A DNA stretch of 64,000 bases, from NCBI RefSeq assembly GCF_010093025.1, contig NZ_CP048114.1, forward strand, positions 4,030,001 to 4,094,000, given 5' to 3'. Origin of the DNA: Edaphobacter sp. 12200R-103 (lineage in GTDB: Bacteria > Acidobacteriota > Terriglobia > Terriglobales > Acidobacteriaceae). The notes under the pieces are model-generated. The model was given only the letters and a program-made list of their open reading frames with translations, had not been told where the DNA came from and did not search any database. The first letter of the stretch is position 1; every line of letters starts with the position of its first letter. Positions 1-64,000 of this stretch are shown piece after piece. Both the position numbers and the translations under genes were made by a program.

Positions 1-117
1 ACGAAGGTGCGACCGGCGTCGCGAGCCGTCCGCCCGGTTCGGTTCTTCAGATCCGGCAGGGGGCTGCGCCGGAATGGTAAGTGGGGTAACGTCTTGAGAT
101 GGATCTGTCTGCCGCAT
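1..117 (-). CDS. N-terminal part of an unidentified protein, cut by the window edge
   Basis: An ATG at 117 on the minus strand opens a frame of 39 codons that stays open to base 1. The peptide starts MRQTDPSQDV and is rich in Pro, Ser, Glu and Arg, which suits a disordered cytoplasmic N-terminus. It begins 29 bases after the lepB stop on the same strand, so it could be the next gene of that transcript. No clear Shine-Dalgarno is visible and the family cannot be recognised from this fragment. Confidence 0.4.
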   Translation of the reverse strand, partial: MRQTDPSQDVTPLTIPAQPPAGSEEPNRADGSRRRSHLR

Positions 118-146
118 GAGCGAAGGTGATAGAACCGGCTACCGGT

Positions 147-944
147 TTAGCGAACGATGTGAAATGTTCTGTTCCAGCGCGTCTGGTCAAAGATATGGAT
201 CAGGATGTGCCCCATAAAGGCCAGGCGCTGGCTGACGCTCTGTTTGTCGATCTGGTCGGCGGGTGTCTCAAACGACCAATAGACAAACATGGGTCGCCCT
301 ACAATGTTTTCGCGCGGAACAAAGCCCCAGTAGCGGCTGTCGAGCGAGTCAGGCCGGTTGTCGCCCATGGCAAAGACTTTGCCCGGAGGCACCACCAGGT
401 CTCCGTTCTGGATGTGATGTGGTAACTCGTACTGCCATGAAGCCGTTACCTGATACATCGGGTCTGGCGGAATGCTGGGAAAGTCGTCTCGATAAGGGTT
501 GAATGCGTCCTGCGGATCACCCTCCGACGAGGGCATGGCAGCGTAGGGCTCCTTCTGGGCCACCCCGTTGACGTAGACAACGCCATCGCGCAGATGAATA
601 TGGTCGCCGGGAAGTCCGATCGCCCGCTTAACCAGGAAGAGGTCCGGCTCACCGGGCTTCAGAAAGACGATGATGTCGCCGTGGCGCACATTGCGGTAAT
701 ACGTAAAAGGCGCCCAACTGGTGGGCGGCGCCAGCGAGACACGATCCACCAGCACATGGTCGCCAATCAGCAGCGTCTTCTCCATCGAAGCCGAGGGAAT
801 CTCGAAGTTCTGAAAGATAAAGGTCATCACGAAGAGGCCGACCGCAAGTACGCTCGCGATCGACGCCAGCGATTCAAGTGGAGTCTCAGTCTGCTCCGTC
901 TGCTTGACCGATTCTTCTCGTTCCACAGATTCCATCGTTTTCAT
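147..944 (-). CDS. lepB: Signal peptidase I
   Basis: Membrane-anchored serine/lysine protease that removes signal peptides from Sec and Tat substrates on the outer face of the inner membrane. From the chosen ATG (944) the protein has 265 residues. A membrane segment lies near residues 27-43. The box-B motif IPSASMEKTLLIGD carries the catalytic serine (S53), and VKRAIGLPGD carries the general-base lysine (K106). The conserved GDNRPDSLDSR block follows near the C-terminus. An in-frame start 153 bases upstream exists, but 944 is preferred: GGAGAAAG sits about 10 bases upstream and the extra N-terminus is not typical of the family. The window encodes many exported proteins that would be substrates. 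Confidence 0.95.
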   Translation of the reverse strand: MKTMESVEREESVKQTEQTETPLESLASIASVLAVGLFVMTFIFQNFEIPSASMEKTLLIGDHVLVDRVSLAPPTSWAPFTYYRNVRHGDIIVFLKPGEPDLFLVKRAIGLPGDHIHLRDGVVYVNGVAQKEPYAAMPSSEGDPQDAFNPYRDDFPSIPPDPMYQVTASWQYELPHHIQNGDLVVPPGKVFAMGDNRPDSLDSRYWGFVPRENIVGRPMFVYWSFETPADQIDKQSVSQRLAFMGHILIHIFDQTRWNRTFHIVR

Positions 945-1437
945 CAAAAAAGCTTTCTCCACAAATGTTCCCTTCAGTGTATCCCCGATGGAGCCGGAAA
1001 GTTGCAAAAACCGGGGTGGAAGGCTCGGAACGGCGGCCGAACGCCTCACTGGCTGAGACCCCGCCATGCAGCAGGACAAGAGGTTGGCCATTGCCATGGA
1101 TCTCTTAGTAAAGGTTCAATCCGTCGACCGGGGCAAAGCCGGAGTTTGCAACCTGCAGGAGTTTCTCCAGGAGCGAGGAAGATGATTGAAGGGATACTGG
1201 AGCGAGGGGCAGCGGCAGCCCATGCAGTGCCAGTGAAGCCAAGAAAATCGCGTCTCAGCAGAACGGCCTCTTCCTGCAAAGAACAACCCGCGCCGAAGAG
1301 TATACTCACGGACCTGGATGAGACTTTCCTGTGATCCCGCGGGCAGCAGATAGGTCATCTGTCCGTTTGACGACTGGGATCAATTGCGTAGAGTGGATCG
1401 AAAATCCAAACAACAGAATCTTTGGGAGACAAGCACG
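945..1437. other. Divergent intergenic region (lepB / SelA-like gene)
   Basis: About 490 bases between divergent genes, expected to hold both promoters. No convincing -35/-10 pair stands out. One small plus-strand frame (1182-1334, 50 codons, MIEGILERGA start) has a GGAGCGAGGA stretch just upstream. Its composition is Ala/Arg/Ser rich and matches no family I know, so I do not call it a gene. Confidence 0.5.
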
Positions 1438-3084
1438 ATGGCGGAAAAGAGGATCTGGTCGCGCCGTGAAATTTTGAAGCAAACGGGATTCATCTCAGCA
1501 GCAGGGGCGGCGGGTGCAATCGCTCCAGGCTTGGAAGCAGTGGCTGCTCCTTTAAAGGATACGAAGCCCGGTTCTCTGAAGGCCGGACAGATCCTGACAA
1601 AGGACCAGGTTCCGTTTACCGATGGCGATTTCTCTGACAACCTGTACACGCGCATCGGCGTACGGCCGCTGATCAACTGTCGTGGAACCATTACGGCCAT
1701 CAGCGGATCGACCTCGCTGCCCGAGGTCAAGCAGGCTATGTACAACGCCTCGCTCTATCATGTTCGCCTGGACGAGATGATGGAGGCGCTCGGTGCCGAG
1801 TTTGCCAAACTGAGCGGAGCGGAGTGGGGTGTCGCCACCACCGGAACAGCGGCTGCGACCTGTCTTGCGACCGTGGCCTGCATCGCGGGAACGGACGTAG
1901 AAAAATCCCAGGCCCTTCCTTATATCAAGAAGAAGGACCAGGTCGTCATTCCCAAGACCTCGCGCAACCCCTATGACATCGGAGTACGGATGTGCGGGGT
2001 CGAGATAGTGGAGTTCTCCTCCCCTGAGGAACTGCGACAGAAGATCAGCGATCGCACGGCGATGATGTATATCCTCGCCAATCCCAGGTGGGACAACACC
2101 CCCATGAGTACAAAGAACCTGGCGGCGATTGCCAAAGAACATGGGGTTCCGGTCTTTGTGGATGCGGCAGCGACGGAGTTGGATCTCCCGAACCCGCATA
2201 TCGAGGCAGGCGCGGACCTGGTGGCGTACTCCGGCGGCAAGAACATGCGTGGACCGCAGTCCTCCGGTCTGCTGATCGGAAAGAAAGACCTGTGCAAGGC
2301 GGCCTACTTCCAGGGAGCGCCGCACCATAACTATGGCCGCGCCATGAAGATCAGCAAGGAAGAGGCGATGGGCCTGCTGGCCGCCGTGCAGATGTGGCGC
2401 AAGCGCGATCACGAGGCCGAGCAGAAGATGTGGATGGGCTGGGCACAGTCCATCGCGGATCGTATGCAGGGCCTGCCTTCCGTGAAGGCGACGGCCCATC
2501 CCGCGACTCCGAAAGGGACGATCGATCGCAGTCCGGGCGTGCGCATCTCCTGGGATGCCAACGTCGTCGGCATCACCGGAACCGAGATGGTCAAGCTGCT
2601 GGACGAGGGAACTCCCCGCATCGTGCTGGGAGGGACGGGGACTCGTCCGGACCACATGGAGAGCTCGGTCTCGATCAACGTCTATATCATGACCCCGGCC
2701 GAGATAAAGATCGTCGCGGACACAATCTACAAGCACCTCAAGAATCCGCCGCACTTTGAGAACCCGGTCGTCCCGACGGGAACCCCTGCATCCGTGGCGG
2801 GAACCTGGGCGGTCACGATCCATTACCTGCGCGGCACGGGCGAACAGCAGTTTGTCCTGAAGCAGGATGGCAACACCGTCACCGGCGATCAGCATGGCGA
2901 GATTTACAACACGACCATGTCGGGAGAGGTCCATGCCAACGAAATTGCGCTAACCAGCGTACTGCCGGTTACCGGTTACCCGCTGACCTGCCACTTTACG
3001 GGCAAGGTAGACGGCAATCGAATGTCGGGAACAGTGACTCTGGCCGAATATGGCACGGTAGAGTGGGAGGCTGTGCGGGCGTAG
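1438..3084 (+). CDS. Tat-exported SelA/DgaE-like PLP-dependent enzyme with C-terminal beta domain
   Basis: 548-residue fold-type I PLP protein of the SelA / D-glucosaminate-6-phosphate ammonia-lyase branch. Residues 7-30 look like a Tat signal (WSRREILKQTGF followed by an Ala/Gly-rich segment). The catalytic core spans about 60-430. VDAAATE (D242) is the usual cofactor-nitrogen partner and YSGGKNMRGPQ holds the Schiff-base lysine (K268). About 100 further residues (450-548) form an alternating, Gly/Thr-rich segment beginning SVAGTWAVTIHY that looks like a small beta-barrel and is not part of the SelA fold. The start at 1438 has GGGAG upstream; an earlier in-frame codon at 1384 would bury the Tat motif. 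The gene is followed by an intrinsic terminator. The substrate is unknown; a periplasmic amino-sugar or amino-acid lyase is only an inference. Confidence 0.8.
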   Translation: MAEKRIWSRREILKQTGFISAAGAAGAIAPGLEAVAAPLKDTKPGSLKAGQILTKDQVPFTDGDFSDNLYTRIGVRPLINCRGTITAISGSTSLPEVKQAMYNASLYHVRLDEMMEALGAEFAKLSGAEWGVATTGTAAATCLATVACIAGTDVEKSQALPYIKKKDQVVIPKTSRNPYDIGVRMCGVEIVEFSSPEELRQKISDRTAMMYILANPRWDNTPMSTKNLAAIAKEHGVPVFVDAAATELDLPNPHIEAGADLVAYSGGKNMRGPQSSGLLIGKKDLCKAAYFQGAPHHNYGRAMKISKEEAMGLLAAVQMWRKRDHEAEQKMWMGWAQSIADRMQGLPSVKATAHPATPKGTIDRSPGVRISWDANVVGITGTEMVKLLDEGTPRIVLGGTGTRPDHMESSVSINVYIMTPAEIKIVADTIYKHLKNPPHFENPVVPTGTPASVAGTWAVTIHYLRGTGEQQFVLKQDGNTVTGDQHGEIYNTTMSGEVHANEIALTSVLPVTGYPLTCHFTGKVDGNRMSGTVTLAEYGTVEWEAVRA

Positions 3085-3130
3085 GTAGGGCTCCACGCGA
3101 CGAAGCGTTTCTGTTGTCGAAGTTGACTTA

Positions 3131-3161
3131 GGGCATGGCGAAAGCCGTGCCCTTTGCTTTT
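3131..3161 (+). terminator. Intrinsic terminator after the SelA-like gene
   Basis: A 9-bp stem (3131-3139 with 3144-3152, one G-U pair) closes a GAAA tetraloop and is followed directly by TTTGCTTTT. Confidence 0.85.
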
Positions 3162-3244
3162 CGGGCTTGGCAGCGCCAGGATTTCTTCTGTTCGCCTCCT
3201 TCGGAGGTGCGCTATAGTGTTGCGCACTCCCCGAGGAACGCAAT

Positions 3245-4150
3245 ATGCGCGCTGCATGGCAGGCACGATGGCGTGGGTACGGCATGATCCTGGTTGCGGG
3301 TCTGGCCTTTGCAACCGTTTCTGCGGGCTGCGCCAAACAGCAGCCGATGGAGGAACCGGAAGCGCAGCGGGCTCCGGCAGCGGCCGCAGATGCGGCCGAG
3401 GCCAGGAAAGAGGCGGTGGAGAAAGAAGCGGCAGACAGGAAAAAGGCCGCAGCGGAGAAGGAGGCCGCGATCAAACAGGCCGCAGGTGGGGCCGGGAATG
3501 GCTCGGCTGCCGGGCCGGCCGCTGTGCATAAGCCCATTCAGCACAACAAGCCTACCCTTGCTCCGCTGCCGGATCAGCCACCCGCTACAGCCGAAGAGAA
3601 GCTGGAAGCGGCCGTGAGGCACCTCAGGGTAGGTGGCCTGGCGTACAGCTTTCCCGAAACCATGAAGACGGGACAACAGGACGATGTCGTCGCCAGCATC
3701 GGCTCCGATAAGGTCACGGCCGCAGCGCTACAGGCGCATGTCGCTGCTGCTGAACCGGGGCAGGCTGTCAATCTGGAGCAGACCCCGATTACCACGAAGA
3801 TGAAGATGACGCTGACGAGTGCGGACTTCGACATTACTCCACAGAGCTCTGAGGAACAGATGGTAGTGGGGACCACACCTACAACGTGGCGATGGACGGT
3901 CGCGCCGAAACATTCAGGAGAATTGCATCTGCATCTAGCGGCAATCATTGAGCTTGAGAATCTGCAACAGGACTTCACCACCGTAGACCGGGACGTGGCC
4001 GTGCAGGTAGACCCGCTCAATGCGGTGGAGACGTTTATCGAGAACAACTGGCAGTGGCTGCTGAGCGGCAGTGGAGGTGTCGCGGTGGTAGGCACGGTGT
4101 GGGGTTTCTTCCGGCGCAAGAAGACGTCGGAAGACAAGGACCCCGTGTGA
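3245..4150 (+). CDS. Lipoprotein with Ala/Lys/Glu helix and C-terminal membrane anchor
   Basis: 301 residues. The N-terminus has a lipobox ending TVSAGC (Cys29), so it should be lipidated after export. Residues 35-90 are a charged Ala/Glu/Lys-rich stretch likely to form a helix or coiled coil. Residues 110-260 are a globular part with a TWRWTVAPKHSGEL motif. I associate that motif with a beta-rich region that precedes a C-terminal membrane helix in several bacterial multidomain proteins. Residues 262-290 (NNWQWLLSGSGGVAVVG, then FFRRKK) look like a membrane helix with a basic tail. Lipid anchor plus C-terminal helix in one chain is odd. Function unknown. GAGGAACG lies upstream of the ATG. Confidence 0.75.
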   Translation: MRAAWQARWRGYGMILVAGLAFATVSAGCAKQQPMEEPEAQRAPAAAADAAEARKEAVEKEAADRKKAAAEKEAAIKQAAGGAGNGSAAGPAAVHKPIQHNKPTLAPLPDQPPATAEEKLEAAVRHLRVGGLAYSFPETMKTGQQDDVVASIGSDKVTAAALQAHVAAAEPGQAVNLEQTPITTKMKMTLTSADFDITPQSSEEQMVVGTTPTTWRWTVAPKHSGELHLHLAAIIELENLQQDFTTVDRDVAVQVDPLNAVETFIENNWQWLLSGSGGVAVVGTVWGFFRRKKTSEDKDPV

Positions 4151-4254
4151 GAGAAGGCCTGCGGCGACCGGAGGGAGTGCGGATCGACGAAGCTGCCGGG
4201 CCGTGCTGCTGACGCTGGTTGTGGTGTAATCTGGCCGTTAGCAGGACGGTTTTT

Positions 4255-5415
4255 ATGGTGGAGATCGGGCAGAGAGTGCGGGCGCTAACGCGAAGGGTTT
4301 TGTGGGTCTGTCTTGCGGGCGCAACTGTCTCCTGCTGGGCCCAGGGTGCGAAGACGATGCTGGTAGAGCCCCCGGCTCCGCTGCTCCCGCAGCAGGTGGG
4401 CGACTGGGTTCGCCAGGATGGTAGCGTCGCGTCTGATTCAGACAGGGATCAGACGCTCCCCGCAATCATGAATGAGGATGGTCTGAAGCACAGTGAGCAG
4501 GCTGTCTATCGCCTGGGAAGTTCCGGGCCGAACGTAAAGGTGACGGCGCGTCAGTTTGTGGACGCAACGGGAGCGCACGCGGCCTACGACTATCTGAAGA
4601 GACCGTCCTCGGTTTATCGCGGCGTGGGGATCGGCGACGAAACCAGCCAGAACGGAGACCGCTACCTCTATCGCAGCGGGACCAGCGTGGTGGAGGCTGA
4701 AGGGCAGCACAGCCCGAAGGTCGAGGCGCTGCTGAACCGCATCCAGGTCGGCCTGCCCAAGGTCGGAGGGCCGAAAGGAATCGCACCGGGCCTCCCGACG
4801 TTACTGCCGGCGAAGGGGCTGGAGCGGGATTCGGTGAAGTACGCACTCGGCCCAGTGAGTTACGGCGCAATGGGCGGCGTGTTACCGGGATCGATCCTTG
4901 GCTTCGATAAAGCTGCCGAGGCTCTGACGGCAAAGTACATGGGCAGGGGCAAGCTGACGATGCTCCTTTATCCCACGCCAGAGATCGCCGGCGGCCGGCT
5001 GCGAGCCATTGAGCAGGAGATCCACAAGGAAGGCAAGTCAGCTGGAACGGTGGTAATGCGGCGTGCGGGGAATCTCCTGATCCTCACGACGGGGGGCTGG
5101 GAGATGGCGGAGGCGAAGGCGCTGGTGCAGAGCATCCATCCGCGCATGGAGGTGACATGGAATAAGCCGATGCCTCCGGAGTTCCACACAGAGGTTCGGA
5201 AGACCTATAGCCTGCTGGCCAGCATTGCCATCTTTTGTGGCTTCGGTGCACTGGCTGCCGTGGTTTTGGGGCTTTCTCTGGGAGCAGGCAGGGCGGCGAT
5301 CCGTGTTCTGCAGGGCAAGCCTGCAGCGACCGAGCCGGAGTTTCTGCGGATCGATTTGAGCGGGGCGCCCGCGCCCATCCGAATGGAAGGGCAGGGCAAC
5401 GGAGCCAAGGGTTGA
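4255..5415 (+). CDS. DUF6599-type exported protein with C-terminal membrane helix
   Basis: 386 residues from the ATG at 4255, which directly begins a signal peptide (basic MVEIGQRVRALTRR, hydrophobic core, cut near CWAQG). The motif LLPQQVGDWVRQ followed by a YRLGSSGPNVKVTARQFVDA segment resembles acidobacterial DUF6599 proteins. Near residues 315-345 a hydrophobic stretch (LLASIAIFCGFGALAAVV) would anchor the C-terminus in the membrane. An earlier frame-open codon at 4219 is less likely because it lengthens the n-region. The function of the family is not known to me. It stands alone between a lipoprotein gene and a long intergenic region. Confidence 0.75.
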   Translation: MVEIGQRVRALTRRVLWVCLAGATVSCWAQGAKTMLVEPPAPLLPQQVGDWVRQDGSVASDSDRDQTLPAIMNEDGLKHSEQAVYRLGSSGPNVKVTARQFVDATGAHAAYDYLKRPSSVYRGVGIGDETSQNGDRYLYRSGTSVVEAEGQHSPKVEALLNRIQVGLPKVGGPKGIAPGLPTLLPAKGLERDSVKYALGPVSYGAMGGVLPGSILGFDKAAEALTAKYMGRGKLTMLLYPTPEIAGGRLRAIEQEIHKEGKSAGTVVMRRAGNLLILTTGGWEMAEAKALVQSIHPRMEVTWNKPMPPEFHTEVRKTYSLLASIAIFCGFGALAAVVLGLSLGAGRAAIRVLQGKPAATEPEFLRIDLSGAPAPIRMEGQGNGAKG

Positions 5416-5879
5416 GAAAATCGCCCCGGGAAAATGCACCAGGGAGTGTGCAGGCGATACCCTAAGCTTCTGATTCGAAGATTGTTTGGTTCAGGGATTG
5501 AGTCTGTAAAGCGAACAAATGACGAATATGGAGCGACATGTTATCGATTTGATAACGGGTATAAACCTTTGAAAAAGGATGGCTTGCGGTTTTACGGTTT
5601 AAACCTTGACACGTCATTTTGCCAAACATAGTATTTCGCCAGAAAGTTCTGATGGCTTTGCCTCCGTTGGAACTATTCTCCCTAACGAAGAGGCCGCCCT
5701 GTTGCCGGGCGGCCTCTTCACGTCTCCAACCAGGATGGAAAAAATCAACGGTTCCTGCCTGGGCACGGCCTTGCCATGCCTGAAATTATGGTTCCCGCTA
5801 ATGGTGGGGAGAAGAGCGCTGACGAAAAAAATGCTGATCATGCTAGGTTTAGCTGATGTTGGTAAAAGAGGTTAGACCA
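5416..5879. other. Intergenic region with strong hairpin
   Basis: About 460 bases, AT-richer than the flanking genes. It contains a perfect 13-bp inverted repeat (5687-5699 with 5707-5719, 7-base loop). No T-run follows on either strand, so it may stop transcription weakly or have another role. No gene is visible. The part nearest 5880 should hold the GH28 promoter. Confidence 0.6.
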
Positions 5880-7319
5880 ATGAGGTTTCGTATAGGCTTG
5901 CTTGGGATTGTTCTGGCGGTGGCGGGTGCAGCGGGAGCCCAGGATACTCGCAGAGTCATGGAGCCGAAGATCCCGCGTGCCTGTACAAAGCTGAAGGCCG
6001 AGTTGCGCTCTGTGAACAATAGCATCGCTGAAGCGGATGAGACGAAGCTGGATACGGAGAGAATTCAGAAGGCTCTGGACCGCTGCAAGCCGGGAAGAGC
6101 CGTTGAGCTGACGATGTCGCGAGGACGGGATGCGTTCCTGACCGGGCCGCTTGAGATGCGCACAGGCGTGACGCTGCTGGTGGACAAGGGCGTGACGCTG
6201 TTCGGCTCACGCGATGCCGCGCTATACGAGATGAAGGGTGAAGGAGCGCCAACGCATCTGTGCGGAACGATAGCGACAGGGACATTGCCTGCAGTGTTTC
6301 CTGCTCCGCAGCACCCTGCACCGGCGCACGGAGGATGCCGCCCGCTGATCGGCATCAGCAATGCGAAGGATGTCGGCATCATGGGCGATGGCGTGATCGA
6401 CGGTCGCGGTTACGCGAAGATCCTGAACAAGGACTATAGCTGGTGGCAGCTGGCCCGCAGGGCGGAGCCGAAGAACGAGCACTACTTCAATCCGCGGATG
6501 ATTGTGGCCTCGCATGCCGATGGCCTGGTGCTGTATCGGATTACGCTGCATAACTCGACGAACTTTCATGTGAGTGTGAATCAGACTAATGGTTTTACTG
6601 CCTGGGGAGTGCATCTGCTGACCCCGACAGTTCGCGGGACCGATGCGCGAAACACGGACGGGATCGATCCTGGTGGTTCGACGAACATTACAGTTGCGCA
6701 CAGCTGGATCGATAACGGCGACGACAATATCGCCATCAAGACGGGTGTCTCGCACATGAGCGTGATCGACAACCACTTCTACTCGGGCCATGGGATGTCG
6801 ATTGGAAGCGAGACATATACGGGACAGAGGTTTGTTCTGGTCGATGGCCTGACCGAGGACCACACAACGAGCGGTATCCGTATCAAGAGCAACGTCACTC
6901 GAGGCGGATCGGTCCACGATCTGACGTATCGGAACATCTGCATGCGGGATGTGAAGAACCCGATTGCGATCAGTCCTTATTACACGAACCAGACGACGGA
7001 GCCGTTTGAAGACCCGAAGTATAAGGGCGACCGGATTCCCGACTACAAGGCGATCACACTCCAGAATGTGACGAGTACGACGGACGGCGATGTTCTAATT
7101 GCTGGTCTGCAGGGGCATACGACGCAGGTGACGTTCGATAACGTCCGCGTGGAGGACATCTCGCCCATGCAGGTGCATGGCCATTTTGCGACGGTGACGC
7201 TGGGGCCGGGTGGAACCAATATCGACTTTAGCGGAACTGATATTAAGGTGGTGTCTCCTACGGCTCCGAAGCAGGTTGCTCCTTATAGCTGCGAGGGGAA
7301 GTTTGTTCCTATGCAGTGA
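5880..7319 (+). CDS. GH28 polygalacturonase-family glycoside hydrolase
   Basis: 479-residue secreted right-handed beta-helix hydrolase acting on pectin or related uronans. A signal peptide covers residues 1-21 (hydrophobic core, cut after AGA). GH28 signatures are all present: NTDGID (258-263), the catalytic pair DD (281-282), GHG (303-305) and RIK (334-336). AGAGG sits before the ATG at 5880; a start 24 bases earlier is possible but adds an unsuitable acidic residue before the signal. It is a single gene with the galactonate cluster 14 kb away, so any link between pectin breakdown and that pathway is indirect. Confidence 0.92.
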   Translation: MRFRIGLLGIVLAVAGAAGAQDTRRVMEPKIPRACTKLKAELRSVNNSIAEADETKLDTERIQKALDRCKPGRAVELTMSRGRDAFLTGPLEMRTGVTLLVDKGVTLFGSRDAALYEMKGEGAPTHLCGTIATGTLPAVFPAPQHPAPAHGGCRPLIGISNAKDVGIMGDGVIDGRGYAKILNKDYSWWQLARRAEPKNEHYFNPRMIVASHADGLVLYRITLHNSTNFHVSVNQTNGFTAWGVHLLTPTVRGTDARNTDGIDPGGSTNITVAHSWIDNGDDNIAIKTGVSHMSVIDNHFYSGHGMSIGSETYTGQRFVLVDGLTEDHTTSGIRIKSNVTRGGSVHDLTYRNICMRDVKNPIAISPYYTNQTTEPFEDPKYKGDRIPDYKAITLQNVTSTTDGDVLIAGLQGHTTQVTFDNVRVEDISPMQVHGHFATVTLGPGGTNIDFSGTDIKVVSPTAPKQVAPYSCEGKFVPMQ

Positions 7320-7384
7320 GCGTTGGGTCTGGTCAGACTTCGTGTCCCTGAGTGCGGTCCGGGTTCGAGCGGAATACAGGGATT

Positions 7385-7407
7385 CTTCGCTACGCTCAGA
7401 ATGACAC
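7385..7407. repeat. Short dispersed repeat, copy A
   Basis: The motif CTTCGCTACGCTCAGAATGA recurs with a small insertion at 11003-11038. Both copies lie just downstream of genes. Such sequences are common intergenic repeats in Acidobacteriota and often cause spurious SERSEES-type peptide calls. Confidence 0.6.
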
Positions 7408-7525
7408 TTTTGTGGGGAATGGGACGACTGACTGCTATATCCAAACCGATTGCTATATCCAATCGGCCGCAAATGATGCATCTCCGAAACGACCACGGAT
7501 TTGGAGATGTTATGGGGAATACTGC

Positions 7526-8764
7526 CTAGAGCTGAAGCCTAAGCCTGAACCGTGTGAGCACTGCCGCAATCGCGATGATAAAGCCGGTGAAGACGACGGC
7601 GCGAAGGACACCCGGCATTCCCCAGGCGAAGTGGGTTCGAAACCACGTGATGTGGAGTGACCGGATGGCGAAGTACCACAGATCCGGGAGCAGATAGGTG
7701 AGCAGGGTATTTGCGCCTGCGGGACGGGTAAAGGCAGCCCAGCGAGTGTGGCGCTGAACGTCGCAGATCCAGTAGAGCAGCGTGAAGAGGAGGATGCTGG
7801 ACCCAACGCAGTACAGGCTCCAGGTGGGCGTCGCGCGAATTTTTGAGATTCCGAGTGGAGTGAGCAGGTATGCCGCGATAAGGGTGACTGCGGCAAAGGC
7901 GAGTGCGGCCAGTATCCTGGAGCGGACGGTGGGCCAGTGGCGGCTTTGTTGACCGACGAAGATAGTCGAGGTGGCTACGCCTGCCATCGCGATCAGCGTG
8001 TGGGATCCATTGCTGAAAGGCCAGAGATAAAGGCCAACGCGGTGAGGAAATTCGATCCAGTGAGCGGAGCAGAGAGCACAGAAGGTGGTGAGCGGGATAA
8101 GCCAGAGGAACGACGCCCATCGCCAGCGGCGGGTAGGAATGTAGAGAAGACAACTGGTGAGATAGGCGAATCCGAGTAAACCAAGAATCTCGGGATACGA
8201 GGTACTGATCCAGGCGGCGCCGCCGTCCTTGAGGGTTCGCCGGAAGATGGCGAACATCGCGATCATGAGCACGAGTCCAGCGATGCGGAGCGCTTTGACT
8301 AGAGTTTTGCCGGTTTCGGGCTGCGGATAGACCATCCAGAAGAGAATGGCTCCAAGCAGGGCCAGGATGGCCCAGACGCTCGGAGGCATATGGATCAGTG
8401 CAGGATCTCCGGCACTGGCGTTAGCGAGGATGAGGCCGAGGACAAGCAGCGAGAGCGAGCGCAGGAGGATGTGGCCCCAGAGCCGGCGGTGGGAAGGGTC
8501 TTTGCTGAGGCGTCGCTCCGTCGCGAGTGGAATGGCCATGCCGAGGATGAAGAGGAAGGCCGGAAAGACCATGTCGACGTAGGTCATGGCATCGACCCGG
8601 CCAGGAGCGTGATAGTTCCACCAGGGAAGGCCCTTCACGGACGCAAGCTCGTTGACGAAGATCATCAGGATCATGGTGAGGCCGCGAAAGACGTCGATGG
8701 AGACGACGCGCGGAGCCTGGACCGTCGTGGCTGCTGTCTGGGTGCCCAGTTGAGCGCTGGCCAT
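7526..8764 (-). CDS. DUF5009 / heparan-alpha-glucosaminide acetyltransferase-like membrane protein
   Basis: 412 residues with about ten hydrophobic segments. The N-terminal motif VSIDVFRGLTMILMIFVNE followed by MTYVDMVFPAFLFILGMAIP is the hallmark of the NagX/DUF5009 group of acyltransferases, which move acetyl groups across the inner membrane to glucosamine-type sugars. GAGGAGG precedes the ATG at 8764. It lies 43 bases downstream of the chitinase gene on the same strand, so the two may be co-transcribed; a role in processing chitin-derived amino sugars would fit. A paralogue sits at 26391-27575. Confidence 0.85.
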   Translation of the reverse strand: MASAQLGTQTAATTVQAPRVVSIDVFRGLTMILMIFVNELASVKGLPWWNYHAPGRVDAMTYVDMVFPAFLFILGMAIPLATERRLSKDPSHRRLWGHILLRSLSLLVLGLILANASAGDPALIHMPPSVWAILALLGAILFWMVYPQPETGKTLVKALRIAGLVLMIAMFAIFRRTLKDGGAAWISTSYPEILGLLGFAYLTSCLLYIPTRRWRWASFLWLIPLTTFCALCSAHWIEFPHRVGLYLWPFSNGSHTLIAMAGVATSTIFVGQQSRHWPTVRSRILAALAFAAVTLIAAYLLTPLGISKIRATPTWSLYCVGSSILLFTLLYWICDVQRHTRWAAFTRPAGANTLLTYLLPDLWYFAIRSLHITWFRTHFAWGMPGVLRAVVFTGFIIAIAAVLTRFRLRLQL

Positions 8765-8807
8765 GGACCTGATCCTCCTCGTGGATGGGGCTGCAGTACA
8801 GTACTGT

Positions 8808-9989
8808 TTAATTTCCGGCTGAGCTGGCGGGAGGCGGTGGGGTCAGGCCGCCGTGAACGGCTTCGAGCAGGATGCCGGTGGTGTCGTTGGAGTACTCCCA
8901 GAACATGATGCCTCGGAGTTTATGGGCAGTGACGTACTTGCACTTCTCCGCGATCGATTGCGGGTCCTCATAGGTGACGAAGACCTTGGTTCGTGGATTG
9001 TAGAGATAGGGTGCGGCTGCTGCTGAGTCCCAGTGACGGATAAACCCGGTGGCGATCAGGTTCGGAAGTTCCGGGTAGGAGAAGTGCACGCCACGTGCAG
9101 CCCTTCCAGGCTGAAAGAGGCCGTTGTTGCGGTTTTCGACCTCACCCCAGCTTCGACCGTAGAAGGGAAGTCCGAGAACGATCTTGCTGGCGGGCACACC
9201 GGCCTGTTCGTACTCGGTAACAGAGCGGTCGGCGGAGACATTTTTGGGATCGGCGGGATTGTGGAAGAGAGGAGCGTCGTGTCCGGTCGCCGGACCGCCG
9301 ACGTAGAAGTCATAGGTCATCAGGTTGACGGTGTCGACATAGCGCTGCACCTTGTCCATCTCGGTATTAAGGAGGAATTTTGAAGAGGCGCCGGTCGCGA
9401 TGGAGGTATAGAGGCGGCGATGGAGCCTGGTCTGTTCCTTATCGAAACGCAGGCGCAGCTCGGCGAGCAGCAGAGTAAAGTTGTGTTTGTCTTCGGGGCG
9501 GAAGGTGTTTCCGGCGCCGGGCTGGCCTGGATATTCCCAGTCGATGTCGAGGCCGTCGAGCTTGTAGCGCTCGATGAAGCGAACAGCACTCAGGATGAAG
9601 CGTTCGCGGGAACGAGGAGTGAGGGCAGCGTCGGAGAATCCTCCGGACCAGGTCCAGCCGCCGACGGAGACGAGGATCTTCAGAGAGGGATTCGTGCGCT
9701 TGGCCTCATTTAAGATGGCGAAGTTTTCGGCGTCGTGTGAGAAGCCCTCGACGATCTGACCGTCCTTAATATTGGCGAAGGCGTAGTTGATGCGCGTCAG
9801 ACGCCGGACGTTGATCTCGTCAGGGGCGAGGACGCGGTTCTGCGGAAAGACATAGGCGATGATTTCGCGCGAGGCGGAGACCGCTGGAGCGGAGGCGACG
9901 GGGTCGGCTGAGGAAGAGAGTACGGGCATAGCAACAAACGCGATGAGAGCGAGAAGCGCCCTGGAGAACGGTGCAGCAGAGACACGCAT
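8808..9989 (-). CDS. GH18 chitinase-family glycoside hydrolase
   Basis: 393-residue secreted TIM-barrel hydrolase. A signal peptide (MRVSAAPFSRALLALIAFVA) occupies the first 30 residues. The strand-3 motif ILVSVGGWTWSGGFSD and the strand-4 catalytic motif DGLDIDWEYPG (acid E152) identify family 18, and MTYDFYVGG and GLPFYGRSW follow in order. The frame is open upstream to 10160, but that extension overlaps the tRNA-Thr gene and has no signal peptide, so the ATG at 9989 is chosen. Likely substrates are chitin or related N-acetylglucosamine polymers. Confidence 0.92.
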   Translation of the reverse strand: MRVSAAPFSRALLALIAFVAMPVLSSSADPVASAPAVSASREIIAYVFPQNRVLAPDEINVRRLTRINYAFANIKDGQIVEGFSHDAENFAILNEAKRTNPSLKILVSVGGWTWSGGFSDAALTPRSRERFILSAVRFIERYKLDGLDIDWEYPGQPGAGNTFRPEDKHNFTLLLAELRLRFDKEQTRLHRRLYTSIATGASSKFLLNTEMDKVQRYVDTVNLMTYDFYVGGPATGHDAPLFHNPADPKNVSADRSVTEYEQAGVPASKIVLGLPFYGRSWGEVENRNNGLFQPGRAARGVHFSYPELPNLIATGFIRHWDSAAAAPYLYNPRTKVFVTYEDPQSIAEKCKYVTAHKLRGIMFWEYSNDTTGILLEAVHGGLTPPPPASSAGN

Positions 9990-10133
9990 GATGCATAGAG
10001 GGTACCCGATTCGCGGATACTGGTATCGGGTGGAGGACCGTTGCGCGGCCGGGGTATTCCCGGTAGACTTATCCGTGCAGGCAAGGTGCAAAATCTGCGT
10101 GGATTGGGTGGTCTGCGCGGAATCCTCCGAAGT

Positions 10134-10209
<76 letters not shown>

Positions 10210-10379
10210 TTCTCTCTTCCTTTGGTTGGAAAGATATCGCATCGGCGGTTTTTCTCGTCGGTGCAGGTCTGTCTGCTTATGATGATGTCTGGTACATCAC
10301 CACAAGGCGAGACACCCTGATTCGAAAGAAGCCCCTGCTGCTCCTTACAATTCGCTGGTTTGCCATCAGCGCGGCGCTC

Positions 10380-10994
10380 TTGTGGTCACTGGCTGCGTTG
10401 AGTCTTGTGGCCCTGCGTTGGATGGATCCTCCGACTACGGCGGTGCAGGTCGAGCGGCATGTGCAGGCGTGGATTCACGCAACTTCGTACCACAAGCGCT
10501 ACCGCTTCCTTCCCCTGGAGCAGATCTCGCCAAACCTTCAGCACGCAGTGATTGCGGCGGAGGACGGGCGGTTTTATCAGCATCATGGGTTTGACTGGCA
10601 GGAGATTAAGATCGCTGCGTCACAAGATATGGAAGGCGGCCGGACCCGGGGAGCGTCGACCCTCACCCAGCAACTGGTGAAGAATCTCTTCTTCGGAACA
10701 GGCCGCTCGGTGCTGCGCAAAGGCGCAGAGGCCACGCTGGTTCCGGTGGCGGAACTCGTTCTGGGCAAGCGCCGCATTCTGGAGCTTTATCTGAACATCG
10801 TGGAGTGGGGACCGGGCGTGTATGGCGCGGATTCGGCTTGCCGGTACTACTACCGGGTCCCTGCGAGAGCGGTTGGCAGAGAGCAGGCCGCGCGGCTTGC
10901 TGCTGTTTTACCGGCTCCTTTGCGGCGAAGGCCGGAGCGGATGAACAACTACAGCGGAGTGATTTTGCGGAGGATGCAGCAGACGGGGTGGTGA
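10380..10994 (+). CDS. mtgA: Monofunctional biosynthetic peptidoglycan transglycosylase
   Basis: GT51 enzyme that polymerises lipid II glycan chains at the periplasmic face of the inner membrane. The catalytic Glu motif AAEDGRFYQHHGFD (E61), GASTLTQQLVKNLFF and KRRILELYLNIVEWGPGVYG are all present. There is no penicillin-binding transpeptidase domain, as usual for MtgA. The start is uncertain: 10380 is TTG and lies in the middle of the membrane helix. The frame stays open further upstream and encodes IRKKPLLLLTIRWFAI, a better n-region, but no in-frame ATG, GTG or TTG exists there. The real start may be ATT at 10320 or CTG at 10317, or the gene may have a sequence error. Confidence 0.9.
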   Translation: MWSLAALSLVALRWMDPPTTAVQVERHVQAWIHATSYHKRYRFLPLEQISPNLQHAVIAAEDGRFYQHHGFDWQEIKIAASQDMEGGRTRGASTLTQQLVKNLFFGTGRSVLRKGAEATLVPVAELVLGKRRILELYLNIVEWGPGVYGADSACRYYYRVPARAVGREQAARLAAVLPAPLRRRPERMNNYSGVILRRMQQTGW

Positions 10995-11002
10995 ACCGCA
11001 GA

Positions 11003-11038
11003 TCCTTCGACTTCGCTACGCTTCGCTCAGAATGACAC
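11003..11038. repeat. Short dispersed repeat, copy B
   Basis: Carries the same core as the copy at 7385, with an inserted CTTCG unit, directly after mtgA. Confidence 0.55.
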
Positions 11039-11095
11039 GTTTCAAATAGGGCTGCCTGGGATTTTGCGACGGAATTTTGGATGCCCGAACGCAGG

Positions 11096-13228
11096 CTAAC
11101 GAGATCCGTGCAGATGATGGACTACGTTTAGTAAGGAAGAGCAGAGGCGAAGCTCTGTAAGATCGCAGTCGATCTCGCCCTCCCGGGCAAGATCGAACCC
11201 GGACCGTAGACGATCGAGGAGATCCTGGTCCGTGGGTTCGAGGGCGGTGCGAGAAGAAAATGAGTTGTTCTCAATTTGCTGCGCGATCCTCTCTAAAAGC
11301 ACGGAAGATCGTTGCTGGACCTGTACAACGAGGTCCGGCTGGCAGTGGCTGGCGGCGACTCCCTGGTGATGGATCAGTCCGGTTCGGATGAGCAGAGCAG
11401 CGCGCAGCTGGGGTAGATAGTCGCGTGCGCGCTCGAGCAGCTGCCCGGCGGGGGGCGCCTTGGGAAAGGCTTCGAAGTAGGAGGCCTCAATGAGAGCGCG
11501 AAGCTTCTCGAAGCGACGCATGATCTCGCTGGTCTGTTGTTCGAGCCGTACCCGCTGGGGCGCGGCGGGGGCGCCTGGGACGGATTCGGTCAGACGGGCG
11601 ATCTGACGGACGGTTGAGCTGAGCATGGGGCGGAGGGAATCGACCGAGGAGGTAGCCCAGAGGTGGTCGAAGACAAGCCACATGGCCCCGATGCCGAGTG
11701 CAATCCCAAGGACGGTATCGCGGGCAGGGACGAGAGAGGGGTTGATGGAGAAGCGGTTGAGATTGACCAGTTCGTAGGCAAGGATGATCTGAACGCCGGC
11801 GTAGGCGATGCGCGGGCTGGATGTTCCGATCCATGCGCCGAGGAAGGTGACCCCGGCGAAGAGCAGGGTATAGCTGAGGATGGAGTCGATCTGGGGAAGG
11901 ATGAGCATCTGGGCGGTGAAGCCCAGGGCGCATGCGCCCAGAACGACGCCCGCGAAGCGCAGGAGCTGTTTGTGCCGGGCGGCACCGGTGATCGGCAACG
12001 CTGTAAGGATGCAGGTGGCGACCGATGCGCTGAGCCCGACCCAGCCGACGCTCATATAGAACATGTAGCAGGCAATGGCACTCAGGGAGCCGCGGATGGC
12101 GAATTTTAAGTGGCCTTCCTGGCCGGAAGCATGAGGAACGAAGATTGTTCTGGCAGGTTTGGGCGCGGGACGCGGAGGAGCTTCGCCGCGATTGCTCCAC
12201 ATGGCCTGTGAGAGGCTTTCTGCAAGCAGCTCGACGGCCCGTTCGATCTCGGCGAGGATAGGAGCCTGGGTCTCGAAGCGATCGTCCAGGTCGATCCATT
12301 CGGGAATCTCGCGACGGGAGAGATTGCTGCTGAGGATGGAGAGATTGCTGCTGACGGCGATGCAGAGTTTGCGGTCAGCTTCCGTAAGCGCCTCGTCGGT
12401 CTCCATCAGGCTGGCGGTAAGGTCGATGAGTCTTCCGGAGAGCGCGAGGGCGGTGGACAGGCGCTGGCGCTGCTCGAAGCTGTAGCCGGCTTCGATGATG
12501 AAGCTGCGGAGCGTACCGGTGCCGCGGGTGGAGTAGCGCCGGACGAGGTGAAACTGCTTCTTCCAGCCGGCCGGGTCTTCGACGTATTCGCGTAGAACGC
12601 TGCCGGTAAGATCGAGCCTCTCCTGAATGCCTCCGATGACGGCGTCGGGGGGGTGAGTGCGGGCGAGAAGGTATTCGATGAGGACAGATGCCCCGCAGCC
12701 GATGAAGATCACCATCAGGGTGAAGAGCGTCTGGCGCAGCCGCAGGTCGGCGGAGACGGGCTGGTCCCAGATGGTAATTGTGTTGGTGAAGAAGAGACCG
12801 AGGGCGAGAGCGGCTTCATAGACCTTGAGCGAGCTGACGAGATAAAAGGCGAGAAACAGGGTTCCCCAGACCCAGAGAAGGTGAAGGAAGGGGGAACCGG
12901 CAAAGAGCATTGCTCCGAGGATGACTTCAGCGGTTCCGACGGTGCAGGCAGTGGCGACCCAGAGAGCGGAGCGCCGCGTGGACCGGAAACTGTCGCGCGA
13001 GATGAGGATCGGATAATAGGCCCCAAGTACGCCTCCGGGAATGCGGAAGACGACGATCGCGAACATCACCGTTGTGCATGCGAGCACGATGCGCAGCACA
13101 AGCAGGGGACGGCCGGGATAGGAGCTCATCTCCGACTGGAGGAGGCCCCAGAGTGACTCCAGCCATGATGGCTCGCTGGACTGGGATGGGACTTTGATTG
13201 CCGCGGCGATGTCGGCTGCCTCGCTCAT
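11096..13228 (-). CDS. FUSC-family inner-membrane efflux protein
   Basis: 710 residues with the duplicated layout of the FUSC / aromatic-acid exporter family (AaeB, MdtO). An N-terminal bundle of about six membrane segments (roughly 40-200) is followed by a cytoplasmic helical part and a second bundle (roughly 370-520), then a soluble C-terminal tail. It is last in the operon TolC - YtcA-like - HlyD - FUSC, and its start overlaps the HlyD stop by four bases (ATGA), implying coupled translation. With the adaptor and outer-membrane channel it should form an efflux route for small aromatic or amphiphilic compounds; the substrate is not visible. Confidence 0.88.
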   Translation of the reverse strand: MSEAADIAAAIKVPSQSSEPSWLESLWGLLQSEMSSYPGRPLLVLRIVLACTTVMFAIVVFRIPGGVLGAYYPILISRDSFRSTRRSALWVATACTVGTAEVILGAMLFAGSPFLHLLWVWGTLFLAFYLVSSLKVYEAALALGLFFTNTITIWDQPVSADLRLRQTLFTLMVIFIGCGASVLIEYLLARTHPPDAVIGGIQERLDLTGSVLREYVEDPAGWKKQFHLVRRYSTRGTGTLRSFIIEAGYSFEQRQRLSTALALSGRLIDLTASLMETDEALTEADRKLCIAVSSNLSILSSNLSRREIPEWIDLDDRFETQAPILAEIERAVELLAESLSQAMWSNRGEAPPRPAPKPARTIFVPHASGQEGHLKFAIRGSLSAIACYMFYMSVGWVGLSASVATCILTALPITGAARHKQLLRFAGVVLGACALGFTAQMLILPQIDSILSYTLLFAGVTFLGAWIGTSSPRIAYAGVQIILAYELVNLNRFSINPSLVPARDTVLGIALGIGAMWLVFDHLWATSSVDSLRPMLSSTVRQIARLTESVPGAPAAPQRVRLEQQTSEIMRRFEKLRALIEASYFEAFPKAPPAGQLLERARDYLPQLRAALLIRTGLIHHQGVAASHCQPDLVVQVQQRSSVLLERIAQQIENNSFSSRTALEPTDQDLLDRLRSGFDLAREGEIDCDLTELRLCSSLLNVVHHLHGSR

Positions 13229-14442
13229 GACTTGGACCGCATCCCCACGATGGCGACCTCACCCACCCGTAGACCTCCCGGAGGGGGATCGGTGATGCGG
13301 ATACGGACTGGATACCGTGAGGCGAGGCGTACCCAGTTGAGGGTTCTCTGGACGTCGGGCAGCCCCTGGGAGAGTTTTCCGACGACGTCAGGATCCGGGG
13401 TGACGCCGAAACCTACGCTCTCCACCGTTCCCTTCAGCCTGCTGTGGAGATCCGCCATCAGGTAGATGTCCGCAGGGGTCCCGACCTTGAGGTGAGCGAT
13501 CTGGGTCTCCCGGAAGTTGGCGAGAACCCACCATGTGCGGGTATCGATCAGAGTGAACATCTGCTGACCGATCTTGGCGTATTCACCTTCGGAGATGGTG
13601 AGATTGGTGACGCGCGCATCGAAGGGAGCAACGACGCTGCACTGCTCGTAGTTATACCGGGCCAGACGAACGGCGGCGGCACGACTCTCGCGCTGAGCGA
13701 GCAGAGGAGCGAGTACGAGAACGGCCTGCGAAGATTCCTTTACTTGTGCTTCGGCCTGCGTGAGCTGGGCGATAGCCTGCTGCTTCTGCGCGGTGGCGGC
13801 GAGCAGCTTGGCTTTTGAGAGCGAGAGGTTAGAGCGGGCCTGCTCAACGGCGGCGGTCTTTGCCTCTGCGAGGGAGCGTGCGCGGTGGACGTCATCGGGG
13901 GTGACGAACTCCTTGGCGAGCAGAGGCTCGATACGATGAAGGTTTCCGACGGCGTAATCGGCATCGGCCTGCGCCTGGGTGAGGGCGGCATTGGCCTGGG
14001 CGATGGCGGCTTCGCTGACCTGGATCTCGTCGTCGGCGCGTGTCTCGTTGGCGACAGCGCTTTGCCTGCTGGCGCTGGCGACATCGACCGTGCTGACCTG
14101 TGCGGCGATGCGGCGGCTCTCGTTCTGGATCTCTCCCTCAAGGCGTTCCTGCGCGGAGAGGGCGTCCTGCAGGGCATAGAGGTAGGGACGGTCGTCAATC
14201 TTGTAGAGCAGGCTGCCCTTCTTTACGAAGTCGTTATCGTGTACAGGCAGTTCGACGACGGGGCCGGCGACCAGGGGAGCCATGCCGATGATGTTGGCCA
14301 CGACCTCGGCATCGTCGGTACGCGGATAGGTGGTAACGGTGTAAAGCACGGTCGCTGCGCTCAGCAAGGCCCCGGCGACGATCAGGCCGCTGATGAGGTG
14401 TCCGCGCAGGGTGTATTGCTTAGGCTGGGAAGTGTCGTTCAA
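13225..14442 (-). CDS. HlyD/EmrA-type periplasmic adaptor (MdtN/AaeA-like)
   Basis: 405-residue membrane-fusion protein. One N-terminal membrane helix (about 12-33) is followed by the split biotinyl-lipoyl domain (AGPVVELPVHDNDFVKKGSL and, after the hairpin, SVVAPFDARVTNLTISEGEY). Between the halves lies a long Ala/Gln-rich coiled coil (about 85-235). The C-terminal beta-barrel ends near GEVAIVGMRSKS. It bridges the FUSC transporter and the TolC channel. It overlaps the FUSC gene by four bases and lies 13 bases after the YtcA-like gene. Confidence 0.92.
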   Translation of the reverse strand: MNDTSQPKQYTLRGHLISGLIVAGALLSAATVLYTVTTYPRTDDAEVVANIIGMAPLVAGPVVELPVHDNDFVKKGSLLYKIDDRPYLYALQDALSAQERLEGEIQNESRRIAAQVSTVDVASASRQSAVANETRADDEIQVSEAAIAQANAALTQAQADADYAVGNLHRIEPLLAKEFVTPDDVHRARSLAEAKTAAVEQARSNLSLSKAKLLAATAQKQQAIAQLTQAEAQVKESSQAVLVLAPLLAQRESRAAAVRLARYNYEQCSVVAPFDARVTNLTISEGEYAKIGQQMFTLIDTRTWWVLANFRETQIAHLKVGTPADIYLMADLHSRLKGTVESVGFGVTPDPDVVGKLSQGLPDVQRTLNWVRLASRYPVRIRITDPPPGGLRVGEVAIVGMRSKS

Positions 14443-14455
14443 AGTCAGGACCTCT

Positions 14456-14761
14456 CTATCGGAAGAAGACGAGCCAGATGACGCAGCTGACGAAGCAGAT
14501 GAGACATGGGTAGAGCAATGCCGTGGGCCAGAGCTGATCGAGGAGCTTCCAGCGGGAGAAGAGCAGGTGTGCGACGGTAGTAACCCCGACAGCGATCATG
14601 CAACAGAGGATCCATGCAGGGAAGTAGGATCCCAGGAGGTTGACCGAAGGCGAGAAGGCGCAGCCGCTGAGTCCGGCCATGGAGAGAAGAGCACCGGCTG
14701 CGAGGATGCCGTTACCGGCGGCGGCGCGGCCTGGACGCACTGGAACCTGTTTGGGGTTCAT
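14456..14761 (-). CDS. YtcA-like small lipoprotein of the efflux operon
   Basis: 101 residues: lipobox LSGC (Cys34), then FSPSVNLLGSYFPAWILCC and a second hydrophobic segment, ending LVFFR. This pattern and the location next to an MdtN/MdtO/MdtP-type set match the small YtcA family, which accompanies such pumps in enterobacteria. The role is unknown; assembly or stability of the pump is a reasonable guess. The start overlaps the TolC gene stop by four bases. Confidence 0.8.
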   Translation of the reverse strand: MNPKQVPVRPGRAAAGNGILAAGALLSMAGLSGCAFSPSVNLLGSYFPAWILCCMIAVGVTTVAHLLFSRWKLLDQLWPTALLYPCLICFVSCVIWLVFFR

Positions 14762-16200
14762 GGATGATTTCCTTTCGGATGCTGCGTCAGCAGGTCGCCG
14801 GTCCTGAACGCCAGGTTCATGAAGGACTGGAGGACCTGGGTGCGGGCGGTGACATCGACGGCTCGCGCGTGGGCGAGATCGCGTTCGGCAGAGAGGACGT
14901 CGAGGATATTCCGGACGCCGTCCTTGTAGGATTCGACGGCGGCCGAGTAGGACTCGTCGGAGGCGCTTAGCAGGGAGGTTGCCGCCTTTCTCTCGTGCAG
15001 GGCGGTGATTGCGTTGGCGTAGTCGCCCCAGACGTGATCTGCGATGAGGTCTTCGCGTTCGCGGACCTCATGCTCGGCGGCATCCCGCTCGGCCTTGGCC
15101 CTGGCGAGGCGGCTCTCGCGGCGGAAGCCGTCAAAGACGGTCCAGGTCAGGCTGAGCTTCGCATCGTAGGTGTAAGTCTTGCCGTAGGTGCCGCCGAACT
15201 TCTCCTGCTGTCCCCAGGCGCGCAGCCAGCCCTTGGAGCCTTCAAAGTCGAGCTTGGGATAGTAGGCAGAGCGAGCGTACTTGACCTCGGCGTCGGCAGC
15301 CTTGACCCGCGCGATGTCAGCCAGAAGGTCTGGCCGAGTCTGATAGGCGTTCTCAATGGCATCCTCGACGGTCTGGTCCAGCGTATCGGGAATCAGCAAA
15401 TCGCGAAGCTCCTGCACCTTGAAGGGCTTGGTGGGGGAGGCGGTCATGACGGTCGCCAGATCGCCGAAGGCAGTCTGCTCGGCTCCGAGGGAGCTTTGCA
15501 GCTCATAATCGGCCTTGGCGGTTGCAGCCCTGGCCTCGAGCAGGTCGGGAAGCGTGGCCAGGCCGTTGGCCTTGCGGTCGCGCACAGCCTCTTCCACGAC
15601 CCGTGCGTCGTGAAGGTTGACCTCGGCAGCCTCTCGCAGGCCGATGGCGTTAAGGAGGTTGTAGTAGGCCGAGGAGACCTGCTGGATGAGGATCAGGTGC
15701 TGGTTGTTGAAGGTGAGATTGGAGGCGAGCAACTTTGCCTTAGCCGCATTGATCTCATCCCGCCTGGCCCCGAAGTCCACCAGAGTGTAGTCGAGCTTGA
15801 GTGCTGTCTCGAAGGCCCCGATGTCCTGAAGGGCGAAGCTACTGTAGAGGAGAGGAGGGTTGAGGAAGGCCCGGCCTGCTGCTGCGGCGATGATGGTTGG
15901 ATAGAGTTCGCTTCTGGCAATTCCCAGATTAGCGGCTGCGATGCGGGCCCGATCCCATGCGGCCTGGGTTGCGGGGTTATTCTCTTCCGCGATGTCGATC
16001 AGCTCACCCAGGGTATAAGCCTGATTGTCGGTGAGGGTGGCTTCGTGTCGGTAGAGCGGCGTGGGCTGCTTGCCGAAGAGGCTGTGTTCCGGCTGCCAGG
16101 GAGTGGAAGAAGAGGCAGGGGCACGTTGGGCCTGAGCCATTGGAAATACCAGAAAAGCAAGTCCAAGGGGTATGAGAAGGCAGGATAATCGGGTACTCAC
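14758..16200 (-). CDS. TolC-family outer-membrane efflux channel
   Basis: 480 residues with signal peptide (STRLSCLLIPLGLAFLVF, cut near AQAQ). Two repeats of the outer-membrane efflux domain follow, with the usual long helices (LGELIDIAEENNPATQAAWDRARIA in the first half, YRNAI-type segments and heptads in the second) and the FDGFRRESRL motif. It is the first gene of the efflux operon and starts with GTG at 16200, divergent from the AraC regulator. No strong Shine-Dalgarno is seen. Confidence 0.92.
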   Translation of the reverse strand: MSTRLSCLLIPLGLAFLVFPMAQAQRAPASSSTPWQPEHSLFGKQPTPLYRHEATLTDNQAYTLGELIDIAEENNPATQAAWDRARIAAANLGIARSELYPTIIAAAAGRAFLNPPLLYSSFALQDIGAFETALKLDYTLVDFGARRDEINAAKAKLLASNLTFNNQHLILIQQVSSAYYNLLNAIGLREAAEVNLHDARVVEEAVRDRKANGLATLPDLLEARAATAKADYELQSSLGAEQTAFGDLATVMTASPTKPFKVQELRDLLIPDTLDQTVEDAIENAYQTRPDLLADIARVKAADAEVKYARSAYYPKLDFEGSKGWLRAWGQQEKFGGTYGKTYTYDAKLSLTWTVFDGFRRESRLARAKAERDAAEHEVREREDLIADHVWGDYANAITALHERKAATSLLSASDESYSAAVESYKDGVRNILDVLSAERDLAHARAVDVTARTQVLQSFMNLAFRTGDLLTQHPKGNHP

Positions 16201-16288
16201 GAATTAGATTGTGATCTCAAAGCGGTTTGCCGGTCTTGTACGAAATTGCTCTCCCGCGGAATGGTGGGGAACTGATATCCTTAAAGAA

Positions 16289-17302
16289 ATGTCTGGTGAG
16301 CAACAGGAAGGCGATGCGTCTTCTTTACCCAGCACCGCGTATCAGGTCCTAAATGCTTTGGAATCAGAGATTCAGGGGGACCATGGAGAGCGGCCGCTGG
16401 GGGGCGAAGAACATGCCAGGATATGGCGTCATGCCTGCCTGGACGGCATTGAATTATTCCACGGTACTTATAAAAATTACGAGTTTGCGCGGCACTTTCA
16501 CCGGATTCCGGCGATCGGTGTTGTCGACCGCGGGAGGATGAGTTCGTACTGCCGCGGAGGGAACCATATTCTTGCCGCAGGAACGGTTCTCCTGCTCAAT
16601 CCGGGTGAGATTCATGCGCCTGCGCCTGCAGGGCCGTCTGGATGGAGCTTTCGGATGTTCTATCTAGACGATGCTTTCTTCGAGAAGGTCTCGCTGCCTG
16701 CGGCGATGCGTCCCCTGAGATTCCGGCAACCGTTTGTGCAGGACAGGGAACTGGCGTCTACGCTGTTCCAGCTTCATCGCGAGTTGGAGGTCAACGGAGA
16801 CCGGCTGCGCTTTGAGGCGCTCTTCGTTTCGATCTTTTCACGTCTCGCGGAGAGGTACTCGGAGGCCTCGACCCTGGCCGTGGACCAGCGACTGGACCGG
16901 ACTGCCATCGGTGTGGCGCTCGATTATATGGAAGCAAACTACGACAGGAATCTGAGCCTGGACGAACTCGCGGGACTTTCTTCCTATAGCGCTTCTCATT
17001 TTTTAAGAATGTTCCGCGATGTTGTGGGACTGACTCCGCACGCCTACCTGACCCAGTTCCGTATTGAGCTTGCGATCACTCTGTTGCGGTCCGGGACCCC
17101 CCTGATCGATATTGCCGGCCTGGTGGGCTTTACCGATCAGAGCCACTTCACCAGGAAGTTCAAGCGGATTCTGGGTGTGACTCCAGGGCAGTATGCGGTG
17201 AGCTCCGGAACGCGGTACGCCGGGAAAGTTCGGCGGCTACCCGCAAGCGGCGCTCTCGACGGTTTTCGGCGCTACATCCCTGACGGTCGGCGTGAAAAGT
17301 AA
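16289..17302 (+). CDS. AraC-family transcriptional regulator
   Basis: 337 residues. An N-terminal cupin-like sensor (about 45-170: HFHRIPAIGVVDRGRMSSY, then LLNPGEIHAPAPAG) is followed by the double helix-turn-helix of AraC/XylS proteins (about 210-300: LSLDELAGLSSYSASHFLRM, then IAGLVGFTDQSHFTRKFKR, ending GVTPGQY). It is divergent from the TolC-YtcA-HlyD-FUSC operon with a short shared region, so it probably controls that pump in response to a small ligand. The start is not certain: the frame is open to 16211, but 16289 gives a normal-length protein. Confidence 0.88.
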   Translation: MSGEQQEGDASSLPSTAYQVLNALESEIQGDHGERPLGGEEHARIWRHACLDGIELFHGTYKNYEFARHFHRIPAIGVVDRGRMSSYCRGGNHILAAGTVLLLNPGEIHAPAPAGPSGWSFRMFYLDDAFFEKVSLPAAMRPLRFRQPFVQDRELASTLFQLHRELEVNGDRLRFEALFVSIFSRLAERYSEASTLAVDQRLDRTAIGVALDYMEANYDRNLSLDELAGLSSYSASHFLRMFRDVVGLTPHAYLTQFRIELAITLLRSGTPLIDIAGLVGFTDQSHFTRKFKRILGVTPGQYAVSSGTRYAGKVRRLPASGALDGFRRYIPDGRREK

Positions 17303-17454
17303 GTGAAATTTTCGGACTTCCGTAGGCGGTAAACCTCTTCTCGCGACGAGTGATGCCTCGTGGCCACCTTGATAAATGTGCGCTTGGGACGGGCTCTGGG
17401 AGCGCTCTCAGTAATCATTGACGATCGATATTGGAACCACGTAGGATTGCGCCC

Positions 17455-18207
17455 ATGAGACGGCGCGATTTTGTGAAGGGCCTTGCAGTTACCACGGCCA
17501 CAGCGAGTGCTGCGTTGGGGCAGCAGTCTACCCCGCAGGCACAGAACCCACCTCCGGCAGCGAACGCGGTTGATCAGGGCACAATGGCGGCGCATCCTGC
17601 GGCAGCATCGAGTCCGCGTGCGGTATCGCGGGCGGAGCAGATGGCTCGGTTCCATACCCCGAATATTCCCCTGTCTCAACCGGACGTGGTTGCTATGACG
17701 GAGGCGCGCTACTTTACGCCGGTCCGTTATGCCACGCTGGTGCATCTGTGCGAGATCATGATGCCCGCCAGCGAAGATCATCCGAGTGCCATCAAGGCAG
17801 GCGCGCCGGAGTTTCTGGACTTTTACCTCGGGGCATCGCCGGTGAAAGAGCAGACGATGTACAACGAAGGTCTGGATCGCCTGAACGAGGACTGCATGAA
17901 GCAGTTCAACGTGCCGTTTGCCAAGGCGGACGAGAAGCAGGCGGATGCCGTCATTCGTCCGCACCTGAAGGGTTGGATGAATAAACATCCTCCGCGAGAA
18001 GGTCAGGAGCGTTTTATGAACCTTGTACATTTCGACATTCGCAACGCCACCATCAATTCGCCTGCATGGGCTGTTGCCGCGCAGGCGTCGGGTGATCGTA
18101 TGCCAGGAGTCGGTCTGTACTGGGCTCCCATTGAGCCCGGTATCAAGACCTGGGTAGAACACGGTGCGGCGAAATCGACGCCTACCCCGAAGCACAAGCA
18201 CTCTTAG
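17455..18207 (+). CDS. Tat-exported small subunit of a gluconate 2-dehydrogenase-like enzyme (subunit 3 family)
   Basis: 250 residues. MRRRDFVKGLAVTTATAS is a Tat signal. The mature part carries YFTPVRYATLVHLCEIMMPA and AGAPEFLDFYLG, typical of the gluconate_2-dh3 family. These subunits carry the flavoprotein across the membrane and bind it. It lies 35 bases before the GMC subunit, which has no signal of its own. A linker rich in Ala/Pro/Gln follows the signal. The ATG at 17455 places the twin arginines correctly; 17431 is also open but less suitable. Confidence 0.85.
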   Translation: MRRRDFVKGLAVTTATASAALGQQSTPQAQNPPPAANAVDQGTMAAHPAAASSPRAVSRAEQMARFHTPNIPLSQPDVVAMTEARYFTPVRYATLVHLCEIMMPASEDHPSAIKAGAPEFLDFYLGASPVKEQTMYNEGLDRLNEDCMKQFNVPFAKADEKQADAVIRPHLKGWMNKHPPREGQERFMNLVHFDIRNATINSPAWAVAAQASGDRMPGVGLYWAPIEPGIKTWVEHGAAKSTPTPKHKHS

Positions 18208-18242
18208 GACGTTTTTCGTCAGAGAAGGAAGCACGAGACCGC

Positions 18243-19814
18243 ATGGCACAGAAGAAGGTTGACGTTCTGATCATCGGGTCAGGACACACGGGCGGAATGG
18301 CCGCAAAGATTCTGACCGAAAAGGGAATCTCCTGCACGATGCTGGATGCGGGACCGATGCTCAATTTTGAGAAGTATCGCGAGCTGAAACCGGTACATGA
18401 ACTGCCGTATCGTGGGTTCGATGCTCCAGGCCGGCTGCCTCATGTCTATCAGTCCAACGAATTCAACGCGAACCAGTGGGTGGATGAGAAGGTAATCCCT
18501 TACACGCATCCGACCGACAGCCCCTATAACTGGGTGCGGGTACGAAGCATAGGCGGTCGGTCGGTCTTCTGGGCACGTCAGTCGTTCCGATTGAGCGATT
18601 ATGAGTTCAAGTGCAAAGACCATGACGGTTTTGGAGAGAACTGGCCGATCTCGTTGAAGGATCTCGCGCCATATTACTCACGCGTGGAGAAGATCTTTCG
18701 AGTCACCGGCCATACGGATGGTCTGCCGCAGTACCCGGACGGAGATTTTATTGAAGATGATTCGCCGTGGTCCGGTGCCATGCAGCGATTTGTGGATGCG
18801 GGAAAGAAGCTGGGAGTTCCAGTCACCAAGCCGAGGTCGTCTCTCGGCAAGGATGGACTTGCCTCCTCGATCAACCTGCTGATTCCGGATGCGGTAGCGA
18901 CCGGCAAGCTTACGACGATCCCCAACGCCATTGTGCGACAGATCACGGTCGACAAAAGCACGGGTCTGGCGGATGGCGTCATCTTCATCGACCGTCACTC
19001 CCACCGCGAGATGGTGCTGAAGGCGCGAATCATCGTTCTTGCAGCGGGATGCCTGGAGTCGACCCGGCTGATGCTGCTTTCGAAGATCTGCAACTCCAGC
19101 GGCGTACTGGGCCGTTATCTCTCCGATCAGATCTACGGGGCAGGCATCATCTGTTCGGTTCCTGAGGCAAGGGATGGAAAAGCGTCTCCTCATCTGATGG
19201 GGGGCGGTGCACTGATTCCGCGGTTCCGGAACCTTGAGACCAAGGCAAATGGATTTATTCGTGGCTATGCGGTCAATGTTTCCTGCAGAACCGGGCCCTT
19301 CGATGCCCGTGCCCTTCCGTTCTACGGCAAGGAGCTGGAGGAGAAGCTGCAAAGCTATAACGGCAGCACCTTTGCCACCGATGTTATGGGGGAGGCGCTG
19401 GGCCACTATGAGAATCAGGTTACGTTGAATAAAGATCAGGTGGATGCCTGGGGTATCCCGACGCTGGATATCAAGGTGAAGTACACCGACAACGAAACCA
19501 ATATGGCCAAGGACTATATCGATACCATGGCTGCGATGGCGGAGTCTGCCGGGTTCGACGTCCTGGTGAAGAACTACGAGTTCAATCCTCCCGGTTTCTC
19601 CATCCACGAGCAGGGAACGGCGAGGATGAGCGATGACCCGAAGAAGGGTGTCGTGAACAAGTTCAACCAGAGTCACGACATGAAGAACCTGTTCGTCGTG
19701 GATGCCAGCGTTTTTGTAAGCGCGGGGTGGCAGAACCCGACCATCACGATGTCCACGCTTTCGATGCGTGCTTCCGAGTATCTGGCAGAAGAGATGCGCA
19801 AAGGCAACATCTGA
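18243..19814 (+). CDS. GMC-family flavoprotein dehydrogenase, large subunit
   Basis: 523 residues. The N-terminal FAD-binding fold starts DVLIIGSGHTGGMAAKIL (GxGxxG at 12-17) with the ribose-binding acid in LDAG. The GMC C-terminal domain ends with SIHEQGTARMSDD and the active-site block VDASVFVSAGWQNPTITMSTL (HEQG histidine and WQNP asparagine). It should oxidise a sugar or sugar acid in the periplasm, exported by hitch-hiking with the Tat subunit upstream and passing electrons to the multiheme cytochrome downstream. AGAGAAGGAAG precedes the ATG. Gluconate, glucose or galactose-type substrates are all possible. Confidence 0.9.
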   Translation: MAQKKVDVLIIGSGHTGGMAAKILTEKGISCTMLDAGPMLNFEKYRELKPVHELPYRGFDAPGRLPHVYQSNEFNANQWVDEKVIPYTHPTDSPYNWVRVRSIGGRSVFWARQSFRLSDYEFKCKDHDGFGENWPISLKDLAPYYSRVEKIFRVTGHTDGLPQYPDGDFIEDDSPWSGAMQRFVDAGKKLGVPVTKPRSSLGKDGLASSINLLIPDAVATGKLTTIPNAIVRQITVDKSTGLADGVIFIDRHSHREMVLKARIIVLAAGCLESTRLMLLSKICNSSGVLGRYLSDQIYGAGIICSVPEARDGKASPHLMGGGALIPRFRNLETKANGFIRGYAVNVSCRTGPFDARALPFYGKELEEKLQSYNGSTFATDVMGEALGHYENQVTLNKDQVDAWGIPTLDIKVKYTDNETNMAKDYIDTMAAMAESAGFDVLVKNYEFNPPGFSIHEQGTARMSDDPKKGVVNKFNQSHDMKNLFVVDASVFVSAGWQNPTITMSTLSMRASEYLAEEMRKGNI

Positions 19815-19895
19815 CACTGCGTTTGCGATCTGAGAGAAGGCGGTGTGTCCTGTGATTGCTGGCAGGACACAGATCGTCTCACGGAGAGGTTTCGA

Positions 19896-20585
19896 GTGCA
19901 TAAGTTTCTATTAATGATTGCCATTCTGTTTGGCGGTGTGATGTGTGCGGCGGCGCAGGCTCCGGGCGCAGGTTCGAAACCGTCTGCATCCGAGCCGACG
20001 GCCGCCGCGCCCGCGCAACCGATCCCGTTCAACCACAAGCTGCACATACAGACGGCGAAGATGACCTGCAACGACTGCCATGAACCTCGCGGCGAGGGTT
20101 CGACGCTGGCGCTCCCGCAGGCGCCGACGTGCATGAAGTGCCACGTCTCCATCGCAATGGACAAGCCGGCGATCAAGCGGCTGGCTGAGGCCGCGAAGAA
20201 TGAAGATCCCATCCTGTGGGTGCGCGTCTATCATGTTCCATCGTTTGTGACCTTCAGCCACAAGACGCATGCGGGAAACAAGTGCGAAGAGTGCCATGGT
20301 CCTGTGGCCGAACGCACCGCAATCGCGCAGGAAAAGGACACCACCATGGGAAGCTGCATCGCCTGCCACCAGGCGAAGGGCGCCCCGACCACCTGCGATA
20401 CCTGCCATGTGCTGATGTCGAGCAGGAATCAGTCGCCTTTTGAGGCTGACCCCGCCGCTTTGGCTCGTCTAGGGGTCATGCCAACCCGGAAGCAACAGCC
20501 CACGGTTTCGGCGAAGAACAATGCTTTGCGCCTGGGATCACAGGTGCCTTTACTGGCGACCTTCTTAAACGCGCCGCTGCTGTAG
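19896..20585 (+). CDS. Periplasmic pentaheme c-type cytochrome
   Basis: 229 residues from a GTG at 19896 (GGAGAGG about 8 bases upstream), which begins directly with a signal peptide (VHKFLLMIAILFGG). Five CxxCH heme sites: CNDCH (58), CMKCH (79), CEECH (130), CIACH (154) and CDTCH (167). Histidine-rich FNHKLH and FSHKTH segments supply distal ligands, as in c3/c7-type cytochromes. It follows the GMC subunit by 81 bases and is followed by a terminator, so it is the likely electron acceptor of that dehydrogenase. Confidence 0.9.
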   Translation: MHKFLLMIAILFGGVMCAAAQAPGAGSKPSASEPTAAAPAQPIPFNHKLHIQTAKMTCNDCHEPRGEGSTLALPQAPTCMKCHVSIAMDKPAIKRLAEAAKNEDPILWVRVYHVPSFVTFSHKTHAGNKCEECHGPVAERTAIAQEKDTTMGSCIACHQAKGAPTTCDTCHVLMSSRNQSPFEADPAALARLGVMPTRKQQPTVSAKNNALRLGSQVPLLATFLNAPLL

Positions 20586-20616
20586 GCGAGCTGAGCTGCA
20601 CAATTCGTTTTGAACG

Positions 20617-20645
20617 AAGAAGGGACGGATTGCCGTCCCTTCTTT
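20617..20645 (+). terminator. Intrinsic terminator after the cytochrome gene
   Basis: A 12-bp perfect stem (20617-20628 with 20633-20644), 4-base loop, descending into CTTCTTT. It closes the dehydrogenase operon and also explains why upstream starts for the next gene are not used. Confidence 0.8.
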
Positions 20646-20695
20646 ATGCTCGTCAAAGCCCTCTCTGGGGTATAACGGATGCGCGGAGAACGAGC

Positions 20696-21448
20696 GTGAA
20701 TCAGATCGATCTGAACGGACGGCATGCAATTATCACCGGGGGCGCGCAGGGTATCGGGTACTCCATAGCTCAGAGGTTGTTGGCTTCCGGAGCTTCGGTT
20801 TCGTTGTGGGATCGGGACGCGGCGCTTCTCGAGAGCGCATCGGAGAAGCTTCGGATTGCGGGAACGGTGACGGCCGAGGTGGTCGATGTCGCGAATGCAG
20901 AAGAGGTCGAAGCTGCCTCTGCTCGTACGACAGAGCGGCATGGGGGGATCGACATTCTGGTGGCGAGCGCAGGGGTCGCCGGGCCCAACTTCAAGACATG
21001 GGAATACCCGATTGAGGCCTGGCGTCAGGTGATGGAAATCAATCTCACCGGAACATTTCTGTGCTGTCGTGCGATCGTTCCTGGGATGGTCGCGCGCAAC
21101 TATGGGCGCATCGTGAATATCGCTTCCATTGCGGGCAAAGAAGGCAATCCTACAGCATCCGGTTATAGTGCGTCGAAGGCCGGCGTGATTGCTCTGACGA
21201 AGTCGCTGGGCAAGGAGACTGCGCAGTACGACATTGCGGTGAACTGCATCACTCCGGCTGCAGCGAAGACGCGCATCTTCGATCAGTTGACCCAACAGCA
21301 CATTGATTTTATGCTCTCGAAGATTCCCCGAGGCCGCTTTCTACAGGTAGAGGAGATCAGCGCGATGGTGGCCTGGCTTGTTTCGGAAGAGAATTCGTTT
21401 ACAACCGGCGCTGTCTTCGATCTAAGTGGTGGACGCGCGACGTATTAG
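20696..21448 (+). CDS. Short-chain dehydrogenase/reductase, likely sugar or sugar-acid dehydrogenase
   Basis: 250 residues, classical SDR. The cofactor loop is TGGAQGIG (14-21), the NNAG-type motif appears as VASAGVAG, and the catalytic triad is S144, Y157 and K161 within NIASIAGKEGN and SGYSASKAG. A GTG start at 20696 with GCGGAGAACG upstream gives the normal length; an earlier frame-open start lies inside the terminator stem. It ends 3 bases before the convergent MFS gene. Beside a galactonate cluster, oxidation of galactose (or a related sugar) to the acid or lactone is a reasonable inference but not proven. Confidence 0.85.
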   Translation: MNQIDLNGRHAIITGGAQGIGYSIAQRLLASGASVSLWDRDAALLESASEKLRIAGTVTAEVVDVANAEEVEAASARTTERHGGIDILVASAGVAGPNFKTWEYPIEAWRQVMEINLTGTFLCCRAIVPGMVARNYGRIVNIASIAGKEGNPTASGYSASKAGVIALTKSLGKETAQYDIAVNCITPAAAKTRIFDQLTQQHIDFMLSKIPRGRFLQVEEISAMVAWLVSEENSFTTGAVFDLSGGRATY

Positions 21449-21451
21449 GTT

Positions 21452-22774
21452 TTATGGAAGGACAGGGATTGCGTCGTCTTCCGCTGGCGCAAGACTTTGT
21501 CCTGGGTCGACCAACAGCCAGGACAGGGCGCCGAACAGAGCGAGTCCCGCTGCCGTGAAGAATGCTGCCTGCCACCCCATGCGAGCGGCGAGAAATGGTG
21601 TGAGCGATGTTGCGATAGCGCCGCCGATCTGCGCGCCCATGTTCATGATTCCGGAGACAAGGCCCGCGTATTCTCCTGCAAAATCAGCAGTAATAGCCCA
21701 GAAGCAGCTCTGCGAGATGTAAAGCACGCCCGCGCCGAGTGCCAGAACAATGCCTGCAGTGGAGGCCTGTTCTGCACGAGAGCCGATGATGAGCAGCGCC
21801 GAGGTGAGAGCCATGGCGAAGAAGGGCAGAATGCAGCGCCCGATGCGAAGGCTGAAGCGTTGCACCAGCCAATCACTGGCGATGCCGCCTCCTATGGCTC
21901 CGATGGTCATACCGACAAAGGGCAGGATGGAGTAGACGGCGCTCGTCTTGAGATTGAAACCGCGGGCCTGGGCGAGATAGATGTAGAACCAGCCGAAGAA
22001 GACCCAGGCGACATATCCGAAGGCGAAATAACTGAAGGTGAGCGCGAGAATTTCTTTGCTCGAGAAGATATTCCGCCAGGGGATGCTGTGCTTCGTTGCA
22101 GTTGAGGCGTGTTTCGGCCCTCGCCCGGCTTGAATGATCGCAAGCTCATGTTCGCTGACCTGCTGATGCTCTTCCGGAGTGTCGCGTGCAGCGAAATACC
22201 AGATGATGCCGGCAAGGATGCCGCAGAGCGCGCTGAACCAGAACGATGCTCGCCAGCCGAAGTGCAGGATGATGGCGGTGACGATAGGCGGAGTAAAGCC
22301 GGAGCCGGCACCGACTCCGCCGAAGATGATGCCGTTGGCTTTACCGCGCTCGGGTATAGGGAACCAGCGCTCGACGAACTGGCTTGCGGCAGGATACATC
22401 GTGGCTTCACCGGCGCCGAGAGCAAAGCGGACGAAGATAAGAATGGCCACGGCGTGGGTGAGGGATGGTGGAACGAGCGTGGTGAGGACGGTGAAGATTC
22501 CCCACCACACGACCGCGAAGGTGAGCAGGCGCCGCGAGCCGTAGCGATGTGCAAGCAATCCTGCAGGGACCTGGAAGATGGCGTATCCAATTAAGAAGGC
22601 GCTGAAGATCCAGCCGAGATGCGTATTGCTGATTCCGTACTCATGGCCGATCTGGATTCCGGCGATGGAGATGTTGGTGCGATCGAGGTAGGCGACGGAG
22701 CTGAGGACGAAGAGCCAGAAGACGAGAAGGTAGCGCACAGGCAAGGCGGTTCCGGTTTTGTGAGGTTGTGTCAT
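21452..22774 (-). CDS. MFS transporter of the anion:cation symporter group (sugar-acid uptake)
   Basis: 440 residues, twelve membrane segments. Motifs of the hexuronate/galactonate ACS branch are present: SVAYLDRTNISIAG at the first helix, GWIFSAFLIGYAIFQVPAG and the loop RYGSRR, then GAGEATMYPAASQFVERWFP in helix 4-5. It imports sugar acids with protons. It follows the galactonate dehydratase gene by 38 bases on the same strand, so galactonate is the likely cargo. Confidence 0.88.
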   Translation of the reverse strand: MTQPHKTGTALPVRYLLVFWLFVLSSVAYLDRTNISIAGIQIGHEYGISNTHLGWIFSAFLIGYAIFQVPAGLLAHRYGSRRLLTFAVVWWGIFTVLTTLVPPSLTHAVAILIFVRFALGAGEATMYPAASQFVERWFPIPERGKANGIIFGGVGAGSGFTPPIVTAIILHFGWRASFWFSALCGILAGIIWYFAARDTPEEHQQVSEHELAIIQAGRGPKHASTATKHSIPWRNIFSSKEILALTFSYFAFGYVAWVFFGWFYIYLAQARGFNLKTSAVYSILPFVGMTIGAIGGGIASDWLVQRFSLRIGRCILPFFAMALTSALLIIGSRAEQASTAGIVLALGAGVLYISQSCFWAITADFAGEYAGLVSGIMNMGAQIGGAIATSLTPFLAARMGWQAAFFTAAGLALFGALSWLLVDPGQSLAPAEDDAIPVLP

Positions 22775-22812
22775 GTGCCTTCGAATCTTATTTTCTTTAG
22801 CTGCTTCGTTGC

Positions 22813-24051
22813 CTACCAGTTGGTGATGGACCCGTCGGGACGGAAATACGTCTGCGCTCGGGCAGTTACGGGCTCAGTGATCTCGGCGATCTTTGTCAGT
22901 TGCTTGTAGTCCAGCTCCACTCCCAGTCCCGGCCTTTCGTTGGCGTACAGTTTTCCGTCCTTGAAATCCAGGCAGACGGGAAGATGCGGCAAAGTACGAC
23001 CCTGATAGTTGTATTCCATCAGGACAGGCCCTGGATAGGTGCCAAGGCAGTTGACGAGAGCGGCTGTGGCGATGGGGCCGGTGAAATGCGGAACGATTCC
23101 GATGAAGTGGGTTTCACAGAGCGCGGCGATCTTCATCATCTCGGTGATGCCGCCAACGTTGGGAAGGGTGGCGCGCACATAGTCGATGCTGTGATTCTCG
23201 ACGAGCGAGTTGAAGTCCCAGCGATTGCCCCACTCCTCGCCCGCGGCCAGCGGGACGTTCACTTTGCCGCGCAGAATAGGAAGATCCTGCAGGAATGCTT
23301 CGGCACGGACGGGATCTTCAACAAAGAGCGGGTTGTACTCTTCGATGAGATTGCAGCCGCGGATGGCATCGGCCAGATCGAAGCGCTGATGGAAGTCAAT
23401 GCACCAGTCGCCGTTTGGTCCTACACCTTCGCGGACCTGTTCACACTCTTCGCGGACCTTGTTGATCCGTTCGCGGGTGTTGAAGGTGGTGTTCGCGGGA
23501 GCATCGGCTGCTCCAAAACGAAAGGCGCGGTAGCCAGCGTCGACGGTGAGGCGGGCGCGCTCTTTGATCGGAGTGCTGCTGGTGATGCCGGGAATGATGC
23601 CGGCGGTGTTGTAGCACTCGACATGCTTGCGGACCATTCCGCCGAGAATCTCGTGGACGGGCAGTTTAAGCACCTTGCCCTTGATGTCCCACAGCGCCAG
23701 ATCGAGCGCGCCGATGGCGTCCGTCTTCTCGCGTCCGGCTGGATAGAAGAAGGCGCGATTCATATCCTGCCAGAGCTGTTCGATGTACTGCGGGTCGCGT
23801 CCGATGAGCCTGCCGGCGGATTGCGACAGTGTGTCCTTTGATCCGCCTTCGCCGATCCCGGTGATCCCGGCGTCGGTTTCAATCGTTACGACGACATCGC
23901 TCTGATTAAAGAGCGGATTGGGATTTGGAGGCAGATAGGCACGGACGCGCGTGATCTTCATCTTCGGCAGAGAAGCAAAGGCGGGAAGACTGCCTGTAGC
24001 GGCTGTGAGTGCCGTCGCGGAGAGGGATTGAAGGAAGGATCGTCGATTCAT
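22813..24051 (-). CDS. dgoD: D-galactonate dehydratase-like enolase-superfamily enzyme with Tat signal
   Basis: 412 residues of the mandelate racemase / muconate lactonising group. MNRRSFLQSLSATALT is a twin-arginine signal, which E. coli DgoD lacks. The core shows D219-x-H221 in DWCIDFHQRFD, the second metal ligand E245 in PLFVEDP and the third in LAAGEEWGN (about 272), as expected for acid-sugar dehydratases. It would turn D-galactonate into 2-keto-3-deoxygalactonate. It forms an operon with the MFS transporter and faces dgoK-dgoA across a 260-base region. Related substrates such as gluconate or arabinonate cannot be ruled out. Confidence 0.85.
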   Translation of the reverse strand: MNRRSFLQSLSATALTAATGSLPAFASLPKMKITRVRAYLPPNPNPLFNQSDVVVTIETDAGITGIGEGGSKDTLSQSAGRLIGRDPQYIEQLWQDMNRAFFYPAGREKTDAIGALDLALWDIKGKVLKLPVHEILGGMVRKHVECYNTAGIIPGITSSTPIKERARLTVDAGYRAFRFGAADAPANTTFNTRERINKVREECEQVREGVGPNGDWCIDFHQRFDLADAIRGCNLIEEYNPLFVEDPVRAEAFLQDLPILRGKVNVPLAAGEEWGNRWDFNSLVENHSIDYVRATLPNVGGITEMMKIAALCETHFIGIVPHFTGPIATAALVNCLGTYPGPVLMEYNYQGRTLPHLPVCLDFKDGKLYANERPGLGVELDYKQLTKIAEITEPVTARAQTYFRPDGSITNW

Positions 24052-24311
24052 TGGAGGCTTGCTCCTGCCATTTGAGAATTATCGCGATGTGCAGCCGGGG
24101 CTTCCATTTCAGGAGGATGCGTCGCGAAAACAAGATAAATGATGAAGGCCGCGAAGAGGAGCAAAGAAAGGGAAATGATTGTGCGCCACTCCAGAAGACA
24201 ATGCGGCAGCGTTGAGTTGAAGCCCATTGAGTGGGCAGGCTTGCAGAAGTCCTCTAAAACCGATGAGATGTTGCTATGGGTTTATTGGCGCGGGGGTTGA
24301 GGAGGGAAGGA

Positions 24312-25193
24312 TTGATCGGAGTCGACTGGGGTACAACGAACTTTCGCGCGTTTCGCTTCGATGTCGCGGGGCAGGTGATGGAGCGACGAACGTATCCCGT
24401 TGGAATCCTCAACGTGAAGGCCGGGGAGTTCGCAGAGACGTTGCAGGAGAAGGTGGGCGACTGGATCGCCGATGGCGAGCGGCGTGTGCTGCTGTCAGGC
24501 ATGGTGGGAAGCCGTCAAGGATGGGTGGAGGCCGGCTACCTTCCATGCCCCGCGACGCTTCATGATCTTGCCAGGGCCGTCATAAGCGTTCCTTTTTCGG
24601 ATGCCCACGTCCTGTTGATTCCCGGGGTGCGGAGTAAAGATTCCACCGGTGTTCCTGAGGTAATGCGGGGAGAAGAGACGGAAGTGATGGGCATTGCCGA
24701 GTGGCATGGGGGCTCGAAGCTGGTATGCATGCCGGGCACGCATACAAAGTGGATTGAGCTGGAGGCGCAATCTATCGTGAGGTTCCAAACCTGCATGACG
24801 GGTGATCTATTTGCCGCCCTGCGCAAAGAAACAATTCTCTCAAAGCTGATGCGCGGAGAAGGTATGCCAGATGAGGAAGGATTCTTTCGTGGTGTTGAGC
24901 GATCTGCCGATGCAGGCGGCCTGCTGCATCATCTCTTCGGTGCGCGCGCTCTGACGTTGACGGGTGGTCTTAAAGAAGAGGCTGCGGCTTCTTATCTGTC
25001 GGGGTTGTTGATAGGCCATGAGGTTCGTTCCATGATGCCGCTGAATGCCAGCGTTCATCTGGTTGGCGCAGCGCAGCTATGCGACTTATATCGACGAGCG
25101 ATCGGGGCTTGTGGCGGTGCGGCTACTATGGAAGATGAAGAGGCTGCGGCACGGGGACTTGCGGCTATTGGCGGGAGGGTGGATTGGAGATAG
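24312..25193 (+). CDS. dgoK: 2-dehydro-3-deoxygalactonokinase
   Basis: 293 residues from TTG at 24312, which sits about 6 bases after GGAGGGAAGG and gives the standard start IGVDWGTTNFRAF. An ATG at 24276 is also in frame but adds LLARGLRRE and has a weak ribosome site. The ATP-binding DWGTTN motif, LLSGMVGSRQGWVEA, CMPGTHTKWIEL and FQTCMTGDLF are characteristic of DgoK. It phosphorylates 2-keto-3-deoxygalactonate at O6. It overlaps dgoA by 10 bases, so translation is coupled. Confidence 0.9.
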   Translation: MIGVDWGTTNFRAFRFDVAGQVMERRTYPVGILNVKAGEFAETLQEKVGDWIADGERRVLLSGMVGSRQGWVEAGYLPCPATLHDLARAVISVPFSDAHVLLIPGVRSKDSTGVPEVMRGEETEVMGIAEWHGGSKLVCMPGTHTKWIELEAQSIVRFQTCMTGDLFAALRKETILSKLMRGEGMPDEEGFFRGVERSADAGGLLHHLFGARALTLTGGLKEEAAASYLSGLLIGHEVRSMMPLNASVHLVGAAQLCDLYRRAIGACGGAATMEDEEAAARGLAAIGGRVDWR

Positions 25194-25828
25194 CGAATCT
25201 CGATTTGAGGAGCTGGCTGCAGCAGTGTCCGGTGATCGCGATTCTGCGAGGCATCAGGCCGGATGAGGCAGAATCGATCGTCTATGCGCTGGAAGAGGCG
25301 GGCATAAGGATCGTCGAGGTGCCACTGAACTCGCCCGATCCTCTGCAGAGTATCGCCACGCTGGCGCGAGTGTTTGGAGATCGCATGCTGGTGGGTGCGG
25401 GTACGCTGACGGACGGCGTCCAGGTTACGGATGTAGCGCGCGCCGGAGGGAGGCTGATCGTTACTCCACATGCTGACCTGTCTATCGTTCATGCTGCGAA
25501 GGAGTCCGGCCTCATCGCGGTGCCAGGATTCTTCAATCCCACAGAAGCGTTCGCGTTGCTAAAGGCAGGGGCCGACGCGATTAAATTGTTTCCTGCCGAG
25601 GTGGTGGGGCCGCCCATGCTGAAGGCCTTGCGGGCTGTTCTGCCAAACGATGCAATCGTAATTCCGGTTGGCGGGATTGATGCCGGCAGCATTCCCGGGT
25701 GGAAGGCGGCTGGAGCGGACGGTTTTGGGGCAGGGGCTTCTCTCTACAGGCCGGGTGATGACGCAGAGACGGTACGGCGAAAGGCGATGGCCCTGCTTCA
25801 TTCTGCGCGGAACGCCCCATCGACCTGA
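25184..25828 (+). CDS. dgoA: 2-dehydro-3-deoxy-6-phosphogalactonate aldolase
   Basis: 214-residue class I aldolase of the KDPG/KDPGal family, giving pyruvate and glyceraldehyde 3-phosphate. Visible motifs: PVIAILRGIRPDEA (substrate Arg), GIRIVEVPLNSPDP (Glu45), GAGTLTD and AIKLFPAEVVGP with the Schiff-base Lys134. TTG at 25184 follows GGGAGGGTGGA inside the dgoK end. It completes the De Ley-Doudoroff route with dgoD and dgoK. The NSPDP loop favours the galacto form over KDPG aldolase, but that is an inference from context. Confidence 0.9.
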   Translation: MEIANLDLRSWLQQCPVIAILRGIRPDEAESIVYALEEAGIRIVEVPLNSPDPLQSIATLARVFGDRMLVGAGTLTDGVQVTDVARAGGRLIVTPHADLSIVHAAKESGLIAVPGFFNPTEAFALLKAGADAIKLFPAEVVGPPMLKALRAVLPNDAIVIPVGGIDAGSIPGWKAAGADGFGAGASLYRPGDDAETVRRKAMALLHSARNAPST

Positions 25829-26390
25829 GTCAGAGCATTCGGCACGATCCACCGGTTCCGCCAGAAGAGATGACTTTCCGCCTCCCGAGCATCCAGACAA
25901 TATGACATGCGAACAGGAAATGCTGACGCCTCCTTATGTTGACGATTGTTGTGAGGGCTTGACCAGTAAACATGCGGTGTGCCAAATAGTTTGGCGTCCG
26001 TATAATCGCGCCGGCATGGACGGGAAGGTCGTCGATAACTGACCTGACTAACTTAGAAATTTGCGTAAGCTGACGCGAATTGACGAGTATCTGCGAATTC
26101 TCGTGAGGTGGCGGAGGATCCAGTCTTGAGCGAACCGCTCTCCGGTTGAATTCCCGTTAGCAGGGAAAATAACAGCGATTTTTGGGATTTCTGTCTCGCA
26201 AATGGTCTCGGAATATCCACTTATATTACTGAATACTTAGGGTTTATTCCGTAATATCCGGTCTGGAGCGAAAAACAACAGGGAATTGCTTTTAGGTATT
26301 AGGGAATTGAATTTGGCTAACAGGGGAAACTAATGGCTTTCCTCCCAAATTTGGCGCGTTCTCCCCTTTCATTGTTTCAGTCCGGACAAA
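25829..26390. other. Intergenic region, AT-rich in its right half
   Basis: About 560 bases between two convergent genes. The right half (26040-26390) is clearly AT-richer. I see no tRNA, no T-run terminator and no credible reading frame. A TATAAT occurs at about 25999 without a matching -35 box. Confidence 0.5.
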
Positions 26391-27575
26391 TCAGATTCGC
26401 AGTAAGATCTTTTGGCGATACATCCAGTAAAGCGCGCTCCAGTAGATCAGCAGTGTTAGGCCACCTAACACGAGCGGCTCAAGACCTGCGCCCAGCAGAT
26501 AGAGCACTCGATCTCCCAGATGAGTGTGGAGAGAGGACTCGACGAAGTCCTCCCACAGATGCGCGATCAGATATGCGGCGATGGAGTTCATGCCGATGAC
26601 GACAAGCGGGAAGGCTAGCCTACCATGGCCCTGCACATCAATGAGCCATGAGAAGGCTGCAAGAAGATAGAAGCACAGACCTCCGCTGAAGAGAGTCCAA
26701 GCTGGCGTCCATATGCGTTTGACGATCGGGTTGATGCCCAGCACGTGAAGCAGGATACCGGCGCCCACAAGAGAGGTTCCCGCAATAAGGAAGCGGCGGA
26801 AGGGAATCTGAGATGGACTCTCGATGAGCCAACGTCCCGCGGCGAGGCCAAGCAGCATGGTTCCTAACGTGGGGATGAAGCTGAGGGTGAGATAGCCGCC
26901 GGGGTTATAGAGAAACGGTGAGGTACGCGGAAATAAATTGAGGAACCAGACGTCGAATGCCTGGCCGAGGTTGACATTCTTGTTCCAGTGCGCGGCGAAT
27001 CCGTGGAGGAGATGAGTGTGCCATTCGGATGGAACGCCGACGGTGGCGTAGTCGAAGTTTGCGAGGGGCAGAGGGTAGATGGCCCATGCGAGCCAGTATG
27101 CGAAGAGGATGGCGCCGAAGGCCACCCATTGCCATCGGGGGCGGCAGAAGGCGAGCAGGAAGGCGAAGGTGTAACCCATGCCGATCTGCGTAAGCGTGTC
27201 TTCGAAGGTGAAGTAGGTGATGGGCCGGTGGATGGAGCGGAGAAAGATTCCAAGGGCGATGAGGACGATGCTGCGGACGATGGTGTGCGCGAGGCTGTGG
27301 GCGAAGGTCTCGCCTTTTTTCTGCCGGCTGCGGATGGAGTATGGAAGGGCCACTCCGACAAGGAAGGTGAACGATGGCTGGATCAGATCGTGTAGGCCAA
27401 ACCATGTCCATTCGACGTGTGTCTGGTTGAAGGCAAGGATGTGCCAGAAGGTGCTATTCGGATAGGCGCGCGCAACCTGGGAAAAATGGAGAACCTCGGC
27501 CATCATCAGCAGCATCACCAGGCCGCGATAGGCATCCACGGCCACGTTGCGTTTTGGCTTTACCTGATCCGGCAC
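26391..27575 (-). CDS. Second DUF5009 / NagX-like acyltransferase-type membrane protein
   Basis: 394 residues, about ten membrane segments. VAVDAYRGLVMLLMMAEVLHF and LIQPSFTFLVGVALPYS are the family motifs, and VVIGMNSIAAYLIAHLW near the C-terminus is also typical. It starts with GTG at 27575 without a strong ribosome site. It is divergent from the GH109 gene, and the pairing of a putative transmembrane amino-sugar acetyltransferase with an N-acetylgalactosaminidase-type enzyme suggests a joint role with N-acetyl-hexosamine glycans. Confidence 0.85.
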   Translation of the reverse strand: MPDQVKPKRNVAVDAYRGLVMLLMMAEVLHFSQVARAYPNSTFWHILAFNQTHVEWTWFGLHDLIQPSFTFLVGVALPYSIRSRQKKGETFAHSLAHTIVRSIVLIALGIFLRSIHRPITYFTFEDTLTQIGMGYTFAFLLAFCRPRWQWVAFGAILFAYWLAWAIYPLPLANFDYATVGVPSEWHTHLLHGFAAHWNKNVNLGQAFDVWFLNLFPRTSPFLYNPGGYLTLSFIPTLGTMLLGLAAGRWLIESPSQIPFRRFLIAGTSLVGAGILLHVLGINPIVKRIWTPAWTLFSGGLCFYLLAAFSWLIDVQGHGRLAFPLVVIGMNSIAAYLIAHLWEDFVESSLHTHLGDRVLYLLGAGLEPLVLGGLTLLIYWSALYWMYRQKILLRI

Positions 27576-27770
27576 GGGAGAGTCGATGTCACACCGCCTG
27601 CGTCTCTACGCGAAAAGATTCTGTACTTGCCCCTGTTACTTTAGGCCAGATCGGCTCGCGAGCAAACAGAATAAGAGTATCGCCTACACTCCTTCGATCT
27701 TTTCAGGCCAGTGGCGGCTTGCGCTCGTTCTATGATGATCTGCGATAAAGAAGAAGCTGGGGAGAATGTG

Positions 27771-29120
27771 ATGAAGAAGAACGATACTGGATTGCTGTCA
27801 CGAAGAGGCTTTCTGCAGCTGGGCGCGACAACCGCAATCGCAACGCATGCGCTGGCAATGGCTCCGGCGGCGCCAGCGTCGCAAAAGACGATGGCAGAGG
27901 TGCCGTTTCGGAAACGCGAGCCGCGCCTGGGCCTGATTGGCACAGGGGGCCGGGGAACGTCATTGCTGAAGAACCTGCTGGGCGCGGATGCGCAGATCGT
28001 GGGACTTTGCGACGTGGTCGCCGAAAAGGCAAAGGCAGCCCAGGTTCTGGTGACCAAGGCGGGCCAGAAGAGCCCGGCGCTTTACACCGAGGGACCTCAT
28101 GACTACCAGAAAATGCTACAGCATGAGGACATCGACTTCGTCGTAGTGGCGACCCCGTGGATATGGCATGCGGAGATGGCCGTCTATGCCATGGAGCATG
28201 GCAAGGATGTCGCGGTAGAGGTGCCTGCGGTGAGGACAATCGCCGACTGCTGGCGCATCGTAGATACCTCGGAGCGCACGCGCCGGCATTGCATGATGCT
28301 GGAGAACTGTTGCTATGGGTACAACGAGACGCTCGTACTGCGGATGATTCATGCCGGATTATTCGGCGATCTTTTGTATGGCGAAGGAGCGTATCTTCAC
28401 GACCTGCGGGAGGAGCTGTTTTCCAACGCCGGAGAAGGCTTGTGGAGACGCACGGAACACACGCTGCGAAACGGCAATCTGTATCCCACCCACGGATTGG
28501 GGCCGGTAGCGAACTATATGGGGATTCAGCGTGGCGACATGTTTGCCTATATGGTGTCAATGAGCTCGCCGCAGCGCGGGCTGGATGTGTTTCGTGCGAA
28601 GCATGTGAAGGCGGGCGATCCTCGGCTTTCGGAGAAGTATGTGACCGGCGACATGAATACATCGCTGATCAAGACTGCGAAGGGTCTGACGATCACGGTG
28701 AAACACAACGTGTCCTCGCCTCGTCCGTACGATCGCGTCAACCAGATTGCGGGCACTGAGGGAATGTTCGAAGACTATCCGCCCCGGCTTTACCTCGACG
28801 GCCAGAACACGGACGAGTCATGGGGCACGCTGGACAAGTGGAAACAGTACGAGCATCCACTGTGGAAGAAGGAAGGCGAGGTCGCGCGCAAGATGGGCGG
28901 CCACGGAGGCATGGACTACATCATGCTATATCGGCTGCTCCAATGCGTGCGCCAGGGGATGGCCCCTGATATGGATGTGTACGATGCAGCGGCGTGGTCG
29001 AGCGTCGCGGAGCTAAGCGTGAAGTCAGTGAGCCAGGGAAGCGCTCCAATGGAATTCCCAGATTTTACGCGCGGACTCTGGCGGTCGCGGCCCTTCTCGG
29101 CCATCTGTACGATGGCCTAG
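27771..29120 (+). CDS. GH109 alpha-N-acetylgalactosaminidase-type Gfo/Idh/MocA protein, Tat-exported
   Basis: 449 residues. LLSRRGFLQLGATTAIATHAL is a Tat signal. An NAD-binding Rossmann fold follows (LGLIGTGGRGTSLLKNLLGA) with the Gfo motif VVVATPWIWHAEMAVYAME and the catalytic-region Tyr/His segment (ENCCYGYNE). The C-terminal HGGMDYIMLYRLLQCVRQG and DMDVYDAAAWSS are strongly characteristic of GH109, which splits alpha-GalNAc by an NAD-dependent redox mechanism. The folded NAD-loaded protein would need Tat export, in line with the signal. GGGGAG lies upstream of 27771. GalNAc specificity is known for some but not all members. Confidence 0.88.
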   Translation: MKKNDTGLLSRRGFLQLGATTAIATHALAMAPAAPASQKTMAEVPFRKREPRLGLIGTGGRGTSLLKNLLGADAQIVGLCDVVAEKAKAAQVLVTKAGQKSPALYTEGPHDYQKMLQHEDIDFVVVATPWIWHAEMAVYAMEHGKDVAVEVPAVRTIADCWRIVDTSERTRRHCMMLENCCYGYNETLVLRMIHAGLFGDLLYGEGAYLHDLREELFSNAGEGLWRRTEHTLRNGNLYPTHGLGPVANYMGIQRGDMFAYMVSMSSPQRGLDVFRAKHVKAGDPRLSEKYVTGDMNTSLIKTAKGLTITVKHNVSSPRPYDRVNQIAGTEGMFEDYPPRLYLDGQNTDESWGTLDKWKQYEHPLWKKEGEVARKMGGHGGMDYIMLYRLLQCVRQGMAPDMDVYDAAAWSSVAELSVKSVSQGSAPMEFPDFTRGLWRSRPFSAICTMA

Positions 29121-29913
29121 CAGTTCCACATTTAGGAGATTGGCAAGGCCACTTATCTCAGCGAGCCGGCCTAAATTATTCTCGATCGAATCGAAACATC
29201 GCCTGTCGACCTAGCTCCGACATCATGAAAAAATCGATGATCGGGAGAAGAGTTAGAAGCTGAATTATCGGCTGCAAAAGTACAGTAGCATAGGCACAAA
29301 AATGAAACCTGTTTTTCGGCGCCCAGTCGACATACCGCGTGGTTGCGAGAATTCAATTTCTTTGGCCTTACGGCAACTATGACGGAACCGAAAAGATAAC
29401 TAAAGTATGTGGCGCATGTGCGAACTGCGAAAGTCGACATGTTTGGCCACACCGCTGATACTCGCTCATCAGTTAGTAGGCAAAAGTCTTGTATATCCAC
29501 ACCCAATCGTTTGGGCCGGTAAATCGGCCCTTCTTTTTTCCGCTGATTAGGTGAATCATTTTGGACGTGGAGGCTATACCGGCAGCCTTCCCAATAGCTT
29601 GGCGCGGGTCACATCACCGCTTAGGTACAAAAGCATCTGCCACTTTAGTGGTGCAAATGTTTACGTGCCTGCCAAAAAACGGTATATGGACATTCCCATT
29701 TCGCCGATTTTATCGGCTGCGCGCTGTTGAATGACAGTACCGCAATGACAGTCGGATGAAGGTGTTTCAATTTGGGAAAGCCCCAAGAAAAACGCTTGCG
29801 CAGTACTCTCCGACACGTTACTAAAGTATGTATACAAGAGAAAAACTCGCTACAAGTGGGAAAGTTATTCCCTTTAGAGCGAAAAATTTCTAACCCCTTG
29901 CGGAGTTTACCAA
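29121..29913. other. Long AT-rich intergenic region, left border of a low-GC block
   Basis: Nearly 800 bases without a convincing gene, at the point where base composition drops. Short open frames on the minus strand (29171-29506, 29645-29923) show no family signal and no good ribosome sites. A classic intrinsic terminator at 29513-29539 has no gene upstream, so a small RNA could end there. Confidence 0.5.
29513..29539 (+). terminator. Orphan intrinsic terminator
   Basis: A 6-bp GC stem (GGGCCG 29513-29518 with CGGCCC 29525-29530), 6-base loop and TTCTTTTTT. The nearest upstream coding end is the GH109 stop, about 390 bases away, so it may belong to an unannotated transcript. Confidence 0.75.
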
Positions 29914-30693
29914 ATGCAGCCATCGCAGAGTTTCACGGCTATCCAAGGTCTTGGTGTTAGTGGATTCAACGAACCTCTCCTCCAGTCCGATCAACAGCAG
30001 TCTTTATTTTCGTTGGGCCCTAGCTCTCTTGAAGGTGCGAGGCTCGCCCATGATGCGGGAAATCTGTTGGGCGCACTCAGTCTATATGCAGAATTGCTTG
30101 CATCTCCAGGTGTGCTCTCAAAACGATATCGCTCCTACGCAAATGAGATAAAAATCTTGGCGGATCGTAGTAATGCATTAATCGAGCGGCTTGCTGGCTA
30201 CAGGCGAGATTCTGCTCGCATGCCGGAGAAAGTTGTTCTTCCCAATTTGATAGAGAATTACAGCGGCCTATTGACCGCAATCATCGGACGTCCAATAGAA
30301 ATCGTAATTGGCCCTCTTTCTGATCAAATACTTGCTGTTTCCAATGAAGTCGTCGAACGCGTGCTTCTAAATCTCGCAAAGAATGCAGCGTCCGCCACAC
30401 CTCCCTCGGGCAACATAACCATAGCTGTGGAGGGTGGGCGGACGTGTCACTCAAGCGGTCAGGGGCACGTTCTCATGACAGTTACGGACGAAGGCTCTGG
30501 GATGAGTCGCGAAAAATTGCGAACATTATTTGAATCTGCTCCCTCAAAAGATGGGACTGGCCGTGGCCTTGGGCTCCAAATCGTCCGTGAGTTGGTTGAG
30601 GGATCTGGTGGCTATCTAGAGATTCAAAGCCATCCGGGTCGGGGCACTAAAGCCTCCGTGAAGTGGTTTACTCGCCGCATCGATGCGGCATAG
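29914..30693 (+). CDS. Soluble sensor histidine kinase without a recognisable input domain
   Basis: 259 residues, no membrane segment. The phospho-acceptor box is GARLAHDAGNLLGALSLY (H46). The ATPase has the N box NLAKNAASAT (N157), the G1 box DEGSGM (192-197) and the G2 box GTGRGLGLQIV (214-224). The first 40 residues are Gln/Ser-rich and show no PAS or GAF motif. GCGGAG lies 8-9 bases upstream of the ATG. It sits 40 bases before an NtrC-like regulator, its evident partner. Codons are AT-richer than in the flanking genome. Confidence 0.88.
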   Translation: MQPSQSFTAIQGLGVSGFNEPLLQSDQQQSLFSLGPSSLEGARLAHDAGNLLGALSLYAELLASPGVLSKRYRSYANEIKILADRSNALIERLAGYRRDSARMPEKVVLPNLIENYSGLLTAIIGRPIEIVIGPLSDQILAVSNEVVERVLLNLAKNAASATPPSGNITIAVEGGRTCHSSGQGHVLMTVTDEGSGMSREKLRTLFESAPSKDGTGRGLGLQIVRELVEGSGGYLEIQSHPGRGTKASVKWFTRRIDAA

Positions 30694-30733
30694 AAGCAAA
30701 CCATATACTGCCAGCAAATCATGGAGAATCTGA

Positions 30734-32281
30734 ATGCATGTGTTCGATACTGAAGAATTGAAAATGGGAGGCCTTTCGAAGGTTTTCTTCGACATTGATG
30801 CGGAAAATATCGCGGGCTTGGAATATATCAAAAAGCCTTTCGCAAAAAGCGAAGTCTTACGTATCTTGATTGTCGATGATGACACCCAAATACGAAGAGC
30901 TTGCTGCCAGATATTGAAAGCCAAGGGCGCACAAATAATCGGTGCTGGTACGCTATCTGAGGCTGAAGCAATGATGAGAAAACAAGATATCGATCTTGTT
31001 CTGTTGGATCTGAAGCTCCCTGACGGGGGCGGACTCACCCTCCTCGAAAAAATCAAGGTTCTCTATCCAGATACGGCAGTAGTCGTGATGACTGCGTTCG
31101 CGACGGTATCGTCGGCTGTTGAAGCGATGCGAATCGGAGCACGGGACTACTTAACAAAACCGTTTTCCTTACAGGAGTTGACTGCGGTCTTAGAAAGAGC
31201 GGGGCAGAGAGCAATATTTGATCAGCAGAGCAGATTGCTAAGAAAGAAGCTGAATTCTCATGAAGAAACAAACATTCTCATGGGTAACGCGCCAGAGATG
31301 GGAAAACTTCATCGCTTAATTTCCAGGGTAACTTTTTCCACGCATCCCGTTCTGATTCTTGGTGAAAGTGGAACAGGCAAGGATGCTGTAGCAAGAGCAA
31401 TTCACTTCAATGGCCCAAATGCGGCCAAGCCATTTGTCGCGCTAGATTGCTGTACCGCATCCCAGAGCAGCATAGAGACCGATCTATTCGGTGGGAATGT
31501 AAATATGCATGCGGCGCGGAATCAGAGCAAAACTGGCATGCTAGCCAATCCCGAGGGTGGAACTTTGTTCCTGGATGAGATTGGCGAACTTTCGCTCGAA
31601 ATACAGGCAAAGCTCGTGCGTGTTTTACAAGAGAAGGAAATCCGCCTAGGTGGATCACGCGCAATTTCCCTTTCAGTGCGCGTGCTGGCAGCGACAAACC
31701 GAAATCTAGCTTCAATGGTTGAACAGGGAAAATTTAGGAAGGACCTCTTCTTCCGTTTGAATGTCGTCAGTATGCGAATTCCCCCCTTGCGCGAACGGCG
31801 GGAAGATATTCTGCTGTTAGCTACCCACTTCTTGGCAAAAAACGAGCATCCGAGTGATCTATCGCGTAGCCTATCCGATCATGCGCTAAATGCAATGCTT
31901 GAATACGACTGGCCAGGAAATATAAGAGAGCTTGTTAGTTCAATCGAGCACGCCTGCGCAGTCTCGCGAGAAGCAGTTATCGACCTTGGCGACATGCCGA
32001 CCAACCTTCAACAAGTCGGACTGGCGCGACTCGGTGAAGAACAGGTTTGCTCCGAATTGAAAAACGCTGAAGGCCATACGAATAATGGGGATGCCACAAC
32101 GCTTGGTGACGAGATAATCACGATTTCGGAGATGGAGAAACGAGCAATCCTAGAGACCATCCAACGATTGAATGGCGATAAGCTACTGGCAGCCAAACTT
32201 CTGGGCATTGGGAAGACCACACTTTATCGCAAGCTGAGGGAGTATGGAATAGGAGAATTGATCCCCAACATACTTGCATGA
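30734..32281 (+). CDS. NtrC-family response regulator lacking the GAFTGA motif
   Basis: 515 residues. A 40-residue extension precedes the receiver domain (acid pocket VDDDT, phospho-acceptor D92 in LLDLKLPDGGG, K142). The AAA+ domain has Walker A GESGTGKD (210-217), Walker B GGTLFLDEIGE (275-285), arginine-finger region FRKDLFFRLNV and sensor II WPGNIREL. A Fis-type helix-turn-helix ends the protein (DKLLAAKLLGIGKTTLYRKL). Where sigma-54 activators have GAFTGA, right after LFGGNV, this protein has NMHAAR (257-262). It therefore probably cannot remodel sigma-54 holoenzyme and may act on other promoters. It is paired with the kinase upstream and precedes the DUF1800/DUF1501 genes. Confidence 0.9.
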   Translation: MHVFDTEELKMGGLSKVFFDIDAENIAGLEYIKKPFAKSEVLRILIVDDDTQIRRACCQILKAKGAQIIGAGTLSEAEAMMRKQDIDLVLLDLKLPDGGGLTLLEKIKVLYPDTAVVVMTAFATVSSAVEAMRIGARDYLTKPFSLQELTAVLERAGQRAIFDQQSRLLRKKLNSHEETNILMGNAPEMGKLHRLISRVTFSTHPVLILGESGTGKDAVARAIHFNGPNAAKPFVALDCCTASQSSIETDLFGGNVNMHAARNQSKTGMLANPEGGTLFLDEIGELSLEIQAKLVRVLQEKEIRLGGSRAISLSVRVLAATNRNLASMVEQGKFRKDLFFRLNVVSMRIPPLRERREDILLLATHFLAKNEHPSDLSRSLSDHALNAMLEYDWPGNIRELVSSIEHACAVSREAVIDLGDMPTNLQQVGLARLGEEQVCSELKNAEGHTNNGDATTLGDEIITISEMEKRAILETIQRLNGDKLLAAKLLGIGKTTLYRKLREYGIGELIPNILA

Positions 32282-32423
32282 GAAAGTGCCGAGGAAAATT
32301 GATCTACGCTTGCCCAAAATAGCACCTACGGGCTCGGTGAGATGTCCGAGATCAACACTTTCGTAACGAGCATAGCGTTGGAAGCGAGTCCTTTCCGTTT
32401 AAGGTTGACCGATATGTCCATAC

Positions 32424-34760
32424 ATGTGGACTGGTATCGGCAAGACAGCGGAAAGCTTCCGTGAAGCAAAAAGACCTTTTTGGCCTACGTCGCTTGTCAT
32501 CGTGGCGTATGTAGCAGTGTTGATGGGGTTGAACGGCTGTGGAAGCCATAATGCGGGTCAATCTACTTCTCTTGCAATCTCTTCCACGAGCAATGCCGTT
32601 CGCGCAGGTGATACGATCTCATTCTCCGTGCAGGAAAGTGATGGATCATCTGGACAGTGGAAAGTTCTTGGACCTGCGGCAAATGGCAGGATCGATCAAA
32701 GTGGCCTTTTTCATGCACCCGATGCGGTACCACAGCCATCTACAGTCACCGTAAGTTACACGTTAAATGACAAAACCGTCACTCATGCTGTTCAGATACT
32801 TAACCCCGTCCCTGTCATTAATAGCGTTTCTCCAAATAGTGTTCGGACAGCCTTTAGCAACATCTCAATTACCGGACAAAAGTTTGTTGTCGGAGCACAG
32901 GTTTTGGTCAATGGCCTAGCCGTACCTACGACTTTTGTTAACTCGGGAAACCTTCAGGCCACGATAGCTGTTGGGGATTCGCAATCGCCTCTTAATCTCA
33001 CCGTGAGCAATCCGGAGCCAGGGCGAAGTACCAGTTCCCCTATCACGCTGCCCGTCGCTTTGCAGCCGATTGCTATATCGCCAGCGGTAGTGACTAGTGG
33101 GGCAGTCTCAGTAAACATTTCAGGCATAAGCTTCTCGAATGACATAGCGGCGACTCTCGATGATAGACCGCTCCTGCTCAAGGCCGCCTCTGACAGTGCA
33201 ATCTCTGCTATGGGATTTATTCCCCCATGGCATTCAGGTGCCACTACAGCACGGGTCTATTCGAAGAGTACGGGAGTCGAAGTTGCGACGATACCGCTTT
33301 CAATTACCCCGGCTGCGGTACCTTTCGATACAGCAGCGCGGTTCCTGACACAAGCTGGATTCGGTCCTCGCCCCGATCTTATCCAGCACGTCCAGACAAT
33401 TGGGCTAGATGCTTATATCACCGAACAGCAATCAATGCCCGTGCAACCTTATACCTCAGCCGACTCGGGTATCATATCGATCATTAAACGTTCCGTGATG
33501 GGGCCTAATCCGCTTCGTATGCGCGTAGCTTGGGCGCTGCAAAGCTTTTTGGTGCGCAGTGGCATATCTCAGCAGGGCACAAACTTTCCCTTCGAGCAAA
33601 AAATGGAAGCCGACTCAACGGGAAATTTTAGAGATGTATTAACAGATGTGGCATCTGACACATCGATAGCTATGATGCTTACCCTAGCGGGCAATGCCGT
33701 CCCAAAAGATCCCGCTCAGCATCCCAATCAAAATTTTGCGCGCGAGCTTCTCCAACTCTTCTCGATAGGATCCTATCTTCTAAATGACGATGGAACCATC
33801 CAGACAAGCCCCGATGGCTCCCCAGTTCCCGCGTATGATCAAACGACAATTCTTGAGCTAAGTCGAGTGTTCACAGGCTGGAATTACGGGCCGCCTGTTA
33901 ATTCTGACTACACGTTCTATGGAATAGACTGGAGCGCTCCTCTTGTTGCAAATGAAGCTCAGCATGATAAGGGCCAGAAAGTGCTTTTTGGTAATGTCCT
34001 CATCCCTGCCGGCCAATCCGCTGAACAAGATCGTAAGATGGCCCTGGATGCAGTGTTTGCCCACCCGAATCTGCCTCCGTTCATAAGTAGGATTCTTATC
34101 CAGCGCCTAGTCAAGAGTGATCCGACTCCTCAGTATGTGAAACGAGTCGCGGACGTTTTCAGAGATAACGGGCGTGGCATCCGGGGCGATCTAGCCGCCG
34201 TTGTCAGGGCGATTCTGCTGGATCCTGAGGCTCGCGCTGGAGATGACGATAATGGAGTATCTCCCTCAGACGGCTTCTTGCAAGAACCGTATTTATTTCA
34301 GCTTTTCGTAATGAACATTACTGGCTGGACAGACTCAGACGCACAGCCGGCATATCTGCCCTGCAAACTACAGGAGTGCGTCTTTTCACCAACGACGGTA
34401 TTCGGTTTTTATAACCCTTCTCACCGAATCCCCGGAACCACTATAAACAGCCCTGAATTCCAGCTTTTGAATGACGTCAGCCTTGTCAATCGGAGTCAAG
34501 CGTTATGGGGAATTCTTACAGGGCAGCAACGAGGATTTCGGCAGATATCTAATGCCGCCTGGCTGCTCCAAAATTTCCCAGATATTCCTGATCTTGTAGA
34601 TGCGCTAAATCACATTGCCTACCACGGAAGAATGTCGACGGAAGAACAGCAGCTAATCGTGAGCTACTGCAATCAGCTTCAGACGACCGATCCACTTCTT
34701 CCTGCGGAATCCGCTATATTTTTAGCGCTAAATGCCGATAACTTTACGGTGACGCATTAG
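32424..34760 (+). CDS. DUF1800-family exported protein with IPT/TIG-like domains
   Basis: 778 residues. A lipoprotein-type N-terminus (basic region, LVIVAYVAVLMGLNGC) is followed by Ig-like beta domains (about 60-290), including PVINSVSPNSVRTAFSNISI, an IPT/TIG start. The DUF1800 domain covers about 300-775 (AARFLTQAGFGPRPDLIQH, LRMRVAWALQSFLV, NFARELLQLFSIG, LELSRVFTGWNYG). Such proteins are usually encoded next to DUF1501 proteins, as here with a 10-base gap. The function is not established; cell-surface or secretion roles have been suggested. The start lacks a clear ribosome site. Confidence 0.85.
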   Translation: MWTGIGKTAESFREAKRPFWPTSLVIVAYVAVLMGLNGCGSHNAGQSTSLAISSTSNAVRAGDTISFSVQESDGSSGQWKVLGPAANGRIDQSGLFHAPDAVPQPSTVTVSYTLNDKTVTHAVQILNPVPVINSVSPNSVRTAFSNISITGQKFVVGAQVLVNGLAVPTTFVNSGNLQATIAVGDSQSPLNLTVSNPEPGRSTSSPITLPVALQPIAISPAVVTSGAVSVNISGISFSNDIAATLDDRPLLLKAASDSAISAMGFIPPWHSGATTARVYSKSTGVEVATIPLSITPAAVPFDTAARFLTQAGFGPRPDLIQHVQTIGLDAYITEQQSMPVQPYTSADSGIISIIKRSVMGPNPLRMRVAWALQSFLVRSGISQQGTNFPFEQKMEADSTGNFRDVLTDVASDTSIAMMLTLAGNAVPKDPAQHPNQNFARELLQLFSIGSYLLNDDGTIQTSPDGSPVPAYDQTTILELSRVFTGWNYGPPVNSDYTFYGIDWSAPLVANEAQHDKGQKVLFGNVLIPAGQSAEQDRKMALDAVFAHPNLPPFISRILIQRLVKSDPTPQYVKRVADVFRDNGRGIRGDLAAVVRAILLDPEARAGDDDNGVSPSDGFLQEPYLFQLFVMNITGWTDSDAQPAYLPCKLQECVFSPTTVFGFYNPSHRIPGTTINSPEFQLLNDVSLVNRSQALWGILTGQQRGFRQISNAAWLLQNFPDIPDLVDALNHIAYHGRMSTEEQQLIVSYCNQLQTTDPLLPAESAIFLALNADNFTVTH

Positions 34761-34770
34761 GAGTTGATTC

Positions 34771-36111
34771 ATGATGACGCGTAGAGATCTTATAAAGCTC
34801 GGTACTCGTGCGGGTATAACAGCTGCAACCTTGCCACTTTGGTCAAACGAGATTTGTGCGAGGGCCTTTGCACAGCTGTCTTCGTCCCAATATAAGGCTG
34901 TGGTCGTCATCCATTTGAATGGTGGAAACGATGGAAATAATACGGTGGTGCCGTTAGCGACAGCCACATACAACCAATATTCGCTTCTGAGGGGGAGGGT
35001 GGCTTTACCGCAATCCGCCCTGATTCCTCTAAACGGGACAGACAACTCCGGTTTCAGTACCGTTGGAATGCATCCAGCACTCATTAATATTGCTAAACGA
35101 TTCAACCAAAACCAAGCACTCGTGGTCGCAAATGTAGGGCCAATAGTGAAGAAGCTGACAAAGGATGAGCTAGTAAACAGCGATTCTCTCCAGCCTCAAG
35201 GGCTCTTTTCACACCCTGTAGGGTTAGCACAGTGGCAAGGCTCTACAACTGTGGCGCTTCCAGATACAGGCTGGGGAGGGCGCATAGCGGATATTTATTC
35301 AGGCCGATCCGGTGGCCTTCCGCCAGCCTTCACTGCCTCAGGTAGTTGTCTATTTACGGTGGGTCGGACAGTTCAAGGTGTAGCAATACAGGCACAAGCG
35401 GAAAGTGGAGGAGCCATTGCCATTCCTGCGGCGCTACAAGCCGCGGTTAGAACGCTTGCTCAAGCCGATGTGAATAGCGACAATCTCATTGTCGCTCAGG
35501 TGGCTCGCTTAAGGGAGTCTTCAATGGCCGAGCAGTCTATCTTGTCACAAGCTTCTCAATATGGTTCACAACTAGCTGCGAAGTTCTCTACGACCGCACT
35601 CGGAGCGAGCATGAAAATGATTGCTCAAATTATTAATGGCCGCAGCATCATCGGTGCATCTCGACAGCTGTTCTATTGTGTTCAGGAAGGCTATGATCAG
35701 CATGGGCAGTTGCTCAACAACCAGGCCAAGACCCTTGCTGACCTCGACATGAATGTTGGCGCATTTATGAATGCTCTGGATGAAATGGGTCTCACAAATC
35801 AAGTCATGATTTGTACACATTCGGATTTCAATCGAACCATGCAGAGCAACATCAATTTGGGGACAGACCATGGGTGGGGTAATCATCAGATACTTCTGGG
35901 CGGAGGAATCAATGGTGGTCGCATCCTTGGTGATTTTCCTGACCTCGAATTAGGAGGCAACTCCGACTTCGGGACGCAGGGCCTCTGGATTCCTACAACA
36001 TCTGTCACACAGATGACCGCCGGAATCGGTTCTTGGATGGGGTTGAACGACGACCAACTGGACTCCGTCTTTCCAGACCTCAAAAACTTTTCTGACTATT
36101 TACGATATTGA
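34771..36111 (+). CDS. DUF1501-family Tat-exported protein
   Basis: 446 residues. MMTRRDLIKLGTRAGITAATLP is a Tat signal. The mature protein shows VVIHLNGGNDGNNTVVPL near the start, FSTVGMHPAL, and the C-terminal block VMICTHSDFNRTMQ followed by DHGWGNHQILLGGG, typical of DUF1501 and similar in shape to sulfatase/alkaline-phosphatase-like metal sites. TAGGAG precedes the ATG. It is translated right after DUF1800, and the pair probably works as one exported unit. The partner two-component genes upstream suggest regulated expression. Confidence 0.88.
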   Translation: MMTRRDLIKLGTRAGITAATLPLWSNEICARAFAQLSSSQYKAVVVIHLNGGNDGNNTVVPLATATYNQYSLLRGRVALPQSALIPLNGTDNSGFSTVGMHPALINIAKRFNQNQALVVANVGPIVKKLTKDELVNSDSLQPQGLFSHPVGLAQWQGSTTVALPDTGWGGRIADIYSGRSGGLPPAFTASGSCLFTVGRTVQGVAIQAQAESGGAIAIPAALQAAVRTLAQADVNSDNLIVAQVARLRESSMAEQSILSQASQYGSQLAAKFSTTALGASMKMIAQIINGRSIIGASRQLFYCVQEGYDQHGQLLNNQAKTLADLDMNVGAFMNALDEMGLTNQVMICTHSDFNRTMQSNINLGTDHGWGNHQILLGGGINGGRILGDFPDLELGGNSDFGTQGLWIPTTSVTQMTAGIGSWMGLNDDQLDSVFPDLKNFSDYLRY

Positions 36112-36328
36112 TGACGTTATAGCGTGACGGCTTAATGAAGGACGTGGTAATTCATGCCCAGAAATCATGTCAGCAAAGCGCAATTTTGACCGGAAAAGGG
36201 AGAAAGACGCTATCTGTGCAACTGTTCATGAATGTTGAACTGGCAAGGATAAAAAATTAGGATCAGTTTTTCTTGACTCTTTGCCCGAGCAGAGCGTCAC
36301 TGGATTCAAATCACTCTTCGGAGAGGGA

Positions 36329-36428
36329 ATGAGTCCTACAACTGAAATACTTGAATGCCTGCCTTCGCTTGACCGAGCCGACCTACTGAATCTCTGGAAG
36401 AACAGTTTTGGACGACCGGCAGCGCCTG
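36329..36428 (+). pseudogene. N-terminal remnant resembling DUF2924, cut off by the CRISPR array
   Basis: From an ATG at 36329 (GGAGAGGG directly upstream) the frame reads MSPTTEILECLPSLDRADLL, then NLWKNSFGRPAAPGL. The pattern L-x-LDRADLLNLW-x5-FGRPA matches the start of DUF2924 proteins, which often accompany serine recombinases in mobile elements. The frame then runs straight into the last, degenerate CRISPR repeat, so the rest of the gene is gone. The short length makes this tentative. Confidence 0.4.
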
Positions 36429-39400
36429 GTCTAAATCCACGCTGCCCGCGTGGGCAGCGACTCTTGCTGTAGTCGTTGCCAATATAAAGGTTCCATCGTT
36501 TCAATCCACGCTGCCCGTGTGGGCAGCGACCAACAGCGCGATGCGATTCAGTCGGCGCATAAGCAGTTTCAATCCACGCTGCCCGTGTGGGCAGCGACAG
36601 TGCCGAGATCAACGCGTCGGCATCGCCTTCATAGTTTCAATCCACGCTGCCCGTGTGGGCAGCGACTCAACGATGCGATCGCCGCCTGGACCAAAGCCAA
36701 GTTTCAATCCACGCTGCCCGTGTGGGCAGCGACGCCGACGCTGTCGCATGAGACCGGTATCCCCTTCGTTTCAATCCACGCTGCCCGTGTGGGCAGCGAC
36801 CGCAGGAAGCGGGTAGCTCGGCAGTCAGCAACCTGTTTCAATCCACGCTGCCCGTGTGGGCAGCGACCCTCAGTCTTCAATTCGTTCATCGTGCGCCTCC
36901 AAGGTTTCAATCCACGCTGCCCGTGTGGGCAGCGACCCAACTCTCCTCTTCTGGCCATGGTATCGGGCAGTTTCAATCCACGCTGCCCGTGTGGGCAGCG
37001 ACAATTAGTACAAGGTGACGCTTATAACCAGCGCCGGGTTTCAATCCACGCTGCCCGTGTGGGCAGCGACGCGGTGAGCAATATCGAGTGGACGCAGGAG
37101 ACGTGGTTTCAATCCACGCTGCCCGTGTGGGCAGCGACCCTGAAACAGCCCCGTGACGATCACGGGCGCTTCGTGTTTCAATCCACGCTGCCCGTGTGGG
37201 CAGCGACACTCGCATTGCGCGATGATTTTGACTTGGACCTTGTTTCAATCCACGCTGCCCGTGTGGGCAGCGACGCTTCTGGAGCATGCACAATCCTCCG
37301 CTCGAGAGTGTTTCAATCCACGCTGCCCGTGTGGGCAGCGACCTCTTAATCCGGCCTATCCCAGCTTCGATTCAGAGTTTCAATCCACGCTGCCCGTGTG
37401 GGCAGCGACATGGAAAGCAGAATGCACCCCTCGCTCTCACTGTGTTTCAATCCACGCTGCCCGTGTGGGCAGCGACGCAGAGGAGCACGTCGAACTTCAG
37501 CTTGCGCACATGTTTCAATCCACGCTGCCCGTGTGGGCAGCGACTGCCGGTGAGCGGAATCTGCGGCGGCGACTGGCATGTTTCAATCCACGCTGCCCGT
37601 GTGGGCAGCGACTCGCCGCCCTCGGCGCAATCGCTGGATCCACCGAGTTTCAATCCACGCTGCCCGTGTGGGCAGCGACCAAAACCGCCGACCCGATATC
37701 ATCGTGTGCTGATGTTTCAATCCACGCTGCCCGTGTGGGCAGCGACCGTGTCTGCGGGTCGCTCAAAACGATAGTTACCGGGTTTCAATCCACGCTGCCC
37801 GTGTGGGCAGCGACGTCCAGCAACCAGCACGCTTCAAAATATGCTTCAGTTTCAATCCACGCTGCCCGTGTGGGCAGCGACGCGTCGCTCCGACATCAGA
37901 CAAACCCCTTTTCGGGTGTTTCAATCCACGCTGCCCGTGTGGGCAGCGACTGAGAGGAGGAGCGGTGACGGAAGAGACGACGGTGTTTCAATCCACGCTG
38001 CCCGTGTGGGCAGCGACCCCGCCTTCAATTCGTTCATCGTGCGCCTCCAAAGTTTCAATCCACGCTGCCCGTGTGGGCAGCGACGCGCGTCTTCCCTGTA
38101 ACGGTCACAAAAGCTAAGTTTCAATCCACGCTGCCCGTGTGGGCAGCGACTCTGTTCAACACGCCAACGGTTCACTAGACAAAAGTTTCAATCCACGCTG
38201 CCCATGTGGGCAGCGACAGGATCGTGACGGTTCGCAGAAAGATTGCGAAAAATGTTTCAATCCACGCTGCCCGTGTGGGCAGCGACGCAGGAGCGGGATC
38301 GGAAAAGACCTTGGGCAACGATGTTTCAATCCACGCTGCCCGTGTGGGCAGCGACCTGCTCTTGCGTTGGATGTGAGGTCTATCCCATGTTTCAATCCAC
38401 GCTGCCCGTGTGGGCAGCGACCGTGGTCATTACCTCTAGCCGGTGCGCCAGCATGTTTCAATCCACGCTGCCCGTGTGGGCAGCGACCGCGACCACGCTG
38501 GATGGAGGTAATTGAGTTTGCGTTTCAATCCACGCTGCCCGTGTGGGCAGCGACAGTCGGCCTACTGGTGGTCTGCGATGTATCAGCAGTTTCAATCCAC
38601 GCTGCCCGTGTGGGCAGCGACGGAAACGCAGATGCGTAAGCCGCTCATCACCTTTGTTTCAATCCACGCTGCCCGTGTGGGCAGCGACCCGGACGCTTCT
38701 GCACCCCCTGCTGCTCCCAAGCTGTTTCAATCCACGCTGCCCGTGTGGGCAGCGACGATTCTTGCCGTGGATGCGTTTATGGACTACGAGTTTCAATCCA
38801 CGCTGCCCGTGTGGGCAGCGACGGTGACCTAACATCATCGCCGCCGGCAAAGCTAAGTTTCAATCCACGCTGCCCGTGTGGGCAGCGACACTTGCCGAAA
38901 ATGCGGTCATAGAGAGATATGGCGTTTCAATCCACGCTGCCCGTGTGGGCAGCGACCGAGGCTTGTACGCAGGCAGCAAAGTCTTGCGCAGAGTTTCAAT
39001 CCACGCTGCCCGTGTGGGCAGCGACGATTGGTCGATGACCGCCTTGGAGCTGGAGAGCGTTTCAATCCACGCTGCCCGTGTGGGCAGCGACACTGATCGC
39101 CCTCGTCGATAGACCACACCTGAGGGTTTCAATCCACGCTGCCCGTGTGGGCAGCGACAAGCGCGAAGCTTGGCATGGGAGTAGGAGCTGGGTTTCAATC
39201 CACGCTGCCCGTGTGGGCAGCGACCCAGCCTCAAGGTCATCCTTCCCAACGTCACCATGTTTCAATCCACGCTGCCCGTGTGGGCAGCGACAGTGAATCT
39301 TCTTGTTTCCGCGCCGGGCGATGATGTTTCAATCCACGCTGCCCGTGTGGGCAGCGACCAGTCGATCACTCGCTCTATGAGGTCTATAGGAAGTTTCAAT

Positions 39401-40365
39401 CCACGCTGCCCGTGTGGGCAGCGACCTGCACCGCGTCGATCATGCCCTGTCGTACCAGCGTTTCAATCCACGCTGCCCGTGTGGGCAGCGACGCCGGGCA
39501 CGGAATCTTTCCCTTCGCCGGAATCAGTTTCAATCCACGCTGCCCGTGTGGGCAGCGACGGCCGTCGCGTTCCTGGTCTGGTCGCCGTCCAACAGTTTCA
39601 ATCCACGCTGCCCGTGTGGGCAGCGACGGCCGTCGCGTTCCTGGTCTGGTCGCCGTCCAACAGTTTCAATCCACGCTGCCCGTGTGGGCAGCGACGCTGC
39701 ATATCCGTCTTTAGTGCCATTCTGGGTCAGTTTCAATCCACGCTGCCCGTGTGGGCAGCGACCCTTCAATCCGCGCTGTGCTGATTGAGGACAAGGCGTT
39801 TCAATCCACGCTGCCCGTGTGGGCAGCGACCGCTACACGGCGCACGGGACCAGCGTCATGCTGGAGTTTCAATCCACGCTGCCCGTGTGGGCAGCGACTA
39901 CATGGCACGATCAGCGTACTCGACGATGGTCGTTTCAATCCACGCTGCCCGTGTGGGCAGCGACAGGTCTGCGGCTGAATCCGTGGCGGTAGTGCCTGTG
40001 TTTCAATCCACGCTGCCCGTGTGGGCAGCGACGTGGAGGCCGCAGGGTCGCGTGAAGTTGCATCCGTTTCAATCCACGCTGCCCGTGTGGGCAGCGACGC
40101 TGTATGGACACTCCGCTCCGAATCGCTCGTGAGTTTCAATCCACGCTGCCCGTGTGGGCAGCGACAAGAGCATGACCGCACCGCAGGCTACACTCTTTTG
40201 TTTCAATCCACGCTGCCCGTGTGGGCAGCGACGACCTCGTGCGTCATGTACTTCCACAGTTTGCGGTTTCAATCCACGCTGCCCGTGTGGGCAGCGACTC
40301 GGTAAGGTTCTGCATGGGCTGGCTACGGCTGGGTTTCAATCCACGCTGCCCGTGTGGGCAGCGAC
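36429..40365 (-). CRISPR. Type I-C CRISPR array, 59 repeats / 58 spacers
   Basis: The 33-bp repeat on the plus strand begins GTTTCAATCCACGCTGCCCG and ends TGTGGGCAGCGAC. Its complement ends in GTGGATTGAAAC, the I-C form, so transcription runs on the minus strand from the leader at the right. Spacers are 33-36 bp. The leftmost copy (36429-36461) has three changes, as expected for the leader-distal end; the copy at 38185 has one (CCCATG for CCCGTG). Spacers 39560-39594 and 39628-39662 are identical. Spacers 36868-36903 and 38018-38051 share 28 consecutive bases. The nearly uniform repeats and long array argue for recent activity. Confidence 0.99.
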
Positions 40366-40573
40366 AGCGCTGGAGCTAAGTTCGTCTGCGCATGCTTTTA
40401 GCATGTCATATTCGCGGAAGGTACTCCAGTGGAGGAAGGGCAGTACGTCAATTTCCGTTTACCGCGCTAAGCAGAACACAGGAAACGACTTCTGACCTCC
40501 GCGAACCTCCCAATGTTTCTGCGATCGCTTCCGGTTCGCGCAGAGCCCTTTGCGTGTCTCTCGAAGGAGCGGC
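40366..40573 (-). promoter_or_regulatory. CRISPR leader
   Basis: 208 bases between the cas2 stop and the first repeat, on the side where new spacers should enter. It contains a perfect 6-bp inverted repeat CATGCT-TTT-AGCATG (40391-40405), about 25-40 bases from the first repeat, which might serve as an adaptation-complex or host-factor site. A precise promoter could not be assigned. Confidence 0.7.
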
Positions 40574-40864
40574 TTAGAGGATGAGGGGGCCTTGCGGATC
40601 GTAGGAAGGTTTAGCGCCGACGTGCTCGACGCGCCGTTTCCACTCGTTGCCAAGAAAGTAGAAGCGGAGACTGTCTTCTGTGGGCAAGATCTCTGCAAGC
40701 AAATCTGCTCGGAAGCGGACCCATTGCGCTGCGTCGACCAGACACTCGAAGACGGAGTTCTGGACGCGCTGCCCGCGATCTTCGCATAAACGCGCAACAC
40801 GGCGCAAGCGTCGCCGCCCAGCTTCATCGCTTGTACTTACGTCATAGCTGACCAATACAAGCAT
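40574..40864 (-). CDS. cas2: CRISPR-associated endoribonuclease-fold protein Cas2
   Basis: 96 residues with a ferredoxin-like fold: MLVLVSYDVSTSDEAG at the first strand (D8 of the conserved YDV), RVQNSVFECLVDAAQW, and LRFYFLGNEWKRRVEHVG near the end. Cas2 forms the core of the Cas1-Cas2 spacer integrase. The frame is open upstream, but ATG 40864 gives the family length and lies 4 bases after the cas1 stop. It is the last cas gene before the leader. Confidence 0.96.
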   Translation of the reverse strand: MLVLVSYDVSTSDEAGRRRLRRVARLCEDRGQRVQNSVFECLVDAAQWVRFRADLLAEILPTEDSLRFYFLGNEWKRRVEHVGAKPSYDPQGPLIL

Positions 40865-40868
40865 TCCG

Positions 40869-41900
40869 TTATCTCCAAAGAAAAGCGGGATAGGCGTCCA
40901 GCCCACCGCGAATGTAGCGGGCCAACAGGAGTGCCTGCGTATATGGAATGAGACCCAGCGGGATACGTTCTCCAAGGAATGGATGCTCGATCTCTTCCTG
41001 CTTACGCACTTGCCATGCTGCAACGATCTGCTTACGTGTTGGCTCCTCCAGAAGAGTAGCGCCGCTGTCCTGCACAGTGAAACCAGAGGCTTGCACCTGC
41101 CGTCGATTGATGAGGGTCAGCGCAAGGCGATCAGCCAATGGTGAGCGTAGCTCTTCCATTAGATCCAGCGCGAGGCTGGGCCTGCCGGGGCGGTCAGCAT
41201 GGAGGAAACCTATCGCGGGATCGAGACCGACGCTTTCCAATGCCGACTCAATATCGTGCCGGAGCAAGGCGTAGATAAAGCTGAGTAATGCATTTGTGCG
41301 GTCCAATGGTGGACGCCGGGAGCGGCCTTGAAAGGCGAAGGCATCGCGATCGCCGTTGATCATGGCGTCGAAGGCAGAGAAGTACTCCTGTCCAGCAAGC
41401 CCCTCGTGCCCTCGTGCGATGTCGATGCCGGCTGCGCGCGAGGCATCAAGGCCGATCCACTGCAAACGTTTTGCCGCGTTGCGGAGGGTTTCGCTCCGCT
41501 GTGGATCAGAGGCTTCTCGCGCGCCCCGCAGCAGTACAGTACGGCTATTGGCAATCTTCGCGGTGACAATCATGCGAACCGTTGGCAATGCTCCATCGGC
41601 GCCATCGCACAGCCGGTATTGCTGCCGGCGCAGCAAAACGTTGCCAGAGACAGGGCCCTGGACTCGCGCAAGAAAGCGGCCCTGTTCAGTAAGAAAGGAG
41701 ATACCGACCCCGCTTTCGCAGCAGAGCGACAGCACAGGAGGGGAGCATGAGACCTGACCCCAGCAGACCAGGCCCTCGAGTGTGTGGACGGGAATGCGAA
41801 GTCTGCTTTCCTGGCCAAGTTTGACGGAGATAGTTTCGCCGTCACGGTGCAAGTAAGCTCCTTGCGTCATGACATGCAACGTGTTCAGGAGCTTGCGCAT
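40869..41900 (-). CDS. cas1: CRISPR-associated endonuclease/integrase Cas1 (type I-C)
   Basis: 343 residues. The start MRKLLNTLHVMTQGAYLHRDG is typical of the I-C branch. Metal-binding residues are visible as E166 (GHEGLAGQEYFSAFD), H234 (GFLHADRPGRPS) and D246 (LALDLMEELR), with spacing as in other Cas1 proteins. With Cas2 it integrates protospacers at the leader end. Four-base gaps separate it from cas4 and cas2, so the three adaptation genes are co-translated. Confidence 0.97.
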   Translation of the reverse strand: MRKLLNTLHVMTQGAYLHRDGETISVKLGQESRLRIPVHTLEGLVCWGQVSCSPPVLSLCCESGVGISFLTEQGRFLARVQGPVSGNVLLRRQQYRLCDGADGALPTVRMIVTAKIANSRTVLLRGAREASDPQRSETLRNAAKRLQWIGLDASRAAGIDIARGHEGLAGQEYFSAFDAMINGDRDAFAFQGRSRRPPLDRTNALLSFIYALLRHDIESALESVGLDPAIGFLHADRPGRPSLALDLMEELRSPLADRLALTLINRRQVQASGFTVQDSGATLLEEPTRKQIVAAWQVRKQEEIEHPFLGERIPLGLIPYTQALLLARYIRGGLDAYPAFLWR

Positions 41901-41904
41901 GAGG

Positions 41905-42540
41905 TTACTCCTCGGACTGCAGAGATCGAAGTTGAGCCGCTCGCCAGCGGTCTTCTATCGCGAGGCGACCGGTAGCCTGGGGCAGACATAGATCGTTGAG
42001 GGAGCAGTTGCGGCAGTGTGGCCCCTGGATCGCGGCGGGTGTGATGCGGCTGCGGTACAGCCTGTGCATTTCGTGGGTCAGCTCCTCGGTGCGCGAACGT
42101 AACTGTGAGGAAAACGTAACCTCCATGCGCCGTCGAGGCTCTCCATAGAAGATGGCGCCTACGGGCACATCGGTCTGGAGCATCTCTTCGAGGCAGAGGG
42201 CTTGCGCACAAAGCTGTACCAGGTCGCAGTCATTGGGCTTGCGCTTGCCGCGCTTGTATTCGACGGGAAAGGGCTGAGGGTGGAACTCGACGATATCGGC
42301 ACGGCCAGAGAGGCCAAGCTTGCGGCTCTCCAGGAGCATGCCGCGTACCGTGCGAAGATCATGACGCCGTGTCTGGCCGGGCAGGTCTGCGCGTTCATGC
42401 AACAGGTGGCCTTCGGCTGTCAGGCGATTGTCGGCCCAGGCATGTTCCAGATGGATAAGAGCCCACTGCCGGGGGCAGAAGGCAAGGTGCTGCAGCCCGC
42501 TGATTGGAAGAGACTCGTCGCGCCGCAGCTCTGGTTGCAT
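41905..42540 (-). CDS. cas4: CRISPR-associated exonuclease Cas4
   Basis: 211 residues from ATG 42540, seven bases after the cas7 stop; an upstream in-frame start would overlap cas7 by over 100 bases. It has the four cysteines of the iron-sulfur cluster (C22 in HLAFCPRQW; C176, C179, C185 in HCRNCSLNDLC) and the nuclease residues D82 (GRADIVEF) and E94/K96 (VEYKRGK). In I-C systems Cas4 trims prespacers and checks the PAM before integration. Confidence 0.95.
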   Translation of the reverse strand: MQPELRRDESLPISGLQHLAFCPRQWALIHLEHAWADNRLTAEGHLLHERADLPGQTRRHDLRTVRGMLLESRKLGLSGRADIVEFHPQPFPVEYKRGKRKPNDCDLVQLCAQALCLEEMLQTDVPVGAIFYGEPRRRMEVTFSSQLRSRTEELTHEMHRLYRSRITPAAIQGPHCRNCSLNDLCLPQATGRLAIEDRWRAAQLRSLQSEE

Positions 42541-42547
42541 GCCCGGA

Positions 42548-43528
42548 TTACACGTACCGCCAGGCGGTAACGCCGCCATCGCAAATCTGGGTGGCATTAG
42601 CGGGCGCGGTGATGCCGGCGGCTTCGTACTCCGCGAAACTTCGTGCGGAGGGAACACTGGCCAGCTTTACGGATTCCAGAACCTTGTGGGCCGGGGCGTT
42701 GCCAAGCTCGTCCTTGTGTTCGAAGAGCCAGAGCCCGCGCACAGCCATTTCGCCACGGGTGGCAGAGCGGTCGTGGTCGAAGAGATTGGTCAGAGCGTTA
42801 AGAAGGGTTCCCATGTCCTGGCGCGTGAACTGGGTTTGTTTCGCAAGAAAAGGCGAGACAAAGCCATGCATGCGATACAGGCCATAGGCCACGCCATGCT
42901 TGCGGCCCATCTGTCCACTGGCAGCTTTTTCTTCACCGCTCTCATCGGTGACGGCTTCACCGCCGGCATCGCCTGGATTGGTGAGGGCTACGCGTGTGAT
43001 CGTATGCGCGATGCTGGTGATGGGATCGACCGACGTGGCAAAGCCAAACTGGACGGGGCCACGCACCTGGCCGCAGTTCCATAGTTTTGTCTGTCCCTTA
43101 GGCTTCTTGCCGGCGTTGATGGCGGCGTCATTTTCCACTTCGGCCTTGCCGGTGGTCATTACGGCGCCGAAGGTGCGAACGTCGAAGTAGTTTTTGCACA
43201 TCCACGCACGCGCCATATCAACGGACTTGCCATCTGGTTCAATGCCAAGATCTCTGTAGGCAGAGCGTTGCTCATTCGCCAGGATGCCGCGCTCCTTCAC
43301 GTAGATGTTGTTCGGCGATTCGAAGTTCCGCGTCAGGCCGACAAAGTTGCGGATCTTGCGCTTGATGGCGACATCGGTCACCAGGCCGTGGCCGGTCTCA
43401 GGATCGACGCGCGGAGCGTTGTCAGCGTCGGGATCGCCGTTGGGGTTGCCGTGACGCACGTCAAAGAGCAGGACGATCTCGTAGCGTTTTTCGAGAACGG
43501 TGGGTTGAGAGAAGTCAGGACGGCTCAT
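42548..43528 (-). CDS. cas7: Type I-C Cascade backbone subunit Cas7 (Csd2)
   Basis: 326 residues. The N-terminal RRM-like strand EIVLLFDVRHGNPNGDPDADN is the hallmark of Csd2/Csh2-type Cas7, and VRTFGAVMTTGKA plus GQVRGPVQFGFATSVDPI follow. Several copies coat the crRNA in Cascade. The start overlaps the cas8c stop by four bases. Confidence 0.97.
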   Translation of the reverse strand: MSRPDFSQPTVLEKRYEIVLLFDVRHGNPNGDPDADNAPRVDPETGHGLVTDVAIKRKIRNFVGLTRNFESPNNIYVKERGILANEQRSAYRDLGIEPDGKSVDMARAWMCKNYFDVRTFGAVMTTGKAEVENDAAINAGKKPKGQTKLWNCGQVRGPVQFGFATSVDPITSIAHTITRVALTNPGDAGGEAVTDESGEEKAASGQMGRKHGVAYGLYRMHGFVSPFLAKQTQFTRQDMGTLLNALTNLFDHDRSATRGEMAVRGLWLFEHKDELGNAPAHKVLESVKLASVPSARSFAEYEAAGITAPANATQICDGGVTAWRYV

Positions 43529-45393
43529 GCAGTGGTCTCCTCGTTCGAATCGGTTGTGGATGTTATAGCTTCTGCGTCATGGAGCGCCAGCGCTTCCCTT
43601 GCGGCTTTAGCGGCCATTGCCTGATCGACGAAGTCTTGTTTTTGGTGGTAGTAGCCAAGCCCGAAGCGGGCTTGATCTGCAAAATCAAATGACTTGCCAA
43701 AGGCACCCCTGGCATCTAGCTTGGACTGGAGTTCGAGCCATAGATCGTTTGCTTTTTTAGCCACGCCAGGAATATCACGCATCGCCTTGCGATAGTGATA
43801 TTGGTACTGGGAAAGCAATTGAGCATAGACGGTCTGTGGGCGGACCGAGGCCATTGCGAAGAAGCGATCGACAAGGGTTCGATTCAGCCCCTGTGATTGA
43901 GCCAGCAGCTGCATGCGTTCTGCTGTCGCAAAGATTCGTCCGAACACATAGGCCCGATCATCGATATCGTGATTCAAGCCCATACGAAGGTCCTCGATGG
44001 AATCATTTTCCCCTCTCCTGTTTCCCGTGCAATCAAATCGGTTGCTAATGAAGTAGAGCTGAAGAAGTGCAGCTCTCTGTCGCCCGACCTTCCAGATACC
44101 TTGTTGCAGGTCTTGTTGCTCGACCCGAATCCTTGTCACGACGGCGGCAAGGAAGGCCGGTGACAGCGGAAGACCAAAGAGTGCTGTCATCCAAAGCTCG
44201 ACCCCAAGGTCGCTTGGCAAGCGTTCCAGTTCGCCTTTAAAGACAAGAGAACGAAGCAGCGCTGACAAAGGCATGGGGACATGCTCAGAGCTACCTCCTG
44301 TCTGGATGGCCCTAAAATAGAGAAGAAGATTTCGAGATACCGCTGCAACCGTATCTACATGAAGCCTTCGCACAGAAGCCCGCCCCTGCGCTCCGGTCAG
44401 GATCAGACAGTAGAAGCCGGAGGTATCCTTCAGTAGAAATTCGCTGCCTTTACGTGGAGAATCGAGTAACTCCCGGATGCTCTTTGGGTCCGTGTTCATG
44501 GCGGATAAGAGGGCAGGCAGCTCGCTCTGTCCTTCCGCCCAGTAAACGGCTGTGGTGTCGCCATTGAGCACCGTGCTCAGTGGTCGTAGCTTGCGTCCGG
44601 ACGGAGTCTCATACTGTGCACGCGTCAGGCGGCGTAGCGCCTCAGTGTAGGCGGTCATGCACCCAGTGCATACGGGAGCGTTGTCGTTGCCGCTCAAGCC
44701 ATACTTCTCGAACGCTCCGGCATTGAAGCTCACCAAAGGGACACCAGAGGTGGAAGCTCCGCGAATCTGGAAGCTGTTGTGCAGCCTTGCGGAAACGCGG
44801 AACTCTCCGCAGACGAGACATTGCATCGGCAAGGAGCCTTCATCCGCCTCCTCGCGTTGTGTTCGCCACCACGTCTGCAGCTCTTCGATGTCAGCAAGCA
44901 TTTCGCCTGCGACCTCAAAGCAGAAGAGGTCGTTGCTGGCGAAGCCGCCTTTTTCGGCAAGATTCTTCGCGCAGGCTTCGCGACTGGTTGCATTAGCCAG
45001 AAAGGTGAATACGGCCTGCAGTTCGGGAACATCTTGCGGCGCGGAGCGCAGCAGCTCCACAAAGGCGGCGTGGCACTGTAGCAGGCGAGGATCTTCGGCC
45101 TCGGCCGGATCGACGGCGAACCCGAGGGCGTACTTGGCGTTGTCGACCAGGAAGTCGGGTTTGACTCCAGAGGAGCGGCCCAGGCGCCGCGGAATCCGCA
45201 TCAGCTTCGCCTGCATCTTCGGCTTCTTCCTGCTGCCCTCAGGAAGTTGTTCCGGAGCGCTGGTGTCGTATGCGTTCAGGAAGCGACCATCCGCATCGAG
45301 AGCGATCTGCCAGCGCACGGCTTTGCTTTCAAAGGCAGGGTCGTCGACAAGTTTTTCGCGTTCGGCCAGCTCGCGCAATGACTGCAGGATCAT
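43525..45393 (-). CDS. cas8c: Type I-C Cascade large subunit Cas8c (Csd1)
   Basis: 622 residues from ATG 45393, which overlaps the cas5 stop (ATGA). It shows Csd1 features: a central zinc-ribbon-like pair of CxxC sites (QCLVCGEFR and CTGCMTAYTE), NAPVCTGC, and a helical C-terminal region with LGYYHQKQDF at the end. The large subunit reads the PAM (TTC in I-C systems) and an internal start inside this gene makes the small subunit Cas11c in other I-C systems; the same may apply here. Confidence 0.96.
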   Translation of the reverse strand: MILQSLRELAEREKLVDDPAFESKAVRWQIALDADGRFLNAYDTSAPEQLPEGSRKKPKMQAKLMRIPRRLGRSSGVKPDFLVDNAKYALGFAVDPAEAEDPRLLQCHAAFVELLRSAPQDVPELQAVFTFLANATSREACAKNLAEKGGFASNDLFCFEVAGEMLADIEELQTWWRTQREEADEGSLPMQCLVCGEFRVSARLHNSFQIRGASTSGVPLVSFNAGAFEKYGLSGNDNAPVCTGCMTAYTEALRRLTRAQYETPSGRKLRPLSTVLNGDTTAVYWAEGQSELPALLSAMNTDPKSIRELLDSPRKGSEFLLKDTSGFYCLILTGAQGRASVRRLHVDTVAAVSRNLLLYFRAIQTGGSSEHVPMPLSALLRSLVFKGELERLPSDLGVELWMTALFGLPLSPAFLAAVVTRIRVEQQDLQQGIWKVGRQRAALLQLYFISNRFDCTGNRRGENDSIEDLRMGLNHDIDDRAYVFGRIFATAERMQLLAQSQGLNRTLVDRFFAMASVRPQTVYAQLLSQYQYHYRKAMRDIPGVAKKANDLWLELQSKLDARGAFGKSFDFADQARFGLGYYHQKQDFVDQAMAAKAAREALALHDAEAITSTTDSNEETTA

Positions 45394-46082
45394 ACGCGTA
45401 ATGCCTCCGGATTTGCGGGCATGGCGTCTTCCCATGCAGGCACATCTACCACGCCCCGGCGCAACTCCGCGGGGAAGAAACGCGGCTGGTTGGCAACCTC
45501 TTTTCCGCGAATCGTTCCGAAGGCGATGTCGTGCAGCATCCAGCCCAGCATGCGCGATTCCTGTTCGAGAGCTCCTGTGCCGTGCCACGGTTCTACGAAG
45601 GCAGGGAACTCGCGACAGCCGAGGTAGGGCTGATAGTGTTGTTGGCCTTTCTGCAGTCTCCGTTCGAACATCTCTTCGAACTTGCGCAGGTTGTCGCCTT
45701 CGCCGGCGCGGGCCGTCATATGGAACCGCGCGACGATGCCATAGTCCACATCACGCAGGGCGACGGTGTTGCGCTGCGCTCGATCCTCGTCGGCGTAGAA
45801 GTCCGGCATAAGTTTGCCTCCACGCGCTTCGGCAAGTGCGTTCTGGGTGGAGAGCCGGGTGTTGACTTCGTTGCGGCGGAAGCGCGCATACCTGACGGGA
45901 TTGAGTAACGCGATCCGTCGAATTTCCCAACGGATGGCAGGCTTCCAGAGGATGGCTTCCAGAACGCCGCGCGCGGCTGACGGCGTGATGAGGTCGTAGC
46001 TGACGCGCTCGGTAGAGAACTCCGGCCGAGTGAAACACGCAAGTGTGCCCTGTATCCGCACAAGGAAATCGTTCGAATGCAT
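45390..46082 (-). CDS. cas5: Type I-C pre-crRNA endonuclease and Cascade subunit Cas5 (Cas5d)
   Basis: 230 residues. The N-terminal strand FLVRIQGTLACFTRPEFSTERVSYDLITPSAARGVL contains the family motif around S-Y-D-x-x-T-P-S-A-A-R; FRRNEVNTRLSTQN and a Gly-rich C-terminal loop follow. In I-C systems Cas5 replaces Cas6: it cuts the repeat to leave the 11-base 5' handle TGGATTGAAAC. ACAGGATCAACGC precedes the ATG. It is the first gene of the cas5-8c-7-4-1-2 block, separated from cas3 by 390 bases that hold regulatory elements. Confidence 0.96.
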   Translation of the reverse strand: MHSNDFLVRIQGTLACFTRPEFSTERVSYDLITPSAARGVLEAILWKPAIRWEIRRIALLNPVRYARFRRNEVNTRLSTQNALAEARGGKLMPDFYADEDRAQRNTVALRDVDYGIVARFHMTARAGEGDNLRKFEEMFERRLQKGQQHYQPYLGCREFPAFVEPWHGTGALEQESRMLGWMLHDIAFGTIRGKEVANQPRFFPAELRRGVVDVPAWEDAMPANPEALRV

Positions 46083-46165
46083 GCGTTGATCCTGTGTTTA
46101 TGTGTGCAGGAGAAATCTAAGTCATTCCCGTGCGAGGGGATAGTGACCAGTTTGGTGCTGAGTTA

Positions 46166-46210
46166 GGGACTTCCCATTTCAGCAATGAGAAGCCCCTTTG
46201 TTCTATTTTT
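46166..46210 (+). terminator. Strong hairpin with T-tract on the plus strand, upstream of cas5
   Basis: A 13-bp stem (46166-46178 with 46184-46196, two G-U pairs when read as the minus-strand RNA) with a 5-base loop is followed on the plus strand by TTTGTTCTATTTTT. It lies 13 bases beyond the stop of the mini-ORF at 46209-46295, but the T-tract is on the opposite strand. In the minus-strand leader of cas5 the same sequence would be a stable RNA hairpin that could limit read-through from the upstream promoter. Confidence 0.6.
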
Positions 46211-46295
46211 AAAGAGCGAACGATAATAATGCGCTCCTCAAGCGCAACACCGCGAGCCAGTCCAGTAGCTTTCGGGTGTAGTAACCGAGGCCCAC
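46209..46295 (-). CDS. Candidate CreT-like mini-ORF (28-residue basic hydrophobic peptide)
   Basis: GTG at 46295 follows AAGGAGGTGG (46302-46311), a near-perfect anti-16S match, at 9 bases' spacing. The peptide is MGLGYYTRKLLDWL followed by AVLRLRSALLSFAL, 28 residues with net positive charge. One amphipathic or membrane-spanning helix is likely, as in many small membrane toxins. It contains AGG and a tandem TTA TTA, rare codons in a GC-rich genome. It lies in the cas3-cas5 gap, downstream of the promoter candidate that overlaps a PAM-flanked match to the guide-like RNA at 46399-46490. No homology is claimed; the call rests on position, ribosome site and peptide character. Confidence 0.5.
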   Translation of the reverse strand: MGLGYYTRKLLDWLAVLRLRSALLSFAL

Positions 46296-46338
46296 TCTAA
46301 ACCACCTCCTTAGTCTTCATCATGGAGAAAACTATTGG

Positions 46339-46371
46339 TTCATCTAATAGATCAATGTGGAAAAAAATCAA
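46339..46371 (-). promoter_or_regulatory. Promoter toward mini-ORF/cas5 overlapped by a PAM-flanked pseudo-protospacer
   Basis: On the minus strand TTGATT (46371-46366), a 16-base spacer and TATTAG (46349-46344) form a moderate sigma-70-type promoter with an expected start near 46337. On the plus strand TTC (46339-46341) directly precedes ATCTAATAGAT (46342-46352), identical to the first 11 bases after the repeat handle at 46421-46431. TTC is the canonical I-C PAM. Cascade carrying that guide would cover the -10 element. Confidence 0.6.
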
Positions 46372-46398
46372 CCTTCGCCAAGCTACACTAGGAGTCGG

Positions 46399-46490
46399 GC
46401 AGTTGCAACATAATTGTCTGTGGATTGAAACATCTAATAGATGCAATGTGGAGTTGGCCGCCCTCTGTAGTCCTAAACCTGCAGAGGGCG
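46399..46490 (+). ncRNA. CreA/CreR-like guide RNA candidate (degenerate repeat plus spacer-like segment)
   Basis: The 33-base segment 46399-46431 ends with GTGGATTGAAAC, all 12 bases identical to the 3' end of the crRNA-sense repeat, including the full 11-base handle left by Cas5. The upstream 21 bases have lost the palindrome. The segment from 46432 starts ATCTAATAGATGCAATGTGG. Its first 11 bases match the TTC-flanked site at 46342; further identity resumes only after a one-base shift, so base-pairing would stop after the seed. Partial pairing is what allows Cascade to bind without triggering Cas3. A 9-bp hairpin (46459-46490) could form the 3' end. CATAAT (46409-46414) is a possible -10 with a start at the handle, but no good -35 is seen. 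Confidence 0.55.
46459..46490. terminator. Hairpin spanning the cas3 stop codon
   Basis: A perfect 9-bp stem (46459-46467 with 46482-46490) with a 14-base loop that contains the cas3 stop. It has no T-run on either strand. It may end both the cas3 message and the convergent guide-like RNA, or protect their 3' ends. Confidence 0.5.
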
Positions 46491-48713
46491 CAGCATCACG
46501 TCAGACTCGTGGCTTGCGAATCCAAATCTCTCCTCATAGGGAGACGCATCTCCCTCACGGACACACCACAACGAAGCATCCGCTTCATCGCCCTGCATGA
46601 CGGGTTCGAGCCATCCGGAGTCAAAGAGTGCACTGAATATCGTTTTGCTGATGCCAACCGTGTAGCGTTGCAATGCACGGAAGCGTTCCCGGCTGGGGCC
46701 CCCGTGACGCAGCTCCCGGACCAGTCGAGGCGCATCGCCATACGGAGCCACCACCGAGATATGGATCTCTTCGATCATCCGGAAGTTCTTCGCGACCTCC
46801 TCGAAGTCGAACTCCTCCTCTGACGTACGAATACCTTTGCGGTCCGTGTCCAACCTTCTCAAAACCTTTCCCGCGTACTCGGGGAAGAGCATCGGGTCGT
46901 GCAGATCAGGTAGTCCGCGGACAAAATATTCTGAGAGAGCGACCTCCAGACCGAGTTGCGGGGTACCTTTCGGCGCTCTGGATTCTAAGATCTCTTCATC
47001 TGTATTGCTCACCTTTCCCGCTCGATAGACGACAAAGCGTCCAGGATGCGGCAGCTTCATCGAGCGGTTGCATCGTCCGGCCGCCTGCGCCAAAGTCTCA
47101 AGACCGGCCAGCGCGCGGTAGACCACCGGGAAGTCGATGTCAACTCCGGCCTCAATGAGCTGGGTCGCAACGATGGTGCAAGGCAGTCCGGCATCCAGCC
47201 TCTGTCTGGCCTCGCGCAGCACCTGAGAGCGATGGGTCGCGCACATGGCGGCTGAGAGATGCAGGCACTCCGATCCCAGCATCTCCGCGAGCAAACGAGC
47301 GTCCCTGCGGCTGTGGGTGATCACCAGGGCGCTACGCTGTTTCCGCACGTCGTCCACAAGCACGGCGGGATCGAGCGGGATTTGCAGGTCGCCGAGAATC
47401 TCCAGTGTGAAGCGATCACGCACGGCGTCGAAAAGAGAGGCGGGGTTCGGGATAATCTCCTTCATGGAAACGCAGAGCTCAGGCGGCAAGACCGAGCGGC
47501 GGCGTCTGCCGGCGACGCCAGCCAGCAGAGGCTGTGTCGCGGTGCCATGGACGACGGTGACATGGAAATCTTCTACCAGCCGCTTCAACACGGCATGGAT
47601 CGGCTCCAGGAGATCGGCGGGAAACGTCTGTACTTCATCGAGCAGGATCACGCTGTTGGCGACGCGATGCAGCTTGCGGCAATCGCGTTTGTGCGCGGCG
47701 TGCAGACTCTCCAGTAGCTGCACGCTAGTGGTGACGATCACTGGAGCATCCCAGTTCTCGCAGGCCTGCCGGTTACGGTCGGTATCGAGAAGCGGGCTGA
47801 TGTTGCTGTGATGCTCAATCACATTCTCCGCACCAAGAGCCTCGCGATAAACATCGGCTGTTTGCTCCAGGATAGAGGTGAAAGGTGCAACCACGATGAC
47901 GCGCTTCATACCGTGACGCTCCGCATGATGCAGGGCGAAGGCAAGTCCGCTGAGCGTCTTCCCGCCGCCCGTGGGAACTGTCATCGTGAAGTGCCCGGGA
48001 CTGTTATCAGCAGCTTGAACGCATGCCTCAAATACATTCCGGCGTAATGTCGCCAGGCGCTGCTCTTTTTCTGTAATTGCCGTGGCCTGCGCCGTTTCAA
48101 TCTTCGCGAAGCAGAATGCATCGAGACTCTTGTGTAATACTGCAATGTCGTCGTAGTTGGTTGTTCGCGGCGCACCAATAGCCCACTCTTCAGTGTCCAG
48201 TAGATCTGCATCAACCAGGGCTGAAAACAGAATGCGAACGGCAAGCGCAGACGGAGTTCCCGTTAGCGATGGTGTTTGCTGCTCGAGTTCTGCCGGGAGT
48301 CCGCCGCCTCGGGAAGCCTGGAGAAGTGGGGAGCCCGATACCTCTATGGTGTCCAGCCAACGCCCAGATTTGAGCGCGCCATGATGCGCAGCAATGACAA
48401 GCGCAAGAATCCGGCCACCGATGTTATCGGGCAGCCTCTGCAACGCGAGAGCCGCGCCCGCAGCGGAATGTGGCACGCTCCTCACATGTGGAGTTGAAGA
48501 AGCCTCGTTAGAAATCTCAGAATCATGCCGGATGTACTGTTGAAAGGCTGGATTGAATTTTCCGATATCGTGCCACAGCCCGGCTACCCTGGCAAGATCT
48601 GCGAGTTGCCTCGGAGCAAATGATTCTGCTAGAGACGCAACTCGGCTCAGATGCTCTGATAGTTCTTGCCACGGACGTGCGTCCCCCTCCTTTCTGCTGT
48701 GGGCATAGATCAT
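46473..48713 (-). CDS. cas3: CRISPR-associated helicase/nuclease Cas3 (type I-C, HD and helicase fused)
   Basis: 746 residues. HD nuclease domain at the N-terminus (H5, H48-D49 in GLWHDIGKF, H110-H111 in AAHHGAL). SF2 helicase follows with Walker A VPTGGGKT (246-253), a DEVQ box (359-362) in the DEVH position, TATQPLL, and motif VI QAAGRCNRS. After Cascade forms an R-loop, Cas3 nicks and degrades the target. It is the first cas gene, separated from cas5 by 390 bases; other I-C loci often have a tighter arrangement. No strong ribosome site precedes 48713. Confidence 0.97.
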   Translation of the reverse strand: MIYAHSRKEGDARPWQELSEHLSRVASLAESFAPRQLADLARVAGLWHDIGKFNPAFQQYIRHDSEISNEASSTPHVRSVPHSAAGAALALQRLPDNIGGRILALVIAAHHGALKSGRWLDTIEVSGSPLLQASRGGGLPAELEQQTPSLTGTPSALAVRILFSALVDADLLDTEEWAIGAPRTTNYDDIAVLHKSLDAFCFAKIETAQATAITEKEQRLATLRRNVFEACVQAADNSPGHFTMTVPTGGGKTLSGLAFALHHAERHGMKRVIVVAPFTSILEQTADVYREALGAENVIEHHSNISPLLDTDRNRQACENWDAPVIVTTSVQLLESLHAAHKRDCRKLHRVANSVILLDEVQTFPADLLEPIHAVLKRLVEDFHVTVVHGTATQPLLAGVAGRRRRSVLPPELCVSMKEIIPNPASLFDAVRDRFTLEILGDLQIPLDPAVLVDDVRKQRSALVITHSRRDARLLAEMLGSECLHLSAAMCATHRSQVLREARQRLDAGLPCTIVATQLIEAGVDIDFPVVYRALAGLETLAQAAGRCNRSMKLPHPGRFVVYRAGKVSNTDEEILESRAPKGTPQLGLEVALSEYFVRGLPDLHDPMLFPEYAGKVLRRLDTDRKGIRTSEEEFDFEEVAKNFRMIEEIHISVVAPYGDAPRLVRELRHGGPSRERFRALQRYTVGISKTIFSALFDSGWLEPVMQGDEADASLWCVREGDASPYEERFGFASHESDVMLRPLQV

Positions 48714-49285
48714 CGCGGGTTCAACTATAGCAGCCTAGTAATTGAGGGGGTGCCAATAGGGCGGCAAAGGTGGAAGTCGTCGTCAGCTTATCTAGCTTGA
48801 AAAACTGATTGATGTCGCTCAAATGGCGAGCTTGAATGTCAGCAACTCTAATGCGGTCGAGGCGAACATCGTCTCCAGCCCGAAAGGGTAATCTTCGTTC
48901 GTCATTGGTAAATAGAACGGCAGTTTGCAAGACTGCAGCGAGAGCGAAAATCGGAATGGATCGTCGTCGTTCCGAATGCTGCGTTTCGGCACTCCACCAA
49001 CACCCTAGCTTTCATGACGGAGTGTCCTACATTCCTGATCCTCAACTGTCTGTATCGACGCGTCACGCAAACCTCTGCCGAACTCCTGCAGAGGTTATGA
49101 GAAAGATCGCTGCCTGCAGCCTCCAATACAAGTTGCAGGAGACGTACTTTCTCAAGACATGAGGAGAATCCCGCTGGTAGCACCAATAAATCGCCAAAAA
49201 GGGGGGCGTTCTCCAACCATCAATACGACAGAAGATCAGGGAATTCAGCTATTTCGTTTGGAAAAAAATTAGAGAGAAGACTCAA
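48714..49285. other. Intergenic region upstream of cas3
   Basis: About 570 bases between cas3 and tRNA-Ser, expected to carry the cas3 promoter. It contains a perfect 8-bp inverted repeat ACCTCTGC/GCAGAGGT (49071-49078 with 49088-49095, 9-base spacer), a possible operator or hairpin. Short minus-strand frames (48721-48930, 48902-49216) show no family signal. Confidence 0.5.
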
Positions 49286-49375
49286 TGGCGGAGGGAGAGG
49301 GATTCGAACCCCCGTTGGCCTTTCGACCAAAGCGGTTTTCAAGACCGCCTGTTTCAACCGCTCACACATCCCTCC
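49286..49375 (-). tRNA. tRNA-Ser (anticodon UGA)
   Basis: 90 bases including encoded CCA. Acceptor stem GGAGGGA/TCCCTCC, a long variable arm typical of serine tRNAs (GGTCGAAAGGCC), T loop TTCGAAT, anticodon stem GCGGT/ACCGC with loop CTTGAAA (anticodon TGA; plus-strand positions 49339-49341). It reads UCA codons. It lies next to the CRISPR-Cas block, a common kind of insertion site, but no attachment repeat was found. Confidence 0.97.
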
Positions 49376-49555
49376 GCGGCTGTAAGTAGTTTATCAGGAT
49401 ACGATTCCTCTTCAGAGGAAGGCCTTTTCCTCTATTCATTAGATACCTCAGGAGTAAGGCGATGCATTCGCTGGTTTTGCCGAATACAGAATCGATTGGA
49501 GCTTCAGCTGTCAGCCGGAGTAGGCTGTTTAGCATCCCCCGAAGGAGTGTTCTTT

Positions 49556-50491
49556 GTGAAGAAGTTGTTTATCGCTGTAATTTGTATCTCCGCCATCCTG
49601 GGAGCGACGAAGGTAACCGCCCAGGTGAAGATGAGCCGACAGCAGATCCTGTTCTACACCTCGGACTGGAAGGGCGAGCGCTTTCCGGATGGCAGGCCGA
49701 AGATTCCTGATTCGGTGGTCCAGAGAGCAGCCGATGTGACGATGGAGGATCTCTGGGATTTCCTGCAGGGCAAGGGCTATCGCTGCCAATATGAGAATGG
49801 GTGGCAGGCTCTCCACATGGACCGCCCCATGGTGGGCCGTGCACTTACGGCACAATATATGCCGGCACGACCTGATATGGTCTCTGCCATCAAGGCGGAA
49901 GGGAAGTCCGAAGGCAGGGTAGGCGGAACCAATATGTGGCCTATTCACGATCTGCAGAAGGGCGACGTCTATGTTGCCGATGGCTTCGGAAAGGTCATTG
50001 AAGGGACGCTGATCGGCTCCAATCTGGGCAGCGGTATTGCGGCCCATTCGCAGACCGGTTTTGTCTTTGATGCGGGCATTCGTGACGCGGCAGAAAATCG
50101 CGAGATCGCCCATCTGAACGGCTTCTATCGTGCCAGTGATCCCTCGGCCTGGAAGGATATGACCCTTACGTCAATCAACGCACCCATTCGCATTGGCCGC
50201 GCAACCGTTCTTCCTGGCGACCTTGTCGTTGCAAAACAGGATGGGATCATCTTCGTTCCCGCCATCCTGGCCGCTGCGGCCGTGGCTTCCGCTGAGTTCA
50301 CGCAGTTGGAAGATGCGTTCAACTTCGAATTGAACTCAGCCGGTAAAAATGGCGCTGAATTCGAAGGCGGCTGGAACGCTGCCAAGTATCATGCCTTTAC
50401 CCAATGGATCGATCAGCATCCGGAAAAACTTAAGATGAGCCGCAAAGAATTCGATGATGAGCTGGCGCGTCGTAGCGGGAAGGGCAATTAG
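49556..50491 (+). CDS. Exported RraA-like (dimethylmenaquinone methyltransferase-fold) protein
   Basis: 311 residues from GTG 49556, which follows GAAGGAG at 8 bases' spacing and begins a signal peptide (VKKLFIAVICISAILGATKV, cut near TAQ). The mature part has the RraA fold: VTMEDLWDFL, GRALTAQY, DLQKGDVYVADGFGKVIEGTLIGSNL (metal/substrate loop region) and a DAGIRD motif, the site that binds oxyacids in related aldolases. Most RraA-like proteins are cytoplasmic, so the signal is unusual. An upstream frame extension lacks a signal and is rejected. Its stop codon overlaps that of the convergent histidine kinase gene. Confidence 0.82.
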   Translation: MKKLFIAVICISAILGATKVTAQVKMSRQQILFYTSDWKGERFPDGRPKIPDSVVQRAADVTMEDLWDFLQGKGYRCQYENGWQALHMDRPMVGRALTAQYMPARPDMVSAIKAEGKSEGRVGGTNMWPIHDLQKGDVYVADGFGKVIEGTLIGSNLGSGIAAHSQTGFVFDAGIRDAAENREIAHLNGFYRASDPSAWKDMTLTSINAPIRIGRATVLPGDLVVAKQDGIIFVPAILAAAAVASAEFTQLEDAFNFELNSAGKNGAEFEGGWNAAKYHAFTQWIDQHPEKLKMSRKEFDDELARRSGKGN

Positions 50492-51930
50492 ACAGCCGCT
50501 GAAGCAGGAAGACCAGAGCCGGGACTGCCTGCAGAGCTGATGAGAGGAATTCTCAGTTCTGCACGGCAGCCGCCTTGGCCATCGTTGCGATTTCGCAGTT
50601 CGATGGACCCGCGATGTGCCTGGACAATCTGCTGCGCCAGCACAAGTCCAATTCCGGTCCCGCTCGGCTTTGTTGTATAGAACGGCACGAAGAGATTGCT
50701 CTCATTCGTCAGGCCCGGGCCGTTATCCAGGATCGTGATCACGACTTCGTGAGGTGTGGCCTTCCATCCGATCTCCACGCAGGGAACGCCATCGTGACCT
50801 GTGTCCGGTCCGAGCGCCGCCTCTGCGGCATTTCGCAGCAGGTTGATGAGCGCCTGCTGTATCTGATCGGTGTCAAGCCACAGGATGATGTCGTCACTGG
50901 GCAGCATCTTTACTGTCAGCCGGGTCTCCAGCTGCACCACGCGTTGCATCAGGGGAGAAAGTGAGACGGGCGCCAGGGTGGGAGCCGGAAGCCCCATCAA
51001 TTGCCGGTAAGCCTGCAGGAAACGGTTCAGCGACTCGGCGCGGCTTTCGATGACTTCGAGGCCTCGGGAGAAGTCAGAGCCGTTTTCTCCGGGGATCTCC
51101 CGTGGTACACGGATGCGGAGGCTCTCCGCGATGGATTTGATCGGCGCAAGCGAGTTATTGATCTCATGCGCCAGCACCCGGATCAATCGTGCCCACGCCA
51201 GCCGTTCCTCTTCTCGCAGGGCCGAGCTTACATCGGATAGCACGATGAGCGAATGGGGAACTCCGCTCAGGCGAAAGCTGGCGCGCTTTACAATCCATCG
51301 AGCCGCCTGTTGACCTTCTCCCAGGGAGAAAAGATCATCGTCCGATGCCTTGATCAGGTAGGCAAGATCAAATGTCTCCGCCGGCAGGCCGAGCGCATTC
51401 TTTGCCTCTACCCGGAGCATCTGTTCTGCAGCCTCGTTGATCAGCTTTAGCCGGCCCTCGGGATCGAAGGCGAGGACCGGCGACTGCATCGAATTGAGCA
51501 CGCGTTCCAACAGGGCCATTGCTTCCAGCGAACCTGCCCGCTGTGCCTGAAGGCCGGAAGCAAGCGCATTAATCTCAAATGCCAGATCTCCCATGGCGTC
51601 GCTGCGCGATGCACCGCGTGCGCGAAAGGAGTAATCATCTTCCCGGAGGGCAGCGATCACATTCGCCAGTGTCTGCAGAGGACGCGTAATCTGCTCCATC
51701 AGCGACGACGCCATGAAGGCCCAGGCGCCTGCCGCCACCGCCAGAACAAGCCACACAATGGATTCATCCGCGCCCTGCGTATGCAGCCACCACCAGACGA
51801 GCGCGATGAGAGGAGATCCCATCAGATAGAAGCAGAGCCGCAGCCGCCGCTCAAAGGTCAGCCACCGCCGCATTCGTTCCCGCATGGAGCGTTTGAGCCG
51901 AGGCAGCGCTGGCTGACGATCAGAGCCCAT
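50488..51930 (-). CDS. Membrane sensor histidine kinase (NtrY-like) of the efflux operon
   Basis: 480 residues. Two membrane helices (about 34-50 and 58-76) enclose a very short periplasmic loop, then a HAMP-like linker, a PAS-like domain (about 140-235: VLNSMQSPVLAFDPEGRL), the phospho-acceptor H255 in RVLAHEINNSLAPIKSIAE, N box INLLRNAAEAA and G boxes ILDNGPGL and GTGIGLVLAQQIV. It is the last gene of the long operon and overlaps the response regulator by 11 bases. The tiny periplasmic loop suggests sensing in the membrane, as in envelope-stress kinases. ATG 51930 is preferred to 51957. Confidence 0.9.
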   Translation of the reverse strand: MGSDRQPALPRLKRSMRERMRRWLTFERRLRLCFYLMGSPLIALVWWWLHTQGADESIVWLVLAVAAGAWAFMASSLMEQITRPLQTLANVIAALREDDYSFRARGASRSDAMGDLAFEINALASGLQAQRAGSLEAMALLERVLNSMQSPVLAFDPEGRLKLINEAAEQMLRVEAKNALGLPAETFDLAYLIKASDDDLFSLGEGQQAARWIVKRASFRLSGVPHSLIVLSDVSSALREEERLAWARLIRVLAHEINNSLAPIKSIAESLRIRVPREIPGENGSDFSRGLEVIESRAESLNRFLQAYRQLMGLPAPTLAPVSLSPLMQRVVQLETRLTVKMLPSDDIILWLDTDQIQQALINLLRNAAEAALGPDTGHDGVPCVEIGWKATPHEVVITILDNGPGLTNESNLFVPFYTTKPSGTGIGLVLAQQIVQAHRGSIELRNRNDGQGGCRAELRIPLISSAGSPGSGLPASAAV

Positions 51931-53323
51931 ACTTTTCAATACGACGATACAGCGCACCGCGACTCAATCCAAGCGCTTCTGCGGCGTGACTGACGTTGCC
52001 TCCCGCTCGCGCAAGGGCCTTCCGGATCAGGATAGACTCTACTGTTTCAAGATCCATATCATCCAGGCTGTGGGCCGATGTGGCGCGCTGTGACTGCAAT
52101 CCCATATCAGCCGCTTCGATGCGTTCGCCTCGAGCCATAAGCACGGCTCGTTCGATCGTATGGTCCAGCTCGCGCACGTTTCCCGGCCAGCCGTACTGCA
52201 ACATCTGCTGCAGCGCCGCAGGCTCCAGGCCATGCAGTTGCCTGCGATATCTGCCGGCGTGCCGCGCCAGGAAGTGAGCCGCAAGAAGAGGAATATCCTC
52301 GCGGCGGTCACGCAGTGGCGGCAGGGATATCTCAACCGTGTTGAGCCGGAAGAGAAGGTCTTCTCGAAAACGCCCAGCCGCGCACTCGGCTCTAAGGTCT
52401 GCGTTCGTGGCGGAGAGCATGCGAACATTGACGCGCTGCGTTTTGGAAGAACCCACGCGTTCCATCTCCCCCGTCTCCAGCACGCGAAGAAGCTTCGCTT
52501 GCTGACGGACTGGGATATTCGCAATCTCATCCAGGAAGAGTGTCCCGTTGCTGGCCAGTTCAAACCTTCCGATGCGGTCGGCTCGAGCATCCGTAAAAGC
52601 GCCTTTTACATGTCCAAACAGCTCGCTCTCGAAGGTCCCTTCAGGCAACGCTCCGGTATTGACGGCAACCAGCGTGCGGTCGGCGCGTGTTGAAAGGCGA
52701 TGCAGCGTCTGCGCAACAACTTCTTTGCCGGTTCCATGTTCCCCAGTGATCAAAACGTTCGCATCGGAAGGCCCGATCCTCGCCATCGTGGCGACCACCG
52801 AACGCATGCTGGGTGCGGTGGCGATAAAGTCCGGTGCACCGGGAGCCCGCAGAATACGGTTCTCCGCTTCCAGCCATTGGGCGCGGCGCTGGCTGCGATA
52901 AAGCTCGATCTGGGTTCGTACGATGCTGAGAAGCCGCGCATTCTCCCATGGTTTTTGAATGAAGTCTCCAGCGCCGCGGCGCATGGCTTCGACTGCGAGC
53001 TCGATATTGCCCCAGGCCGTCATCACAATGATGGGAACCTGCGCATCCATCTCGCGAATCTGCGCAACCAGCTCCAGCCCCTCCTGTCCAGAGGTGGTAT
53101 CGCGGGTGTAGTTCAGGTCGACAAGAATCCCATCAAAGCTGTCCCGCGACATCGCCTCCATAACCAGAGCGGGTGTACGCACCATCTCCAGCTGATATCC
53201 TTCCGGTTTTAGAAGGAACTGGATTGCCTCGAGAATATGCGGCTGGTCGTCTGCGACGAGAAGTTTGTATGGGGCTTCCGGCGCTGCCTCGCCCGTGTTC
53301 TTCATCGTCGTCTCTTCTACCAT
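51920..53323 (-). CDS. Sigma-54-dependent response regulator (NtrC family)
   Basis: 467 residues. Receiver domain with acid pocket VADDQ, phospho-acceptor D69 and K124. AAA+ domain with Walker A GEHGTGKE (194-201), the sigma-54 contact loop GAFTDA (241-246, a usual GAFTGA variant), Walker B GTLFLDEIAN, sensor II WPGNVREL. C-terminal Fis-type helix-turn-helix (GGNVSHAAEALGLSRGALYR). It is encoded inside an operon preceded by a -24/-12 promoter, so it likely activates its own operon when phosphorylated by the adjacent kinase. Confidence 0.93.
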   Translation of the reverse strand: MVEETTMKNTGEAAPEAPYKLLVADDQPHILEAIQFLLKPEGYQLEMVRTPALVMEAMSRDSFDGILVDLNYTRDTTSGQEGLELVAQIREMDAQVPIIVMTAWGNIELAVEAMRRGAGDFIQKPWENARLLSIVRTQIELYRSQRRAQWLEAENRILRAPGAPDFIATAPSMRSVVATMARIGPSDANVLITGEHGTGKEVVAQTLHRLSTRADRTLVAVNTGALPEGTFESELFGHVKGAFTDARADRIGRFELASNGTLFLDEIANIPVRQQAKLLRVLETGEMERVGSSKTQRVNVRMLSATNADLRAECAAGRFREDLLFRLNTVEISLPPLRDRREDIPLLAAHFLARHAGRYRRQLHGLEPAALQQMLQYGWPGNVRELDHTIERAVLMARGERIEAADMGLQSQRATSAHSLDDMDLETVESILIRKALARAGGNVSHAAEALGLSRGALYRRIEKYGL

Positions 53324-53336
53324 GGAAAGATCCCTC

Positions 53337-55223
53337 TTATTGCCCGCCTGATACGATGCCGGTCCTAGCCGATTCTATCGAAATATGGTTGGCTTCCAGC
53401 GTGGTTCCAAGCGAACGGTCAAGTTCGACTTTTGCTTTTTGATAAGCAGTCATTGCGGCTACCAGGGCCGACTCCGCTGCTGACAGGTCCCTGCGCGCCG
53501 TCAGTGTCTGGAGGTTCGATCCTGCCCCCAGTTCCTGTTCTTTGGCCGTGATGTCAAAAGTTTTCTGTGCCAGGTCACGGGCTTTCCGGGCCGAATCGAC
53601 TCGCGCTCTGCTCTGCTCCAGAGCATACTCTGCATTGCGTACCTCAATACGAATCTGCTTTTTCAGTTGCTGGAGGCGAAGTTCCGCCTGGCGGGCTTCA
53701 AGCTCGGAACGATATTGGTCCGACTTTGCGACTCGGTTGCGAAGCGGAACCTTGACGGTAAGCCCAACGAAGTAATCCGGGGCGGAGTTGTTGAAGGCAT
53801 TCTGCAGAGCGCCACCAAAACTGACAGGAGCAGTCGATGGAGGCGCCGATGGATTCTGAATGCCGGCAAGTCCGGTTCCGCCATAGTAGGCGGTCAGGGC
53901 AACAGTGGGCAAAAGTGCATTGCGAGCGGCATCCCTGCTGATGCGTCTGTTTTCAAGATCGATGTCGGACTCCGTCAACTCGATACGATCACGCAGGGCC
54001 AGGGCAATACTATCCTCGACCTGCCTATCCGCCTGCGGGTCGTTGACGGAGCTGGAGTCGGTTGGGTGGACCGGCATCGCTTCAAGGATAGGGTCGTCGA
54101 GATTCTTGGTCAGCGCATTTTTAATCAACAGTTCCTGAAACTGCAGGGCGGTTTTGGCGATCGTCAGGTCCTGTTCCCGGTTGGCGACCTCAGCCTCGTC
54201 TTTCATCACATCCATCGCGGGAATCGCCTGCAGCTGAAGTTGTTTGCGTCCGCTATCCAGGGTCTGTTTGGCAAAGTCGAGTGCACGGCTTTTGACGCCC
54301 TCGTCTTCATAAGCCGCCACAAGATCCCAGTACATATTTGCGATCTGCGTGATCGTGGTGATGACCTGAAGCTTGAACGCCTGGTCTGAAATCTTCTGGT
54401 TATTTTTTGCAATGCGGAGATAACGAAGATTGGGGCCGAACCCGAAGCCCGCCAGCAGCTGCTGCTGTACCACGACTTGATAGTAGCTGTTCAGTGTGGG
54501 ATTAAGTAGGCTGCGTGGACTGTTCGTGGTTTCGCGGTCGTTGTTGAGGGTCGCCTCGATGGTGGTGCCAGTAGGGAAGGACTGCGTATAGGTGACATTC
54601 CCGACATTCGTGTTCAGTTGCAACGTGGGAACGTTATAGAGCGAAAGGTTTGACAGCGGCTGCGTGTAATGTTCGTTGCTCAGCTTTGCCGAGATCAGGG
54701 GATCGTAAGACTGGACCGTTGTTCCCGCGCCGAGCGTCGATTGCACGAGACCCGAAGCGCCCGAACCGGCACCGCCGGCACCGCCTGAGGTCCCACCGGC
54801 TCCAGCGCCACTTGAACCAGATCCGAACCCTCCCACACCGCCCCCGGGCGTATTCTGCACAACACCTGTATTGACGCCGCGGAAGGAGGCACCGGCTCGG
54901 GTACGAAGGATATCGGCCTGCGCAATCGGAATGTTATATCTGGCAATAGCAAGGTCCAGATTGTTTTCAAGGGCAAGCGTGATCGCATCATTAAGACTAA
55001 GATCCAGCACGCCGTCATGAACCAGCGCATCGATACGCGGCGTATTGGCCAGGTTCGGCTGCGGAACCAGGGTTGCCCGGTAGGTATCCAAAGGATTGCT
55101 GGAATGCGGGATGTCCAGGCGCAGCGTTGGAGTGGGCACGTTTGTGGCTGGCGCCTGGGCCCATGACGGAACTGTAACCAGCAGAACCGCCGCACTAAAA
55201 AGCTGTGACAGGGAATTCCTCAA
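53337..55223 (-). CDS. TolC-family outer-membrane channel of the ABC efflux operon
   Basis: 628 residues, longer than the usual 430-500. Signal peptide at residues 1-22. A Gly/Ala/Ser-rich insertion (about 127-160, GGVGGFGSGSSGAGAGG) accounts for part of the extra length. The two helical repeats follow (LNDAITLALENNLDLAIARY, then VRNAEYALEQSRARVDSAR). It overlaps the ABC ATPase gene by four bases. It should provide the outer-membrane exit for substrates of the ADOP/ABC/HlyD system encoded upstream. Confidence 0.9.
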   Translation of the reverse strand: MRNSLSQLFSAAVLLVTVPSWAQAPATNVPTPTLRLDIPHSSNPLDTYRATLVPQPNLANTPRIDALVHDGVLDLSLNDAITLALENNLDLAIARYNIPIAQADILRTRAGASFRGVNTGVVQNTPGGGVGGFGSGSSGAGAGGTSGGAGGAGSGASGLVQSTLGAGTTVQSYDPLISAKLSNEHYTQPLSNLSLYNVPTLQLNTNVGNVTYTQSFPTGTTIEATLNNDRETTNSPRSLLNPTLNSYYQVVVQQQLLAGFGFGPNLRYLRIAKNNQKISDQAFKLQVITTITQIANMYWDLVAAYEDEGVKSRALDFAKQTLDSGRKQLQLQAIPAMDVMKDEAEVANREQDLTIAKTALQFQELLIKNALTKNLDDPILEAMPVHPTDSSSVNDPQADRQVEDSIALALRDRIELTESDIDLENRRISRDAARNALLPTVALTAYYGGTGLAGIQNPSAPPSTAPVSFGGALQNAFNNSAPDYFVGLTVKVPLRNRVAKSDQYRSELEARQAELRLQQLKKQIRIEVRNAEYALEQSRARVDSARKARDLAQKTFDITAKEQELGAGSNLQTLTARRDLSAAESALVAAMTAYQKAKVELDRSLGTTLEANHISIESARTGIVSGGQ

Positions 55224-55927
55224 GGCCGAACCTCCTTCACAGCATCGGCAACTTCACCCGCGGTATCGGAGTGGACCCATCCATCACGCAGCTCGATGGT
55301 GCGTGTGCCATAAGAAGCGTTCTCCTCGGAGTGGGTCACCTGAACGATCGTGGTCCCCTCATCGTTCAACTGCCGGAACATCTCCATAATCTCCTTTGCC
55401 TGTTTCGATTGCAGGTTCCCCGTAGGCTCATCGGCCAGCAGCAGCGATGGCTTGTGAATCATGGCGCGTGCGATTCCGACCAGTTGCTGCTGGCCTCCTG
55501 AAAGCTGATGCGGATAGAGGTCTTTTTTGCCGACAATATTGAAGCGATCAAGCGTATCCGCTACCAACCCTTGCCGTTCCGTCCGCGGAATATCTTTATA
55601 GGACAGAGGGAGATCGATGTTCTCAGCTACGGTGAGATCGTCCAACAGGTGATAGCTCTGAAAGACGATTCCGATGCGTTTCCTCGCCAGGTCGGCTCGC
55701 TGTTTGCGGTTCAGCGTATGAACGGCAGCATCGTCGAAGAAGAACTCTCCCCGCCACTGGTCATCGAGCATCCCAAGTACGTTCAGCAGAGATGATTTGC
55801 CGGCGCCCGAAGGTCCCATAATGGTCACGAACTCCCAAGGCTGGATGCTGAGATTCACCCGGCGAAGCACCCATGTCTCCAAGTGCCCCGTCTTGTAGCT
55901 GCGTTCAAGATTTCTTAACTCGATCAT
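55220..55927 (-). CDS. ABC transporter ATP-binding protein (LolD/MacB-type), second copy
   Basis: 235 residues. Walker A GPSGAGKSS (38-46), signature LSGGQQQL (usual R replaced by L), Walker B LLLADEPTGNL and the H-loop VTHSEENA. The DEPTGNL form and close relation to MacB/LolD ATPases fit export or lipoprotein-release type transporters. It lies 7 bases after an ADOP permease gene and probably powers it. Confidence 0.92.
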   Translation of the reverse strand: MIELRNLERSYKTGHLETWVLRRVNLSIQPWEFVTIMGPSGAGKSSLLNVLGMLDDQWRGEFFFDDAAVHTLNRKQRADLARKRIGIVFQSYHLLDDLTVAENIDLPLSYKDIPRTERQGLVADTLDRFNIVGKKDLYPHQLSGGQQQLVGIARAMIHKPSLLLADEPTGNLQSKQAKEIMEMFRQLNDEGTTIVQVTHSEENASYGTRTIELRDGWVHSDTAGEVADAVKEVRP

Positions 55928-55934
55928 CTTTATT

Positions 55935-58445
55935 TCACTCCGCTCTTAAAATCAGGGTTGGCTCCGTTTTGGCAGCTCGCTGAGCCGGTAGATAACTGGC
56001 CAGGAATGCCGTCGCCAGCATTCCCGCAGCAGCCATAGCGAAAGCTGCTACCGTGCTCGATAGCAGTACCGATGGCCCTCCACGATCCAGAAAGATAAAA
56101 CCTGCCAGCAGATTGCCAATCAGCCGTGGCAGTGCAAGGCTCGCCATCGTGCCCAATGCAAGTCCCGTGCCGGTCAGTACAAGGCCGCGGCCAAGAAAGA
56201 GCCGCAGCACCTGTTCGCGGCTTGCGCCGACTGCAAGCCTTACGCCAATCTCTCGCAGCCTCTGCGAGACCTGGTAGCTCAACAGGCCGAACAGACCAAT
56301 TGCCGTCAGCAAGAGAGCAAATCCTGCGAACGATCCTGCCATCCACGAGAAGAAGCGCGGGGCCTTAATGGTGCCGTCGATCACAGCTTGCATCGTCTTG
56401 ATCCTTGCTACCGGAATCATCGGATCAGCGGTTGCCACAGCTTGCTCCATCATCTTTGCCGCATCTTCATGGGTGCCCAGCTTGACCGCAAAGGTTGTCG
56501 GAAACCACCCATTGACAACCTTTGTCAATCCGTCAGTTGCTTGCGTGAAAGGTTCATAGACCATCGGCCGCGGACTTTCAGCCAAAGACTGAGTACGCAC
56601 GTCTGCAACGACTCCGACTACGGTTCGACGATCTTCCTTCTTGCCGCCTACGTTGACCTGCTCTCCAATGGGCGAGCGTCCCGGCCACCATCGTTGCGCC
56701 GCAGCGGCACTTATCAGCACTACAGGCGCGGAGTTCGCATTATCGCTCTCCCTCAAATCGCGTCCCATGACGACGGGGATTCCCATCGTGTGGAAGTATT
56801 TCGGCGTTACGAGCCGCAGCTCGCCGATCCTGTTCATATCGGGTTTTCCTGCCGGGCCAAGGCCTGTATTCAGACCACGATCAAGCGGCAGACCGTTAAT
56901 AGCGGCTACGCCCTTTACTCCGGGATATCTGCTCAGCTGCGCTGTCACCTCCTCGACAAACTGTGCCGTCGTGAGTGTCTTCGCGTATTTGTCGCCCTTT
57001 AGAGTCACTTGTGCAATGGCGAGCTGCTGTGGCTTCAGCCCTGTATCAACCGAGCGAAGTTTTAAAAAGCTTCCAAGTAACAGAGATGATGCAGCCAGCA
57101 ACACTGTCGCCATAGCAATCTGCATGACGATAAGAGTGCTTTCCAGGCGCGCTCCGCTTCTGGAGACACCGGTCTGCCTACTCCGCAGAGACTCCGCCGA
57201 TCCTTCTTTCAGTATTCGTGCCGCCGGTACAAGCCCGAGCAAAGCGGTCATGCCAGCTAGTCCCAGACTTATCGTAAGGATTATTCCTGTATTGCTCTTG
57301 CCCATTACGGGCATCGTCAGCGGAGATGCCGCTAGCAGAGCTGGTGTCATCGCACGCGTCAGCAGCATTCCCAGTCCAGCGCCGCCCACCGCAATCAAGG
57401 AGCTTTCGCAAAGCAGGAGTCGAAGTAGCCGGCCGCGCGTCGCTCCCAGCGAACTCCGTACCGCAAGTTCTCGCGCCCGGTGGAGACCACGCGCCGTCAT
57501 CAATCCAGCAAGGTTCAGGCATGCGATCAGCAATACCGCGATGACCGCGCCCGTGAGTGCGAGCAGGCTCGGCCGCACCCCGCTTACTTCGACATCCCGC
57601 AGCGGCCATGCTCGCAGTTCGTGAAGCAGTTTGTGTGAGGTCCACCCGCGATATCCAGGGAATTGCTGATAGAACGGCTCTTTCAGAGCATCCAGCTCCT
57701 GTTGGGCTGCCTGCAGGCCTACTCCCCGTTTTAATCGGGCCACCATGGAGTAGTTATCACCTGCGTAACCAGGATCATTCGGGCTCAGCTGCAGCGGAAG
57801 CCACATATCCACGCCTGTGCTTGTACCTCGTCCACTCTCATCTTGATTCTTCAGAGAAGGCGGCATGACGCCAGTCACTGTATAGCTGTCGCCGTTGATG
57901 TGCACAACTCTTCCTACAACAGCAGGATTTCCAGCAAAGGCACTCTGCCACAGGTTATGGCTCAATAACACTGAACGTGGACCTCCATGATGATCCTCGT
58001 CGGCAGTGAAGCCTCTCCCCAACTCCGGTTCCAGCCCCAGCGTGGGGAAATACTGGTGGTCGATACGTTTGCTCGTCACCTGCACCGCATGGCCGCCGTT
58101 GCCGCTATCTACCCAGAGATTTGCGCCACCGATGCTGTCCTCAGCCAGGCCCATGGAAGCGAAGCTATGACTATGTTCTTTTAAAAAATCTGCGGAGCTT
58201 CCCGCTTGTTCGTTATTTGGGCTTTCCTGCGGAAAGGTAAATGCGACGCCGGCGAGCCGATCAGGATCCGGATAGGGAAGGGGAGCCAGCAGCGTGCGTT
58301 GCGCGATACCCGCAATCGTGACTGTTGCACCAATAGCGAGTCCCAGCGTCAGAACCGCAGTCGCCGCGAAGCCCGGCGACCGGCGCAGTTGGCGTAAAGC
58401 AAAACGAAGGTCCTGTCCCATCGAGATGAATGGTGAACTGTTCAT
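55935..58445 (-). CDS. ADOP-family ABC permease, downstream copy
   Basis: 836 residues with the duplicated MacB-periplasmic plus FtsX-permease layout that defines acidobacterial duplicated orphan permeases. N-terminal DLRFALRQLRRSPGFAATAVLTLGLAIGA is the family motif; a MacB-like periplasmic domain follows, then three helices, a second periplasmic domain, and C-terminal helices ending YLPAQRAAKTEPTLILRAE. Most ADOPs are encoded alone; here an ATPase gene follows directly, so this one is not an orphan. Confidence 0.92.
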   Translation of the reverse strand: MNSSPFISMGQDLRFALRQLRRSPGFAATAVLTLGLAIGATVTIAGIAQRTLLAPLPYPDPDRLAGVAFTFPQESPNNEQAGSSADFLKEHSHSFASMGLAEDSIGGANLWVDSGNGGHAVQVTSKRIDHQYFPTLGLEPELGRGFTADEDHHGGPRSVLLSHNLWQSAFAGNPAVVGRVVHINGDSYTVTGVMPPSLKNQDESGRGTSTGVDMWLPLQLSPNDPGYAGDNYSMVARLKRGVGLQAAQQELDALKEPFYQQFPGYRGWTSHKLLHELRAWPLRDVEVSGVRPSLLALTGAVIAVLLIACLNLAGLMTARGLHRARELAVRSSLGATRGRLLRLLLCESSLIAVGGAGLGMLLTRAMTPALLAASPLTMPVMGKSNTGIILTISLGLAGMTALLGLVPAARILKEGSAESLRSRQTGVSRSGARLESTLIVMQIAMATVLLAASSLLLGSFLKLRSVDTGLKPQQLAIAQVTLKGDKYAKTLTTAQFVEEVTAQLSRYPGVKGVAAINGLPLDRGLNTGLGPAGKPDMNRIGELRLVTPKYFHTMGIPVVMGRDLRESDNANSAPVVLISAAAAQRWWPGRSPIGEQVNVGGKKEDRRTVVGVVADVRTQSLAESPRPMVYEPFTQATDGLTKVVNGWFPTTFAVKLGTHEDAAKMMEQAVATADPMIPVARIKTMQAVIDGTIKAPRFFSWMAGSFAGFALLLTAIGLFGLLSYQVSQRLREIGVRLAVGASREQVLRLFLGRGLVLTGTGLALGTMASLALPRLIGNLLAGFIFLDRGGPSVLLSSTVAAFAMAAAGMLATAFLASYLPAQRAAKTEPTLILRAE

Positions 58446-58472
58446 GGACGTGTTCCTTATCTGTAACGCTAT

Positions 58473-61025
58473 TTACTCGGTTCGCAGCGCCTTCACCGGA
58501 TCTGTCGATGCTGCCCGCTGAGCTGGAATCAGTCCGGCAGCGCAGGCTGCAGCGGCGAGTACAGCCACGGCAACAATCATGACAGTCGCATCGTGACCGC
58601 CTACCCCATAGAGCTGCGACTGCACAAACCGGGCGCACATCCAGGCGATCGGAATCCCAACGGCAAGTCCAATGCATGCCTGCAGCATTGCTTCGCGCAT
58701 CACCATTCCCACTACGCTGCTGCGGTTCGCCCCCAGCGCCATGCGTACCCCAATCTCCGGCGTGCGCCGCGCGACGGAATACGCCGTGACTCCATACAGC
58801 CCTACCGAAGCCAGGATCAGCGCCAGCAGGCCGAACAGCAGCGTTAGCCGTGCAATCAGTCGTTCCTGGTTGAATTGGCCGTGAATCTGGCCCGCAAAGG
58901 TGTTGAAGTTCGTCAGCGTAAGGTTGGGATTGATGTTCGCCAGGGTGCGGCGAACCTGCGACTCCAGGCCTTCGACCGAACCTTTGGTCTGCAGCATGAT
59001 GGCGCCGGCATACAGCGAACGAGTGTCGCCATCAGGGTCGGTGTGCGCCAGCTGCAGCAGCGGTCGGAAGTACATGGCCCGTGTCGGTCGCTTCAGGTCG
59101 TTGTACTTGATGTCCGATACGACTCCGACAATCTCCCAATCGCCCGCGCTCTTCATCCCCGAGATACCAAAGTGCGCGCCGAGGGGATTTTCTCCCTTGG
59201 GGAAGAACTTCTTCACAAAGGCCTCGTTCACTATGACCACAGGGGTCGAGGTGGCCGTGTCCTGCGGGGTGATGCCGCGACCGCGAATCACGCGATGGCC
59301 TACGATGTCGAAGTACTCCGGTCCTACGCGCAGCCATGAGGCGCCGACATTGGAGTTTGCGCCCGGCTCCGGCCGTCCCTGCAGAACCACACCCTCGCCC
59401 CAGTTGTTGCCTTCCAAAGGTGTGTACAGCGAAAGCGAAACGTGCTCGACGCCCGGCAACGCATGCAGGTCCTGTGTGATCTTGTCGTAGAGTCCCTGTA
59501 ATTGCTCCGGCTTGTAACCGGCGTTTTCAGGGCTGAAGTGTGCCACCAGGCGATTGGTCGTCACGACACCGAAATCCTGATTCTCCAGCTTGCTCAGGCT
59601 TTTCGCCATCAATCCCGCACCCACCAGCAGTACCAGCGACAGGGCGGCCTGCAGAATCACCAGCGACCGTTGCACCCACCCGGAGCGGTCATTCGTCGTT
59701 CGATTCGATCCCCGCAGAGCATCTGCCGGCTGCGAGTGGGAAGTGACCCACGCCGGAGCCACACCGAAGATCAGTCCCGTCAGCAGCGACAGCCCTAAGG
59801 CGAATCCCAGCACGGGTAGCGATGGACTGGCTTCGATGGGAAGGTTGTGGGCGTGCGGAAACGCCATGGCCAGCAGGATGCGGGTCCCAGCATAGGCCAC
59901 GAGGATCCCTGCAAGCCCCCCGAGACAGGACAGCACGATACTCTCGGTCAGCATCTGACGAATCAGCCGCGCTCGCTGCGCCCCCAGCGCCATGCGAATC
60001 GAAGTCTCCGCCTTGCGAGCCATGCCGCGCACCAGCACAAGATTCGCAATGTTTGCGCAGGCGATCAACAGCACCAGGGCCGAGATCGTGATCAGCATCC
60101 GCAACCCTGCGCCTACATCCTGCTGCATGTTTTCGATTCCGGCGCCGCCCGGGCTGAGCTTTACATGAGCATTTGCGAGGTTCTTGGCCTGGTCGGCTTT
60201 CTTATAGAGATCAAGGGTCGAAAGATAATTCCGCAGCGAAGCGCTCATCTTCGCCTGCAGCTGTGTGACGTCGGTGCCGGGTTTTATCCTTCCCAGCAGA
60301 TAGAGCCAGTTCGCCCCCCGGTTATGAAGCAGGCTGGTCGGATGTGCCGGTCCGAGCTGTGGCTCGAGCACCATGGGAATGTAGAAATCCGGTGGCGCAT
60401 CTGTCATGCGGTCGCCATAGAAGGCTGGAGGTGTAATGCCGAGGACCGTGACGGGATAGGTGTTCAGCACAAACGTGCTTCCCACGATGGAAGGATCTTC
60501 GGCGTAGTCGCGCTGCCAGGTCTGGTAGCTCATGACCACGCCCATCGGGGCTCCGGGCTTGTCGTCCGAAGGCACAATCAGTCGCCCCGCATAGGGCTTC
60601 AGTCCAAAGACCTGAAAATAATTTCCGGTGACCATCTCTCCGCGAGCGGCCTTTGGCAGGTCGCCCGGACGGCTGCTTCGTGCGGTGATGCCTCCCAGGC
60701 CATAGCCTGCCTGCATGGCGGCCAGATTCTCGAACTCCGACGTATTGTCGCGCAGATGCTCGTAAAGCTCGGAGGCAAAGATCGAATAGTCATTATCAGT
60801 TGGAACGCCGCCATTGACGCAGCAATCGCCACGATCGCCGACACGCACCAGCATCGAGGGATCGGCAACAGGAAGGTTCTTCATCAGAACGGCATGCACC
60901 AGCGTAAAGATCGCCGCATTTGCTCCGATGCCCAGGGCCAGCGTGATGACCGCTGTGATGGTGAATCCCGGCGCCTTCCGTAACTGGCGCAAAGCAAATC
61001 TCACGTCCTGAATCAATCGATTCAT
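58473..61025 (-). CDS. ADOP-family ABC permease, upstream copy
   Basis: 850 residues, same architecture: DVRFALRQLRKAPGFTITAVITLALGIGA at the start, two MacB-like periplasmic parts, two FtsX-type helix bundles and IPAQRAASTDPVKALRTE at the end. It is a close paralogue of the next gene, 27 bases away. GAAGG lies before the ATG. The pair may form a heterodimer or two separate homodimers served by the two ATPases. Confidence 0.92.
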   Translation of the reverse strand: MNRLIQDVRFALRQLRKAPGFTITAVITLALGIGANAAIFTLVHAVLMKNLPVADPSMLVRVGDRGDCCVNGGVPTDNDYSIFASELYEHLRDNTSEFENLAAMQAGYGLGGITARSSRPGDLPKAARGEMVTGNYFQVFGLKPYAGRLIVPSDDKPGAPMGVVMSYQTWQRDYAEDPSIVGSTFVLNTYPVTVLGITPPAFYGDRMTDAPPDFYIPMVLEPQLGPAHPTSLLHNRGANWLYLLGRIKPGTDVTQLQAKMSASLRNYLSTLDLYKKADQAKNLANAHVKLSPGGAGIENMQQDVGAGLRMLITISALVLLIACANIANLVLVRGMARKAETSIRMALGAQRARLIRQMLTESIVLSCLGGLAGILVAYAGTRILLAMAFPHAHNLPIEASPSLPVLGFALGLSLLTGLIFGVAPAWVTSHSQPADALRGSNRTTNDRSGWVQRSLVILQAALSLVLLVGAGLMAKSLSKLENQDFGVVTTNRLVAHFSPENAGYKPEQLQGLYDKITQDLHALPGVEHVSLSLYTPLEGNNWGEGVVLQGRPEPGANSNVGASWLRVGPEYFDIVGHRVIRGRGITPQDTATSTPVVIVNEAFVKKFFPKGENPLGAHFGISGMKSAGDWEIVGVVSDIKYNDLKRPTRAMYFRPLLQLAHTDPDGDTRSLYAGAIMLQTKGSVEGLESQVRRTLANINPNLTLTNFNTFAGQIHGQFNQERLIARLTLLFGLLALILASVGLYGVTAYSVARRTPEIGVRMALGANRSSVVGMVMREAMLQACIGLAVGIPIAWMCARFVQSQLYGVGGHDATVMIVAVAVLAAAACAAGLIPAQRAASTDPVKALRTE

Positions 61026-61062
61026 GGCCTTCTCCCTTCCTATGGGCGCCTGCCCGCTCTGG

Positions 61063-61422
61063 TCAGATCGCTATACGAACTTCCGGAGCGAAGGTGCGAA
61101 GTCTGTCAGGCTGCACGACACGCAACAGGGCATGCACAGTGGTCGCCGGTACGCTCAGCTCCATGGAGTAATCGCGCAACCCGACAATCACCGTTACCCC
61201 CGGAACATTTACCGGGCAATCGGACTGCGCATACATCCTGCGAATAGGGTCAAGCTGTGCCTCCGTCCTATGGGCAATCAGCTGTAAGCTATCTCCGTCG
61301 GCGCGGCAAAAGATCGCTCCCCGAACTCCGATGCACAACACAATCAGCAGCAGGACACATGCGGTAAACGCCGGCATCTCACGACGAATCTCTCTCGCTT
61401 CCTGAATCACTTCACGGATCAT
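61063..61422 (-). CDS. Small single-helix membrane protein of the efflux operon
   Basis: 119 residues. An amphipathic N-terminus (MIREVIQEAREIRREMP) is followed by one membrane helix (about 19-37, FTACVLLLIVLCIGV) and a periplasmic C-terminal domain with two cysteines (SDCPVN and an IFC at the helix end). The ATG is preceded by GGCGGAGG and begins 3 bases after the ABC ATPase stop, supporting a real gene. I do not recognise the family; an accessory subunit of the transporter is plausible. Confidence 0.75.
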   Translation of the reverse strand: MIREVIQEAREIRREMPAFTACVLLLIVLCIGVRGAIFCRADGDSLQLIAHRTEAQLDPIRRMYAQSDCPVNVPGVTVIVGLRDYSMELSVPATTVHALLRVVQPDRLRTFAPEVRIAI

Positions 61423-61424
61423 GA

Positions 61425-62135
61425 CTATGCCTCCGCCATTAGCTGGCTCAGCTCTCCCTCTGCAACAACCTTGCCGTCGAACAGGTGAATCTGCCTCTCC
61501 GCATGCGCCGCAAACCGCGGATCATGTGTCACCATGCAGATCGTCGCGCCCTCGTCGTGCAGCTCTTTCAGCAGCTTCATCACAGCCTCGCCGTTCTTCG
61601 AATCCAGGTTTCCGGTAGGCTCATCGGCCAGCAGAATCGATGGCGAACCCGCCAGCGCTCTAGCAACCGCAACGCGCTGCTGCTGACCGCCGGAGAGCTG
61701 TGCCGGATAATGCCGCATGCGATGCGCCATGTTCACGCGCTCCAGCGACTCCTGCACTCTCTTCTTGCGCTCTGCTGCCGGCATACCGGTGCGATATGTC
61801 AGCGGCAGCTCGACATTTTCAGCAACGCTCAAATCGCCAATCAGGTTGAAGCTCTGGAAGATGAATCCGATCTCCTGGTTGCGAATGCGTGAGCGATCGG
61901 CAAAGTCGAGATTCGCGACCTCTTTGCCATTCAGCTGATACCGTCCCGCAGTCGGCGTATCCAGCAGGCCGATGATCGACAGCAGTGTCGACTTGCCGCA
62001 GCCCGACGGCCCTGACATCGCGACATACTCGCCACGCCCAATCTGCAGGTGCACGCCCGAAAGCGCATGCGTCTCAATCTCGTCGGTATAAAAGACCTTC
62101 GTCAGCTGCTCGATCTCGATAATCTGTTCCGCCAT
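61425..62135 (-). CDS. ABC transporter ATP-binding protein (MacB/LolD-type), first copy
   Basis: 236 residues from ATG 62135, preceded by AAGGAGAGAG. Walker A GPSGCGKST, Q-loop region FIFQSFNLI, signature LSGGQQQRVAVARAL, Walker B ILLADEPTGNLDS and switch His VTHDPRF are all canonical. The open frame continues upstream to 62198, but that start lacks a ribosome site. It sits between the adaptor gene and the small membrane protein and likely drives the upstream ADOP permease. Confidence 0.94.
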   Translation of the reverse strand: MAEQIIEIEQLTKVFYTDEIETHALSGVHLQIGRGEYVAMSGPSGCGKSTLLSIIGLLDTPTAGRYQLNGKEVANLDFADRSRIRNQEIGFIFQSFNLIGDLSVAENVELPLTYRTGMPAAERKKRVQESLERVNMAHRMRHYPAQLSGGQQQRVAVARALAGSPSILLADEPTGNLDSKNGEAVMKLLKELHDEGATICMVTHDPRFAAHAERQIHLFDGKVVAEGELSQLMAEA

Positions 62136-62164
62136 TCGCTCTCTCCTTTTGGTTGCGTCTGCCC

Positions 62165-63424
62165 TTACTCCAGGCGAATCCTGTCTGTGTTGTCCCATCG
62201 GCTCATGTCCGACAGAATGACCGTGTCTCCTGCCTGCAACCCTTCCAGCACCTGAATTGCATTGACTGAAGCCTTCCCGACCTTCACGGGGACCCTTACT
62301 GCCGTCTTGCCATCCGGGCTCAGCTTGAACAGGCTGATGGTGCTGTTTTCATTTCCAAATGCGGGCCGGCCTACGTACAGCACGTTCGCCATGCGATCCA
62401 GGTCGATCGTCCCGTCCACACTCAGGTCGGGCCGCGCTCCCTGCGGCAAAGTACCTGCCAGTTCTACGTCAACCGTCACGGTTCCGTTCACAACCGCGGG
62501 ATCAATTCGCATCACCTTGCCCTCGATGACGCCGTTATGCGTGTCGATCTCCGATGGCTGGCCGATCTGGATATCCCTTGCCTGCGTCTCCGCAATCTTC
62601 AGGCTCGCCTTCAACTGGTCTGGCTGGACCACCTTCGCGAGAGTGGTTCCCGGTGCCACATGCTCACCCACCTGATGCGGAAGATCGACCAGAACACCGC
62701 TGATACCGGCCTTCACGCTCAAAGCATCCTGCTGCCTCTGCTTCAACGCCAGCAGAGCCTCCGCCTGCTCCACCTTGGTCTGCTGCACTGCAACTTGCGT
62801 CGCAATCGCCCTCTCATTGACCGTCAGGCGTTGTTTCTCAATGGAGTCGCGGGTCGTCAACTCGTCCGCCTTGCCCTTCGAGGCGTTGTAGGTCAGTCCG
62901 CTGATCACGCCAAGCTCGTAGAGCGACTTATCCGTCTGCGCCTGCAGCTTCGCCTGGTTATAGTCCGCCTGGACGGTGGCGGCCCCGGCCTTCTGGGTCA
63001 TCAGGTCACTGTCCAGCTTCGCCTTCACATTCATCAGATCGGTCTGCGCCGCCTTCAGCTGAAGCTGCGCATCCAGCAACTCCTGCTGCAGCGTGGGATC
63101 CACCAGGTCCATGAGCACGGTGTTCGGCTCGACTTTAGCGCCTGGCAACACGCGGATGCGAACGACCGTCGCCTCGGTTTCAGCGGGAATCAGACGAATA
63201 CGATCTTCACGGGGAACAAGAGAACCAGGTCCGCGAACCTGTCGCAGCAGGGGCCCTTGCTTGACCGTATCGGTCCACACCGTTGCGCGATCTACCGTGG
63301 GAGCTGCTGGCTTGAGCCGCGAGACGGCGAAGGCCGCCACTCCCAGCACAACTAAGCCGATTCCGCCAACGATCCACTGGCGTCGAATCTTCTTCCGCTT
63401 GATATCAGGTCTCTGGATGTCCAT
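62165..63424 (-). CDS. HlyD/MacA-type periplasmic adaptor
   Basis: 419 residues. Basic N-terminus (IKRKKIRRQW), one membrane helix (about 18-35), then a biotinyl-lipoyl half, a coiled coil of about 140 residues (QLQLKAAQTDLMNVKAKLDS through QVAVQQTKVEQAEALLALK), the second lipoyl half (GISGVLVDLPHQVGEHVAPG), beta-barrel and membrane-proximal domains. It is the first gene of the nine-gene operon. The expected transcription start of the sigma-54 promoter lies only about 6 bases before its ATG and no Shine-Dalgarno is visible, so it may be read from a leaderless message. Confidence 0.92.
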   Translation of the reverse strand: MDIQRPDIKRKKIRRQWIVGGIGLVVLGVAAFAVSRLKPAAPTVDRATVWTDTVKQGPLLRQVRGPGSLVPREDRIRLIPAETEATVVRIRVLPGAKVEPNTVLMDLVDPTLQQELLDAQLQLKAAQTDLMNVKAKLDSDLMTQKAGAATVQADYNQAKLQAQTDKSLYELGVISGLTYNASKGKADELTTRDSIEKQRLTVNERAIATQVAVQQTKVEQAEALLALKQRQQDALSVKAGISGVLVDLPHQVGEHVAPGTTLAKVVQPDQLKASLKIAETQARDIQIGQPSEIDTHNGVIEGKVMRIDPAVVNGTVTVDVELAGTLPQGARPDLSVDGTIDLDRMANVLYVGRPAFGNENSTISLFKLSPDGKTAVRVPVKVGKASVNAIQVLEGLQAGDTVILSDMSRWDNTDRIRLE

Positions 63425-63439
63425 GACATACAGAACAAT

Positions 63440-63456
63440 CGCAAGCGAAGTGCCAA
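63440..63456 (-). promoter_or_regulatory. rpoN site: Sigma-54 (-24/-12) promoter of the efflux operon
   Basis: On the minus strand TTGGCACT, four bases (TCGC), then TTGCG: the YTGGCACG-N4-TTGC consensus with one change in the first block and one flanking change. GG lies at 63454-63453 and GC at 63442-63441. It points into the adaptor gene of an operon that encodes its own GAFTDA-type NtrC regulator, which makes a chance match unlikely. Confidence 0.8.
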
Positions 63457-63503
63457 TCGGATTCTTTATTTTTCAGGTACTTACGAGGGCTAAACAAATC
63501 GAG

Positions 63504-63561
63504 GGTGTCCACCAGCCGAACAAAGTGTTCGTTTGCGGACACCGCTGGACAGATTTTGTCC
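63504..63561. promoter_or_regulatory. Dyad-rich upstream activating region for the NtrC-type regulator
   Basis: Between the IclR stop and the -24/-12 promoter lie three inverted repeats: GGTGTCC/GGACACC (63504-63510 with 63537-63543), CGAACA-AAG-TGTTCG (63517-63531) nested inside, and GGACA-N5-TGTCC (63547-63561). Recurring TGTCC/GGACA half-sites 50-105 bases upstream of the promoter are what a Fis-type enhancer-binding protein would need. Confidence 0.6.
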
Positions 63562-63573
63562 CTGAAATCATCC

Positions 63574-64000
63574 TCAGGATGATCTTCTGGATCGCGGTTT
63601 CTTCTGTGGTGGGGCTTCCACTGGAGTCAGGTTGCTCTCCTCAGTGACAGCTCCCATGGCTTCGGAGATCTGCTGGCTTGCCTTCTGCAGGACTTCCACA
63701 ACCTCGGGAACACCCACAGTATCTTCGATGCGTTTCACATAGGGGACCGTCAGGCCTGCGATGGCATTGCCCTGTGAGTTCAGAACCGGAAAGCTGATGT
63801 TCATCACCCCGGTAACCTCGTAGCTCGCCCGGCGCTCATAGCCCCGGCCGCGAATCTTCTCCAGATGCTCATCCAGGTCGGCAGGTTTTTTCTTTCCCGT
63901 CTCCCGCATCCATTCCTGGATCGCCCGCTCACATGAATCCTGGGACTGGTGAGCCAGGATGACGTGCCCTGTTGCAGCATGCATCAGGTCTACCTTGGAC
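63574..64000 (-). CDS. IclR-family transcriptional regulator, C-terminal part (5' end beyond window)
   Basis: The frame is open to the right edge; 141 codons are visible, starting SKVDLMHAATGHVILAHQ. This and the later VTGVMNISFPVLNSQGNAIAGL and VPYVKRIED form the ligand-binding domain of IclR proteins. The DNA-binding domain lies outside the window. The tail is Pro/Lys/Arg-rich (PPQKKPRSRRSS). It lies directly upstream of the efflux operon on the same strand, but the sigma-54 promoter between them suggests independent control. Confidence 0.82.
   Translation of the reverse strand, partial: SKVDLMHAATGHVILAHQSQDSCERAIQEWMRETGKKKPADLDEHLEKIRGRGYERRASYEVTGVMNISFPVLNSQGNAIAGLTVPYVKRIEDTVGVPEVVEVLQKASQQISEAMGAVTEESNLTPVEAPPQKKPRSRRSS

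Follow-up and report, generated by a model that had tools for sequence, protein, structure and literature searches.

The window, as the whole 64-kb stretch of DNA analysed here is called, holds a type I-C CRISPR-Cas locus on its minus strand, with the cas3, cas5c, cas8c, cas7 and cas4 genes and a CRISPR array. To judge from its sequence, the gap between cas3 and cas5 in this locus, 390 nt long, probably carries a type I-C CreTA-like module, in which a guide would direct Cascade to the promoter of a mini-ORF with a strong Shine-Dalgarno (SD) sequence. A first-pass annotation had assigned to this gap a type I-C CreA/CreR-like guide with a seed-directed promoter target, and comparison with other loci gives that interpretation strong support: the handle, the adjacent TTC and the seed relation recur in unrelated I-C loci with differing sequences. 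It is these related loci that decide the case for the guide element, and the recurrence of guide-target pairs in many unrelated bacteria suggests that such guides may serve as gene switches, not as cutters.

Layout of the gap between cas3 and cas5

The elements of the locus are listed below, with positions counted along the window.

46473..48713, minus strand: cas3 (Cas3 HD domain TIGR01596 over the cut-off, helicase core TIGR01587 just below it)
46460..46489, no strand assigned: hairpin GCCCTCTG..CAGAGGGC at the end of the guide gene, over the cas3 stop (-26.1 kcal/mol, z -3.7)
46432..46459, plus strand: spacer-like guide, its first 11 nt equal to the target
46396..46431, plus strand: degenerate repeat (psiR) of the guide gene, with a hairpin at 46396-46420 and an intact 11-nt handle UGGAUUGAAAC at 46421-46431
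46344..46371, minus strand: candidate promoter TTGATT-N16-TATTAG, overlapping the target (8 of 12 consensus bases)
46339..46352, plus strand: target, consisting of the TTC PAM (46339-46341) and the seed protospacer (46342-46352); sole perfect site in the genome
46302..46311, minus strand: strong SD sequence AAGGAGGTGG of the mini-ORF
46209..46295, minus strand: creT-like mini-ORF with GTG start, MGLGYYTRKLLDWLAVLRLRSALLSFAL; leader and start region resemble those of locus L138
46221..46246, minus strand: terminator-like stem-loop followed by TTATTAT, within the mini-ORF
46163..46199, minus strand: long hairpin 3' of the mini-ORF (66-nt piece, -22.3 kcal/mol, z -4.5)
46138..46158, minus strand: cas5-proximal leader, kept in a relative without the element (alignment with G285)
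45390..46082, minus strand: cas5c (TIGR01876)
43525..45450, minus strand: cas8c, start not settled (TIGR01863)
42548..43528, minus strand: cas7 (TIGR02589)
36430..40345, minus strand: CRISPR array, crRNA-sense repeat GTCGCTGCCCACACGGGCAGCGTGGATTGAAAC, 58 exact handles

The bases and coordinates given earlier for the handle, the seed and the TTC all proved correct. In the whole 4.55-Mb genome the 12-mer handle GTGGATTGAAAC has 58 copies in the array, on the minus strand, and a single exact copy outside it, at 46420-46431 of the plus strand, where it is followed by ATCTAATAGATGCAATGTGGAGTTGGCC. The first-pass estimate that such a copy would arise by chance in about 5 of 100,000 cases is sound for uniform bases (2 x 390 / 4^12). 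Compared with the array repeat, psiR is equal at 11 of 11 handle bases and at 5 of the 21 bases upstream, and so has the degenerate extra-array repeat with intact 5' handle that is a trait of Cre-type guides. A 10-bp stem rich in G-U pairs abuts the 11-nt handle in the 36-nt and 101-nt folds of psiR; this stem is weak alone (z -1.4 for the 36-nt fold), and the 33-nt fold gave another stem, no better than shuffles. No convincing second repeat follows the guide (best 11/22). Under strict criteria the gap yielded no sigma-70 promoter, and none was identified for the guide gene. Guide gene and cas3 converge on the hairpin at 46460..46489, which is probably the 3' end or terminator between them; because a T run is absent, its role as terminator is one that we infer. 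The window array contains repeated or near-repeated spacers (36875-36949 and 38023-38097; 39566-39640 and 39634-39708).

The plus strand at 46339-46361 reads TTCATCTAATAGATCAATGTGGA. Here the first 11 guide bases are identical to 46342-46352, directly beside TTC (11/11), and within the window ATCTAATAGAT occurs exactly at 46342 and 46432 only. The pattern TTCATCTANTAGAT, made of TTC and the seed with position 6 left free, has one perfect site in the genome, at 46339, and six more with one mismatch. The match was previously said to stop at position 12; in fact it resumes after one inserted G and extends to 20 nt in all. The guide ATCTAATAGATgCAATGTGGA and the target ATCTAATAGAT-CAATGTGGA thus agree over about 20 nt with an extra base in the guide at position 12, and are therefore two copies of one sequence of about 20 nt. 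Another trait of Cre-type guides, a match of positions 1-5 and 7-11 beside a functional PAM near a promoter without full complementarity, is seen here as 11/11 followed by an indel. The 11-mer is a palindrome save for position 6, so that the minus strand of the target fits it too, next to TTG.

The candidate promoter at the target is one of five sites with a score of 8/12 listed for the stretch. Below the target, the minus strand carries AAGGAGGTGG, a GTG start, a 28-codon ORF, an internal T-tailed stem and a long hairpin, after which come about 80 nt; they include the cas5 leader, which G285, a relative, also has. The position of the terminator-like stem inside the mini-ORF is a point against the CreTA-like reading.

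In the mechanism proposed, the plus strand from about 46395 to 46489 would be transcribed as a crRNA-like RNA, and Cas5c would cut its degenerate repeat at the hairpin base, leaving the 11-nt handle on the guide. The I-C Cascade carrying this guide would bind from 46342 onward beside TTC through positions 1-11; since pairing would break off at position 12, where the one-base indel lies, Cas3 should not gain licence to cleave. The bound complex would cover the minus-strand promoter (46371-46344) and silence the strong-SD mini-ORF (46295-46209), which would be released if Cascade were lost or blocked. Once released, the mini-ORF would probably do harm, whether through its RNA or through an amphipathic peptide of 28 aa, and the cell would therefore depend on its CRISPR system.

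Lone handles in related type I-C loci

Relatives of Cas5c were collected from 100 relatives of the genome, from GTDB genomes (best 80 loci), from viral contigs (10 loci) and from the family. The discovery set comprised 118 distinct loci after removal of 14 duplicates and of L043, in which no cas5 was found; in 109 of them cas3 lies upstream on the same strand, and the nine distinct loci without upstream cas3 were left out. Under a strict rule (at most two mismatches and the end TGAAAC), 18 of the 30 cas3-cas5 gaps of at least 150 nt in these 109 loci contain a lone handle, against none of the 79 shorter gaps; the rate in shuffled gaps was 0.008 per gap. If handle variants are allowed, six further gaps carry one (L050, L052, L060, L069, L101 and L113, included after the strict rule had been applied), and in two of these the variant equals the deviant handle of the locus's own array (GTGGATTGAAAT in L060 and GTGGATCGAAAC in L113). 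Locus L172 passes the strict rule, and its guide joined the guide set together with the variant-handle rows.

Lone handles with at most one mismatch number 26 in 1.58 Mb of locus sequence; 17 of them fall in the cas3-cas5 gap, and the remaining nine lie elsewhere or in loci without upstream cas3. The set of 26 guides used below includes L081 and L125, both without upstream cas3, the repeat of L125 looking undegenerate. In 16 of 19 lone repeats (not in L032, L072 and L122) the base before the handle is paired upstream, compared with fractions of 0.40 to 0.65 in shuffles. Where an array could be read (13 lone repeats), 9 to 11 of the last 11 bases agree with it, and 5 to 13 of the 21 bases before them.

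Six long gaps are without any handle (L107, L112, L110, L117, L163 and L164). The gap of L117 has a 487-aa ORF, ATPase-like by eye, while nothing was recognised in those of L163 (equal to L137) and L164. Type II toxin-antitoxin genes were observed at the same site, namely Phd and PIN in L107, PIN with a Phd-like ORF (by eye) in L112, a Phd gene in L110, and HicA in L101, which also has a handle variant; the cas3-cas5 gap appears to be a preferred site of addiction genes. Below the lone guide, L075 and L050 carry cargo ORFs of 233 and 102 codons, respectively, and no Pfam family was found for the cargo ORFs of L075, L050, L172 and L080 or for the ORF beside HicA in L101.

A few further loci were noted in this survey. 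L124, whose contig is grouped with the viral ones and may be a virus or a misplaced piece of host DNA, has a lone handle and a 10/11 seed match in its I-C gap. L081 (Neisseria sp.) has two repeats, the second recognised by eye, and one short spacer about 62 nt upstream of cas5. The genome G020 has two I-C loci (contigs C167 and C218), with the guide element only on C167, and in L163 (genome G353) the 188-nt gap without a handle accompanies one TGA in the frame of cas5.

Seed, PAM and mismatch pattern

Among the 17 first cases are 10 guides whose own gap has a site beside TTC that agrees at 9 or 10 of the ten seed positions. When guides and gaps were swapped among these loci, none of the 272 combinations reached 9/10 beside TTC, and shuffled guides did so in 0.3%. 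TTC, the known PAM of type I-C systems, is backed as the PAM of the window's system by its excess over all other trinucleotides beside the seed matches of the 17 cases, any other giving at most one case at 9/10. In the full set of 26 lone guides, there are 15 for which the own gap offers a site beside TTC with at least 9 of 11 positions matched, compared with 3 of 650 swapped pairs; for the other 11 no good TTC target was found in their own gap. A search of the rest of the locus for targets at 9/10 beside TTC gave none for L047, L075, L081, L097, L104, L122 and L125. L070 has a second TTC-seed site 7.7 kb away.

The mismatches of the 15 pairs are distributed unevenly. They are absent from positions 1-5 (0/75) and rare at positions 7-11 (3/75), and affect position 6 in 7 of 15 and position 12 in 10 of 15 pairs. 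Further on, where positions from 12 onward had played no part in choosing the pairs, positions 13-17 are mismatched at 16/75, position 18 in 11 of 15 and positions 19-24 at 75/86. When the window and the two palindromic guides are set aside, leaving 12 pairs, the counts are 7/12 for position 6, 9/12 for position 12, 12/60 for positions 13-17 and 9/12 for position 18; the window guide itself keeps positions 1-11 and is then cut off by the indel. A Cascade that reads bases in fives and passes over each sixth would be expected to leave such a pattern. For haloarchaeal I-B CreTA, the parts of PMC8501985 available to us describe a CreA seed of positions 1-5 plus 7-11 beside 5'-TTC, with positions 6 and 12 unread. 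An I-F CreA needs positions 13-17, according to a passage of PMC10097628.

A second set was drawn from the orders of two element-bearing genomes, those of L099 and L088 (338 and 340 genomes), and is therefore not a random sample; the Cas5c model gave 49 loci, with 30 of 37 matches in one order becoming loci and one of them, L178, already present in the first set. Four of the 49 were left out, two short-gap loci because they overlap the discovery set and two loci because they have no cas3. By the same rule, a lone handle is present in 8 of 15 long gaps and in none of 30 short ones, and seven of the eight guides match their gap at 9 or more of 11 positions beside TTC, guide swaps reaching at most 8. 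In these seven pairs both position 6 and position 12 are mismatched in every case (7/7 each); positions 13-17 are mismatched at 13/35 and position 18 in 4 of 7, so that the pattern past position 12 is not clearly repeated.

Candidate repressed genes, rival explanations and known systems

A DNA search with the window gap in 399 genomes of the class gave one meaningful relative, G285; other matches (E 0.001-1) were short and were left out. G285 is also the nearest relative, with 90% identity in Cas5 and 79% in Cas3. Its gap is an empty site of only 92 nt that lacks the element and keeps the cas5 leader, and cas5 therefore manages without the insert there. Conservation in related loci, which the first-pass annotation had named as a check, gave a divided answer: the nearest relative is without the whole element, while other loci keep the handle-seed relation with different bases. 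Among the eight loci with Cas5 identity above 60%, the element is present in three (the window, L138 and L139) and absent in five (G285, L159, L160, L163 and L164).

The gaps of L138 and L139 measure 412 and 428 nt and contain the handle, a strong SD sequence and 25-codon ORFs, MGLLRAFVIASWLAWMTKTERSEGL and MGFLCIFVIASWLAGMTKNKRSEGL respectively; an inverted repeat, recognised by eye, lies below the mini-ORF, and cas5 is preceded by a promoter-like site. With L138 the window has CTAAGGAGGTG..TA.AG.TGGGCCT in common (score 33, best of 500 shuffles 28), a likeness restricted to the leader and start of the mini-ORF; its likeness to L139 is not significant, 97 of 500 shuffles being as good. Substitutions between the ORFs of L138 and L139 number 5, 2 and 3 at codon positions 1, 2 and 3 (by eye), a spread that does not look like selection for a peptide.

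L138 and L139 have guides of 16 and 18 nt, respectively, each a perfect palindrome with GAA after it, and the other strand of the guide gene therefore reads TTC and then the guide. The two sequences are not the same, so both palindrome and PAM have persisted through changes of base. In L139 a promoter-like TTGACA-N17-TACAGT starts right beside the palindromic guide. Among the rest of the 26 guides there is no comparable palindrome save the near-palindrome of 11 in the window, which would fit a separation of guide and operator from a palindromic form.

In 12 loci with at least 150 nt between target and cas5, a strong-SD hydrophobic mini-ORF lies below the target in four (expected 0.09, antisense 0), and a membrane-type ORF also in four (expected 0.61, antisense 1), with mini-ORF thresholds that were fixed after the ORFs had been inspected. 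As regards the CreTA trait of a target promoter driving a strongly translated gene with a stem-loop, the window has the SD sequence, the GTG start, the mini-ORF and the hairpins, and a promoter of 8/12 only. For a plain tRNA trap after the haloarchaeal CreT, the mini-ORF does have rare TTA TTA and AGG codons, but they come late in the ORF; across 36 long ORFs from the window, TTA accounts for 3.6 codons per thousand. As regards the CreR trait of a target in the promoter of a cas gene, about 260 nt, including the mini-ORF, separate the window target from cas5, read-through being possible. Some other loci have the target beside cas5, at -20 (L072), -22 (L060) and -97 (L032), that of L032 just upstream of a TTGACA-N18-TATACA site, and by their position these targets look CreR-like. 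Because the layout of target and cas5 differs among loci, the class is read as mixed and the window as CreTA-like; for the window, the evidence favours the mini-ORF over cas5 as the repressed gene.

Direct repression of cas5 is the main rival and is considered unlikely. According to it, the cas5-8c-7-4-1-2 transcript is what guide and target chiefly control, Cascade thereby limiting its own level, and the mini-ORF is a harmless leader peptide. It gains from the loci in which the target adjoins cas5 (L072, L060 and L032) and from the description of CreR for other subtypes in passages of PMC12737573 and PMC13131331. Against it stand the distance of the window target from cas5, with a strong-SD ORF and two hairpins intervening, the retention of the cas5-proximal leader in the relative without the element, and the promoter-like site between mini-ORF and cas5 in L138 and L139.

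Lone degenerate repeats can also result from decay of CRISPR arrays, and 11 of the 26 lone guides have no target found in their own gap. That the element is a functionless remnant of such an array, or a chance resemblance, is nevertheless very improbable, given handles in 18 of 30 long gaps against a chance rate of 0.008 per gap, the rarity with which swapped guides fit, and the recurrence of the handle, seed and position 6/12 results in the second set; moreover, positions 13-17, which lay outside the selection, match at 59/75, and positions 12 and 18 mostly mismatch. Still less credible is a Racr-like decoy left by a mobile element, that is, a solitary repeat inhibiting Cascade by mimicry. 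Racrs are solitary repeat units, and a prophage I-C Racr exists, as stated in the part of PMC10651486 available to us, but the cas3-cas5 position of the window element speaks against this, as does its nearby PAM-flanked match, for which a decoy would have no use.

Beyond the CreTA-like reading of the window, a wider one is put forward tentatively, with slightly less than even confidence. The I-C systems of many phyla may reserve the cas3-cas5 site for Cascade-controlled addiction or feedback modules, whose guides would be tuned to the bases that are read (1-5, 7-11 and often 13-17) and would end before cleavage length. The ancestral form in the window's family might have been a palindromic guide serving as its own operator, one strand being the guide and the other being bound by Cascade with that guide. 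The repressed genes would be tiny strong-SD or membrane-type peptides, so that Cascade would replace the antisense RNA of a type I toxin-antitoxin pair. If such modules work as proposed, RNA-guided repression by Cascade would extend to I-C, a compact subtype of type I in which Cas5c processes the repeat and Cas6 is absent, and this would account for the way I-C systems withstand loss or restrain themselves. From the mismatches at positions 6 and 12 one could read off, in nature, how Cascade pairs when it regulates and does not cut, and a gap of at least 150 nt with a lone handle and TTC with seed could serve as a search rule for further cases. Palindromic guides would be a one-piece regulator, which does not appear in the literature passages on Cre guides that we consulted. 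Shmakov and co-workers are said to have predicted, in 2023, CRISPR-derived RNA regulatory elements widely in type I systems, as standalone repeats with a partial match to promoters of cas or cargo genes. By that account, these resemble the window element in both features, and that work may already list I-C cases.

In the passages available to us, Cre guides are described for I-B, I-E, I-F and V-A (PMC8501985, PMC10097628, PMC13131331). Our literature search, which did not reach the primary papers Liu 2023 (CreR), Shmakov 2023 and Shu 2025, recognised no I-C CreTA or CreR; Liu or Shmakov could list I-C elements. Like CreR, as presented in parts of PMC12737573 and PMC13131331, the window element would be a crRNA-like RNA that matches, to a limited extent, a promoter close by in the cas locus; CreR is named there for I-B, I-E and V-A (PMC13131331), whereas the target promoter of the window appears to drive the mini-ORF and not cas5 directly.

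The I-F CreTA of Acinetobacter, as far as it is described in the passages of PMC10097628 consulted, shares with the window the location between cas3 and the next cas gene, a degenerate repeat with a hairpin, a partial guide match beside a PAM, an SD sequence and mini-ORF below the target, divergent from creA, and the existence of an insert-free strain. It has two psiR, a 20-nt psiS paired at 17 bases and a 33-bp mini-ORF and was tested experimentally, while the window element belongs to I-C, has Cas5c as the expected processing enzyme, one recognised psiR and a 28-codon ORF, and was analysed here by sequence. The CreT of H. hispanica, in the excerpts of PMC8501985 at hand, has a strong SD sequence, a start codon, rare codons and a stem-loop, as the window does, and a creA with one psiR and a terminator is known there. 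Haloarchaeal CreTA differs in belonging to I-B, in using Cas6 and in having tandem AGA or AUA codons early in the ORF (same excerpts), in place of which the window ORF has TTA TTA, placed late.
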